A program made the translations under genes and the position numbers. A stretch of 64,000 bases of DNA. Origin: Diphasiastrum complanatum (taxonomy: Eukaryota; Streptophyta; Lycopodiopsida; Lycopodiales; Lycopodiaceae). Location of the stretch: assembly GCA_029204225.1 (NCBI GenBank), contig CM055106.1:19044149-19108148 (forward strand), read 5' to 3'. This document shows positions 1-64,000 of the stretch, piece after piece. Within the stretch, counting starts at the first letter, position 1. Each line of letters opens with the position of its first letter. Under the pieces are notes generated by a model. It did no database searches. It saw only the letters and a program-made list of their open reading frames with translations, and was not told where the DNA came from.

Positions 1-124
1 TATTGATTTATGCATAACTAGTTGCTTAGATAACTTTCTAAAATATGTATTGCAAATATAATTTGATGTGCACCATTCTTTTTTCCCTTTTGCATTAGGT
101 ACTGGAAATATTCACAAATGTACT

Positions 125-308
125 ACAAATGTACTATGATTAAAATTAAGACAATTATCTTGTATGTTTTTTTGTTTAATATATGTCTCTAAGTAAAATC
201 CTTTCAAGAAAATTTCACAAATGTACTATGACTATATTTTAAGTTAGCTTGTATGTTTGTTTGTTTAATATAATGTGTCTAAGTAAAATCCTTTCAAGCA
301 AAATTTCT
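125..308. repeat. Tandem duplication of about 95 bp
   Basis: Two adjacent copies share the blocks 'cacaaatgtactatgA', 'cttgtatgtttgtttgttt' and 'gtctaagtaaaatccttt', the first around 125-217 and the second around 222-308. They differ by scattered substitutions and small indels, so this is an old local duplication. No coding potential is seen. Confidence 0.75.
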
Positions 309-849
309 CTCCAAAAATAATAGAATAGTAATCAAACAACTATTTGCTGACGATAAGTTATTAAAACTAAGCCACACAACAAGTTATTCTTGCAAGTTCA
401 CCCATATCCCAAGGCAAATAAAAAGACCAGCAAATCTAATGTAAATTTGATTTCAATGTAAAAGAAAATCATTGTTTAAAATAGAAACTACATATTAGCT
501 TTTCAATTAGTAAATAGCATTGATAATCTAAAGACATGGCCTATATATTTTTTATAATCTTTTTCAATTTTTTTCCATATTTAACATTTTGTAAGTTGGT
601 ATGTATCTCAAGATTTTAAAATATGATATGCCAAATACCACAGTAATGATATAATCACATGTTAAAGAGTTTTTCATTAGAGGAATTTTGAATTTAAAAA
701 AAAAAAAGACACTATAAGAAATGCCATGTTGGTCAATGTAAATTACCAAAATAATTCATTTTCTATCCAATGCTTTGTCATTTTTGCCCACACTATTTTC
801 GGTGGTGAACCATTCTATGTACATTATAGTTTATAGTTCTTAAAAATAG

Positions 850-1255
850 TATAACTTTGAACCCATAGTTCTGATTGAGACAAAAATGGTGCCATTAGAA
901 AGCACTCAACAAGAGCTTTTCAGTGACCTCCTACATGACCAATTTTGAGCTATTGTTTGTTATAGCTAGTCAAAGTCTTCAAAAGATAGAATATCTCTTC
1001 TATGTGTGGATCGAGGACCCTCTCAACCAAATATCTATTTTGTGCGTAGATAGAGTACCCTCTCAGTGAGAGGGTACTCTATCCATGCACAAAGAAGATA
1101 TTGGGTCTTTTGGAAACTTTGATCAACTATAACTTTTAAATGGAAGCTCAAAAATGGATCATCTAGGGTGTCATTGGAAAACTTTCATCAAGCAATGGCA
1201 CCAAGCACTTTCCAATGGCATCATTTTCATCTCAATCGGGATGTTATGGTAAAAA
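850..1255. repeat. Long imperfect foldback (inverted repeat), MITE-like
   Basis: The left arm (about 870-1061) and right arm (about 1062-1255) are inverted copies of each other. The centre is a near-perfect palindrome at 1049-1083 with arms reading GATAGAGTACCCTCTCA. Outward, matching blocks continue: 'aatatcttct' with its complement, 'gagct..atagctagtcaaag' with the complement of 'ctttgatcaactata', and 'gattgagacaaaaatggtgcc' with the complement of the block at 1217-1242. A further direct copy of the inner right arm lies at 1268-1322, and a related single arm at about 23370-23495. The form suits a decayed foldback or MITE, or the template of a small-RNA hairpin. No terminal duplication could be fixed. 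Confidence 0.7.
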
Positions 1256-1589
1256 TGTGAGATGATATTCTATCCATGCACAAAAAAAATGTTGGGTCTT
1301 TTGAAACTTTGATTAACCATAGAATAATAGATCTCATATGAAGATTTGATGACAATAAAAAAAAACTTTCTATCACAAGCATCAAACAGATTTCCAAAAC
1401 ATTGAAGCTATCTTATGAGTAGCATCAACTGAATCATTGATATAAACTAAACTACCATAAAACAATAGTTCTAGATCCTCAAAAACAGAAGATGTCATAT
1501 TTAAAAAGATTAATAATGGATTGTTCATTGTAGGAGAGAAAAATTGCAAGTGCACTTTCTTAGAATTCATTTTTTAATGATCAAAGGTG

Positions 1590-1955
1590 CTTGTTATAGT
1601 TTGACATAAACTGAGATCAATGCATTTGCCTCTTAAAAGACCCATTCTATATGGCTTAGCTTACTACAGAATTGAAATTTTATCTTAAAAATTAATTTGT
1701 TCTATTTTCTTTCAAACTAATTTTCTATTTTTGTATTTTATGTTTCTTATATTATCAAGATTGCCTTCTCATTTTTTTTAATATCAAAGATCATTCTCTA
1801 CTTGCTATAATTTGACATAAACCAAGGTTGATTAAACTTGCCTTCTAAGAGATCCATTGTAAGTGTCTTAGCTCGATATTGACTAGAAATTTAATTCCAA
1901 AAATTAATCTATTTTACGCTAGTTCTCTATTTCCACATTTTTTGTTTGATATATT
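1590..1955. repeat. Diverged tandem duplication of about 200 bp
   Basis: Copy 1 (about 1590-1765) and copy 2 (about 1797-1955) share 'tagtttgacataaac' versus 'taatttgacataaac', then 'gacccatt' versus 'gatccatt', 'cttagct', 'aaaaattaat' and 'attatcaagat' versus 'attgccaagat'. The copies are well diverged. No ORF is conserved between them. Confidence 0.6.
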
Positions 1956-2930
1956 GCCAAGATTTATCATAATTCTGATACTTGATTTATGATTGAGTGA
2001 TTGATTTGTTAACCATTGCTAAGATAATTTGCAATGCGTAAAGTACTATAATGGCAATGTGGGATGCCTATTTTGCTTCTACATTGCTATTCTAGACACT
2101 TATACTTGATGTTTTGTCAACATATCTTAAAATTTACAAAACTTGATTATATTTGTTGGATAAAAAATACCAAGTCTATGTTTTTATCCAATTCAAGGTT
2201 GGTGTTAGCTTTCACTTTTCACATTTCAAAAGTTGGTACAATCACATTGGTTATGAATGCGAAGAGCTTCCATGTGTATTTCATATTGTCACTAAAAAAC
2301 TTGAACATTTGCTCTTTCACTCCCATAGAACTACATGAGATTAATCAAAGTGTTGATTAATCTCATGTATTTCTCATTTGTAGAACCCAAATAATCATTG
2401 CATCTGACATGAGTTTTATGTGTGTTTTTATAATAGCCCATTTTGTTTTATGCACCTCAAATTGTTTGATAGCCCAAACATTGTTAGGTATGTTGTCTTC
2501 TTTATGCAGGGGTCTTTTCTCTTTGACAAAGAGCAAAGCACTTTTGAAATGATTCATACCAGTGGCAAGGTGTGTGGTCTACTCGTACTTGGATTGATAA
2601 TTTCAAAGGGATAAAAAGTTAGACTTGGTATTTTTTTTATAAGTTGGACTCAATAATCTATTATCGCACAAGCTCTCCCATTGTAGTGTGAGAAACATGT
2701 AGCAAAGTGGCTAATTCAGAGACGTCTAAGGTATGTTTTCCCAACTCCAGGTGCCTACAAGCTATCACTCTTTCTCAGAGGCAACAAAAACCACATCCTC
2801 TGACTCATCATCATCATCTACATTATATTACAAGCCACCACTCCTTCTCTCTGAATTTGATAAACCAAAACATGTATGCCATCATCCTCTACTCTAAATC
2901 TAACCATGCAAAGCCATCAAGATGTAACTA
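1956..2930. other. AT-rich stretch without a recognisable gene
   Basis: Only short open frames below 100 codons occur, on both strands, without recognisable domains. I see no splice-consistent gene model and no retroelement motif here. Confidence 0.5.
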
Positions 2931-3640
2931 GAACATGAAGAACCAAATAGAATGTAAATGTAATGATTCCTCCATGCTTCAAACTTTGAACTCTCTGGAA
3001 AATAACAGTAACCAAAAAATAAATGATAGCTATCATCCAATGCTTGCATGTCTCCTCTTTTTTGTCCTTCTTTGATATGTCTTCACCATGAAAATCAATC
3101 AATGAGCCTCCATCTCCATCTTGCCATACGATATTATCAACACTTGAAGACTTGATCATGAATGAGTGATATAATGAGCCTCCAATAGCTTCATTTCCAT
3201 CAGAAAAACCAGCCAAGAATGCTAGTACAACTCCAACAACAAGATATTGCAAGACAATGTAGCTAGTTTTACCATATCTTGACAATTTGCACACATTCAC
3301 ATGAAATAGCTGAAACATGAGATAGAACAAGTAAAGTTAAAAACACTTCCTTGCTGCTCCCTTGACCTTACTTGAGTCTTCAATAACCTACAAAAACAAA
3401 TCCAAAGTATCTTTGCCACTCGACTTCCATTTATGGCCTTGACTAGCTCCAAATTGCCACCTTTCCTTTTGTGTAGTTGAAGCTTTTTGAGATCAACCTG
3501 TTGATCTTCCACTTGAACATCAAAGCCATTGAACAAATTTTTTTTTTTTTCCAGATCCATTACTTGCATCCATTCCATGAAAACCATCATCCACTTGCAT
3601 AACATCATCTAGACAAGAAGATGAACCAAAACATGTGAGT
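2931..3640 (-). other. Unassigned stretch next to copia debris
   Basis: Minus-strand open frames of about 100-137 codons lie here, but none shows a convincing domain. A short EWMQVMDLE-like string at about 3550-3580 resembles the start of a copia reverse transcriptase ('EW..AM..E'). This could therefore be the badly decayed continuation of the integrase remnant immediately to the right. The assignment is weak. Confidence 0.3.
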
Positions 3641-3653
3641 AAAGCAAAATGAG

Positions 3654-4446
3654 TCACTTCCACTTGCTTACCCTTCTCATCATATGTAAGCCTACATGGC
3701 TTTTGTCTTCCCTTGAGGATCTTCTTATAACTTGACTTGGAGAAGCATCTCCACCATCACCATCAAAAGAACCACCTTCAATATAGTAAAAATTGTTAGA
3801 TTGATCAACATCAACAACATCAAACTTATCCTCCTCTTCAAAGACAACATCCTTAGAGATGTGAACTTTCTTTGACTTAGGAATGTAAACCCTATAAGCT
3901 TTCCTTACTTCACTATAGGCAAAAAATATTCCCTTCAAGAATTCAAAAGATGAGTTGACATAGCAAGTACTATGAAAGATCTTCAAATGCTCCATCCTTG
4001 GCTTCTTACCAAAAAGAACTTCAAATGAACTCTTACCATCCAAGTCTTCATTTGAGTACCTATTGCAAACAAGGTTAGAACACATCAAATATTCACCCCA
4101 AAATGACTTACAAAGATTTGCATTCACCCTCATGGATTTAGCTCTTTCAAAAAGATTGACCTTCCTCTCTTCCACACTATATAAAAACTTTGAGTTTGAA
4201 AGCCCCACACAAACCTATTTGATCCCATGCCACACAAACCTATTTGAACTTTGTTGATAGGTCTTCATTTTCCAGGTTTAAGCACTTGATCTTCATGTTG
4301 AATTGACTCTCCACAACATTCTTGAACTTAAGAAAAAAATCAAATATGAAATCCTCACTATTTAGAAGATAAGTCCAACAATATCTACTAAAGTCATCGA
4401 TGCAAGTCACAAACCTGTAAGAGGGCAAATGACGATACATTTTCAT
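3654..4446 (-). pseudogene. Ty1/copia integrase remnant
   Basis: The minus-strand reading gives the integrase core start with the first catalytic Asp in 'FVTCIDDFSRYCW' (about 4370-4410). After a break of about 80 bp comes the distal part: 'FWGEYLMCSNLVCNR', the pocket 'SFEVLFGKKP', and the 'KGIFFAYSEVRKAYRVYIP' segment followed by 'KDVVFEEE'. In copia polyproteins this order links integrase to reverse transcriptase. The GGEY motif with the second Asp is corrupted, and frameshifts separate the two halves. The remnant stops abruptly near 4450, where a differently oriented copia piece begins. It is a dead fragment with no visible LTR. Confidence 0.85.
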
Positions 4447-4479
4447 CTACAACGAGGCCAAGAAGAAGCAACACCAATA

Positions 4480-6020
4480 GCCGAATTCTACCAATATGAC
4501 AAAATTCAAGGAGCAATTTTTGATGAAGACAAACCATCAAAATTGTTGATGGTTTATAGCAAAAATAGCAATGAAGACTACGACTACTAGTCTCTGGACA
4601 GTGGCACAACCCAACAAATGACTCCCCTAAGGGATTGGTTTACTAAGTATGAAGCTTTTATTAGACAACAATTCATCTACCTTGGAAATTCAAGCACCAT
4701 CCGCGTTGAAGACAAAGGAACAGTCAAGATTCTGTTCAAGAACAATCTTTCTGTCTCTATTTTAAATGTTCTTCACACACCTTAGCTATCTAAAAATCTG
4801 TTATCAATTTCAAAGATAACTGATGAGGGCTACCTTGTTACTTTCTCATCTAAACAGTGTACAATTTTTGACAAATATACTACTCTGAGTACCTACACTA
4901 GAGAATTTATATGTACTATTTGACTCAGTTGTTGCGTTAACTAGTACTTCAAATGATGATGTAAACGATCAAGCTTTATTGTGGCATGGTCGATTTGGAC
5001 ATGTGAATACAAGATTACTTTCTTACATGCATTGTAATAATTTGGTTGATGGGTTGTATTTCTCTCTTTCATTAGATAGAAAATCTTTTCTTTGTGAATC
5101 TTGCATTTATGGTAAACACTCTAGAAGTAGATTTCCCAAAACACATTCCATCAAGACAAAACATGTATTAGATCTTGTACATAGCAATCCTTGTGGTCCA
5201 ATGCCAACTCCATCCTTAGGAGATGCAATTTATTTCATCACCTTCATAGATGATTATCCTAGATGGTCTACAGTCATGTTTATTAAGCATAAATTAGAAG
5301 CCTTTGAATGCTTTAAGAGATTCAAGGCCATGGGTGAAACCCAAACATCTACAAAGGTGAAAGCACTCCGAACTAATGGTGGTGGTGAATACTACTCCAA
5401 TGAGATGTCCGACTATCTGGCCAAACATGGCATTCAAAGACAATTTTCAACCTCCTTCACACCTTAGTAGAATGAAATTACAGAAAGGAAGAATCGAACA
5501 CTTCTTAATTCAGCCAGATCTATGCTACATCAATCGCACTTACATGTAAAATTCTGGGCAGAAGCTACTACCATAGCCTGTTATGTTTAAAACCGATCCA
5601 GCACCAAAGTTGTCCATAACAGAACTCCTTATCAAGTGTGGCATGGACACAAGCCTAGTGTCAACCATCTAAAAATCTTTGATTGTACATGTTTTGTGCA
5701 TGTTCCTAGAAGGCTTAGTAAGAAACTAGACGAGAGATCAAATAAATGTATTTTCATTGGCTATCTTGATGAACATAAGGCTTATAAAGTTTATGATCCA
5801 TCCACCAATGTAGCATTTATTTCTATGGATGTAATCTTCAAGGAAGATACATTCTATGACTTTAAGCAACCATTGATTAATGATGTTGTGTCATTTCATC
5901 CTATTCTACACAACATAGAATCTTTCACTTGTGGTGTTTCTTCTACTAAACCTGTAGCTGCAGCTATAGCTACAGAATCCGAATAGCCGACACCACCTAT
6001 CACTGGACCAGACTATGAAA
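4480..6020 (+). pseudogene. Ty1/copia protease-integrase remnant (CopB)
   Basis: Reading forward, the protease active-site region DSGTTQQMT lies at about 4597-4623, followed by 'SKNLLSI' after a stop at 4783. The GAG-pre-integrase motif LWHGRFGHVN is at about 4977, then the CC half of the zinc finger (CESC.YGKHSR). The integrase core follows with FIDDYPRW (about 5250) and TNGGGEYYS (about 5375-5400), where the usual D of the RSD motif is N. The distal part holds KNRTLLNSARS and the 'KCIFIGY...KAYKVYDP' segment. Stops interrupt the frame at about 5467 (CAG to TAG), 5588 and 5985. Reverse transcriptase is missing. It belongs to the same family as the copy at 24.7-27.2 kb, which shares 'SLDRKSF.CESCIYGKHSRS'. 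Confidence 0.9.
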
Positions 6021-7600
6021 AATCCAGAATATTCACACATGTGGAGAACCACAACAAAGTGTGAATGATCTTTACCATGCTTTATGGTGGCACATAGATC
6101 ACTTATAGAGTAATACTACAATCTACTATCAGATCTAAGGCTAGAGCGTAATCTAGAATGCTACTGATCAAAGCTTCATTAATTCCTCACAAATAAAAAA
6201 AGTACACAAGAAAAATAATGTATGAAAAATGCACCAATCTCGAGCTAGAAAGAGAATACAATTACAAGCAAAATAGTGTGAGATCCAATTTTGACATTAT
6301 GACACCAAGATAGCTTGATTCATCATTTTAAATGTGAGAGAACCATATGATGGTGACCTCTAGTGGAGAGCATTATGCCACTTGTAATTTGTGAAATGTG
6401 GAAATTCCACTAGGATGCCACCTAAGAAGTACATATATATAGGAGAGCCTTAGCTCATGGTACTACTAGCATGTAACCACCAAAAATGATGTAAACTACC
6501 TAAAGCATGACACTTATCCATTTGCATGTAAGTTTGGCTACCTACTTCTATCTACTTTCTCCATGTGGCAAATTCTGCACTATGAACCTACAATTCTACT
6601 TGCATGTATCTAGTAGAACATTTGCAAGCTTTGCATGTCTCAATAAAAACTTAGGACACAATGCATTTATGGTGGCTCGAGTTCCTACAAGACCATATTA
6701 GACCATTTCTATGTCTAATTTTACATGCATGTCATTTTAGACTATGTAGACATAATTGCATGTCATATTTGATCAACTAGACTTTTTTCATGTCAATGGA
6801 ACTTGATCTATCTAACCCAAACTTGACTATTCTACAAGGATATGTGCTCAATTCACACACCTTGAATATGTATAGTAAAATTGTGAAGAATTGCCAAAAA
6901 TTGGCAAATCTAGCTTGATCAAAAACCATGTAGAATAGTGTAAATTGTGTACACAAGTGGGTCCCACACATGTGAGGCCATGATGCCACATGGGAAACCC
7001 ATCCTAATGTAGGTTAGGTCAAGTCAAGAGAGTTGTTCATGTCTATTTGGTGGTCATCCCTACTTTATAGGACCTACACCTAAGTTTAAGGTGAAAATTT
7101 GACCAACTAGCTACCTACCGAGCATAACTCTAGGAAATAGACTAGGGTTTCATTTTAGGTCAAGGAGAGTGAGTTAACTTCCTTATTACATGCTGGAAAT
7201 CCACCTAACTTCAAGAAGGAAGTCGAATTTGCTATGTATTCCCTCTCTCCATAGTGAGAAGATAGAAAATTTTTGGAGCTCATTGGCAATCTCAAGATAG
7301 TTCACTATGTACATTGAGTTTTTGTGATCCAAATGAAATTAAATCAATTTCTACTTGTTTCTCAGGTTGAAGGCCGTACTACAGCCTGTATTACACACAT
7401 GTGGGCTCGGATTTCAATGTTTATCAATGCTTTTGATTGTTAATGCTTGTTGTTTGTCAAATTGCCAATCTAGATCAACTTTTTTGTGTCTAGTTTTTTG
7501 ATAGATTGTTAAGCAAGCATCCAATCACTCTTGTGGATCTTTTGTAGATCCATTTATGGTCCTAAAGTACAGTACTTTCACAAAAATTACATGGGTAGAA
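6021..7600. other. Non-coding stretch, possibly an LTR remnant
   Basis: No ORF with a recognisable domain is present. The stretch contains 'tgtgaatgatc' (6061), a TATA-like 'acatatatatagg' (about 6431) and several CACACATGTG-like palindromes (6036, 6964, 7389). These resemble the CpG-decayed LTR motifs seen elsewhere in the window. I found no matching second LTR, primer site or target duplication, so its origin is open. Confidence 0.35.
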
Positions 7601-7609
7601 CTCCCAAAA

Positions 7610-8464
7610 TCAACATATGCAAGATAGATATGTTTTACAATTCTTCACACCTCCATAGAATATATCTATCTGATGTTGATGAAGAACTTTTTGTGTGTGG
7701 ATTCTTTGTTTTGCATTTGAGTTGAAGATGATCAAAGAACCCATCATAGCAGCACCCTTACCATATCCACAATAAGATCTCTTTGATAGAAATCTTTTCC
7801 AAATGCCTTTGAAAATATTCCACCAATTTGCTACTATGTCAATATGCCTCTCCTCCATGCTTGATATTGATCTCATATTTGAGAAGTCCACATGCATGAA
7901 GATGGATACATAAAAATCCTGAAAAATCCGAGGCTCCAAGCCTCATCATGATCACAAAGATCATAGATATAGGTCAAAACATGAGCTATGATCAAGATTA
8001 AGCATACTAGCTTCATTAGTCCAAACACTATGAACTCTATCCACAAAGGATCTAATCTTGATATCAAACTCTAACTTGATCTTGAGGGTGTAAGTGTCCT
8101 CATTGGATGCTTCACTTAACCTCACAAGAAGTTTACAACATGTCTCATCACATGAAAGGACATATTCTTCAATATGTTTGAGCTTGTTCTTATTCTTGCT
8201 CTTACTCAATTTAAGAGCACACAAATGATGGTACAATATCTTGCTTTCTAGATTATTTGGAAACATAACTAGGTCACCTATGACTAGTAATATGTCCATA
8301 CTAAAGACTTCATTCAAAACTAGAATAGTCTTACTTACATTTTCAGATACATAAAACTCAACTAAGCAAGATCGTACATCAACTAAAGAAAGAGAAACAT
8401 AAGTGAGTACTATAGAATGAATACCACCTTCACTTATCTTTCTTTTCCATGAATAAAGAACCAC
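7610..8464 (-). other. Two unrecognised minus-strand ORFs (109 and 167 codons)
   Basis: ORFs at 7610-7939 and 7961-8464 read on the minus strand, directly downstream of the copia remnant at 8.5-10.1 kb, where reverse transcriptase would be expected. I see no reverse-transcriptase signature (no YVDD, no LYGLKQ). The 167-codon frame is Leu/Ser rich with a Lys-rich patch (SKSKNKNKLK) and shows no domain I recognise. It may be unrelated flanking DNA joined by deletion, or a diverged insertion. The function is unknown and the coding status doubtful. Confidence 0.3.
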
Positions 8465-10096
8465 AATGACTCCGCCTTGTACAATGAAGATCTCCTTGGA
8501 TATGCATGTTGAGGATACTCCTCCTCAAACCTCGACCCCATCGTAAGTTGATCATTCTTGAAAGAAATAACTTGTGATGCAAAATGAGATACTATGCTCT
8601 TGGCCGCTTCCAAGATTGAAAATAGATCTTCATGCATGATAAAATCTCCATTCTCAAACACCTTTGAGATAGAGAATGTAAAGGCTATGTAGCCTTCTTG
8701 GTGGATAAGCATCCAACCATGATCCATAGACTTGGATCTCCATCCTTCCTTGCTTCCAAGAAAACACATGCAAAGCAATAATCTTCAAGAACACTAAGGT
8801 ACACAACCTTAGGCTTATAGTTGAACAAGACTCCATATAGTGTATTCCTTCCAATAGCTCCATAACTCCACAAAGTTTTGCATAATGGAAAATACACATG
8901 CACCATAAAACTTGAAGAAACAAGACTTAGCCATTGGTTACTTGTGAATCCATCAATAAGATTAAAAAAGCAAGAGGCATCTCTCTTCCTTACAGATGAA
9001 GAAAGGTGAACATCTGAGTGTTCCAACTTTATTGGATGTTTTGTCTTGGTAAAAGACATCAAATATGGATCCACATGTGATTTTTCCATAGAACAAGCCT
9101 CTCTTGGCTTGATCTCCTTTACTATAATAGACATAGATCTGAAATTGGAAACATGCAACCTCCTATGCCATACTTCCTCCTCGAAAACACAAGTCATCAA
9201 TGCAACATCACAAATACTTGCATTCTCTTGTAAATCTAGCTTAAAAATGCCACCATATCTTGATCCACTTGCTATGATCTCATCACCTTTCTTACTAAAG
9301 CAATTATTGACATTGAATTCCACTTCAAAACCATCATCAAATAACTTTCCAACACTAATCACATTCTTGTGAGTTTAGGAACATAAAGTACATTGAAAAG
9401 TGTAAAACTCATTGAAGATGCAAGCTTCGAGAATATACGTCCAACTCCTTCAATAGAACATGTATCACCAACAACAATGTATATTGATTCTTTAGATTCT
9501 TCAAAAGGTTCAATGAAAACAAAAGAACTCTTGGTGCTACTCATGTATGATGATGCACCACTATCAATATACCAAGATACATCTTTAAAAGGAGTAGAGG
9601 AGAAAATAGACATCATAAGAGATGCTTCTCCTTCACTTGCATGTGAGTCTTGTATCGTAATATTGGCTTGATGTTCTTGAGTCTTCTTCTTGAAGATAGA
9701 AGAATGAATTGAATCATCTTCTACTCCTCCATAGTCTTTGTCCTTTGATTTGTCCTTGGTAAAGGCTTGAGAAAAATTTTTCTTGCTCCTCCCTCTTGAT
9801 TTGTCCTTGGCAAACTGAGTTTTTCCATAACCACCATCCTTCCTTGAAAGTGTGTTGATCTTCAGTAGCTTGTTCTTTTGCCTGCTTTCTTTAGCAATAA
9901 GAATATCATGAAGAGCCTCCAAAGTTGGTAGCTCCTCCATTATAGCATAAGTTTGCACAAGATCTGTATACTCTTCTCTAAGTCCATTAAGCCGAACTAT
10001 TTGAAGAACAATTGCATTGGGCTTCCGACTGATCTTCATCCATGGATCAAAGCATAAAGGGTAACTGATCCTATTATTTTTACATTCAAATGTCAA
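8465..10096 (-). pseudogene. Ty1/copia gag-protease-integrase remnant (CopC)
   Basis: The minus-strand order is: gag C-terminal part ('GLREEYTDLVQTYAIMEELP', about 9935-9995), a Lys/Ser-rich linker, protease WYIDSGASSYM (about 9545-9580), 'NVLYVPKLT', then after a break 'ISVGKLFDDGFEV' and GAG-pre-integrase 'VWHRRLHVSNF' (about 9155). The integrase core with its catalytic residues is deleted. The frame then resumes in the distal segment 'GCLSTKKAT' and 'MGSRFEEEYPQHAYPRRS'. These last motifs match the element at 57.5-61.9 kb ('MGSRFEEDSPRIFSPRRS'), so both are one family. No zinc knuckle, reverse transcriptase, RNase H or LTR is visible. Frameshifts at about 9360 and 8690 break the reading. 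Confidence 0.85.
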
Positions 10097-10246
10097 GTTT
10101 AAGCTATCTGAAGAACATTGAAGAACTGGCCATCTTCAACATCCTCAACAAAATTAGTCTTTTCTGCACAGTCTGCAGAAATGAACATGTTTCTACACAA
10201 CTATAGAAATATATGAAAATCGCACAGATAGAAACCATAAACAACT
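10097..10246. repeat. Segment shared with the LTR at 27.4 kb
   Basis: The block 'gtcaagtttaagctatctga...ctggccatcttcaa..tcctcaacaaaa' (about 10091-10155) matches 'gtcaagttctataacttga...ttggccatcttcaaggacttccacaaaa' at about 27413-27475. The latter lies in the putative 3' LTR of the copia element at 24.7-28.2 kb. This suggests a related LTR fragment here. Confidence 0.5.
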
Positions 10247-10466
10247 GCAAAGTTCTGCAAACGACTTCAACGAAGGCACCGAAGACAACCGCAAAGTTTT
10301 GAAAACAGTTTCAATGAAGGCACCGAAGGCAACCACAAAGTCCTACAAACAGCTTCAATGAAGACACCGAAGGCAACTGCAAAGTTCTGCAAACGGCTTC
10401 AATGAAGGCACCGAAGGCAACCGCAAAGTCCTTCAAATGGCTTCAAGGAAGGGACCGAAGACAACC
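10247..10466. repeat. Minisatellite, five copies of 44 bp
   Basis: Five head-to-tail copies of exactly 44 bp follow the pattern 'gcaaagttctgcaaac.gct' plus 'tcaatgaaggcaccgaagg' plus 'caacc', at 10247, 10291, 10335, 10379 and 10423. Copies differ by a few substitutions and have no indels. There are no spacers, so this is not a CRISPR-like array. Confidence 0.9.
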
Positions 10467-10468
10467 AC

Positions 10469-10641
10469 AAGCCACCGCCAAGACAATGGCTATGATCTAT
10501 CGCACCGAACCGTATGAGTCAACCTTACAGTTGTAAGTGAAAACCGTAATAGCAAGCCATCGCAAGGAACCGCCAATGCAATGGCTATGATCTACCGCAC
10601 CGAACCATGTGAGTGAACCTTATGGTCACTATATGAAAACC
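10469..10641. repeat. Tandem pair of about 85 bp following the minisatellite
   Basis: Copy 1 (10469-10553) and copy 2 (10554 to about 10641) share 'aatggctatgatcta.cgca' then 'ccgaacc.t.tgagt.aacc'. They start right after the 44-bp array and use related 'caccgaacc' words. Confidence 0.8.
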
Positions 10642-10844
10642 AAAACTGAAGGGAATTGCATGTTGGATTTATCTCCTCTACTCTCCTAATCCTATTTTAA
10701 TTTGCCTCCATTCATGTTGTATTTTTACTCATGTTGTCGCACAGTCTGTATATTTACATGTAAAATAAGATAGACAAAAAATGTGACTATCTGCATAAAT
10801 ACAAGTAAATTTCCACAGGCAAAAAAGGTGAAAAACGCGACATT

Positions 10845-11387
10845 GTGTTTTTACACATGATTTGTGACAGGCAAAAAAGGCAGCACTGCCCTACAAAATG
10901 TCAAAGGTGGCCTAATGGAAAAGTGAGGACACCCTGTAAATCAAATCCTAAGGCATTTGCATTAGGGGATATTAGAACTCAAGGGCCCTTTGTCAAGATG
11001 TTGTTTTTGACTTCGCACACTTTCAACGCCTATGTGTCCCAATGAATGGTGTCCATCTGTGACAAATTGTAACAGTGGTTGATGGACAAAAATTCCCGGC
11101 CAAATTTTTGTGATTTTCAAATATCCCGCCGGGTAGAACAAACAATTGTGATTGGACCGAAGTTACTGCCCAAATACTCTTATGCTACCCGTCATTGTAC
11201 ACTCGAGGTTGATTTGACGTCAATAGTCATGAATTGTGGTTAACTAATCCTTGTAGTTTCTTGTCATTCATAGGTATACCTCTCATTTTCTTCATTCTAT
11301 CTCTTATTTTGGATTGTCATTCTTAGGTTTACCTCGCAATCTCTACATTCTCTCCGTTCTCAGCTTGCGTACTCGTATTTTTGACTA
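10845..11387. other. Upstream region of the unrecognised gene at 11388
   Basis: Short frames only. C/T-rich tracts around 11275-11360 ('tctcattttcttcattctatctctt') lie just before the ATG at 11388 and could be a plant-type pyrimidine-rich leader. No clear TATA box can be assigned. Confidence 0.3.
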
Positions 11388-12052
11388 ATGGCTACACATA
11401 ATCGGAGACCAAGAGGAACCATTGATGCAATCAATATTTGCAATGAAAAAAATGTAGAAGATCAATGGATACCAAAAATATATAAAAAATATCAATGGAT
11501 TTTGATGCATTCCTATGCAAAAGGCTCATTCCGAAAAAAAAAAAGATCGGATAACATATATAGAAACTCTTGGAAAGGTAGGATAATGGATTTTAAAGTA
11601 TCACCTGTGGGTCAATCTATCACAGAAGTTTTAGTTCAGCATGTTTATCTTCATAATGAGCTCAACATTCATGATTTGAATCCAAATGATAGAAGAAAAT
11701 GCAACTGCAAGGTTTTAGATTTAATTTCTTTAGAGTTAGCATTTTCTTTAGATTATATTTTTCTTGAGATGTTTTTGTTGGTTTTGCAGATTTGTATCTA
11801 TCAAATTTCGTTGAATGGCAAACGGTTCAATCGATTGCAGGAAGAATCGATGTCATTCATTCGGATATCGGTATTTTACAATGTAAAGGTCATTCTCCAA
11901 AATCACTTTTAGTGTCAGGAGTTTTTTTTTATGATCACACCTATTTTTTTGATAAAAATGATTTAGTTGGTAGATTAGAGCCATATCCTCTACCAGATTT
12001 TTCGAGTGAGGAATGGATTTCTCCTGATGCATCAATTTTAGAAAGTTTTTGA
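11388..12052 (+). CDS. Unrecognised gene or gene remnant, probably with one intron
   Basis: The first exon opens at ATG 11388 and reads 108 codons of a basic, hydrophilic protein (NRRPRGTID, FRKKKRSDN) to 'CNCK' at 11711. A donor-like AAG|GTTTTA and an acceptor-like TTTTGCAG|AT at 11789 would frame a 78-bp, T-rich intron. Downstream the best frame (11792-12052) reads 86 codons, including 'NFVEWQTVQSIAGRIDVIHS' and 'GRLEPYPLPDFSSEEW', to a TGA at 12050. Splicing 11711 to 11790 gives a phase one base off from this frame, so either the junction differs or a frameshift has occurred. I do not recognise the family. It may form one transcription unit with the ORF at 12188. Confidence 0.4.
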
Positions 12053-12187
12053 TCTAGGCTATATATTGATATTCAGAGTATATTAAAATGTAGCACTTGA
12101 TCAAAGAATAATAGATTAAGTTGGTATCTACCTTTTACTATTTTTGTTGATTTTTTTTCCAAATGCAATGTTTAGAAAACAAAAACA

Positions 12188-12553
12188 ATGTTTATTTGTA
12201 AGGACTCGAGTGCTGAAATAATCGTCGAGTTGTTAAATGATGGTGGGGATACAAAACAAAATCAGCAAGTTGAGTGCAGAGTATGTTACTCATCCATGAC
12301 ATTTAGATATCACATCAAAAAACAAATGCTCACTTTGCTGCTGTATTATAGAAGATGGATTAAATGCAAAAATGTTTGGAAGCCACTTGATCAAGATTTT
12401 GGTATAATCCCTCAAGAGCAACTGCAGATAACAGTGAAAAGAAATGACAACATTCTTGCAATGGTTGAGGTCGAGGAAGATTGGTGTCTCAATCACATTC
12501 GATCAGAACTAGACATGTTGCAATTCGATCTACCTCAACACTATCAATTTTGA
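12188..12553 (+). CDS. Unrecognised 121-codon ORF, possible downstream exon
   Basis: This plus-strand ORF opens with an acidic stretch, continues with a basic helix-like segment (HIKKQMLTLLLYYRRWIKCKNVW), and ends in 'MVEVEEDWCLNHIRSELDML' and 'FDLPQHYQF'. The last part, with alternating charges and an R.ELD..Q.DLP..Y.F pattern, has the look of a small beta-rich fold, but I cannot name it. A GT follows closely after the stop. It sits 135 bp after the preceding ORF on the same strand and may be another exon of that gene. The function is unknown. Confidence 0.4.
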   Translation: MFICKDSSAEIIVELLNDGGDTKQNQQVECRVCYSSMTFRYHIKKQMLTLLLYYRRWIKCKNVWKPLDQDFGIIPQEQLQITVKRNDNILAMVEVEEDWCLNHIRSELDMLQFDLPQHYQF

Positions 12554-12864
12554 TTTAATGGTGTAAAGGTACGTTATGCCATATAAAATAATTCATTTTT
12601 TTCTATTTCTAAGTGAATCAGTTAATATATTAACTAAAACAATTTCTCTTGTGCATGTAAGAGTAAGGCAGGAAGAGCATATAAAATACAAAGATATTGG
12701 AACATCCATCGAAATTAAAGATCCATAGATTATGAACATGGAATTTTGTATTATGTAATATAATTTTTTGTATACATCATTTTTGAAAATATATGAACCA
12801 CTTTTTCTATGAGGCTCTTTCATTTCTATGATCTCCATTTCCATGGTGCAAAACACAATGTAAT

Positions 12865-12962
12865 TGCAACTGGATAATATGAGTATTCGATAGCAAGATT
12901 CATTGTGTCCTGCAGGAAATGCATTATCTCCATTGGGAGATCTTCAGTCACTTGAACTCCAG
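12865..12962 (-). pseudogene. Second copy of the C48-peptidase gene's last exon
   Basis: The minus-strand reading gives 'LPMEIMHFLQDTMNLAIEYSY', matching 'MSPMEIMHFRQDTIKLVIKNSY' in the last exon at 13422-13570. Nucleotide similarity extends through 'aatgcattatctccattggg' and 'ttgcaactggata' (with 'gcaactggatatga' in the other copy). Only this exon can be seen, so it is a duplicated fragment. Conservation of the PMEIMHF reading in both copies marks that frame as the ancestral coding frame. Confidence 0.65.
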
Positions 12963-13009
12963 TGACCACTACAATCAGAGATCGAATCGACGCTTGCCCT
13001 TGTTGAAGT

Positions 13010-13260
13010 CGTGTATATATCAGTTGTATTTTTGGTCTTCATTGCCTTGGTCTATATTGTTTTTGTCTTGGCATATTTGGATATGTTCAGATGATGATCT
13101 GATCAAAGCTTTGCTGCAACAAATCTAAGTGAACTAATGTCACATGTTTGGATTGGTTGTGGCAAAGGTTCGATCAGATCATCATTCTGAACATATCCAA
13201 AAAAGACCATGGTAAAGGCAAGGCAGACCAAGGCTATGAAAAACAAACATGTTGAAAAAC
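13010..13260. repeat. Inverted repeat with hydrophobic coding arms
   Basis: The left arm (about 13010-13126) and right arm (about 13150-13260) are inverted copies; 'ttggatatgttcag' at 13077 pairs with 'ctgaacatatccaa' at 13187-13200. The spacer is only about 24 bp. Read outward-in, each arm encodes a hydrophobic segment (VVFLVFIALVYIVFVLAYLDMF on the plus strand, TCLFFIALVCLAFTMVFFGYV on the minus strand). A transcript would form a long hairpin. This is probably an inverted duplication of a membrane-segment exon. Confidence 0.65.
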
Positions 13261-13883
13261 CGTAGAATTGAAGATGAATGAATCATAACCTGAATTGATA
13301 AGAGAGAAAAAAACAAGTAAGAACAACCATAGAAAAACTATAAATATATTTCTATTAAAATTTTCTGTACATGTGTCTCATCCACATCAAGTGAGATGAA
13401 TATTTAATCAGTATCAACTATCTATGATCTCTAAATCCATTTCTCCAGTTGGAAGTAGCTTGGGTGAAGAACACTTGGCCACTGCAACTGGATATGAATT
13501 TTTGATCACAAGCTTTATGGTGTCCTGCCTGAAGTGCATTATCTCCATTGGGGACATTCGGGCATTTAAACTGAAAAAAAACATAAACACAGTTAAATTT
13601 AATTAATCAAAGATCAGTTAATAGGAATTGGTGAATATGAAAAAAATAAAAACATAGTTAAAAGTTATTAATCGAAGATTACCTCTTCCAGATTTAGAAG
13701 TCCATCTTGTAGTGCAAGCCAATTAAAAAAGTGTTTGGCATTGCATACGGTATACCAACCACAGCTGACAGAATCAACCTGCTGGGAGGACTGCAGAATC
13801 CAAATTTTAACATTATGAGATATCGGCTCAACGCGCAGGATTTTATAATTAAATTTACAATGGAAATAGGCGCGCGTCGAACC

Positions 13884-14705
13884 TGTGCAAAAAGTTCAAA
13901 AAGGACCAAGAGTGGATCCTAATCTGATCCTCAAGAGAGATTGGTTGTCAGATTACTTGATCTATCAATCTACTTAAGATTAAGATCAATCTAGATCAAT
14001 TCTAGACACAAAATCCTAACAAGAACAATCATTAATTGAAGGTAGGTGTACTTTCTGGTTTCACACATGTGAAACACTGTCTGAGTATGGACTCCAACCT
14101 GAAAATCAACTACACATTGATAGAACCTCAAAATAATCAAAACAAATGTAGACAAATGGAGAGAATCACTCAAAATTGCTTCCAAAACCAAGATTGGTGT
14201 CTCACATTGATTATGGCCAAATAAGCCTCTATATATACACTTTTGGAGCTCGAGGTACTGATCATGCATCAGATCTCACATGTGTGATGATGCCTTGTCA
14301 CCATCATACAATGTGACACTTGGACCAAAACTTTCCATTTTGGGCATTTTTGGTCTATTTTCCTTCTATATGGAGATCTTCATGGAAATCTTCTAGAAGC
14401 AAAAACTTACCTACTTCAGCTATTTCCACATGTGTGAGCTATCCTCTACACATGGTATGTGACACCTATTCAAAATATTTGGCTCATGCAATCATTAGAT
14501 TGGTGCCATGTGTCATATCTCTAGAAAACTAGTTTTTGGCCATTTTAGCCACTAGAACTTGAATTAAATCATATGTACAACATATATGATTATGGTACAT
14601 GAAAAGTACACTAGTTTCACACATGGGAACAGGCTCCACACATGTGTGTCTATCCTATATACAAGATTTTTGGCCTCTACCAAGCCTATTTTTGCATTTT
14701 TCACA
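13884..14705 (-). repeat. 3' LTR of CopD
   Basis: It begins (minus strand) TGTGAAAAATGC and ends TTTGCACA. A TATA-like element, TATATATAG on the minus strand, lies at about 14229-14238. The palindromes that are CACACGTGTG in the 5' copy appear here as CACACATGTG (14062-14071) and CACATGTGTG (14277-14286). Confidence 0.95.
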
Positions 14706-14769
14706 CTCCTCAAAAATCTAGCTTGGTAAATCTAGCATAGATCTATCTATAACTCCAAGAGCCAATCTT

Positions 14770-17290
14770 AATTTTATAAATGGATCTTTAGGCAATTCCT
14801 TGGTGAGTATATCAGCAATGCAATCTGATGATGAAACATAAATAGGCTTGATCTCCTTTGCTTGCACTTTCTCCCTCACGAAATGATGTGCAATCTCGAT
14901 GTGCTTTGTTTGAGCATGGAAGACTGGATTGTTTGCAAGTTGTTGAGCTGCTTGATTATCACAATATATTCATGGAATGTCTTCATTCTTGATCACATGT
15001 AGCTCCTCCAAAAGCCTTTTAAGCCAAAGAACCTCCTTCTTTGTTGTTTTCATAGCTTTATATTCGGATTCTGTTGATGAAAGAGAGATGGTATCTTGCT
15101 TTTTGGAAAGCCAAGATATAGCTCCTCCACATAAGAATGTAGCAAATGCACTTATGGATCTTCTATCCATCTTGTCGCTTGCAAAACTTGAGTCCAAATA
15201 TGCTCTCAAACAAATATTAGCCCTTTCATAAACTATGCCAAACTCTTTTGTAGCCGAGATGTACCTTAACACCCTTTTTGCTTGCCAACACAAAAACTAA
15301 GATCTGGTCTAGTGATGGCTAAGTATATCAAGGAACCAATAAGCATTCTATAGGTAGCGATGTCCTCAAAGGATGCTTCATCACTTTCCTTAGAAACTCT
15401 TACACTTACTTCCATAGGAGTTTCAACTCCTTTACAATCAATCATGCCAAATCTTGCTAAGATTGATCTAGCATACTTAGATTGACATATGAAGGTAAAA
15501 TCATTACTTCTAGTGACTTCTATTCCAAGTATAACTTTAAGAAGTCCTAGATCTGCCATCTTAGATTCACTAGACAAGGAAACTTTTACATTCTTGATGC
15601 CATCTAGATCATTTCCATGAGTATAATGTCATCAACATATAAAACTAAGATAATTATCTTTCCATCATTACATCTGTAGTACAATGATGGTTCATAAGAA
15701 CTTACAACAAATCCAATGGAAATAAGGTAGGAATGCAACCTAGAGTACCATGCTCTTGGTGCTTGCTTGAGTCCATAAAGACTCTTCTTCAAGGGACACA
15801 CCTTGTCTTCTTCTCCATCTTTGATGAAGCCCTCAGGTTGGCACATGTATATTTCCTCTTCCAAGAATCCATTCAAGAAAGCATTTTTCACATCAAGTTG
15901 GAAGAGCTCCCATTTGAAAGAAGTTGCAAGACATATGATTAATCTAATGGTCACAAGCTTTGCAATAGGTGCAAAGGTTTCATCATAATCTATGCCTTTG
16001 ACTTGCAAAAAAACTTTTGCTACAAGTCTAGCTTTGTACTTATGAATGGAACCATCTTGATTATATTTCAATCAATATATCCATTTACAAGTAAGAGGCT
16101 TCTTTCCATAAGGTAAATCAACAAGTTTCCAAGTTTGATTTTCCATTAATGCATCAAAATCTACTTGCATAGCTTTCCTCCAATATCGAGACTGATTTGC
16201 TCCTCAAAACTAGTTGGTTCTTCAAGCATAGTAGTCAAGAAAGTATAAGAGTTGAGTAGTTGAGAATCTTCCCTTTGCTCCCCTTTGTCACTATAAGTGA
16301 GCCTTGATGGCTCAATCCTTGTCCTTGTTGATCTTCTTGGCACCCTTGGACTTGGAGTAGGTTCCACTTGGTCTTCATCTTCATGAAGCTCCTCCTCGGC
16401 CATAGCATGATCTTTGACAAGTTGAGTGTTGTTAGAAGTCACCTTTCCTTTGGCTTGGAGAGATTCATCAAAAAATACATCTCCACTAGCAACAAATTTT
16501 TGTAATAGGATCATATCCTATAAGCTTTCTTTCTTTCACTATAACCAACAAAGATGCCTTTGAAAGAAGTGGCATCTTCCTTTTTTCTTGTTTCTAAAGG
16601 AATATGTACATAACAAGTGCTTCCAAAAACTTTCAAATCACTAAGATTTGGCTTTTTGCCAAACAATACTTCATAAGGTGTAAGTCCTTTAATGGCACTA
16701 TTAGTCATTCTATTACAAAGAAAGTTTGCACAAAAAATAGCTTCTCCCCAAAATGAAATAGGAAGAGATGCATCTAATCTCGTAGCTTTAGCACACTCAC
16801 ATAGTGTCTTATTCTTTCTCTCAGCTACTCCATTTTGTTGTGGAGTATATGTACAAGTAAACTCTTTCATCCTATTGGAGATGTACTCCCCTCCATTATC
16901 ACTTCTTAATACTTTCAAGCTAGTATTAAGTTGCTTTTCCACAAGAGTTTTGAACTTTACAAAGGACTCAAAAACTTCAATTTTCTTAGACAAGAGATAA
17001 ACCCAAGAGTATCTTGATTTATCATCAATAACAGTGACATATATAAAAGCTCCACCATTTGATTCATGTGAAAATGAATGAACATCCAAGTGTATAAGGT
17101 CAAGAGGAGAGTCAGATCTTATCAAAGATCTCTTGAATGGAAGCTTATGAGATTTGGAGAGTCCACAAGCTTCACAAAGCTTGCCACACTTGGATATGGT
17201 TTTGGGAAGTCCTCTTGCTAGATCCTTTGTCACCATGGTCTCCATAGCTTTGTAGTTAGGATGGCCTAACCTTTTGTGCCATAATTCCAC
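14770..17290 (-). pseudogene. CopD pol: integrase, reverse transcriptase, RNase H (broken)
   Basis: In minus-strand order: GAG-pre-integrase ELWHKRLGHPN (17290-17258), the CEACGLSKSHK half zinc finger, integrase core with IHLDVHS, VTVIDDKSRYSW and RSDNGGEYISN, then TYTPQQNGVAERKNK after a small deletion. Next come GIFVGYSERKKAYRI, a frameshift at about 16512, and a Ser/Thr/Glu-rich linker. Reverse transcriptase shows KYKARLVAK, LDVKNAFLNG, SLYGLKQAPRAWY and the catalytic VLYVDDIIL (about 15612-15640), then a shift, 'ILGIEVTRSNDFTFICQ' and TRPDLSFCVG. A deletion of roughly 60 bases removes the SQFM..P..HW segment. RNase H follows with LDSSFASDKMDRRSIS, GAISWLSKKQ and STESEYKAM. The reading stops at about 14970, although RNase H motifs (KHIEIAHHFVREKV) continue in the same strand to about 14790. 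The element is not autonomous. Confidence 0.9.
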
Positions 17291-17302
17291 TTGAGTGAGC
17301 TC

Positions 17303-18589
17303 CTACCTTGCCATGTTCACACTTCCAACCATCACATTAGAATCCAATTTGAATAACCTCCCTTGCTTGAAACCACTAGCAATACATTTCTCATCTTTCA
17401 AGATAGAATATGCTCCATGCTTGAAATGTACATCTAATCCACTATCCATAAGTTGTCCTACACTCAACAAGTTCTTTGTAATTGAAGGTACATATAGAAC
17501 ATTGTCTAGATCTACTTTTTTAGATGATCCTAGAAATAAAAGAATGGATCCAACACCTACAATCTCACATTCTTGATCACTTGCAGTGAAGATAAATCTC
17601 TTAGAACTATTGTAAGAAAGTAGATTAGAAAAGTAGTCTTTTTGGTGAGTCATGTGAGAGCTTGTCCCACTATCAATCCACCAAGTGTCTTGATTAGATG
17701 TTTGTGGTGAGGATACCATCAAGGATAGATTGCTTTCTTCCTCCTCCTCAAGCACAAGACTGCCTTGAATTTCCTTCTCTTGGGCATTCTTCTTCTTGTA
17801 GCACTCGGATGCAAAATGTCCTTTTTTTCCACAAAAGAAACACTTTGCCTTCTTCTTGTCCTTATTGCTCTTGCCTTTGAAACTTGATGCTCCATCTTTG
17901 TTCTCCATCTCCATGTCTTGAGTCTTCTTGGATGGAAACTTCTTCTTCTTCTTGCCTTTCAAAGAAAAGTTAGCTTTTTCATCACCATCATTCAAAGATA
18001 AGGAACTCATCCTACTTTTGATATGAAGCATTCTACTCTCCTCACTAACAAGCACACTTTGAAGTTTTTCAATACTAGGAAGTGAATCTTGAATAGCAAA
18101 GGTTTGAACAAGATTGGAATAATCATCTCCTAATCCATTCAAAATGATTTGAACTAATTCATCATCTTTGATTTTATCATCTATAGAAGACAACTCTTTA
18201 TTCAAAGATTTGATCCTAAAGACATAATTTTGGGCACTTTCACTACTTCCTTTCATGCTTTGAAGGATTTGATTCCTAAGCATGAGTATCCTTAAAGTCT
18301 TCTTGGATCCATAAATGGCTTTTAATGAATCCCATGCCTCTTTGGATGTGGTACAAGATGAGATTTCTTTCAAAAGTTCATTACTTACATTCATTTTTAT
18401 GCAATGTAATGCAACTCTACATCTCTTTTTGTACTTAACCAACTCAACTCCTCCTTGAGGTTCTACTTCCACGTCAAGTACTATGTCATAAAGATCATGA
18501 AGTACAAGCAAAGACTCCATTCGAACTATCCAAGTAGCATAATTAGTGGATGTAAGTCTTTCACTAGCTTCAAGCAAAAAACCACCCAT
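17303..18589 (-). pseudogene. CopD gag-protease ORF (428 codons, ended by one TAG)
   Basis: The ORF starts with 'MGGFLLEASERLTSTNYATW', the usual copia gag opening (L.G.NY..W). It continues through the gag core 'KEAWDSLKAIYGSK' and the leucine-rich part 'DELVQIILNGLGDDY', then a Lys-rich stretch. The CCHC zinc knuckle is CFFCGKKGHFASEC at about residues 252-265. The protease motif is WWIDSGTSSHM at about 305-315, and 'NVLYVPSITKNLLSVGQL' follows. The TAG at 17303-17305 lies in frame with the integrase part that begins at 17290, so a single nonsense codon separates gag-protease from pol. This half is the best preserved part of the element. Confidence 0.92.
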
Positions 18590-19181
18590 TATGCCATTTT
18601 TGAATGTGAAAAAGCACTAGAAACTCTTATGGTTTCTCTAAGAGGTATGAACCTAAAGTCTTCTAGAAATTTAGAAAGCTTATAGACTCAATCTTATCAC
18701 TCATGAACCAATCTAGAATGATGGAAATTTAGATTCTAGTCTCAAACTTGCAAAATCACTCCTTAATCTATGATTTTTAGCAATTTCTCTCTTCAACCTC
18801 AACATACACTCAAAAAAAATTAGAGAAGATCAATTAGTGCACCTAATTCAAGCTTAAATTTTTGGCTGATCTAATCCAAGAACTAATCAAGGGATTAGAT
18901 TCACTATAGAAAATGCTTGATTTTGCACCAGAAGTCACTCAAATTGGGTATGTGAGTCAAATTATATAAATTTTTGAAATTTCTCAGTCAAAACCAGATC
19001 TGTACGGCCTCACACGTGTGAAAAGAGTTCCTACAGCCCACAACAAGATCTGGACCAAAAATTTTGAGGATAGCTATCAAATCCAACTCACTACACAAAA
19101 ATTGACTAGTTTCCAAAAAACTGCTAATTTTGGCTTTGATTTGGATTAACCCTATCAATTTCAACAAAACCTTTTGTACTA
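18590..19181 (-). other. CopD untranslated leader
   Basis: This stretch between the primer site and the gag start has no conserved ORF. It contains CACACGTGTG at 19011-19020, so the palindrome is not limited to the LTR. Confidence 0.7.
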
Positions 19182-19194
19182 GGCTCTGAAACCA
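19182..19194 (-). promoter_or_regulatory. CopD primer-binding site
   Basis: The minus strand reads TGGTTTCAGAGCC directly after the LTR end ...TTTGCACA. Plant copia elements use TGGTATCAGAGC, matching the 3' end of initiator Met-tRNA; one base differs here. Confidence 0.85.
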
Positions 19195-20016
19195 TGTGCA
19201 AAAAGTACAAAAAGGACCAAGAGTGGATCCTAATCTAATCCTCATAAGGGATTGGTTGTCAGATTACTTGATCTATCAATCTACTTGAGATTAAGATCAA
19301 TCTAGATCAATTCCAGACACAAAATCCTAACAAAAACAATCATTAATTGAAGGTAGGTGTACTTTCTGGTTTCACACGTGTGAAACATTGTCTGAGTATG
19401 GACTCCAACCTGAAAATCAAGTACACATTGATAGAATCTCAAAACAATCAAAACAAATGTAGACAAATGGAGAGAATCACTCAAAATTGCTTCCAAAACC
19501 AAGATTGGTGTCTCACATTGATTATGGCCAAATAAGCCTCTATATATACACTTTTGGAGCTCGAGGTACTGATCATGCAGCAGATCTCACACGTGTGAGG
19601 ATGCCTTGTCACCATCATGCAATTTGACACTTGGATCAAAACTTTCCATTTTGGGCATTTTTGGTCTATTTTTCTACTATATGGAGATCTTCATGGAAAT
19701 CTTCTAGAAGCAAAAACTTGCCTACTTCAGCTATTTCCACATGTGTGAGCTGTCCTCTACACATGGGATGTGACACCTATTCAAAATATTTGGCTCATGC
19801 AATCATTAGATTGGTGCCATGTGTCATATCTCCAGAAAACTAGTTTTTAGCCATTTTAGCCACTAGAACTTGAATTAAATCATATGTACAACATATATGA
19901 TTATGGTACATGAAAAGTACACTAGTTTCACACATGGGAACAGGCTCCACACACATGTGTCTATCCTATATACAAGATTTTTGGCCTCTACCAAGCTTAT
20001 TTTTGCATTTTTCACA
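19195..20016 (-). repeat. 5' LTR of CopD, with promoter motifs
   Basis: This 822-bp LTR is the transcription-start copy for the minus-strand element. The TATA-like TATATATAG (minus strand) is at 19541-19549. CACACGTGTG lies at 19373-19382 inside an 18-bp perfect palindrome gtttcacacgtgtgaaac, and again at 19588-19597. The region upstream of the TATA box (higher coordinates) is about 470 bp. Confidence 0.95.
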
Positions 20017-21170
20017 GAACCGATATGCAAAAAATATTGTTTGAATATTGGATAAGCGCACACGTTATGAAAAGAAACCAAACAATAACTACAAGGGTGC
20101 ATCGAACCAATTTTACCTCTGCATCAACAATTTTTAGCTTTGTATATGCTTTTGCATTTGGTACTAGAAAGAGTTCCAGTATTTTTTGGATATGGCTCTT
20201 GGCAATTTTGTGTATGTGTGTGTAATAGAGTTCATCTTTAAACAAATTGGATTACACACACCCTCATCATTGACGTATAAGGATAACAAATATAAGCTCC
20301 AATGATCACTGCAATCAGAAAACAATAAATTTATGAGAATCAATTTTAAAACAAAATTCATATGAAAAATTCAACATAATAAAATCTGAAAAAAAGACAC
20401 TTACTTTGTTATGTATGGCAACATGAGAATTGGAGTCCCCAGTCTGACGTATTGGAACATACCATCGTGCAGCCTTTTGAAATCAGGGAAATCAAATGCA
20501 ACCATGAATTGAAGGGGAAACAATGCTACATCTATAAACAATGGGGTCTAGAAAAACTCCATCTAGTACTGAATGGCCCCACCTCCTACATTATCAACTA
20601 GCATTTTGTCCCTACTTTCTAATTCATCTGTATCTAAATTAGAAAGGGGGAGACCAGCATTGGTCTTCGACATCCTAAAACTGTATCGAGGACCTAAAAC
20701 TTTAAGATACGTGTTTAACAATTGGTCATATTGTACATATTAAGGAGTATTTACAAAGACAAGTGCAGGGGGTGACAGAAGTAATACAGATAGACCAGAA
20801 AAAGAATTGTCATTAAAAATTGATTCTACCTTTACATTAACAAATTCATTTAAATCATTTTCTAGAACAGGTGGAGGGGAACTAATATTTATGGAGGTAG
20901 GAAGAAGAGATTTAGGAGGAGGAGATTTATTAGGTGAGGAGGATTTAGGAGGAGAAGATAAAGATGGAGTTCTGGGAGAAAGAGAAGGAGACTTAGGAGG
21001 AGAATTGGGACGAGAATGCCTAGAAGAAAGAATCTCATCCAGAGGAGATGGCTTGGAAAAATCCCTCGCTTTATTTGGAGGGTCAAGAGACCTCCTCTTC
21101 TTTGAAACACTCCCGCTCTGTATACGAATAACATGCCGAGATAGTTGAGATTGCTTTCGTTTTCTCCTCT

Positions 21171-22100
21171 CTGAAATGATCTAGCTCATTGTTAAACGAT
21201 CACATTTAACTTCATTTTCCGCAAGACTTTTTTTGAATCATTTCATGCTAATAGTTTTGTTGACATTTAGCTTTTTGATAGCACATTCTTGCTTGTAATT
21301 CAGTCTTTTTGATACCACATTCTTGCTTGTAATTCAAAGTATGGCTAGTACACAGAAGCTACTTTTGAAATCTAGAAAAAAAAGGGTGAAATCACCTATC
21401 TACCCTACAGATGGGTGATTCGAACTCTTTTTTTGGATTTTAAAAGCAACTTCTTTGTACTAATTCTACTTTACAATATCTCAGAAGAGAGACTAGAACA
21501 ACCCATATGTCGGGGAACTTGGATGTATTTTTCTCTACTGAACCATCAACTTTTCAATCAACGTGTAGCTAGGTCTACATTTTTGCTACAAACCTCATGA
21601 GAAACTAACGCTCTAACTCAATGTTAGAAGATCACATTTTGGCTCATTTTCTACAAGATTTTTTTGATCAATTCATGCTAATAGTTTTGTTGAGCTTTAT
21701 AATAGCACATTCTTGCTTGCAATTTATTCATTTGAGATTTTTGAAAGTATGATTAATATAAAGAAGTTCCTTCTGAATTAGCCCTTTCTTGTGAATTTGT
21801 AGCAACTCAATGCCATTCTTAGTATTGATGGCAATCTACCTCCAAAAAACTTCAATTTTCAGCACTTTGCATGAGTAACTTTAGGTGCACGTATATATCT
21901 CTATAGGACTCCAATTTAATTTTTTTTATAAACATGTTTCTATGGTCATAAAAGGATTTTTGAAATTAGATAGCCAACAAAAGGGTTGTAAAAAGCACCT
22001 CCAAAAGAGCCACAACTTTTAACTAGTACAACAAGAGGTTTTTCCTCAGACCACATAATTATAACTCGAACATTGTTCAAGTTAATAGTACAAAAAGAAG
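21171..22100. other. Upstream flank of the C48 gene, no recognisable gene
   Basis: A roughly 140-bp segment is duplicated: 'gatcaca.ttt...cattttc' with 'attcatgctaatagttttgttga' occurs at about 21199-21265 and again at about 21629-21685, each followed by 'atagcacattcttgcttg'. Within the first copy 'ttgcttgtaattca' also recurs. No domain-bearing ORF is seen. An upstream exon of the C48 gene could be hidden here. Confidence 0.45.
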
Positions 22101-22641
22101 TTGTTTTTGAGACCATATGAACGATATAACATTGAGAAGCAGAAAGAAGAGGCCCTTTCTTGGGCATTAGTTTTGAAGAAAGGCACCAAACCAAGTGCCC
22201 CCATCTACTCAGTTACTTCAGCCACCGTTTCAGAAGAGAAATCTCGAGACCAAAAAGCCCACAACATATGTCTACAAAGGCTTCACAGAATACCCCTAAC
22301 TCGAGCACTGCTCGAGTTGGACACCAAATTCTTTTATAGTGAGGTGAGAAACCATAGTCGAGTCATGCAAAGATGGTGTTTAAGCTTGTCTTCCATGGGA
22401 CCATCTCCGGTTGACATGATTCCAAATTTTGAAAACTCTGTTGTCTTCTATTAGTCAGCCAAAAGATCCATTTTCAATTGATTCTGACAATGAAAAAGTT
22501 GATGTTAATACTGGTATACAAGATGTTTTTCATGAAGTTTTTCCTAGTGTGGTCCACGATGAGCAAATTAATTCAGTTGATCCAATTATGAATAGAGACC
22601 AAGACCTTGACAAAAATGAAGAGCCTCAAGAAGGTATATGA
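22101..22641 (+). other. Unrecognised open region (two overlapping frames)
   Basis: Frames at 22101-22454 (117 codons) and 22429-22641 (70 codons) overlap. The second encodes a very acidic stretch (DPFSIDSDNEKVD, NRDQDLDKNEEPQEG). Neither matches a family I know. A 'gcactgctcgagttggacacc' block contains the inverted motif ctcgagcactgctcgag. The region may be exonic, but no splice model is compelling. Confidence 0.3.
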
Positions 22642-23369
22642 GGTTGTTATGCTACAATTATAATGTAGAAGTAATAACTATGATACAATATTTTTATATG
22701 CATTTCCAGTTTGTTCTTTTGTACATAATGTCATCTATTCAAGTCGTTGCTATTAAAAATATACTGTTGTTGGGTTTTATTTTGTGAAGAAGCCGTTGAT
22801 GTTTTTATGCCACTTTTGAATCGGGATTGTTTGACGTTGATCCGAACTCGAGAAGCGTCGGTCGTTTTAGTACTTTCACAAGTCTTGGTTGTGAACAGTA
22901 ACATTTTAGATTTTAGAACAAATTTTCTAATAGTAACATTTCACATTTTAGAACAATAAATTATTGATATATAGCATAATTGCAAGTTTTTTTAGCAAAC
23001 GTTGTAATAGAAAAATAAATTCGAGAGAGAGAGAAAGATGGAGAGAGCATGTTATATCGAAAAAGACAAAGAGATAGAGCAATGTACTGTCATGCTTGTA
23101 ATGTGTAGATTTGATTCAATCGATAGTTATATATTGCAATTAAAAACAAAATTGTATATATAAAGGGAGTGCATATATTAAGAAAATAACACTTGAATAT
23201 ACATACCATTAGAGGAGTTCTAAATTCCAAAAAGACCCTTTGTAAAGATTCTTTTTAAATTTTTTCTCAAATTTTTCTTACACATGGACCAATCAAAACA
23301 CTCAAATTTGAAATCTATGTAACGTAACTTTTTGAGTCACATTTTGATTCCACACTAAAAATGGCATAA

Positions 23370-23495
23370 CTTTTTAGTGGTAAGTCCGAATTTAGCGCAG
23401 TTTGGTGCATTGGAAAGCGCTCAACAAGGGCTTTCCATTGATATGTTACGTGACATACTTCTGAGCTATGATTAAAAAGGTATGGCAAGTCAAAA
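23370..23495. repeat. Dispersed copy related to the foldback at 0.85-1.25 kb
   Basis: The blocks 'ttggtgcattggaaagcgctcaacaagggctttccattgatat', then 'tgagctatgattaaaaaggtatggcaagtcaaaagt' follow the order of the foldback's left arm ('atggtgccattagaaagcactcaacaagagctttt', 'gagctattgtttgttatagctagtcaaagt'). Only one arm is seen here. Confidence 0.6.
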
Positions 23496-23786
23496 GTATT
23501 AGTGTTATAATATTTTAATAATATAAAAGACATCTTGCACGAATTCTTAAAGGGTCTTTTTGGAGCCCAAAACTCCCCTAATGAATGCATGGTTTTTTAT
23601 GTCAATAATGCCACATTTGGAGTGCATTGAGTTCTTTTTTTGAACATTTAGAAATTTGAGTTGAGCACAATGTGTGTATGAACAGAACATTCAAGCAAGC
23701 ATTGTCGCGCTGATTTGTTGTTGGTAATGAAAACGAACTTTTGGCATTGGATCAATCTTCCTTTATTAATATATTAAGACCAAGAC

Positions 23787-24335
23787 ATGAGGAAGCTTGC
23801 ACAAACATGCTTGTTATCAGGTCTCATTGACGATTCACCTTACAAAGCTTGCATGAATCATGCAGGAAATTGTGTTTTTCCATTTGTATTTGCTGGTCGG
23901 GATGGCCAAAGTGGTGACAACTTTTTGTTGCAAGAGCTTTGGCCATTACTAGACGCAACAAAAATGCAAAAAGACATTCGATCTTATATAGTATCACATC
24001 GTATTGGTCAGGCACCAATATCAGAGAGTCATGTACTATATAGGTATTTACGACGAGTCATGAAAAAACCATGGCATCAGGGACTAACATCCCCTGTTTG
24101 CACAAAGGAGAGTGAAGAAAGTTTGATCGAAATCAGATCAATTTTTGAAGAACTGACTGCGAATCAACTCTTGAAATTGGAACAATGGCAAAGTAAAGGG
24201 AGATTGCTATCTAGGGGAGAAGCAATGGTATTAGCTACTATTGTGGGGTATACGTGGCCGACGGCTAATGAGCAACAAGTTTTAGCACATGTTCATGAAT
24301 TGATGAAAAAGTTTCACAGAGAAAGATGCCTTTGA
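23787..24335 (+). CDS. Unrecognised 182-codon ORF
   Basis: This is the longest non-repeat open frame in its neighbourhood. It opens at ATG 23787 and ends at TGA 24333. The protein is mostly helical in appearance: a Cys-containing start (TCLLSGLIDDSPYKACMNHAGNC), 'LLQELWPLLDATKMQKDIRSYI', a basic middle (YRYLRRVMKKPWHQG), an acidic helix and a C-terminal 'VLAHVHELMKKFHRERC'. No signal peptide, membrane segment or catalytic motif is visible. It lies between the C48 pseudogene and a (GA)n tract, upstream-side of the former and on the opposite strand. It could be a real gene, an exon, or part of a mobile element that also carried the C48 peptidase; none of these can be shown. Confidence 0.45.
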   Translation: MRKLAQTCLLSGLIDDSPYKACMNHAGNCVFPFVFAGRDGQSGDNFLLQELWPLLDATKMQKDIRSYIVSHRIGQAPISESHVLYRYLRRVMKKPWHQGLTSPVCTKESEESLIEIRSIFEELTANQLLKLEQWQSKGRLLSRGEAMVLATIVGYTWPTANEQQVLAHVHELMKKFHRERCL

Positions 24336-24498
24336 AGACGATGGTTTTGGAAAACGTTTGTGTACTATATTTTTAATGATTTTTGAATGCCAAATGAGAC
24401 TTTCTACGAGATGAGACATTTATTCAAATATTAAAAAGTTGTAGAAATGTGTATTTGAACTTATCTGATTTTGTGCAGTGCATTGGTAATATTTTTGC

Positions 24499-27160
<2,662 letters not shown>

Positions 27161-28175
27161 TATTGGAAATTAAGCCCACAGTTGTCTCCTTGGTGAATAA
27201 CTAATTTCTATTTCATGATTCTTCCTGCATGTTTATTGATCATTGATCTAGGATCAGGTGAAACCAAAATTTGGTTCTACGTCTGCTCATCAGATACGTG
27301 CAAGGAATCACAAACTTGGACAACCAATTTATTTGAAGAATGTCTACAATGGGCTTCCAGCTGATCTCCAGCAAAGGGTAATCAATCATGTCATAATTTC
27401 AAAGTTCAGATGTCAAGTTCTATAACTTGAAGTCATTAAAGACTTGGCCATCTTCAAGGACTTCCACAAAACTTGCATTTAGATCAAGTATGCAAAAATA
27501 CATTACCTTTTTCAACAGTCTACAAAAATACACTATGTTTTTCAACCGCTTTGGCGTTTTCACATTTCTCCTAAATGCGACATTTGCATAGTTCAAAAGT
27601 TTAACTATTTTTAACACACCTTCGGCTCTTTGCGAAAAATGCAAAGAGAAAGATTATCCCGAAGGTCATCTATTTTTCATATTTGAAGTTGTTTTAAAGA
27701 CATCACCGTCTTTTTGGGGCACCTTCGGCTTCTTGCAAAAAATGCGAAGAGAGAGAAAAATCCCGAAGGTCATCTAAAATAAACAAGGAACGTTTCAACG
27801 ACGTCCTCGTCCGTGTCGACGATGCTGAATTATTGACCGTAAATACTGTGTACAGTTGTCACAGAAGCCATATACTTCCAAGTACAATGGCTTTCCTAAT
27901 TAGGTGACAAGCATTGAATGTAATTAATACACAAATGAAGTCTATAAATAGATCATCCAAGCACAGATTACGGGTTGCTCCGTCCATGAGACACATTATT
28001 TGAGCATCCCAATTACATTGTCATTTTTTGTTGTAATTGCTATTTTGTATTGTGCTTCAGTGTAATATAGCAGCAGCTTGCTTTTATCTGTGTACAACGT
28101 AGATGAATGCTTGTTGTGATTAAATGCACTTTCATTGTTGTTTGATCGCGCTTGTTTACTCACTCTGATCTAAAC
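27161..28175 (+). repeat. Putative 3' LTR of CopE
   Basis: The LTR begins right after the purine tract with 'tattggaaattaagccc', matching the usual TGTTGGAAATTA.. start with one change. It holds a duplicated block of about 60 bp, 'caccttcggct.ttgc.aaaaatgc' plus 'cccgaaggtcatct', at about 27617-27677 and 27719-27777. A TATA box TCTATAAATAG is at 27941. The end is placed at about 28175 by the usual distance after the TATA box ('gtccaca'); no second LTR exists in the window to confirm it. Confidence 0.6.
27941..27951 (+). promoter_or_regulatory. TATA box of the CopE LTR
   Basis: TCTATAAATAG is a near-consensus plant TATA box. It lies about 780 bp into the putative LTR. Confidence 0.6.
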
Positions 28176-28619
28176 ACGGATGTCCACAACTCAGTTTTTG
28201 ATCAGACGATGGCTGTTTTTGACGCTTGAGAAATTCGCGTTATCATACTACTCTTCCATTTATTTTAGATTTATACTTCACACTAAATTTGATTTCAGTA
28301 GTACCACATACAAACCATCTCTAATCTCTTTGGTGGACTGTACTCTTGTTTCAGAGTATGAATAAGTTTTTAAGATCCTGTTGGGCAATTAGAACACTTA
28401 AAGCTGTGATTACATTTAATATAAGCTGTCTCTTAGACTGTTTTTGCATTTAGTAGTTGATTAGAATGGGAGAGCTATTTCGAATTATTCTTGCTCTCTT
28501 CTCCATTCATGTTCTTCTATCTCCCTTGCCCCATCACCAAGAACACGACTCCAAGAATAGACCAAAAACAATGTGCGCACTGTTTTTTATGCATTTTTTA
28601 TTTTTTTTACCTAATCTGA

Positions 28620-29023
28620 GACGTCAAAATCTGACACAAAAACACATCGAACAGACGTCAAATATACATTGGGACAATTTTTTATGACATTCCCTTAATA
28701 GACGTCAGAATCAGACATCTATACTGCACGTTGGATTCCGACGTCCCATTATACATCGGATGAACGGACACACGTCGAGGGGACACACATCGGGGGGATG
28801 TCGAACATTTTTGGGTAGTTTTCTGGATCTTTTTGTAGAACACACGCCGGATTCCGATGTCCATGTCGGGAGACGCGGACGTCGGATTTCGACGTCCTAC
28901 GTGGACGTTGAAATCCGATGTCCACGTGGCTCTCGACATCTGACGGTCCGATTGATGCTTTGAGAGTCTGGCATGCTGTGTCTGTCGGATTTCGACGTGT
29001 TATGAAGACGTCAGAATCTGACA
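28620..29023. repeat. CpG-rich cluster of a palindromic GACGTC-containing motif
   Basis: At least eight copies of a degenerate motif TCGGATTYCGACGTCC or its complement occur: 28620-28635, 28701-28716, 28732-28745, 28847-28862, 28882-28897, 28911-28923, 28985-28999 and 29008-29023. Both orientations are present. The stretch is much richer in CpG than its surroundings. It separates the CopE LTR from a gypsy integrase fragment. Confidence 0.75.
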
Positions 29024-29109
29024 TTCTCATTGCGACGTATTTTTAAGATGTCACGACGAATTAAAAAAAAATTAAGCTTGCAATTCACGTCGCAAAAGAT
29101 GTCGCAAAT

Positions 29110-29485
29110 TGCGGCGGGTGTTGTAGTGCATCGCCCACGAAGGAAAAGGGGAGGGCATTTTGCTGCCGAAGCTACCAAAAGGAAAGTGCTACAACACGGC
29201 CTGTGGTGGCCCACGATGTTCAAAGACATTCACTATTAGGTCAAAAGGTGTGATGTGTGCCAACGGTCCAACCTAACCCAGAGAAATGATAGAATGTCGT
29301 TACAACCTGTATTGGCTGAAATGCCATTTGAGAAATTGGGCATAGACTATGTTGGCCCTATTTATCCAGCTACTCGTGGCTCCCAAGCTCGCTATATTAT
29401 CATAGCCATTGACTGCTTGACCAAATGGGTAGAAGCCAAGGTGGTGAGGAAGGCTGATGCCAATTCAACTGCCAAATTCCTGTAT
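29110..29485 (+). pseudogene. Ty3/gypsy integrase fragment (GypA)
   Basis: The forward reading gives the HHCC zinc-finger end ('WWPTMFKDIHY', a stop, then CDVCQRSNLTQ) and the integrase core start 'FEKLGIDYVGPI' with the first catalytic Asp, then 'RYIIIAIDCLTKWVEAKVVRKA'. The fragment ends at about 29485, where a minus-strand copia sequence begins. The second Asp, the Glu and all other domains are absent. Confidence 0.88.
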
Positions 29486-29662
29486 GCCTCCATGGAACCC
29501 GAATTGACATGTCCAAGTCTTTTGTGCCATAAAGTGAGGGTAGATATCTTGCTCTTCTCGGCCAACACGACAACATTAGCATCCACAAATGCATCCAACT
29601 TATAAAGTTTGCAAGTCTAGAGCCTTTAGCCACTATCTTACCTTTCTTCTTGATGAAACATT
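29486..29662 (-). pseudogene. Older copia element CopF, downstream part (left of nested CopG)
   Basis: The minus-strand reading contains GAG-pre-integrase 'LTLWHKRLGHVNSGSM' (about 29490-29540). Its upstream continuation (protease and gag) is found on the other side of CopG at 34954-36167. The split lies between the 'NLLSVGQ...FNVDFCF' segment and the 'KGSRLANF' segment. The bases ACATT at 29658-29662 are the target duplication. Confidence 0.85.
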
Positions 29663-30312
29663 TGTGAAAGATTCAACTAGTTTCATCACATTTTGCAATA
29701 TTTCCATATTCGGCATATTGAGGCCAAAATTTGTTTTAGACTTAGAGGTTGACTTTTCAAAGTTCATTACTCTAAATTTCATTTGAATAAACACTTTTTG
29801 AAAGTGTGGGAAAGATAGAATGCGAGTTTGAGTAGATTCAATTTGAATAAGTTGGGTACATTGAATCTAGACCCAAAATTGGTAGGGTTAGCATTTTGGT
29901 GGGAAAGCCAAGTGGCTAAATAGGGTTTGGACCTGCTATAAAAGGATGTAACTCGTGGATAGAGTCATCTTCTCTCTTCTCTATCTCATTTCATGCTTAT
30001 ACATGGTTCTCTTGGGTTCTACTATCCATTGGTGCACTATCTTGGTGATTGCTTGCAATTCTATGTGTAGAATGATCTATATTTGCTATTTTTGGATCCA
30101 CACGTGTGAAATACAGTAGCTTGCTGGTTTTGTACGGACAGCAACAGTACATAATCATTTCATTCAAGTTTGATCAAGTTCTATTAGTGTTTGCATCTCA
30201 AATTGTGTGTAGATGCTGATTTTTCTACATTGGTGAAATTGGTAGTGTATTTCTCTTTCTAACCAAAGATCATTCAAGTAGATTGGATCTTAAGGATCTG
30301 AAATCTTTCACA
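29663..30312 (+). repeat. 5' LTR of CopG
   Basis: It contains the TATA box TATAAAAG at 29937-29944, followed by a CT-rich start region (tcttctctcttctctatctc) and CACACGTGTG at 30099-30108. The sequence between TATA box and LTR end is about 370 bp. Confidence 0.95.
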
Positions 30313-30325
30313 TGGTATCAGAGCT
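30313..30325 (+). promoter_or_regulatory. CopG primer-binding site
   Basis: TGGTATCAGAGCT follows the LTR end TTTCACA without a gap. It is complementary to the 3' end of initiator Met-tRNA, the standard plant copia primer. Confidence 0.93.
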
Positions 30326-30913
30326 TGTGTTTCAGGTTATGAAGGAGGAAATCAGATCTATCAATGATTTGGTGAAGATATCAAGTCTAGAGCATGCTAG
30401 AGAGGAATTCTACACCAAAATCGGATTTTTTGCTTTTGTAGATTGGATCTTTTGTAGATCAAAACACTAAATAGGTCAATATACTTGTTCAATTCCGTTT
30501 TTTGAATTCACATGCTGGATTTGGCCAATTTTTGGATCATTGGTTCAGCCTAAGTGGTGGCTTATAGATTGCATATCAAATTTTCAGCATTTGCATGTAG
30601 ATTTGGAATAGTCAATTTTTTGTGATTTTGTCAAAACCCTAATTTTGATTGGATCTCTAGATAGTGAGGTTGCTGGACTTCATTTGAGTGTTTTTCAATC
30701 TTAGGAAGTGGCAAAAGTCATTAGATTGAGGATAGATCATAGGTTGATCAAGATTGCATGATTCTATCTGTTGATTTGCTTGGATAAGTGCTAGAAGAGA
30801 ATTTGTGAGATAGTTTCAAATCTTGGTGATTTCTTTTGAAAGCATTTGTTGTTGTTCAAAGGAGTGCTTTGTGCATTGAAACAGGTTGAAAGAGAAGATC
30901 GGGTCATTGCTAC
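30326..30913 (+). other. CopG leader between primer site and gag
   Basis: This 588-bp leader has no ORF of note. A diverged complement of this leader is recognisable at 37081-37659, which identifies the remnant there as the same family. Confidence 0.8.
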
Positions 30914-32557
30914 ATGGCAACCTCAATTGGAGTCATGCTGGAAGCCAATGATAGGCTTACCTCAAGTAACTATTCATTATGGAAAGTGAGGATGGAGTCA
31001 CTTCTTGAGATGAATGATGTTTTGGATATTGTTGTAGGTTTGGAGGAGAGACCAGCAACACAACGAGATCAATTGAGGTATGACAAGAGGGCCAAGAAGG
31101 CTCTACACATGATAAAGATGAATGTTACCAATGAACTTATCAAGGAAGTTGGTAAGTGCACATCATTTTTGGAAGCTTGGAATTCATTGAAGAAGATTTA
31201 TGAATCCAAGTCTACTTCTAGAGTGTTGACTCTAAGAAGGCAAATTTTTTCTTGTTTGCAAAAGAATGAAAAAAGTTCAAGTACTTTTGTTTTGAGAATG
31301 AAAGCATTGAATGATGAGTTAGCTTGCATAGATAAAAGAATTAAGGAAGGAGAGCTTATTCAAGTGATTCTTAATGGCTTGTTGGATTCTCATGCTAACA
31401 TTGTTCAAAGTACTGCTATTCAAAAGACTTTGCCAAGTTTGATGGATCTTCAAGAGATCTTGATCAATGAGGAATATAGGCTTCAAGCAAGAGGTGGATC
31501 TACATCGACACTTCAAGAGGATGCTATGTTCACAAAGGGCAAATTCAAGGGCAAAACCAAAAGCAAGTGGTCTAAAGGGCAAGATCAAGTGGATGCTTCT
31601 TCAAGTGGCAAAAAGAAGGATAGATCAAAGCTCAAGTGCTTCTATTGTGGCATCAAAGGACACTTTGCAAGTGAGTGCTACAAGAAGAAGAGAGATCAAG
31701 GAGACAAGCAAGGTAATCTTACTCTTGATGAGGATGGTTTGGATGTGCAAGATGCAAATGATGATGCTTTTGTGATGTCTTCATGTATGCTTGCTAATGA
31801 TGGAGATCTAGATCCTTGGTGGATTGATGGTGGAGCAAGTAATGACAAGCATGTTTGTGAGTCTTGTGCTTTGTCTAAGTCACATAGACTACCTTATACC
31901 AGATCTATTTCTAGATCTACAAAGCCTTTTCAACTTGTACATTCAGATATTCATGGATTTACTACAATTAGCAATAGTGGAGCTAAGATGTATGTAACAT
32001 TCATTGATGATTCTAGTAGATTTTGTTGGATCTATCTACTAAAGAGCAAGGATGAAGTGTATGATGTCTTTGTCAAGTTCAAGAATGCAAGGGAGAACCA
32101 ATGTTCTGCAAAGATCAAGTGCTTGAGAGGTGACAATGGTGGTGAGTACATATCTAACAAGTTCAAGGCCTTTTGTGATGAGCATGGGATCAAGAGGGAG
32201 TATACAACATCAAGGACCCCACAACAAAATGGAGTGGCTGAAAGGAAGAATAGAACTTTATGTGAAAGTGCTAAAGCTATGAGGTTAAGTGCTAATCTTG
32301 ACAAACCATTTTGGGATCAAGCTTTGTTGTGTGCCAATTTCTTGTGCAATAGGTGGCCGAGTGCTATTTTGTATGGAAGGACACCTTTCGAGATGCTATT
32401 CAAGAGGAGGCCGAGTGTCAACTTTCTAAGAACCTTTGGATGCACATGCTATGTCAACATTACTCTTGATAATAGGACCAAGGAGGATCCATCTTCAAGA
32501 AGAGGTATTTTTGTTGGATATAGTGAGGTGAGTAAAGGTTTACATTCCTTCTACTAA
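30914..32557 (+). pseudogene. CopG gag-integrase frame (547 codons) lacking protease
   Basis: ATG 30914 opens a copia gag ('MLEANDRLTSSNYSLWKVRM'), with the CCHC knuckle CFYCGIKGHFASEC at about residues 242-255. The protease starts as WWIDGGASN (DSG changed to DGG, about 302-310) and is then joined in frame to 'DKHVCESCALSKSHRLPYTR', the C-C half of the integrase zinc finger. About 150 residues (most of protease and the GAG-pre-integrase region) are missing without loss of frame. The integrase core is intact in its motifs: HSDIHGF, VTFIDDSSRFCW, RGDNGGEYISN (RSD changed to RGD), and TPQQNGVAERKNRT. The frame ends at 32557 just after FVGYSEVSKG, because about 5 bases of the KAYRVYIP codons are lost. 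Confidence 0.9.
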
Positions 32558-32561
32558 CAAA

Positions 32562-34196
32562 GTGATTGTTGGTAGAGATGTCATTTTTTATGAGGGAAAC
32601 ATTCCAAAGGTGTCTTCAAGCATGATTGATGGTAAAGTAGATGGTTCTAACATTCTTGATGTAGATGAGAAGGATTCTACTTTGGATGGTGGTGATGATG
32701 GACCTTCATCAAGTCAAAAGCCAAGGAGAACATCAAGAGAAAGACAAGTACCTTCAAGGCTCACATATGATCAAAAGGGTAAGCAAGTAGTTTCTGGAAA
32801 TTATGTTGCTTTCCTAACCTCTTTGGATGATCCTACAAGTGTAGATCAGGCAAGGAAAGAAGAGGAGTGGATCCAAGCAATGGATCTTGAGTATCAAGCT
32901 CTTATGAAGAATGAAACATGGAGATTAGTGGAGTTGCCTAAGGACAAGAAAGCTATTGGATGCAAATGGATCTTCAAGGTGAAGACAAACCAAGATGGAT
33001 CTATCAACAAGTACAAGGCAAGGTTAGTGGCAAAAGGATATGCTCAACAACAAGGAATTGACTATGATGAGACCTTTGCACCCGTGGCAAAGATGGTAAG
33101 CATTCGAGCCATCATTTCACTTGCTACACTTTATGGATGGGATCTATGGCAAATGGACATTTCAAATGCATTCTTGAATGGTGATCTTGAGGAGGAAGTA
33201 AACATGGAGCAACCCGAGAGCTACATCTCATCAACAAAGCCAAATCATGTGTGTCTTCTACAAAAGAGTTTGTATGGCCTTAATCAAGCACCAAGGAGTT
33301 GGTATGCTAAGCTTAACACTTTTTTACTCTCTCAAGGCTTTGTTATGAGTGAGTATGATCATTCACTTTATTTTAGGTTTGCTGGAAATGATGTTACCAT
33401 CTTGCTAATCTATGTGGATGATATCATCTTGAGTGGCGGAGACAATCAAGATGTGGAGGATATCAAGAATGCTCTTAAGAAGGAGTTTGAGGTGCATGAT
33501 CTTGGTAATTTGCATTACATTTTAGGAATAGAAGTCATTAGATCTTCTCAATCTACTTTCATTTGTCAAGAGAAGTATGCTAATTCTATTCTAGAAAGAT
33601 TTCATATGGTAGATGCAAAAGCTATTGATACACCTATGGAGTCTCATGTAAAGCTTACTATAAGAGGTAATGAAAGATCCTTCAAGGACATTACTCTCTA
33701 TAGAAAGCTAGTTGGTTCACTCATCTATCTAACCATTACTAGACCTGATCTAAGCTATTGTGTTGGAAGATTGAGTCAATTCATGCAAGATCCTAGTGAG
33801 GAGCATTGGAGGCTAGGAAAGCGAGTTTTGAGGTACATCATTGGAACTCAAGATTTTGGCATATTGTATGAGGGATCATCACCTAATCTTTTTGGATTTT
33901 CAGATTCGGACTATGCTGGAGATGTAATGGATAGGAAATCCATTAGTTCTTATTGTATTTTCATAGGTGATGGAGCTATATCATGGCTGTCAAAGAAACA
34001 AGCCACTATCTCATTGTCATCTAGTGAGGCCGAGTACAAAGCTCTTACACATTGCACAAAGGAGATAGTATGGATCAAAAGGATGATCAAGGATCTTCAC
34101 TTGCTAGATTTTTCAGAAAGCCCAATCATCTTTTTTGGGAGCGAGTCATTGCAAAGGAGGTGGAGCTTCAACTTGTGTCTTCAAGGGAATGTGTAG
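32562..34196 (+). pseudogene. CopG reverse transcriptase-RNase H frame (544 codons, truncated)
   Basis: The frame continues from the integrase tail ('VIVGRDVIFYEG' region), a Ser/Asp-rich linker and 'RRTSRERQVPSRLTY'. Reverse transcriptase contains EEWIQAMDLEYQAL, IGCKWIFKVKTNQDG, KYKARLVAKGYAQQQGIDYDETFAPV, MDISNAFLNGDLEEEV, SLYGLNQAPRSWY and the active site LLIYVDDIILSGGD (about 33410-33440). Then follow YILGIEVIRSSQSTF, TRPDLSYCVGRLSQFMQDP and RNase H with SDSDYAGDVMDRKSIS, GAISWLSKKQ and SSSEAEYKAL. At about 34140 a deletion of roughly 100 bases removes the RNase H segment with the last acidic/His residues. The tail resumes in another frame. Confidence 0.92.
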
Positions 34197-34298
34197 CTGA
34201 TATCTTCACCAAAACATTGGGAAAAGACTTGTTTATGAAGCATAGGACTTCACTTGGAGTATTATCAAAGTCTATGCTAAAACTAGTTGAAGAGAGAG
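34141..34298 (+). pseudogene. CopG RNase H tail in shifted frame, and purine tract
   Basis: After the deletion, the frame reading 'ERVIAKEVELQLVSSRECVA' then DIFTKTLGKDLF gives the conserved copia C-terminus. It runs into the polypurine tract gaagagagag (34289-34298) next to the 3' LTR. Confidence 0.85.
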
Positions 34299-34948
34299 TG
34301 TGAAAGATTCAACTAGTTTCAACACATTTTGCAATATTTCCATATTTGGCATATTGAGGATAAAATTTGTTTTAGACTTAGAGGTTGACTTTTCAAAGTT
34401 CATTAGTCTAAATTTCATTTGAATAAACACTTTTTGAAAGTGTGGGAAAGATAGAATGCGAGTTTGAGTAGATTCAATTTGAATAAGTTGGGTACATTGA
34501 ATCTAGACCCAAAATTGGTAGGGTTAGCATTTTGGTGGGAAAGCCAAGTGGCCAAATAGGGTTTGGACCTGCTATAAAAGGATGTAACTCATGGAGAGAG
34601 TCATCTTCTCTCTTCTCTATCTCATTTCATGCTTATACATGGTTCTCTTGGGTTCTACTATCCATTGGTGCACTATCTTGGTGATTGCTTGCAATTCTAT
34701 GTGTAAAATGATCTATATTTGTTATTTTTGGATCCACACGTGTGAAATACAGTATCTTGCTGGTTTTTTACAGACAGCAACAATACATAATCATTTCATT
34801 CAAGTTTGATCAAGTTCTATTAGTATTTGCATCTCAAATTGTGTGTAGATGCTGATTTTTCTACATTGGTGAAATTGGTAGTGTATTTCTCTTTCTAACC
34901 AAAGATCATTCAAGTAGATTGGATCTTAAGGATCTGAAATCTTTCACA
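34299..34948 (+). repeat. 3' LTR of CopG
   Basis: This copy has the same 650 bp length and ends TG...CA. The palindrome CACACGTGTG is at 34735-34744. It ends at 34948, followed by ACATT. Confidence 0.95.
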
Positions 34949-34953
34949 ACATT

Positions 34954-36947
34954 CATTTGAAGCAAAAGTCAACATTGAAACCACTGTCTACTACCATTTG
35001 GCCAACACTTAATAGATTCTTTGTTATTGTAGGAATGTACAAAACACCTTCGATGTTGATCTTTTTGGAGGATCCTAAGCAAAGGGGAATGCTACCAACT
35101 CCTTCAATCTTGCAAGCTTCATCATTTGATATATAGATATAGTTTATAGGTCCATCATAAGATAAGAGAGAAGAGAAAAAACTCTCTTTTTCTAGCCATG
35201 TGTGAGCTAGCTCCCGAATCAATCCACCAAAGATCTTCTCCTTTGAAGCTTGTTGAAGAAAATATGGAGATCATGAGGGAGTCCTCATGTGAACTGTCCT
35301 CCTCCTCCTCCTTGCTCATGTTGGCTTGGATTTGATCTTTCTTCCTCTTGAAGCATTACAAGGCATAATGTCCCATCTTGCTACAATAGTAGCGCTTCAC
35401 CTTGGATTTGTTGTTCTTGACTTTGGTGGTTGATGGAGATGGCTTTCAAGGTCCTTCTTGATCCTCAAGCTTTGTTAAAGCCTTCTTGAATGTTGATCAT
35501 TTTCCTTTGGACTTCCCTTTGCCTTTTGTGAAGAGAGCTTGGTCATCCCCCCTTGAATGGAAAGTCTATCCATCCTCTCTTGCATTTGGCTCCTTCTTGA
35601 CTCCCTGGCCATGAGTATGCCTTGGAGCTCTTCAAGTATGGGTAGCTTACCCATAATTGCATATCCCTGAACCAAATTGTCAAATTCAAAGCTTATTCCA
35701 TTCAAGATGAGTTGAACAAGCTCTTCATCCTTGATAGGATCACCTATTAAGGCTAGCTCCTTGTTCAATTCCTTCACTCTTAAGACGAAAGTATGTGCAC
35801 TCTCTCCTTTCTTTTGATAGCTTCTATAGATTTGATTCTTCAAAGCTAACATCCTAGTTTGGTTTTTGGATTCATAGAATTTTTCCAGCCATCTTTAGCC
35901 AAAGTGCAATCTCCTACCTCTCTTAAGAGTTCATTAGCAACATTCATTTTTTATACAATGTAGTGCAGTATTGCACCTCTTGTTGTATTTGGCTTTTTCT
36001 TGAGGATGAATAGGTTCATCCTTCTTACCATTTACAATCTCCTTTAGATCTTGCATTATCATGATGGATTCCATTCTAACTTTCCATATAGAATAGTTAG
36101 TTTTGTTGAGCCTCTCATTAGTGTCCAAAGATATGCATTTGAAGATGCCATCTCTTCTCCCAATCAAGGACTTGACACAAATAAAGGCTACTTCTATTGA
36201 TTTGATTGAAGATCTACCTTATCCCACTTCTTAGGGACCTGAAAATATGAGTAATAGAATGCCTATAAAGGTCTAAGAATGGTCTTGAACAAAATCAAAT
36301 CATAGAATACTAGAAACAATGCACTTGCTTGATTGAAGTAGACAAAACTAGTAGAATTGCCCCTCTTTCTACAAAAAACATAAAAGCTTAAAATGATCTA
36401 ATCAAGAGTGAATTTTGGCAACCTAATATCCTTCCAAAATCACTTGCAAAAGATCTAAATGGAACTTAATGAGGATGCAACACGATCTACTACCCAATCA
36501 CAAGCAAAATTTGATCAAAATTGATGAAAAATTGATATGATTTGATACATAAGTCAATGGACTGAACCTAAATCACTTTAGGAGGTGTCCTCAGCTTCTT
36601 AGAATAGCTTTGAAGAGTCCTCAAATAACTGATCTTCCCGAATGCTAGAAAGCCTCTTGTATGAAATCACCTCCAAAACTTGCTTAGAAATCAATGCTTG
36701 GAGCAAGCAAAACTTGCTATCTTGGTAATGTGGATTGAATTCAACTTTGCCTCTGATTTTAGACACCTAAACACCTGCAAATGAAGTCACACAACATCAA
36801 TATCCAATGAAATTAACTCACTTTGAGTTTTAGAATCAATGCTAGATGTCAAGATCCAATCTACACTAGATTTAGATCAAAAAATTGTGATCAAATTGAA
36901 TGAAAAGCAAGGATTTAGCTCATTTCAACATTTAGGCTCTGATACCA
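34954..36947 (-). pseudogene. Older copia element CopF, gag and protease part
   Basis: In minus-strand order from 36167: gag start ('DTNERLNKTNYSIWKVRM'), 'NKRCNTALHCIK', a break of about 80 bases, 'MLALKNQIYRSYQKKGESAH', 'DEELVQLILNGISFEFDNLV', and a zinc knuckle near 35370-35400 (YYCSKMGHYAL, with a stop where the next residues belong). Protease is at about 35205-35235 (W.IDSGAS, now split by a stop), followed by 'INIEGVLYIPTITKNLLSVGQ' and 'FNVDFCF', where CopG interrupts. A primer site (TGGTATCAGAGCC, minus strand of 36935-36947) precedes the gag leader. Several stops show it was already decaying or has decayed since. Confidence 0.88.
36935..36947 (-). promoter_or_regulatory. CopF primer-binding site
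   Basis: The minus strand reads TGGTATCAGAGCC, a perfect match to the plant copia initiator-Met type. It adjoins an LTR end (minus strand ...GGATTTTCACA). Confidence 0.9.
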
Positions 36948-37080
36948 TGTGAAAATCCTAATATACTCAAAATCTTGCAACAAACTTTGAAATAGATCTC
37001 AAAAATTTTACCAATGTTTTTCAAACTAGATCAACCTCTCACTTTGCAATGGAGTTTAGACAAGTTTTGGCACAAACTTT
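36948..37080 (-). repeat. Truncated 5' LTR end of CopF
   Basis: The sequence next to the primer site ends (minus strand) in TTCACA as an LTR should. Similarity to the neighbouring CopG-like leader begins at about 37081, so only about 130 bp of this LTR seem to be left. The boundary is approximate. Confidence 0.5.
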
Positions 37081-37659
37081 CTTTGGCATGTGTGGGATGC
37101 TCAAAGCACTCTCTTGGATGTCAATAAATGAACTCAAGAATAAATCACAAAGATATGGAACCTCTCAAATCTCTTTCTTGCACCAAACCTAGCAAAATCA
37201 ACACATAGAATGGAAGATACTTGATCAACACATGATCAACCTACAATATCATGAAATTTTACACTTCCTAAACTTGAAACACACTCTTGAGAAGTCCAGC
37301 AACCTCAAAAACAAGGGATCCAAACAAATTTAGGGTTTTGACAAAAGTACAAAAAATTGAATCATCCAAATTCTATATGCAAATGCTACAAACTTGATAT
37401 ACAATCTTGTAGTCTTCAATGAGACCTATCTAATGAAATTAAAGTCACCCAAATCCAATAAGTGATGTTTGAAATCATCCTACTTCAAGTTTATAAACCT
37501 ATATTGAGTTCTGATTTACAAAAAATCAATTCTACACATGAAAAATGCTTGAGTTTTGAGTAGAAATCAATCTAGCACACTCTAGAATTGGTAACTCCTC
37601 AAAATCCTTGCTAAAGATGGATGATCCTTCAATAACCTACAACAATAGCTTTGATACCA
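37081..37659 (-). pseudogene. CopG-family leader remnant (CopH)
   Basis: The minus strand begins TGGTATCAAAGC (primer site, one change, 37648-37659). It then follows the CopG leader: 'ggttat.gaagga', 'tctagag..tgctaga', 'ttttgtagat/ttttgtaaatc', 'gtgctttg.gcat'. Gag and pol are gone. Confidence 0.75.
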
Positions 37660-38427
<768 letters not shown>

Positions 38428-38447
38428 ATATCTATATTAGTTGATTA

Positions 38448-38535
38448 TTAGATCCCTCATGTACGCAATGATCTCCACCAGGCCCGATCTTGCATATGTT
38501 GTTAGCTCTTTGATCCAATGTATTCTTTAGCATAC
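38448..38535 (+). pseudogene. Short copia reverse transcriptase fragment (CopI)
   Basis: The forward reading gives SLMYAMISTRPDLAYVVSSL, the conserved C-terminal reverse-transcriptase motif (GSLMYA...TRPDLAY). Only about 30 codons remain. It starts just beyond the CopH LTR boundary. Confidence 0.85.
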
Positions 38536-39067
38536 ATCCCTATACTTTCCACAAATTTAGAGTACAAAAATAAAACTAGAAATCTATGCACAATTATATC
38601 AAATTCTATTATGGAGATAACACTAGGTCAAGTTCTAGTTGCTCATCTAAAAATTATCATACTTTTAGCACCTGTATAAATTTCAAGAGAGGCACAAACC
38701 CTTTTCTAACATATAGGAGAAACATAGACCCTTGAAACTAGTCATTACCATTGATCTTGATCAAGGGAGAAAATTGACTTGCATATTGAGTGTGTGGCCA
38801 AGATTTATTTGGGCCAAGTGACATTATGGGCCACACTACTATAAATAAGAAGTGTTTGTCCATATTTCACAATGAATAATTGAAAGCTTTTTAACTCAAT
38901 GGTGGCATCCTTGAGATTTCTATCTTCTCTCTCTCTCTCTCTCTCTCATCATAGATCTATCAAAGTAAATGAATCATTCTTTATTTTATTTCACAAAGTA
39001 AAGGGCACAATAGTGCTTAGATGAGTTGACATTTTCCTTTGTTTTTATTTGATTAGATAATGTAGAT

Positions 39068-39072
<5 letters not shown>
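38536..39072. other. Non-coding stretch with a CT tract
   Basis: No gene seen. A (CT)n tract of about 20 bp lies at 38930-38948, complementary in sense to the (AG)n tract at 39073, so the two could pair as a hairpin with a loop of about 125 bp. Confidence 0.5.

Positions 39073-39156
<84 letters not shown>
39073..39156. repeat. (AG)n microsatellite, 84 bp
   Basis: This is a pure AG tract following 'gtagattagat'. No retroelement motif adjoins it. Confidence 0.95.
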
Positions 39157-39160
<4 letters not shown>

Positions 39161-39717
39161 TTCATGCTAAGTTGTAGAAAGGGTTTAGCTCTTATTCTTT
39201 CCTATCTTTCTCTAAAATATGAAAAAGCTTGAACATTGAGAAAAAATTTTTTTGGTAACATTATGGAATATAGTTGTTGACTGCAAGGGAAAGTAATCCA
39301 TTTGTTGTAACTTATGAATGTGCTTATGCCTATTCTACATGTCATGTCGATGTATGCCTAAATTTTGGCTTTCTCTTTTGTGTTTGTAGCAATATTTTTA
39401 GAATGTCTTTCTCTTCAACTTATAAAACACCTCATCTTGATGATGTGAATGAGTATGAGTCATGAATTTCTTAGTCAACTTTTGCTTGCTATACAATGAG
39501 TGACTAGGAATCTCTCCTCCCATCACTTGCATTATATTGGTAGATTATTTTGATGTGGCCACCCAAAAGCACGTCTTCTCTTGATGGAGCCATGAGAGTG
39601 TCTCCTCCCAATATATTTGTTCTCATTGTGGGAGTTGGCTTGGAGTGTCTTGTTGTAGGAGTAGTAGTGATGATGTGACCTCTCCATCCCATATTATGTC
39701 ATACGAGAGAGAGACCA

Positions 39718-40149
39718 GTGGTAGATTATGAACCTACCAAGAAGGAATTGTACAACTCTATGTATTACAACAATTGCAAGTGCTCTTTGATTAGCCTGAT
39801 TGACAAGCAGAATGGCTCATTTGGGCAGCAATTAGAGTGGTGTGTAGTTTCTAGCTTTTGCAAGATCACATTCCTTGTCGAGTATATGCATTTGAAAGTA
39901 ATTGCTTCTTGTTGCATGCAAGCTGAAAAATACTTGATTACACTCAATGATGACTTTAACGATCCAATTAGGGCTAGAATACTATTAGGAACATTTATTT
40001 GTAATGAGTTATACTTTAAAAGCTATTTCATTGTAACACTTTTGATAAGATATGTACATATATCTGCATGGGACATATGTTCCACGTTGATCTTAATTCC
40101 ATTTTATAATCCTATGATAATTGTATTGATGATTAAGGCTTTCATATGA
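39718..40149 (+). other. Unrecognised 143-codon open frame, doubtful
   Basis: The frame opens at the non-ATG codon GTG 39718 and contains 'NSMYYNNCKCSLISLIDKQN' and a hydrophobic C-terminal half. No domain is recognised. It lies in AT-rich DNA where such frames arise by chance, so it is probably not a gene. Confidence 0.2.
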
Positions 40150-40349
40150 TCATGAATATTTTATGTTATGATGTATCGATAGCTATAATATGCCTATTCA
40201 TGTTGCTCTTGTTATCAATGTTTAATAGTTATTACTATGACGAACAAGAATCAAATTCTATTTGGCCCCATTTTCTTATCCATTTTTATTTACTTATTTA
40301 CAAACTCGGTTATATAGATGCCTATAAGTTCAAAAATTTTGGGGTTTAG

Positions 40350-41520
40350 ATCAATGGTTCCTTATACAAAAATTTTGACGTTTATATTGTCAACGATTGT
40401 TGCTCATATCGAGGGTCATTTTTGCCGATGCTCGTTATATATATTGACAATGTGGTTCAAAGGCAATTATTGGTGCTAATATTCACGCTTTCAATATGAC
40501 CAAAGCCCTCAATATTTCCCAAAGAAAATGTTTGATTTGTTATAATGGCCAAAAATTTAGCATATAGATTTTATCCACAATAATTAGATGAAATTCTGTG
40601 ATTCACAAGACTATGAACTGAACGCAAATTTCATTAAAGCAACATGTTGTCATAGTATGAATATTTTGAAGATTTTCGTATAACTTCTCATGAGATTATT
40701 GCTCACAACAAGTTTATGAAGTATTTAGACGAGGATATTGTAGCATATAAAAAGAAAAACTTATTGGCCATAAAATAAATTTACCTTCAAAGCATGATTT
40801 GCCAATTCTCATGCTTGGAAAATGAGTTTTAGTAGCCTTCACAATAATAGGTTGAGCTCAATTATGCCTCAATTATGACTCAACCGAACAAGCTTCACAT
40901 AATTTTATGCTTATTTTACCATGTGCAAAGGTCATCTAAAATATCCCCATTTCTGAATACATAAGCAGCTATTCAAGGAACTTTTTCTGGGGCATAATGA
41001 TTTCATTGATTTTTTTTTTGAAATAAATTGACCATATATTGCTTACCACAAGAAAGCTTGTTCAATAAAGCCACCAATATGTTCCCAATTGTTTTTCCAA
41101 ACATAAGGTAGCCTAGAACTAGGATGACATGGAGATTTAATCTCAGGCACAACCAAATTAGCATTATGTGTCATCATGCCAAGTTGCCACTATGAAAAGT
41201 TTCTTGGAAATTTGAAAGTATGCACTATTTTTCACTTTTTAGCTATGTACATATTATAGAAAATTATAACTGTAGTACTTGGTTACCAAAAACCTAAAAT
41301 TTATTGCCCAATCTTGATATGAATCTGATAAATTTCATAATGATCTGTCTTAATCTTAACAATTTATCATTATATGAAAAGTAGTTTGATATATAAAATT
41401 TTATTAGCTGAATGTTTCTGCTATTATACATATATATATATACTAAAAAGAATTAAAATGCTTAGTATGTGATAATTTAACTATTTTACATTATGAAATA
41501 ATCGACCTTGATGCTATGTA
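40350..41520. other. AT-rich intergenic DNA, nothing recognised
   Basis: No ORF above 60 codons, retroelement motif or strong repeat is visible. A short (TA)n run occurs at about 41428-41442. Confidence 0.5.
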
Positions 41521-41644
41521 GTCATATTACCCTAAAATGACTCCAAACTGTAAGAGATATTGTAGCCAATTTCTTAGGCCCACATGGCCTTGTCCCTCTC
41601 ACTCACGCACGTGCATGCGCCCATGTGTGTGTGTGCGTCCACAC

Positions 41645-41779
41645 ACTCACACACACACAACTAGCAATCCTCTTCCTTCATGCTACTCTACATTAATAAC
41701 CCTCCACACTTTAATATAGCTCGATCAACAAAACCCAATACGTTGATTGTTTCCTTGCATGCGCACGTGCGCACGCACG

Positions 41780-41852
<73 letters not shown>

Positions 41853-41950
41853 CTAGCAATCATCCTCCTTCATTCTCCTCTACATTAGTAACCCTCCACA
41901 CTTTGATGTAGCTCGATGAAAAAAACCCAACTTGATTGATTGTTTTGTTC
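41645..41950. repeat. Tandem duplication of about 190 bp with a (CA)n core
   Basis: The block 'cacacaactagcaatc.tc' plus 'ctccttcat' plus 'taaccctccacactt' plus 'tagctcgat' occurs at about 41647-41735 and again at about 41842-41930. The two copies are joined by (CACG)n/(CA)n at 41761-41851. Confidence 0.85.
41761..41851. repeat. (CACG)n-(CA)n microsatellite
   Basis: It begins as alternating cacg/gcac units, then becomes pure CA for about 65 bp. Such purine-pyrimidine alternation can adopt left-handed DNA. Confidence 0.93.
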
Positions 41951-42699
41951 TTAGTTACGTCTAATTTGTGTAGTTTCCTTGTACTTGTGTTTTTTTTTTT
42001 GCAATTTTTTGGAATATACACGACTATGAAGCGAATTAGCTTTGAGTACAAATGTGATACTTTTGATGATATCGTCTAGATTTTCTTTGCAAAATTAGGT
42101 TGCTAATCAGATGTTGTATCTTTTGTTTGGGCTCATCAACGGATAGCTCTAATTTTCATAACATGTATAAGTCATTATTTCACTTGACATTTAGTAAAAT
42201 AATCGGAAAGGAAAGAATTTGCTACTAATGGTTGTTTTCTCAAATTCATGACGAATATTGCAACCAGCGGTTCTGCCTTGGAAATCGGTGCATTCCAGCT
42301 GGCTCCAATCCTTAGTAGCACTTATGATTTTTTTTTGTTGATTACAAGCATGTTATGATGTAACCTGCTAGGTGCTAACATCAACATCGAGAGGTCATGC
42401 TCTCAACCTCCTCTTGATGATGTCATGGTCCCTTGGAGCTTGGTTACGTTGGGTTAATATGGGTAAACGTTGGGTTAACATGACTGCACACAAACAAACA
42501 AAAAAACACTCACCTTGCCGACGTAGTGATCCTTTGGAGCCCAATTACATCATGTAACATACACACAAAAATTGTAACATACACACATAAAAACCGCTTA
42601 TCCCACTAGATTGAGTAGAGCCTTGGGGAAATGTAATTCATTAAAAAAGTCACATATGAAGCCTTAAGAACAGATGGTTCAATGACTCAAATCTCTATA

Positions 42700-43250
42700 T
42701 TTCTTGAGGCTCGCTTTCTTTTTGCCTTCATCAGCTGTTTCGTAGAAAGAGACAATCAGCGAGAGAAAAGAGAGTGCAGGTACACTCTATCGTAGTGGGT
42801 TCCAACTAGGTTAGGAATTATCTCCAATACTTGCTTCCGAGAGAGAAAGAGGAGGAAGCGAGAGAGAAAGAAAGAGAGAGGGAGAGTATCTAGACACATA
42901 CATACTCTCTGTCTCTCGAAGGCAGCCGAGAAAGAAGAAGAAAAGTAATGGAGCCCTTAGCGATATTGGTCCACAGGTCACTCCATCTATCTTCTCCTAC
43001 TCCTATGTTCTAGACCCACCACTTTGTTCTCTTCTCTTTTTGTGTCTCCACCTCTGATCAGGATCTTACTTTCATCCCACTGGTTGTCATTATTCTGCCT
43101 GCCTCTCATCCACTGCAGTGATTGATTTCAGGCTGTGCTCTCCCTCTTTCTGGCTTTCAATCCATCTATATCGCATGCTGCTGTCCGTCCATTGGTGATC
43201 ATAGAATTTGCTGCTGCTCCCATGCAACAGGAAAAGACAGATTATTCAGA
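42700..43250 (+). promoter_or_regulatory. Promoter/5' leader of the AHL gene, GA-rich
   Basis: GA-rich tracts occur at 42750-42775 and 42839-42893. An upstream ORF of 21 codons starts at ATG 42948 and ends at TAG 43011. A donor-like CCACAG|GTCACT (about 42976) and an acceptor-like GATTTCAG|GC (43130) could frame a leader intron of about 155 bp. GA-rich leaders are targets of plant BBR/BPC factors. Which ATG is used depends on this splicing. No clear TATA box was found. Confidence 0.5.
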
Positions 43251-44057
43251 ATGTTTATGGGTAGTTTGAACGGAGGTGTGCAACTCAATCACTCGCACCA
43301 GCTGCCCAATTCCCTCTCACTGCAGCCAAGAGACATACACAACTCTGAGGACGAGCATAGTGGGAGCAGCGGCGCAGCGCAAGGAAATATACAAAACGCC
43401 GGGAAGGATTCATCACAAATGATGGGGGAAGCAGGAGAGATCGTGCGGAAACCAAGAGGCCGACCTCCGGGATCAAAAAATAAGCCCAAACCGCCCATCA
43501 TTATTACAAGAGACAGTGGGAATGCTATGAGACCTCATGTGTTGGAGATCGCGGGAGGCTGCGATGTGGGTGAGACTTTAGCAGCGTTTGCAAGGCGAAG
43601 ACAACGTGGGTTGTGCGTGCTAGGAGGTAGTGGCACTGTAGCAAATGTTACTCTTCGGCAGCTTGCTGCTCCAGGATCTACAGTTACTTTCCATGGCAGA
43701 TTTGAGATCTTGTCTCTGTCTGGGGCTTTTTTGCCACCTCCTGCACCTGTGGCTGTAGCCGGGCTTACGGTGGCATTGGCAGGCTCACAACCGGGACAGG
43801 TTTTGGGAGGAAGTGTGGTGGGTGTTTTGATGGCAGCCAGCCCAGTGCTGGTAATAGCTGCCTCCTTTGTTGGAGCGACTTACGATCGTCTTCCTCTGGA
43901 AGATGAAGATCCAAATCAACTGGCAGCTCTCTCCAACTCTGCTCCCCAGAATGATCCCTGCAGCATCGCGCTTTACAACATGTCCCAGAACCCGTTGAAT
44001 CAGCTGCCCCCCGATGTGCTTGCCCAGTGGGTATCAGGAAACCGGCAACCATTTTGA
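43251..44057 (+). CDS. AHL protein (AT-hook motif nuclear-localized, PPC/DUF296 domain)
   Basis: This 268-residue nuclear DNA-binding protein is the only intact host gene recognised. Members bind AT-rich DNA and act in chromatin and hormone-growth control in plants. A type-I AT-hook lies at residues 66-82: [17 protein letters not shown]. The PPC domain runs from about 93 to 215, opening [13 protein letters not shown] and carrying the diagnostic GRFEIL at 149-154, which mediates AHL trimer formation. The C-terminus ends [15 protein letters not shown], as in clade-A AHLs. The N-terminus is Ser/Asn/Gln rich. No intron is needed, which fits clade A. I start at ATG 43251; the open frame extends upstream but lacks an earlier in-frame ATG. 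A second ATG two codons later (43257) is possible. GC content is clearly above that of the flanks. Confidence 0.95.
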
Positions 44058-44570
44058 AAACCAGCTAATAATCTCAAGCAATCTCTCTCCTGATCTTGAG
44101 AGATGGACAGATCCGAAATAGACGATGTAGTTGATGTAATTTGGTAACCAGACATCTTTTTAAGCATAAATGTTATTAGAGCATTTTCTTCTTTGCTTTC
44201 GGGAGAAACAATCTCTGCATGGCTGTAGATGTATGTCCATTTTCTACGGCACCGGTATGTTGATCTCATGATTGAGCATTTTTGAAATTTGCAACTTGTT
44301 CAAATTCCCTCTTCCAGTTTACTCTTGCTATTTTACTTCAGAGCTCAGAAAAAAAGCAGAAAACAACCCAGAGGATGCTGCAGCATACGAGCACAAGGAA
44401 TGAGGCGAATGTGTTTTCCATCTTTACTATAAGCGGATGCTGCTACTTCATCTGGCCTAAGACATTGCATGCGCTACGCAGATTGATTGCTTATACGCTA
44501 CTTCAGGTCAATATAGTGCTCTTAACAGGTTTCCTGCTGGAACCCCTAAAGGCTGTTTTTTCTTAATTAA
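44058..44570 (+). other. 3' flank of the AHL gene
   Basis: The stretch after the stop probably contains the 3' untranslated region. No clean AATAAA signal is seen in the first 200 bp. A 94-codon frame at 44282-44566 (first codon not ATG) shows no domain. Confidence 0.4.
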
Positions 44571-47500
44571 ACTTTAAAGGCTGCATTTGCAAGAAATATG
44601 AGCTATTTTGAAGTATGTAATCAAAGGAGAGAACCTTATGTGAATGACAGGACATTTTATGAAATTAATCGCCATGTTGAACCTTCGGAACATCAAGTCT
44701 GTTGTAATCCTTGTAAGAAATTATATGCACAGAAAAACGTTACTAGTTTTCCCCGTTTTCTCTTTGTTATACCGTACTAATTGAAAGTTAGAATTTTTCG
44801 GATCTTGTAGTTTTCTTTAGCCAAGAAGAAGGCGTTTGATATGATGTTGCTTCTCTAACGTATGTTCTGTGACTTGCCTGTTTGCAAGCTACACTGCTTC
44901 GCAACAGTCGTTTGCTGAACAAAACAGGTTTGATATTTCTACCTGTATAAATTTTTTTCCATAATAGACTCTCGATTCCTATCGACTCTATATAACATTA
45001 TTTAGGATGTCAATAGAGTTTAAAGTATTTGAACACGGTTCTGATCCTTGTTTGTATGAAGCAACCAGAGGTAAACATGACAGAGAACTTTCTCCGACTC
45101 TTTCCAACTTAAACTTCAATTTATACCTGAAAGTAGACGGGAGAGTGTTATCAAATAACGTTTATCAGCTATTCCCTCCACTATAATGAGAAGCTGGTGG
45201 AGATACGACTGAGATATCTGTGCAGCCAGTCCAAGGGAGGAAAAATTAGTCGATGCTAAGATTAGCTGACTGCCTCGGCTGTGCGACTATCGAAGAAGAG
45301 TTTTCAGCCATAGTTTTCGATAAATCACAATGCGAGTCATGAATTCGGACATGATTTAAGGGCTACTCGCAATATCTTTTATCAGACAAAAGCTACAAGG
45401 TACCTGTCAATGTAAGTCCTGCAAATGATCCCGATTCCCGAATCCCAACCTTAGTCTCCAACAGCTTCTGATAGCTCACAACGGCGAATGGATCTATATG
45501 TCAGCAGAAAATCTTCAGACTCCTTAGCTCTATCAATCTAAAGTTTTGACCTCCAAGTTCTTTGATGAGAATCTATTTTGGACCTAGGCACATCCTTGAA
45601 GACCTTCCAAACCTGTTTGTTGAACTTAAAACTTGAATCCATGACGATTAATGGATCAATTCTGTTTGTATCTTTTGAAAATTCAGCGCCAATATACAAC
45701 ATGTGATATATATAGTTACTATATCAGGCCAACATATCATTTACGTCTACTAAGCATAACTACTGGTCCGAAGCTTGAATGTAGACCCACAAAGAACGTA
45801 GTCTTGCCTGCGTAGAAGATGCGCTTTGAATGTAACGCCATGAAAGCGTAACAGCACCTTGAGAAACATTGGCTTACGTTACTGTTCAAATTTCCCCTTT
45901 TCAAATTTGAACCGAATAATTCATCTGCTCCGTGCAGAAGTACAAGTCAACATACATCGTCTAGACAACTAAGGCTATTAGAAAGCTTTATCCTTGATAA
46001 CCAGTGTGTGAATAAGTTTTGAAGTATCTCTGCCTAGAAAACCACCTGAGCAATTATATTTCAAGACGATAGCGCAGACGCTGGAGCTTGAAGAAAGTAG
46101 AAACATGTCACTAAACTGGATCAGGATAACTTTTGAGCTCCACCCGTCCTTTCACATCGCAGTAATTGACTTCTAAATAGCTACTCACATGAATTTCTGG
46201 TAAGGTGCTTTAATAAGAAGAACCTTAATTTAACTAGTTAATTGTAGCTATATAATATCTTGATTTTACATTTCCAGCACTCTTGTATGCTGAAGCGCGC
46301 GAACGTGATGCCGTTCTCTGGTCGATTAGGTGTTGTGAATTCGCAACACCAATTTATTCTGAGGATCTAATTATTCTTCATACATATCTATCACGAGCAT
46401 CAACAGACGTACTTCACGATACAAACCTGGCTGAATCTAAAGTGTATGCTCGCTACGTGTTCAATATAGTAAAGATTTGAGATTTCCACACGCTATAGAC
46501 TTTCTGCATCTCTTATAGCTCCCAAAGATTAAATATTAGGATATCAATTAATATATTCAGGGAACCCAGTGATATTATCTTCAATCTACTGCGTTGAATA
46601 TCAGTAATTGATATTCGCGGGAAAATGTGGAAACGTTTGTTGATTCAAGTTGTAACAGTTTTGAAGGCAAGATCGATACCAGGTTTGCGCAATTAATCTC
46701 CAGCATTCTTTCCTCCTGGTTCCTGTAGTTGATGTTTATGAAAGCTTCGATAGTGCTCGAGGACCAAGCATGTATTCTATATCATCTACGGTCTACCATG
46801 ATTTACCAGCTGCTTAGAGCAACACAGCTTGATCAATATTGAATAAACATACCACCTAGCATTTTTGGATACTTTGTGAGAATCACTTCTCTCGAGATAA
46901 TGCCCGCCATCTAATTTTCAACACGGACAAGTTGATTGCAAGCTCCCACGAGATAATGTCTGAAAGGAATCTTCCACAGCATCATCGAGGCTAACTTACA
47001 AAATCAAGTTGACAACCCAGATATGTGCGTGAGGGAGACTTAAATTGATTTTCTTGAACTTAACAATGATAGTTTTTTTTTGCAATATTAATAGAAGTTT
47101 CCCTTTTGAAGGCTATGTTTCTCTAAGCCACTAGATAAACATAAAGAAAGCTTAGATATTGAGCAGCTGCCCACAAACGTGATTTGTATCATAAGATTAG
47201 CAAGTCAGGAGTCAGTTTACGCTAGTCATACTATGTCCACGGTCCATTAGAAATGAGGAATAAACGTTTCACCTATAATCTTTCTCATACATCTATATTG
47301 CACTCGAAAGGACTCCAGGCTCTCAGTATATACAGATGCAGTATAGGTTTGTATAGTAATTCCCGTTTATCATTTTTAAGTTCAACTCACAACCTCATCT
47401 GATGCATCTCTGGTGTACATTCTAGAGGCCTTCATTTGGGTTTCTCAAATAACTTCACATGAATTTCTGATGAGATATCCTCGATTATGCAGTGTTAATG

Positions 47501-47640
47501 AACTTTCGTTTCAAGGTGCTGACTGTTAAGTCGATATTTTCATTTTCCCAATTTAAGCTTTTCCCTGTCAGAAAACGATCGAAAAACAACAAACACATAC
47601 AAAGATTTACAGGGCGTATAATCAACAGACTAGAACAAGA
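44571..47640. other. Intergenic DNA without recognised retroelements
   Basis: Over 3 kb no ORF above about 65 codons, LTR or copia/gypsy motif is visible. It differs from most of the window in that respect. It may hold regulatory sequence or long-decayed repeats. Confidence 0.5.
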
Positions 47641-47677
47641 AAAAGCGACATAGAACAGAAAGTGCTCTAACATAAAT

Positions 47678-47816
47678 AGAGTATAGAGCAGGCTTAAGGG
47701 CAACCTCTATTAATATTTCAAGTATAGAGTATAGAGCAGGCTTAATGTTTGAGCTGTTTAAATACCATATTATGCAGAAGCTTAATGTAAGCCTGCTCTA
47801 TACTCTATACTTGAAA
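47678..47816. repeat. 29-bp perfect inverted repeat with a third direct copy
   Basis: The left arm 47716-47744 and right arm 47788-47816 are exact complements (core agtatagagtatagagcagg), separated by 43 bp. A partial direct copy (tagagtatagagcaggctta) lies just before, at about 47678-47697. Transcripts would form a strong hairpin; it may be a small foldback or MITE remnant. Confidence 0.9.
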
Positions 47817-48637
47817 GTGAAGAAAACCGAAGCTTCTCTTAAAGTGAGTATGCTAGATTACTCTCTTTTTGTACACGCTTTTGAAGGCCTGTCCCAACCT
47901 ATGCTCTCTTTATATATTGCAAATTAAAGCTCAAAAAGATTTGTAGGCTCTTTGCACGATGGTAGTTCAAAAGTGGTTTCTTAAAGTTTGTCTCCTTTCC
48001 ATGACATGATGTCCCCTAGATGTTATGTATATTGTATTTGAATTTCTCTATAAGGTTGATGGATTTGGGAAATATTTGGACCCTATGTGGTGCCCCGGGG
48101 CAATGGTTACACTATGGACATGTGTATTGTATGTACAATGGTTTCCTCTGTAGTTGGGAACGAGTAGCGAATTTTACCTTTTTTGTGTGAGGTTTCGAGA
48201 ATGTTATCTCACACAACGGGATGCCTCCTCGTGTCCAAGCATTCATGTGTTCTTCGGATGCGACCTCCCTTTGCGTTTACGCTCATCCTTTGATGTGTGG
48301 AAAGCACCAAATGCCTGTCTAATGGTCAAATAGAGTCTATGTTCACATCATGGAAGTTTGTGTCCATTATGTTGAGGTTCATTTGGGTGACCTATATTGA
48401 TCAGTGTCGATGACGTAGTATAGAAGAGAATATATATAAATACTATCTAAAAGGCCCTAATTGAGAGTTCATTTAATGCTCGCAATAACGTGTCTACATT
48501 CTATCTCTACCATAGAAGTGTCAAATTGAAGTGCAAATTAATTTTTAACAACCTCTTTAATGCATGCATGATCAAGAGTTAGTCAATTCACACCTTTCAT
48601 AAATTGGTGATGCTTCCTTTATCTAATCCTTTGATCA

Positions 48638-49200
48638 TTAGAATGTTTTTGACCATTTCATAATTTTACAACATTTTAGCTCAAACTCCTCTTCTTCAAT
48701 TGCCTTCTGAACAATGTGGAGTGCCCTTCTATTCAATTCATCATTCATGGAGAGGGCTATGCATGAGTGATTTTCTACCAAGAGCATGAGGTTTTTGTCA
48801 TATGCACTCTTAATTCTCCAAAGAGTCTCCTTAGCCAAATGGCTGGTATTGTAGATTGAGTAACTTTGACAAATTCTACTTTTGTGGAGCATAAGGATGT
48901 GCATCCTGATTTCTAGTTGCACCAATTGATGACCAATCCTGCAAGGAGAATTAACACATAACAAGCTATAGCTACTCATCCCAAATCTCTTTAGCACATT
49001 CTTTGAGTACCTTCTTTGATTCAAGATGATGCTTCTACTCCTTTATATCTTGTCATGAATAGCTTGTATGTACTTGGATTCTCCCAAATCTTTCATCCTG
49101 ATAATATTAGTTTTGTCTTGACATGCATAAACATATTTACATTGCCAAAAGCTAGGACAAAGGCATCCACATATACTTGAAAAATCTCTATGTTAAACTT
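48638..49200 (-). pseudogene. Ty1/copia reverse transcriptase-RNase H remnant (CopJ)
   Basis: The minus-strand reading shows a YVDD-like 'VYVDAFVLAFGN' (about 49140-49175; second catalytic Asp replaced), then 'RRYSKNVLKRFGMSSY' (the Q.KYA..LLKRFGM motif), a large internal deletion, and the RNase H end 'ENHSCIALSMNDELNRRALHI'. Stops and shifts break it. No LTR adjoins. Confidence 0.8.
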
Positions 49201-49578
49201 TTCTCTCTTTATGTGGGCACTAGGTTCATTTGCACTCTAGAGCCTATACTCCTTGTCCCAGTTATGTACAGTTTTCATAGACAGATGCACATTTTGTAAT
49301 TATTGAATTTACTGAAATGGATAAGTCACCGGCTTGTGGTAACCTTTGTACGTAATCTATAAATAAACAACAATTAGTTGGCATTGGACCTCAAAGAGTT
49401 GTGCTTAGTTTTGGCATGAGGTATTAGGTCATTTATCTAGAGTGGCTGGATTGACCTCCTAAAAAGTAGGAGTTGACTTGTCAACATCACACATATCATA
49501 TGCTCATTGGGACACTTGGTCGAGTGAATGAGTGACACATGTTAGGGTTGACAAGTCAAACATGACACATGTCACATG

Positions 49579-49931
49579 CTCATTGAGACATAGTGTATGA
49601 ATGATACATGTCAGCCTACTCGCTTGCATATGTGCCAGGGTACTGTAAAGTGGCAAGTGTCGACTATGGATAGAATTGTCCATGTGTCGACATTAGGAAA
49701 GGTCAAGGTTAAGGGGTGCTTGAGGATTATGCATAAATGAGCCTAGATAGAGGCATTCTTGATCATAATATATGCAGCAAAGGTTGCGAGGAGACAAGGA
49801 ACCTAGCTCCACCATGTTTCATGCTTTCTGATGTTCTATACGTGTAGGAAAATCAATGAGGATTGAAGTTTCATATCTATATGAACTTGATGTGCTAGAT
49901 TTAGAGTAAAGTTTCATTTTGGAGTTTGACA
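49579..49931 (+). repeat. 5' LTR of gypsy element GypB (boundary partly inferred)
   Basis: The segment matches 54027-54327 over blocks such as 'gacaagtgtcgactatg', 'ggttaaggggtgctt.agga', 'gcattcttgatcataat' and 'ccaccatgtttcatgctt'. It ends 'gagtttgaca' at 49931, two bases before a primer site. The left end is where similarity to the 3' copy starts; the true LTR may begin further left. Confidence 0.75.
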
Positions 49932-49933
49932 TT

Positions 49934-49945
49934 TGGTATCAGAGA
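49934..49945 (+). promoter_or_regulatory. GypB primer-binding site
   Basis: TGGTATCAGAGA lies two bases after the LTR end. It matches the initiator-Met-tRNA type found in many plant LTR elements. Confidence 0.85.
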
Positions 49946-52900
49946 AAAGGTTGTGTTGAGAAGAGGGCTACAAAATTTTTAAAACTACCCTAGATGGACC
50001 ATATCAGAAACATCAAAAGGGCATGAAATTTTGCAAAAATTGGAACCAACAGAGGAAGAAAGTCCAGCACTCAAGGACAACAAGAAAGTGAGCCAGAAAA
50101 TGGATCAAACGAAGTGTAAAGACTCAAGATCTCTTGTTTCCCTACATTTTATACCTCTAATCAGGTGGACATGTCTATAACACTATAATTTTGGATCCAC
50201 AAGAAGGTATGAGTGCAAGATTGACAAGGGTTGAGGAAGTCGCAGACTGCAAGGTGGATCTATGGAGGTGATTTTTTAACAAATCCTTGAATTTTGAAGA
50301 CATCAGGCGGTTTTTGGCCCTGGGATAAGAAGGGCTCAAAAGGCTTAACAGTCAATTTGTGCAAAGGCAAGTTTCAAGGTGACCTAAAAGGAGGAGGAGT
50401 AGGGCTTTTGAGAATAGAGGATTGTATGGGTGGTCTAGTGTCCAAAGAGGTCAACGTCCTTCAGTGCAACAAGTAGGTGTAGCTTCTAGGGACAACGATT
50501 GTATGGAAAATTTGATGTTTAGAAGAGGCCAACGATCTTTGTTGCTACTTCCCAATGACCAAGAGTAAAAGTTTTATTTTGCTTTGGTTACTTGGGAGGA
50601 TGCATGTGGAAGGAATGTACACGGAATCCAATGCAAACTTCATGCAATTTTCTAGTGAAAAAGGCATGAGCACCTATGTCTATTGAAGAGCTGGAGCAGT
50701 ATGAACTACAGAGAAGTACTCATCATCTTGTGAAAGTGTCGAAGATCATGTAAGGTTGATATTAGTTTAAAACGAAGTCGCAACACATGTGTCAATTTTC
50801 AAGTACTTTTTGATTGTTATGACTGGACATTAGTGTGCTTTGAATGTGTGTTCTACTTGATACTAGGTCCTCTCAAAATGTCCTTGACTCTCTGATTGAA
50901 AGGTTGAACGTGAGCACACAACCATCCATGTACTAGTACATAGTCATGAGGACTGATGGAAAGGGAACAATTGAGGGAGGTTTCAAGGTTGTGGACATGC
51001 CATTAACCATTCAGAGTTAGGTGAAGAATTTGGATTTTATGATAATGTGTTTGGCATGTTTTGATGTGGTACTTGGGATACGTTGGCACATAGCTCTACA
51101 TCGTTTTGGATACTCATGTGTATGAGTTCCAGCGTGATGGTAGAATCCATTCACTTCAAGGTGAGCCCAATGTACCTCTAGGACCTTAGGTCATGGTAGC
51201 TTAGTATGTGGGGGTTCATTATAAGTATATGCACTTTTGTTTCTGTTGGATATGTTTATTGATGGTTTCAAAAGTAACATATCGCAAGAACAAATTGACT
51301 TACTTAGGGACCTAGATCAACAGATGGGTCTTGTGTATGTGTGTGGGCTTATAGGCGCTTGAACTCTCTATGGGAAAATGATGGTATGGGATGCCCAATG
51401 TTCAAGGAGTTTTTCAAGCATCGATATCTTATTTCGCATATTGATGATCTAGTACTGTACAAGGCTACTATTTTATTCAAGTTGTTGGAAAAATGGATTT
51501 TACTAACTGAAAGATCGTGAAGGGCATGCACATAAGGCTACCTTCAAAACTTGTATTGGTCACTTTGACTTTCTATTACGCCTTTCAGATTGACGAAAAT
51601 GTTGGAATGGCAAAGTGGAGCCACAGCCCACGCTCAAAGAAATCCCATAAGTAGAAGTGGGACTTTGTTCATAGTGGATATAAGTGGTAAATGTCTAAGT
51701 GTTTAATGTCCCCTAGTACCAGCCCCTTTGCTGGTAAAGGGGAGCATTTGAATTCGTGGGAGGCTAGGCGTCTGAGGACGGGATCCCAAAACGCGGCTCA
51801 CGAAAGGGGCAAAAGGCTCCATGATTTTGGTGCAACCTCCGAACCAAAAAGGGTAAGTTGCATGGTGCAACCTATGAACTAGAAAGGTTAAGTTGTATCC
51901 GTTGAAGGCCCACTGAATTCCTACATTCTATCAGAGCAGGTAACGTGACCTGTGCCCCACTTTGAGGGGGAGTGTTGGAATTGCAAAGTGGAGCCACAAC
52001 CCACACTCAAAGAAACCCCATAAGTAGAAGTGGGACTTTGTTCAAAGTGGATATAAGTGGTAAATGTCTAATTGTTTAATGTCCCCTAGTACCAGCCCCT
52101 TTGCGGGTAAGGGGGAGCACACATTGTGGGCAACTAGACGTCTGGGGACGGGACCCCGGAACGCGGCTCACGGAAGGGGCAAAAGGCTCCATGATTTTGG
52201 TGCAACCTCTGAACCAAAAAGGTTAAGTTGTATCCGTTGAAGGCCCACCAAATTCCTACATAAAACCCTCAACATCATGTATGATGTTGATGAACGATGT
52301 ACTCAGAACATTTATGGATAGGTTTTGGTTTACAATTGTGGTGACGTGTTGCATGTAACTCATCTTAGAACTGTGTTCTCAACCCTGAGGGATACAATCT
52401 TGTTTGCTAAAGAGATAGGGTATTTGAGTTTCATCATGTTAGCTACAGGCATAAAACTAAGTCGAAGAAAAGTTGTTGTTCTCTTTCTGTGGCCCGTACT
52501 TACAAACTTGATGATATTGAGAGGTTGTCTTGGTTGGCTACACCTTTGACTAATATGCTATAGAATAATAAGTGGACGGTTCAACAACAAAGTTTCAATG
52601 CTTTTAAACAAGCTATGGCAGATTGTAGACCCTTAGGAACTATTTGTCATAGAAACGGATGTGAGTGATGTCATCATTGGGACAATTCTATGGCAAGAGG
52701 GTAGGCCTTTGTGAGCAAGAAGCTCAACCTTGTTTAGAAAATTTGTATGCCAATGTCCATGCTTTGAAAGTAAGGAGGTATTATTTGTGTGGTGCAAATT
52801 TACCATAACATTCTGATGTATTTCTGCAATTATCTAGGTGGGCCAAATTGATGTAGGGATTTCATATGGAAATTCGGTACACGAAACGTGATGAAAATCA

Positions 52901-53520
52901 TGTGGCTGATCATGCATGATCTCGTATATTATATCAAATGTCTTTTGTGATCATAGAGGATGACCTAATTGTTGAGATCAGATAGATTCAAGAAGAGAAT
53001 ACTCATTATTTATTGTAAGGAAGTTCTGACAGAGGTAAATCTTGGCCAAGTACAGTCTTAGAAGGAGAGCTCTGATCTCTTTGCTCACACTTGCCTAAAT
53101 TATACCATGGCAGATGGTATAGTTAAAATAAATGGCAAACTCTCCATTCCCCATTCCAGTTAGTAAAGAGCTATGTAGGGAGATTTTGCATTTATGTCAT
53201 GATAGTACTGGTGCTAGTCATCCTGGTGTGGATTGGGCCTATCAGATGATCGTATGTAACTTTTGGTGGCCCAATATGGTTTTAGGCCTACTAGTCTTAT
53301 TACGGTGGAAATTTCTCAAAGTGCCTATAACAACTAATTTCTAACTCAATGTGTGAAATGCTTGAGTTAGTTAAACAAAATTTAAGACAAACAATTGTGG
53401 TGCTAGTGAGAGCTTAGTACGTTTGCCAATAGTATGGTTGGATATTGTAGGAGACTTGATTGGAATAGATGTTTGTTGTGTCGGTTGTATTACAGGGTTC
53501 ATTGTTGGAAACATATCCTC
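49946..53520 (+). pseudogene. Ty3/gypsy gag-pol remnant (GypB), split by a TRIM element
   Basis: Positions 49946-50780 presumably held gag; no clear motif remains. Protease reads 'TRSSQNVLDSLIERLN' at about 50860-50905, the gypsy DTGSS.N.ID pattern with G changed to R. Reverse transcriptase begins near 51300, with 'KATFKTCIGHFDFLLR' (about 51530-51580), and is cut at 51599 by the TRIM. It resumes at 52266 with 'MNDVLRTFMDRF', and the catalytic Y.DD reads YNCGD. RNase H lies at 52560-52800 with 'AFKQAMADCRPLGTI' and 'RRYYLCGA'. The integrase zinc finger has HLCHDSTGASHPGVD (about 53186) and WWPN, then decayed core to about 53520. The domain order PR-RT-RH-IN is the normal gypsy order. Many stops show the element is dead. 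Confidence 0.85.
51600..52260 (+). mobile_element. TRIM-like miniature LTR element
   Basis: This 661-bp element has two LTRs, 51600-51925 (326 bp) and 51973-52260 (288 bp), both TGTTGGAAT...ATTCCTACA. They surround a 47-bp middle that holds only a primer-site-like TATCAGAGCAGG (51929-51940) and a purine tract tttgagggggag (51961-51972). The LTR lengths differ mainly by an extra repeat of the 'ggttaagttg' segment in the first. It cuts the GypB reverse transcriptase, with flanks GAAAA (51595-51599) and TAAAA (52261-52265), a 4/5 target duplication. It codes for nothing and would depend on another element's proteins. Confidence 0.88.
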
Positions 53521-53557
53521 GCCTCAACCTGCATAACACAAGGAAAGAGAAGGGAAG

Positions 53558-53709
<152 letters not shown>

Positions 53710-54026
53710 CGGAAATGAATCCAATAGAGTTTTATTAGAAAAAGATGGAAGATACAATACAAAAGAAATGGCTCCCTTTTGTAGATTTGAAAGGTGAGCC
53801 TCCTTCACTCTAATTGGCCACTTGAGGCAAGAATTCTAATCCAAGCCCTTCAAATTAACACAAATTCAATCTAATGGTTCTAACATTAGCACAAAGTAAG
53901 TCACATGAACCATGTGAGTCCCACTTTGACCAAGTTAGATTCCTTATTTGCAACTTGAGTTTGTGACTGAGGGCCTCACATTATTTATTTTCTCTAGAAT
54001 ACAACTTGAAGTAGACTAGCAATGTG

Positions 54027-54327
54027 CTCATTGGGTTGAGCTTACATGCACAAGGTGCCAGTGCCCTCGCACTTTTTATGACAAGTGTCGACTATGCATG
54101 GAATTGGCCGTTTGTCGATGTTAGAAAAGGTCACGGTTAAGGGGTGCTTAAGGATTGTGCATAAGTGAGCCTAGAGAGAAGCATTCTTGATCATAATCTA
54201 TGCATAAAAGGTTGGGAGGAGACAAAGCAGCCAGCTCCACCATGTTTCATGCTTTTTTATGTTCTATACATGCATGGAAATCAATGAGGATTGAAGTTTT
54301 AGATCTATGTGTACTTGATGTGCTACA
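54027..54327 (+). repeat. 3' LTR of GypB, truncated
   Basis: It matches the 5' copy up to 'tgtacttgatgtgctacatg'. After this the 5' copy continues 'atttagagtaaag' while this copy runs into other sequence, so the last roughly 40 bp are lost. Confidence 0.75.
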
Positions 54328-54639
54328 TGTTCTCATATCATGCATTGCAAGTATGTTTTATCCATTAGGCGTCTTTTTTGGATTTAGAACTCCTCTAATG
54401 AAAGACAACCTGTATCACTTGAAGGTACGTCTACCTGCAGATCAAGTGCATCAGACTCATGATGATTCGCTAGATACTCTATGCAGAAAGGAGAATATGC
54501 CATATGAACTCAATGGCACTATATCAAGCAAGCCATCATGGAACAATCATAGGATTGAACATCTCGAATGCAACCAGTTTGATGACCTATTATGCTTGTC
54601 TAAAGGGTACGATTTCACGTACTCTTTTTGTCAAAGACT

Positions 54640-55330
54640 CCTACAGAACTTTAAAGATTCTAGAGCAGAAAGAAAGAACAGGACTCTAATGGAAGCTGCT
54701 AGGTGCATGATGGCCTATTCAAAGGCTCCAAGAGTGCTATGGGCTGAAGCAGTAGCTACAGCTGCTTACATTCAGAACAGGACAGGAAAGTCTGGTGTTC
54801 CTCACACGACACCACATGAATTATGTTGGGGTAGAAAACCCAATCTGACTCACATCTGTATCTTTGGTTGTGCAGCTTATGCACATGTTCTTGATAAGCT
54901 TCAAAAGAAGCTTGATGAGAAAGCAAAACAAGGATATCTTGTAGGATATGACAATCATTCATCATACTACAAAGTCTACATGCCAGAGACAAACACAGTG
55001 AAGACAATCTGAGATGTCAAATTTGATGAGAGCATAACAATGGCCAACGATGATCCTGTCAGTTATGAAGTCCTTGGTAGACAATACTGTGATCTACCAA
55101 CTGTGACAGAGGGAGCACAGGACGAACACTCAGACGAAGATGTTCGAGTCGCACCTCATTCAAGTGACGAATTAGATGAAGAAAGATTTGCAAGCCAGCC
55201 TACTACTACAAGTTCTGTAAATCAAAATGGTTTCAGACCTAGCAGAGTTGATAAAGACGAAAACATTGCAGTCCTAGTTTTTCCTCTACTTTGTTTGAAT
55301 AGATTAATTCTGAAGAAGACTTTCAGTTAG
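54640..55330 (+). pseudogene. Ty1/copia integrase end fragment (CopK)
   Basis: The forward frame (part of 54200-55012) shows AERKNRTLMEAARCMM (after the TPQQNG site, which is lost), 'LWAEAVATAAYIQNR', 'TPHELCWGRKPNLTHICIFG' and 'KQGYLVGYDNHSSYYKVYMP'. A TGA at 55010 falls in the '..RDV.F.E' segment; the acidic linker (EEFADE-like, 55040-55200) follows in frame. The sequence before 54655 in the same frame has no clear copia motif. Reverse transcriptase is absent. Confidence 0.85.
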
Positions 55331-56388
<1,058 letters not shown>

Positions 56389-56399
56389 ATTGCACTTGT

Positions 56400-57221
56400 G
56401 AGATTGAAGAAGTGAATAGAGCATTGACGATCATTTTCTTTGATTTTTTTTCTCCGCACTGCTTAGTGTGAGTGACTTTGGGTCTACTAGCGATCTCTTT
56501 TACATTGCTTAAATCACCCTCTGGTTAGACAGTTACAATAGTTCATTTTCTGTGTTTTTGTAAAGATGATCTAAAGAACTGTCTTCAAACTATCTTATTC
56601 GTCTACGTGAATACTTTGTATTTGGCACCCGAGTAACATATTGCTTTGGTACAGTTTTCCATAGTCACTAATAGAGAAGTATGTATACATGTGAAATGCT
56701 AGTCCTTGCCTAAGAAATTGAGTTATTGATCTGTATTCATGTTTGTAACGAACATATATGTTTCTAACATATTTGCGAACCATTTGAGTTCTTTAACCAT
56801 GACTGGACTTTAGTTATTGAGGACTTTTGTCTAGAACACAATAGTTCAAGAATAAGATTAACTATTTGTCTATTCGTACATGTCTGCACCAAACATAATG
56901 CAAATCCTTGCTGACAACTTAATCAGTCAGAGTGTAGTTCATTTGTGCTACTTTGATAGCCTTTCACTTGTAGAACTCTTTTTGATAGAGGAAGATTGTT
57001 GTTATGAATTTGTCATCATCACACACCCACAACAAAAGTAATACTGGATACTTATTAAATGTCTGTTGACAACCAGATTAACACATGACTCCATTTCATT
57101 TGCAATAAGTCAAGACTGTACCAATTAAACAGCATTTAAGTGCTATCTCCTTGGGGAACGACATAAATACTACACAAATCTAACAATTCTATGTTGGTAT
57201 ACTACGACAATAATCATTGGT
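56400..57221. other. Non-coding stretch
   Basis: No ORF above about 60 codons with recognisable content. Nothing further identified. Confidence 0.45.
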
Positions 57222-57521
57222 CAGCTACTCCTTGGATTGGAGTGCATCTTGGACATTTCTTGGCTCTTCATCAGAGATGAAAAGACGATGATAGGTGGTG
57301 ACATTTTCTACTTGCTTGTCTTTCTCCACATAAGTGAGCCTCTTTGGCTTGGATCTCTCTCTCATGTATCTTCTTGGTGTGATTGCTGAAAGATCCTCCT
57401 CCTCAAACACCCCAACACATCTTGATTAGCATCAAGATTGATAATCTTAGATGGCTTGATCTCGGCCGCTTCCAAGTTGGAGCTTTTGATCTTCATGGAA
57501 GATCACATCTCTACTCACAAG
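57222..57521 (-). pseudogene. Older copia element CopM (left of nested CopL)
   Basis: The minus strand reads 'LVSRDVIFHED', then a decayed linker, 'MFEEEDLSAITPRRYMRERS' and 'PRNVQDALQSKE', the integrase-to-reverse-transcriptase link of the same family as CopL. It is cut at 57521 by CopL; its upstream codons (GCCTATAG..., reading AYRIFFLSTYKVL) are found at 61878-61918. The bases ACAAG at 57517-57521 are the target duplication. Confidence 0.88.
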
Positions 57522-57975
57522 TGTGAAGAATTGAAAAAGATTATCTATGTTAGATATAGGGGTCTTATGTCTTTTACATCAAGCATCTAGGTGTAGGATG
57601 TTGATAGGAATAAATTTGGCATAGATGGCAAATTATGCATTTCCACTTGTAATGCCACTATTGAGCCAAAATAGAGTAAGAGGCTAAACACGTGCCAATT
57701 AGAGTGTAGACAAGTGTAAAGCTTTTGTTTGATGAATTTCAAGAGGTCCAATAGGATTTAGAGGTGGAACCTTGTGAGGTCCAATAGGAAATTGAGGTGT
57801 GCTTGAATATAGTCCAATAGAATTAAGAGGTGCATGGATCAATGGTCCAATGGGATCAAGAGGTGACAAAGTATGGTCCAATCATAGTTAAGCATAGTGG
57901 TAGCTCGTGGATCTACTAGTATCATTGTACTCCTCATTTTGGATCTAATTGATTTGGTGATTTCATGGATTTTGT
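57522..57975 (+). repeat. Truncated 5' LTR of CopL
   Basis: It matches 61157-61596 of the 3' LTR. The break to coding sequence is after 'ttcatggattttgtga' at about 57976. Confidence 0.92.
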
Positions 57976-58649
57976 GAGGACAAAGATGAGGAGGAAGATG
58001 ATTCCTCTAATGCTTCATCATACAAGCTCAAGAAGAAGAAGATCAAGTGCTTTTATTGTGGCAAGAAAGGTCATTATGCCACCAATTGCTTCAAGAAGAA
58101 GAATCAACTCAAGCAAGCCAACATTACCAATGAGAAGGAAGACACTATTGCAAGTGATGGAGAGGGATCTCTTATGGTCTCTAGTTTCTCATCTACTCCT
58201 TTCAAGAAGGACGACCTATGGTATATTGATAGTGGAGCCTCTTCACATATGTGTAGCTCCAAGGACTCTTTCTCTTCTATTGCACCTTATGATGGATTCA
58301 AGAAATCAATATACACTGCAAATGATTTTGAATGTCCTATTGAAGGCATTGGGAACATTCCCTTGAAGCTTGCATCCTCTAAAGTTCTTTCTCTCTCTAA
58401 AGTTCTTTATGTACCTAAGCTTACCAAAAATCTTATCAGTGTTGGCCAATTGCTTGATAATGGCCTTGATGTAAAATTCAATGTTGATACTTGCACTATC
58501 AAGAAGAATGATGAGATACTTGCATTAGGATCTAGATTTGGTGGCATCTATAAACTAGATCCAAATGAGTATGTGAATGCTTGTAATGTTGCTCTTGTGA
58601 ACAAGCTCTCTATGGAGGAATTATGGCATAGGAGATTGGGACATCCCAA
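57976..58649 (+). pseudogene. CopL gag end and protease
   Basis: In the frame of 58174 and its upstream extension: an acidic linker, the CCHC knuckle CFYCGKKGHYATNC (about 58049-58090), protease LWYIDSGASSHM (about 58217-58252), 'VLYVPKLTKNLISVGQLL' and GAG-pre-integrase ELWHRRLGHPN. A TAA directly after HPN (58651) stops the frame. The gag N-terminus is missing because of the LTR-gag deletion. Confidence 0.92.
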
Positions 58650-60380
58650 CTAAAAATCCATGCTCTCTATGATCAAAGAAGCCAAAGCTATTGGCTTGCC
58701 AAAGTCACTCTCCAAGAAGATCAAGCCTTGTGAGGCTTGTGCTATTGCTAAATCTAACAAAAAGCCATTTGCAAGATCTTCTATCAAAAGCAAACATCCT
58801 TTGGAGTTAATCCACTTGGATGTGCATTTCTCATCAACTACAAGCAAGGGAGGAGCCACTTGTTTTGTTACTTTCATTGATGATTACACAAGAATCACTC
58901 GGATATATCTTCTTGCTTCTAAATATATGGTGTTTGATCATTTCCTTATTTTCAAAGCTTATGTAGAGAAGCAATTCTCATTCAAGATTAAAGCTCTTAG
59001 AAGTGATGGAGGTGGTGAATATATCTCCAATAAATTTCAAGATTTTTGTGAGCTTGAAGGCATTAAAGATAGTTTTCTTGTGCCTACTCTCCATCTCAAA
59101 ATGGAGTGACCGAGAGAAAGAATAGATCTCTATGTGAATGTGCAAAATCTATGAGAATTGAGACATCTTTGCCCAAAGATTTTTGGGGAGAAGCCATTAA
59201 TTGTGCAAATTATCTTTGCAATAGGCTCCCACATATAGCTCTTGGAGGAAAGTCACCATATGAAATCTTATTTTTGAAGAAGCCTAAGGTTGATCACCTT
59301 AGAGTTTTTGGATGCTATTCCCTTGGAAAAAAGGAAGAAGGAAGATCCTAGTGCATGCAAAGGGATCATGGTTGGATACTCATCCACCAAGAAGGCCTAT
59401 AGAGTCTTTATACTCTCTACTTCTCAAGTTATTGAAAGTAGAGATGTTGTCTTTCATGAAGATCAACACTCATCTTTTGAAGAGGCCGAGATCAAGAAAT
59501 CTATGGATGCATCATCAATTATTGTTTTTGAAGACAATCATGATGTGATGGGGTCGAGATTTGAAGAAGACTCTCCTCGGATTTTCTCACCAAGAAGATC
59601 CATGAGAGATAGATCCGAGCCTAAGAGGCTCTCATATGTTGACAAAGGCAAACAAATGGATCTTGATTCCACTAATTATGTTTTTTATGTCTCTCATGAA
59701 GAGCCAAAGAATGTACAAGAGACACTCAATACCAAGGAGTGGTATGATGCCATGAAGCAAGAGTATGATGCATTGATCACCAACAATACTTGGGAGCTTG
59801 TAGATCCTCCATCCAGCAAGCACGTGATTGGTTGCAAGTGGGTATTTCGGATCAAGTTCAATCATGATGGCACCATCAACAAGCATAAAGCAAGAATATG
59901 TGCCAAAGGATTTGCTCAAATCCATGGTCTTGATTATGAGGAGACCTTTGCACCCGTTGCAAAGATGGTGACAATAAGAATTCTTATTTCTCTTGCTTGT
60001 TTTTTCAAGTGGAAGGTGTTCCAATTAGATGTATCCAATGCTTTTCTGAATGGTTATCTTGAGGAGGAGATCTATATGGAACAACCTCAAGGATTCATCA
60101 AGGATGAGTCCAAAGTGTGCTTGCTCTTCAAAAGTCTTTATGGACTCAAGCAAGCACCAAGATCATGGTATTCAAGACTTAATTCTTTTCTTATCTCACT
60201 AGTATTTACTCTTAGTGACTATGATCCTTCCATGTATCTAAAGTTTGTTGATAGCAATATTGTCATTCTTCTAATTTATGTTGATGACATTATTCTTTGT
60301 GGAAGTTGTATCAAGCTAGTTGATGAAACCAAGCTAGCACTTGGATGTGAGTTTAAAATGCAAGATCTAGGAGATTTTAT
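58650..60380 (+). pseudogene. CopL integrase and reverse transcriptase
   Basis: The integrase has CEACAIAKSNKKPF, HLDVHFS, VTFIDDYTRI and RSDGGGEYISN. The PQ.NG site is frameshifted at about 59085-59110, then ERKNRSLCECAKSM, LPKDFWGEAI and 'SPYEILFLKKP'. Another shift at about 59320 precedes 'CKGIMVGYSSTKKAYRVF' and 'VIESRDVVFHED'. Reverse transcriptase shows VIGCKWVFRIKFNHDG, KHKARICAKGFAQIHGLDYEETFAPV, LDVSNAFLNGYLEEEI, SLYGLKQAPRSWY and LLIYVDDIILCGSC (about 60270-60310). It ends at 60402 after MQDLGDF, because a deletion removes the LGIEV...RF segment before 'NSKSIDTPME'. Confidence 0.92.
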
Positions 60381-61090
60381 ATGGAAAATTCTAAGAGCAT
60401 AGATACTCCAATGGAGCAAATTGTAAAAGATCCTAATAAAGGTGATGAAAGATCCTTTGAGGACATCACACTTTTTAGGAGTCTTGTAAACTCCTTGATT
60501 TGGCTTACCATTACTAGGCCCGATCTAAGTTTTTGTGTGCACAAATTGAGTCAATTTATGCAAGATCCTAAGATCCATCATTGGAAGATGGCCAAGAGGA
60601 TTCTAAGATATGTATCTTCATCTTGTGATTATGGTCTACTCTATAAAAGTGAAGATCTATCCATTATTGGCTACTTGGATTCGGACTTTGCAAGTGACAA
60701 GATGGATCGAAAGTCTATTAGTGCATACACTATCTTTCTTGGAGGCAATCTAATATCTTGGCTTTCCAAAAAGCAAGATACTATATCTCTCTCTTCATGT
60801 GAGGCCGAGTACAAAGCACTCACTACAACTACCAAAGAAGTGCTTTGGATCAAGAGGTTATTAATGGAGCTAAAGTGCATCAAGGAGGATGATCTACCAA
60901 TGATCAAGTGATAACATCTCGGCCCAAGATCTTGCCAATAATCCCATATTTCATGCAAGAAGCAAGCACATAGAAGTGGCACACCATTTTGTGAGAGAAA
61001 AGTTTATTGGAGGAGAAATCTATTTGAAGCATGTCAACTCGTCCTCTTGTATTGCCGATCTACTCACCAAGCCTTTGAGCAAAAGTGCAT
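60381..61090 (+). pseudogene. CopL reverse transcriptase end and RNase H
   Basis: The frame 60381-60911 carries 'SIDTPMEQIV', ITRPDLSFCVHKLSQFMQDP, RNase H LDSDFASDKMDRKSIS, NLISWLSKKQ and SSCEAEYKAL. A stop at 60909 falls at the next acidic motif; after a shift the frame goes on as 'NPIFHARSKHIEVAHHFVRE' and 'SSCIADLLTKPLSKSA' to about 61090. The purine tract ttttttaggaggag ends at 61156, next to the 3' LTR. Confidence 0.9.
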
Positions 61091-61156
61091 AGATCTAATC
61101 TTGGAGTTATATCAAGATCAATGCTCAGATCTTCATAGATAATTTTTTAGGAGGAG

Positions 61157-61877
61157 TGTGAAGAATTGAAAAAGATTATCTATGTTAGATATAGGGGTCT
61201 TATGTTTTTTACATCAAGCATCTAGGTGTAGGATGTTGATAGGAATAAATTTGGCATAGATGGCAAATTATGCATTTCCACTTGTAATGCCACTATTGAG
61301 CCAAAATAGAGTAAGAGGCTAAACACGTGCCAATTAGAGTGTAGACAAGTGTAAAGCTTTTGTTTGATGAATTCCAAGAGGTCCAATAGGATTTAGTGTC
61401 CAATAGGAAATTGAGGTGTGCTTGAATATAGTCCAATAGAATTAAGAGGTGCATGGATCAATGGTCCAATAGGATCAAGAGGTGACAAAGTATGGTCCAA
61501 TCATAGTTAAGCATAGTGGTAGCTCGTGGATCTACTAGTATCATTGTACTCCTCATTTTGGATCTAATTGATTTGGTGATTTCATGGATTTTGTGAGTTA
61601 TTGAGTTTCTAGCTTTCTCTCTCTACCCAAGAGCTCATGATGGTTTTTCTCTCTCTACCCAAGGAGAGCAGCTTGTTTTTACTTAGATTATTTTTTGAAT
61701 ACTTCCCACACGTGTGAGTGAGAGTTGGAAGTGATTGAATGGATGTAGTAGTGTGTTTTTGCCATAGAATCAAAGATAGATCTTGAATCTCAATCTAGTC
61801 TTGATCTTGGTGCATCTACACACCTTAGGAGATCACAAGTACATGTAGTGGACAATCCACACGTGTGAAATTCAACA
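61157..61877 (+). repeat. 3' LTR of CopL
   Basis: This complete 721-bp LTR runs TGTGAAG...TTCAACA. It has CACACGTGTG at 61707-61716 and 61858-61867, and an imperfect CT-rich duplication (tttctctctctacccaag.g) near 61611-61665. Confidence 0.92.
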
Positions 61878-61882
61878 ACAAG

Positions 61883-61918
61883 AACCTTGTATGTAGAGAG
61901 AAAAAAGATTCTATAGGC
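61883..61918 (-). pseudogene. CopM remainder right of CopL
   Basis: Joined in reading to 57516, the minus strand gives codons for AYRIFFLSTYKVL, the 'KAYRV' end of copia integrase. Similarity stops at about 61918. It proves the nesting of CopL in CopM. Confidence 0.75.
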
Positions 61919-62088
61919 ACATGAACCTATCTCTTGATTGATGCAAACAATCTAGCTTGACAATCTTAAGGCAAGACACACAAGCATGCATTCTGTCATC
62001 CAAATATTGTCATTAGCATTGAGAGGACACTTGATAAAAAATAATAAGTATAAAGATTGTTGCTTTCGGGTAGAGAGAGAAAGTACAA

Positions 62089-62346
62089 GGCTTACTCTCA
62101 AGTAGAGAGAGAGAATCTAGAAAAAAGATTTGGTGTTGGAGCTACTCTCACACTCTCACCAAGAAACTAAGTGTCAAAATGCAGCTCTCACACTCTCATA
62201 GAGTGGCTCGAGAATTAGGCTTGCTCTCAAGTAGAGAGAGAATGTAGAAAAAATTCTAAGTGTTGGAGCTACTCTCACACTCTCACCAAGAAACTAAGTG
62301 TCAAAATGGAGCTCTCACACTCTCATAGAGTGGCTTGAGATTTAGG
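62089..62346. repeat. Tandem duplication, two copies of 129 bp
   Basis: Copies 62089-62217 and 62218-62346 both read 'ggctt.ctctcaagtagag', then 'gttggagctactctcacact', 'ctcaccaagaaactaagtgt' and 'catagagtggct.gaga'. They are about 95% alike by eye. No ORF. Confidence 0.9.
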
Positions 62347-62560
62347 ATGGATGGAAACATAGATCAATGATTGGACCTCTCAAATCACCTCTTACAATAA
62401 TTTGATCATTCTCAAATCACCACTTATTATGCCAAGTGTAAGCAACCTACACTAACTCGAGCTAATCTAAGTCATAATTTGGCCAAATCACATATTTACA
62501 AGTGTACACGGAGTGATGTGGCCTACCTCCCCAAAACTCAAGATAGATGGCTTTTACATT
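62347..62560. other. Non-coding stretch
   Basis: No gene or repeat recognised. Confidence 0.4.
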
Positions 62561-62599
62561 TTTTCACAATCTTTGCGGGGATCGACTGTCTATTGGCAA

Positions 62600-63335
62600 A
62601 ATAAATTGGATAATCCTTTTTAAACTCCCCTGGATGTATTCCCTATGGCATATTTGGAAGCGTTCATATAGGCGTGAGATTCCATGGTCCAAATCAGAGA
62701 ATGTAGGATTGGGATGGTTATTAAGGCTCTCTTGAGTTTATGAAAGGCCTCAGTAATTTTCACTTTCCATTCTAATGAAATGGTCATTTGATAAATCAAA
62801 TGGGCTAGCTTGGTGAAATTCAAAGCAAACATCCAATAATAGTTGTAGTGCCCTATAAAAAATAAACTTCGTGAACAGTTCCAAGTTCAGGCAGGACAAG
62901 CATTATGTGGATTTTGTCTACATCAGTAACTATACCATGCCTCAAAGCAATGCGTGACAAAGAATTGGCATTTGGCAGGATTAAAAATTACGCCAATAAT
63001 CAATATTGTATGAACACTTTTTCCATGTAGTTCAAATGCTTGGCCCATGGGGAGTGAACACATAGGTCATCAATAAAGATTTGGAAAGAATAAGAAATCC
63101 TTAAAAGCACAGATCACCACCCCATTGGAAAGTGCTAGGAGCATTGTACAATCCAAATTGCATCACTCTATAGGCATATATTCTCCATTCCGCGGACAAT
63201 GCAGTTTTGTGCTAATATTCAAATACTATTTGCACTTGACTATAGCCACTAGACCCATAAAAAAGACTATAGGCTTTGGCTTCAGCTATTTTTTTTAACA
63301 CGTTTTTCATAAAGGGTTTGATCAGAAAATAGGTG
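62600..63335 (-). pseudogene. Ty3/gypsy reverse transcriptase-RNase H remnant (GypC)
   Basis: In minus-strand order: 'FMKNVLKKIAEAKAYSLFYG' then SSGYSQVQI (the D..L..I..AK.FS..D..SGY.QI motif), 'WRIYAYRVMQFGLYNAPSTF', catalytic IFIDDLCVHS (about 63062-63090), 'AKHLNYMEKVF', then RNase H from 62832 with 'LEWKVKITEAFHKLKRALIT' and 'MNASKYAIG' (TDAS changed to MNAS). Several stops break it. It directly follows an integrase segment on the same strand. Confidence 0.85.
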
Positions 63336-64000
63336 GTCAACAATCAAATTGTATCGTTTAGAAAATGAGTACCACGATCACTGACTAACTCAAGAGGACA
63401 ACCATAAAGTGTGATAATAGATTTGAATAGAAAAGAGATGACAATTTTTGCATTGGTTCATTTCGTCGCTTTTGCTTCTTCATTGCATAATCTGTTGCAA
63501 CCAAAATATATCAACACTTAGTGTGTCGAGTTACTGGCTTTATTGGACCGACAAAGTCAATCTCCCACTTTTCAAATGGTGCAAGTGGTATGATTGGCGT
63601 CAATGGCCAATTCATGATTTGGTTGGTTTACCATATCTCTGGCATGGATCGCAAGATCGAATATAAATAGAGACATTCTTAAACATGGTAGGCCACCAAT
63701 ATTTGGCAGTCATAATCTTGTTAATGGTCATGGCGAAATGTCCACCGACATCTTCAGAATGTAAGGCTTGAATAAGCTTTGGAATATCTTCAACTTCAAG
63801 ACACCTTCTTAACTGATGATCTGCACCAAGCTATATAGAACGTTATTGATAATGGTATAAGGTGAGACTTTATATTGGAATATTGTCTTCTTCTCCAAGT
63901 CATATCCGTCAGGATATATTTGATCTTTGAGATAAATAATAATATCAGAATATAAAGAATTCGTAGAAGATATCTAGAATAAATTTTCATCTGGAAAGTC
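63336..64000 (-). pseudogene. Ty3/gypsy integrase remnant (GypC), upstream of reverse transcriptase
   Basis: The minus-strand reading contains the RNase H-to-integrase linker ('DIIIYLKDQIYPDGYDLEKK'), decayed zinc-finger text (LR.CLE..E, YWWPTMFKN, CDPCQR region), the core start 'FEKWEIDFVGPIKPVTRHT' with the first Asp, and 'TLYGCPLELVSDRGTHFLN' with the second Asp. The part with the catalytic Glu is gone: shortly after FLND the reading passes into reverse transcriptase. The window ends inside this remnant. Confidence 0.82.

Follow-up and report, generated by a model that had tools for sequence, protein, structure and literature searches.

A truncated locus of Diphasiastrum complanatum belongs to a dispersed repeat family whose other copies join a histone H3 fold to a C48-like domain

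The C48-like locus in the window (the whole stretch of 64,000 nucleotides of Diphasiastrum complanatum DNA analyzed here) is a dead copy, truncated at its 5' end, of a multi-gene repeat family dispersed through the genome; one of its C48 introns was later invaded by a copia element. Read together, the copies give one frame composed of a MARTKQTAR-like tail, a Pro-rich stretch, an H3 fold, a basic Pro/Ser-rich linker, and a C48 (Ulp1-like) domain, the last of which is spread over further exons. As the explanation of the locus we favor, and consider probable on balance, a dead truncated copy of a multi-gene H3-C48 repeat family that is presumably a DNA transposon and that would act against host silencing; the combination of H3 with a SUMO-protease-like domain suggests that the elements carry their own chromatin-tampering protein.

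A reading made from the letters of the window alone (the sequence-only reading) had described a C48 peptidase gene with a copia element in one intron. Its exon anatomy and motifs stand: the exons with the His motif and the Gln/Cys motif lie on the minus strand where they had been drawn (table 1), the splice sites flanking the insert are as described with matching phases, and the intron measures 188 bp without the element. The gene is not intact, as exon 1 has three in-frame stops in the C48 frame, does not open with a start codon, and is the counterpart of the middle part of a longer protein that other copies encode; in exon 2, the frame changes inside a CA repeat (approximately 20185–20260, within the C48 coding exon) whose length differs among copies and shifts the frame; and exon 4 is frameshifted when set against the three copies in which this exon was read. 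Homology starts at 21175 in the window, and all five compared copies run on upstream. By tblastn, the H3 sequence and two companion genes (A and B) are absent from the window and a third (gene D) is retained. Pfam gave no C48 match (PF02902) for the window exons, either separately or read through together, the outcome that the sequence-only reading had named as refuting it; a sister family described below passes this test. The basic Pro/Ser-rich part had been taken for the N terminus of the protein; because the frame of other copies runs upstream into the H3 fold, its basic start (RRKRKQ...) is instead the linker that follows the fold in an H3-C48 fusion.

Table 1. Positions of the features of the C48-like locus and its surroundings, numbered from the first letter of the window
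Feature	Position	Strand	Remarks
3' end of H3-C48 repeat unit	10960..10980	-	Terminal sequence, inward on + strand, CATTAGGGGATATTAGAACTC
Gene D, two pieces	11385..12376	+	Opposite strand; 89% and 82% identical to L037 and L038 (tblastn)
Last-C48-exon fragment, duplicated	12844..12936	-	82% DNA repeat of 13492-13552; tblastn 3e-6
Imperfect palindrome, ~220 bp	13028..13250	.	Many copies match query 631-853 on the opposite strand
Exon 4	13417..13570	-	C-terminal C48 region; frameshifted in the window; tblastn
Exon 3	13683..13790	-	Gln/Cys motif QQVDSVSCGW (SSQQVDSVSCGWYTV); tblastn
Target duplication GGTTC, second copy	13879..13883	.	
Copia LTR retrotransposon, nested, 6,133 bp	13884..20016	-	LTRs 19195-20016 and 13884-14705; gag-pol split among several frames
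Target duplication GGTTC, first copy	20017..20021	.	
Exon 2	20117..20308	-	His motif NDHWSLY; frame slip in CA repeat
Exon 1 remnant	20405..21175	-	Holds the Pro/Ser linker and the N half of the C48 region, with 3 in-frame stops; lacks the H3 half
Breakpoint	21175	.	The window and its duplicate stop here; other copies reach the H3 fold upstream
Separate MITE-like repeat, 378 bp	23206..23583	-	Terminal sequence CATTAGGGGAGTT, similar to that of the element; without target duplication

Searches of the genome (1.74 Gb) with the DNA of the two halves of the window gene returned 1,375 and 1,417 first-look candidates, and all 40 candidates scored per half, the window and its duplicate counted in, gave a main match at 86–100%. 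Copies of the window family are spread over many contigs. The duplicate is a near-identical second copy of window positions 12800–23583 at C15:19968937–19979721, on the same contig at a distance of approximately 912 kb; it has the same spacing and therefore includes the copia element, and it represents either a recent segmental duplication or an assembly haplotig. A normal host gene for a SUMO protease, interrupted by the copia element, which is the picture given by the exons, splice sites, and intron as first drawn, is rejected by this copy number and is extremely improbable in view of the common 3' end described later, the H3 fusion, and the stops in the window copy; moreover, the genome has another C48 gene (L001) that does pass Pfam. 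The suggestion, also made in the sequence-only reading, of a transposon-borne C48 peptidase is supported by copy number, the sharp common 3' end, empty copia sites, and a C48 match in a sister family.

The nested insert is a full LTR element with its own target duplication on both sides, as had been read. Its LTRs are 96.5% identical over 822 aligned columns (21 transitions, 8 transversions; K2P 0.036), and Pfam analysis ORF by ORF identified copia gag, integrase, and RVT_2 (reverse transcriptase) domains; the LTRs, the 5-bp duplication, and the copia gag and RVT_2 domains assign it to Ty1/copia. The corresponding site is empty and uninterrupted in four of five other copies of the repeat, and the alignment of the fifth (L034) is split by a gap there.

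C48 exon 1 fetched 15 copies, two of which are the window and its duplicate, both without H3. H3 sequence lies upstream in 12 of the other 13, the exception being L010. In these other copies, the H3 fold continues in the same reading frame into the linker and the N-terminal part of the C48 domain, and the core histone fold, absent from the window, scores above the Pfam cut-off (PF00125; 1.2e-17 in L007/L036 and 2.9e-8 in L006/L035). The best PDB matches of the window-family fold are H3-type chains (5e-16); AlphaFold modeled the H3 domain too poorly (pLDDT 57.6) for the model to be used. Every window-family copy that was read is broken, some more than others, and a frame open from the tail to the C48 domain was found in none of them. 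The longest view of the fusion comes from L007, in which 181 aa covering the whole fold and the start of the linker are open, together with L017 and L012, in which 280 aa and 305 aa, respectively, are open from within the fold across the linker and on into the N part of C48. In copies that were fetched without the tail as bait, the frame begins with MARTKQIARG (L038), MARTKQTTRV (L015), MAQTKQTTRV (L014), MACTKQTARG (L008), and MARTKARG (L006).

The assignment of the window locus to C48 is based on its motifs and on a sister family, represented by L067/L072, that starts with MARTKQTARL and has the H3 fold, broken by a frame change, followed by an RRKRKQ linker. The joined C48 exons of this sister family match PF02902 (9.2e-6, 26.1 bits against a cut-off of 20.7), as they do without exon 4 (1.3e-5); a control joined in the wrong order scored 2.2e-4, above the cut-off, with the His part alone aligned, and the C48 pieces taken singly gave no Pfam score. 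The C48 regions of the two families are 36% identical with invariant H, W, Q, C, and G residues. Joined copies of the window family did not match PF02902. Across a five-row alignment, the catalytic His (H3), Gln (Q67), and Cys (C74) are invariant and all three are present in the window, and the position of the catalytic Asp (KMNS) is occupied by Asn in four rows and Lys in one. Because of this Asn, protease activity is doubtful, and the window-family domain, which we call C48-like, may lack it. Taken alone, the direct evidence for the window family is weak: single-sequence PDB searches with this domain gave SENP8 as the best match at a nonsignificant E value (0.15–0.17), with FGF receptor and toxin-type chains ranked below SENP8 in one of them. 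A profile search with one alignment (A1) gave no match; a profile-profile comparison with L001 was weak (E 0.021 and then 0.0048, probability 2 and 7%), and a further search placed Ulp1 fourth of five matches (E 0.76). L001, which we take to be DEN1/SENP8-like, shares the HWSL and QQxxxxCG motifs and a similar C-terminal stretch with the repeat domain; unlike the latter, it has the Asp (YDS), a single open frame of 257 aa, and a PF02902 match of its own (1.5e-9).

The H3 half is part of a larger group. Searching the genome for histones returned 6,325 first-look candidates, of which 150 were scored with 153 matches. Thirteen rows at approximately 164 bits are cellular H3 genes (L039–L051), whereas the remaining rows listed score at most 109.5 bits and are divergent; at least 23 of these, counted by eye, have stop-free frames of at least 300 aa. 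Among the seven divergent rows read (L052–L058), L053 encodes 417 aa with a MARTKQTARD start, Ser/Arg-, Gln-, and Pro-rich stretches, and an H3 fold that ends in LARRLRRERN and matches PDB H3 without gaps (2.6e-26). Overall, the folds of the repeat families are 36–55% identical to host H3 and 33–66% identical to each other, and the group comprises at least five H3 types.

In the noncanonical loci read, the tail lacks lysine 9. Exact MARTKQTAR starts occur 514 times genome-wide (reversed control, 0). As the tail served as bait, the loss of K9, and not the conservation of the tail, counts as evidence in this set. In the eight loci read, chosen from 100 listed, position 9 is L, P, V, L, A, L, L, and D, and an H3 fold follows within 501 bp in five of them; in five more noncanonical loci it is D, D, E, D, and G. 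Lysine 9 is thus found in 0 of 13 noncanonical loci read versus 13 of 13 cellular H3 loci, and the full H3 tail, ARTKQTARKSTGG, is not present: the first eight residues are kept and K9 is gone in all 13 noncanonical loci. Like plant CENH3 and H3 variants, the repeat proteins have an H3 fold with a diverged loop 1 and a replaced tail; unlike them, they are repeat-borne (more than 1,000 candidates), have long Pro-rich inserts, and are fused to C48, and, unlike CENH3, their best PDB matches are H3-type chains and not CENP-A. It is possible, though we hold it as a tentative view, that a plant DNA-transposon lineage carries its own H3 variants as a core gene, with ARTKQTAR kept, K9 discarded, and a C48 fusion in some families.

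The H3 fold might instead serve targeting or tethering, in that it would let the proteins of the element join nucleosomes, perhaps centromeric ones, to select or enter insertion sites while C48 acts on integration partners. This reading, which we regard as rather unlikely, draws on a seven-row alignment including host H3, in which a loop-1 Arg and the set H..KRVT....D are invariant. These residues, which have roles in DNA contact and H3-H3' contact, correspond to R83, H113, R116, and D123; L065, outside the alignment, has W at the R116 position. It also draws on a four-residue loop-1 insertion in one family (L069/L070; read in L069) and on the concentration of 51 of the first 100 MARTKQTAR sites listed (of 514) at C3:18.5–21.1 Mb; it is opposed by the dispersal of window-family copies over many contigs and by the lack of a match for the one host CENH3 pattern tried. 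The C3 sites are dense and on both strands, L069 and L070 were sampled from among them and are repeat-type H3, and a centromere or a nested array might explain the cluster.

Ka/Ks ratios, computed skipping stop codons and gaps, are mildly below 1 for the H3 fold (0.70, bootstrap 0.52–0.93; 14 copies) and lower, over 15 rows, for the C48 N part (0.38, 0.22–0.64) and the His exon (0.36, 0.11–0.97), and are 0.68 for the linker (14 copies) and 0.60 for the stretch before the C48 N part (15 rows), with intervals that include 1 (0.46–1.1 and 0.32–1.43, respectively). Two companion genes are common to two H3 families, B at 2e-15 and D at 5e-12 (BLASTP against its homolog in the H3 family element of L053), both as single-comparison E values; the pieces of gene D scanned had no Pfam match. 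These data bear on passive capture, according to which transposons took up H3 and C48 fragments that hitch-hike without function. There is precedent in Pseudocercospora fijiensis, whose hAT elements contain 784 H3-like copies, inactivated except for the original gene (PMC6710886), and both the broken state of the window-family copies read and the linker interval fit such an origin. We nevertheless judge passive capture unlikely, given the ratios below 1 for the H3 fold and C48 N part, the retention of the fold in at least five diverged families, the companion genes that travel with H3, and the long stop-free frames of the noncanonical rows.

The extent of the unit was defined by comparing the window with five 10-kb copies (L034–L038). 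Homology ends at 10960 with the common terminal sequence CCCCTAATG and differing flanks in the window, L034, L035, L036, and L038; in L037 it breaks off earlier, at 11093. The 5' end was not found within 18 kb of the L035 copy. Position 23583 was rejected as the 5' end, as 23206–23583 is a separate MITE. This MITE-like repeat has inverted ends, CATTAGRGGAGTT, and 4,015 first-look candidates, and every one of the 40 that were scored matches at 94–100%; none of five copies showed a target duplication, and none was found for the H3-C48 element. Pfam recognized no transposase among nine proteins, including a window ORF from outside the element, and in the element pieces scanned there was no hAT domain. 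Because of its copy number and its sharp 3' end with a terminal sequence like that of abundant MITE-like repeats, we infer that the H3-C48 unit is a DNA transposon. Some large DNA viruses have histones and Ulp1-like proteases, and an endogenous viral element, with histone and protease as viral genes, would also accommodate genes A, B, and D. A viral origin is very unlikely, as a scan of viral contigs with a single H3 of the group, that of L069, yielded no relative, no viral family appeared among the Pfam matches of the same nine proteins, and the terminal sequence resembles the short MITE-like repeats.

Plant transposons with C48 domains are known from the Kaonashi/KIU and VANC genes of non-TIR MULEs (Vandal) in Arabidopsis, melon, rice, and grapevine, and VANC causes hypomethylation of related elements (PMC13317346). 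The D. complanatum family resembles these in placing an Ulp1/C48 domain in what is presumably a multi-gene plant DNA transposon and differs from them in its histone, which the cited passages do not mention, and in the Asn at the position of the C48 Asp. Pfam found no MULE transposase in the element pieces scanned, and a target duplication of about 9 bp was not seen. In Dothideomycete fungi (Pseudocercospora, Pyrenophora), hAT elements with a hAT domain and 8-bp duplications carry H3 derived from a captured host transcript (PMC6710886). As there, H3-coding sequence is found in high-copy elements, here presumed to be DNA transposons; unlike there, the genome is that of a plant, H3 is fused to C48, the families are diverged and lack K9, and no target duplication was found. 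The fungal case is independent, and the pairing of H3 with transposons may therefore recur. Among the papers listed in the literature searched, which covered few subscription journals and not bioRxiv, none reports a plant transposon-borne H3 or an H3-C48 fusion.

The mechanism in our preferred reading, the element histone with its C48 domain as an anti-silencing factor, is in itself a candidate that we would put somewhat short of an even chance. The element histone would pair with host H4 and enter nucleosomes on or near the element. Because the tail has lost K9 while keeping K4, such nucleosomes could not take the H3K9 mark of silent chromatin, and the fused C48 domain would bind or remove SUMO on chromatin proteins there; resistance to K9 silencing and action on SUMO are suggested by the lost K9, the kept K4, and the identity of the domain. 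The outcome would be analogous to that of VANC proteins for Vandal elements. If a transposon lineage with its own H3 variants is real, it would be, within the literature searched, the first transposon known to escape silencing by building or poisoning chromatin with a histone of its own. Transposon counters to host silencing are mostly unknown, and a K9-less H3 fusion offers a direct test of nucleosome alteration. Many repeat-borne H3-like sequences could also confuse the annotation of histones and CENH3 in such genomes.

Three other features of the window may be mentioned. The palindrome next to the C48 exons is a possible source of hairpin RNA. An ORF at 43122–44057 (+) has an AT-hook-like stretch and a PCC domain (PF03479, 4.9e-21) and is probably an AHL-type host gene. 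At 30890–34196 (+) lies a further copia element whose gag-pol is open in two long frames.
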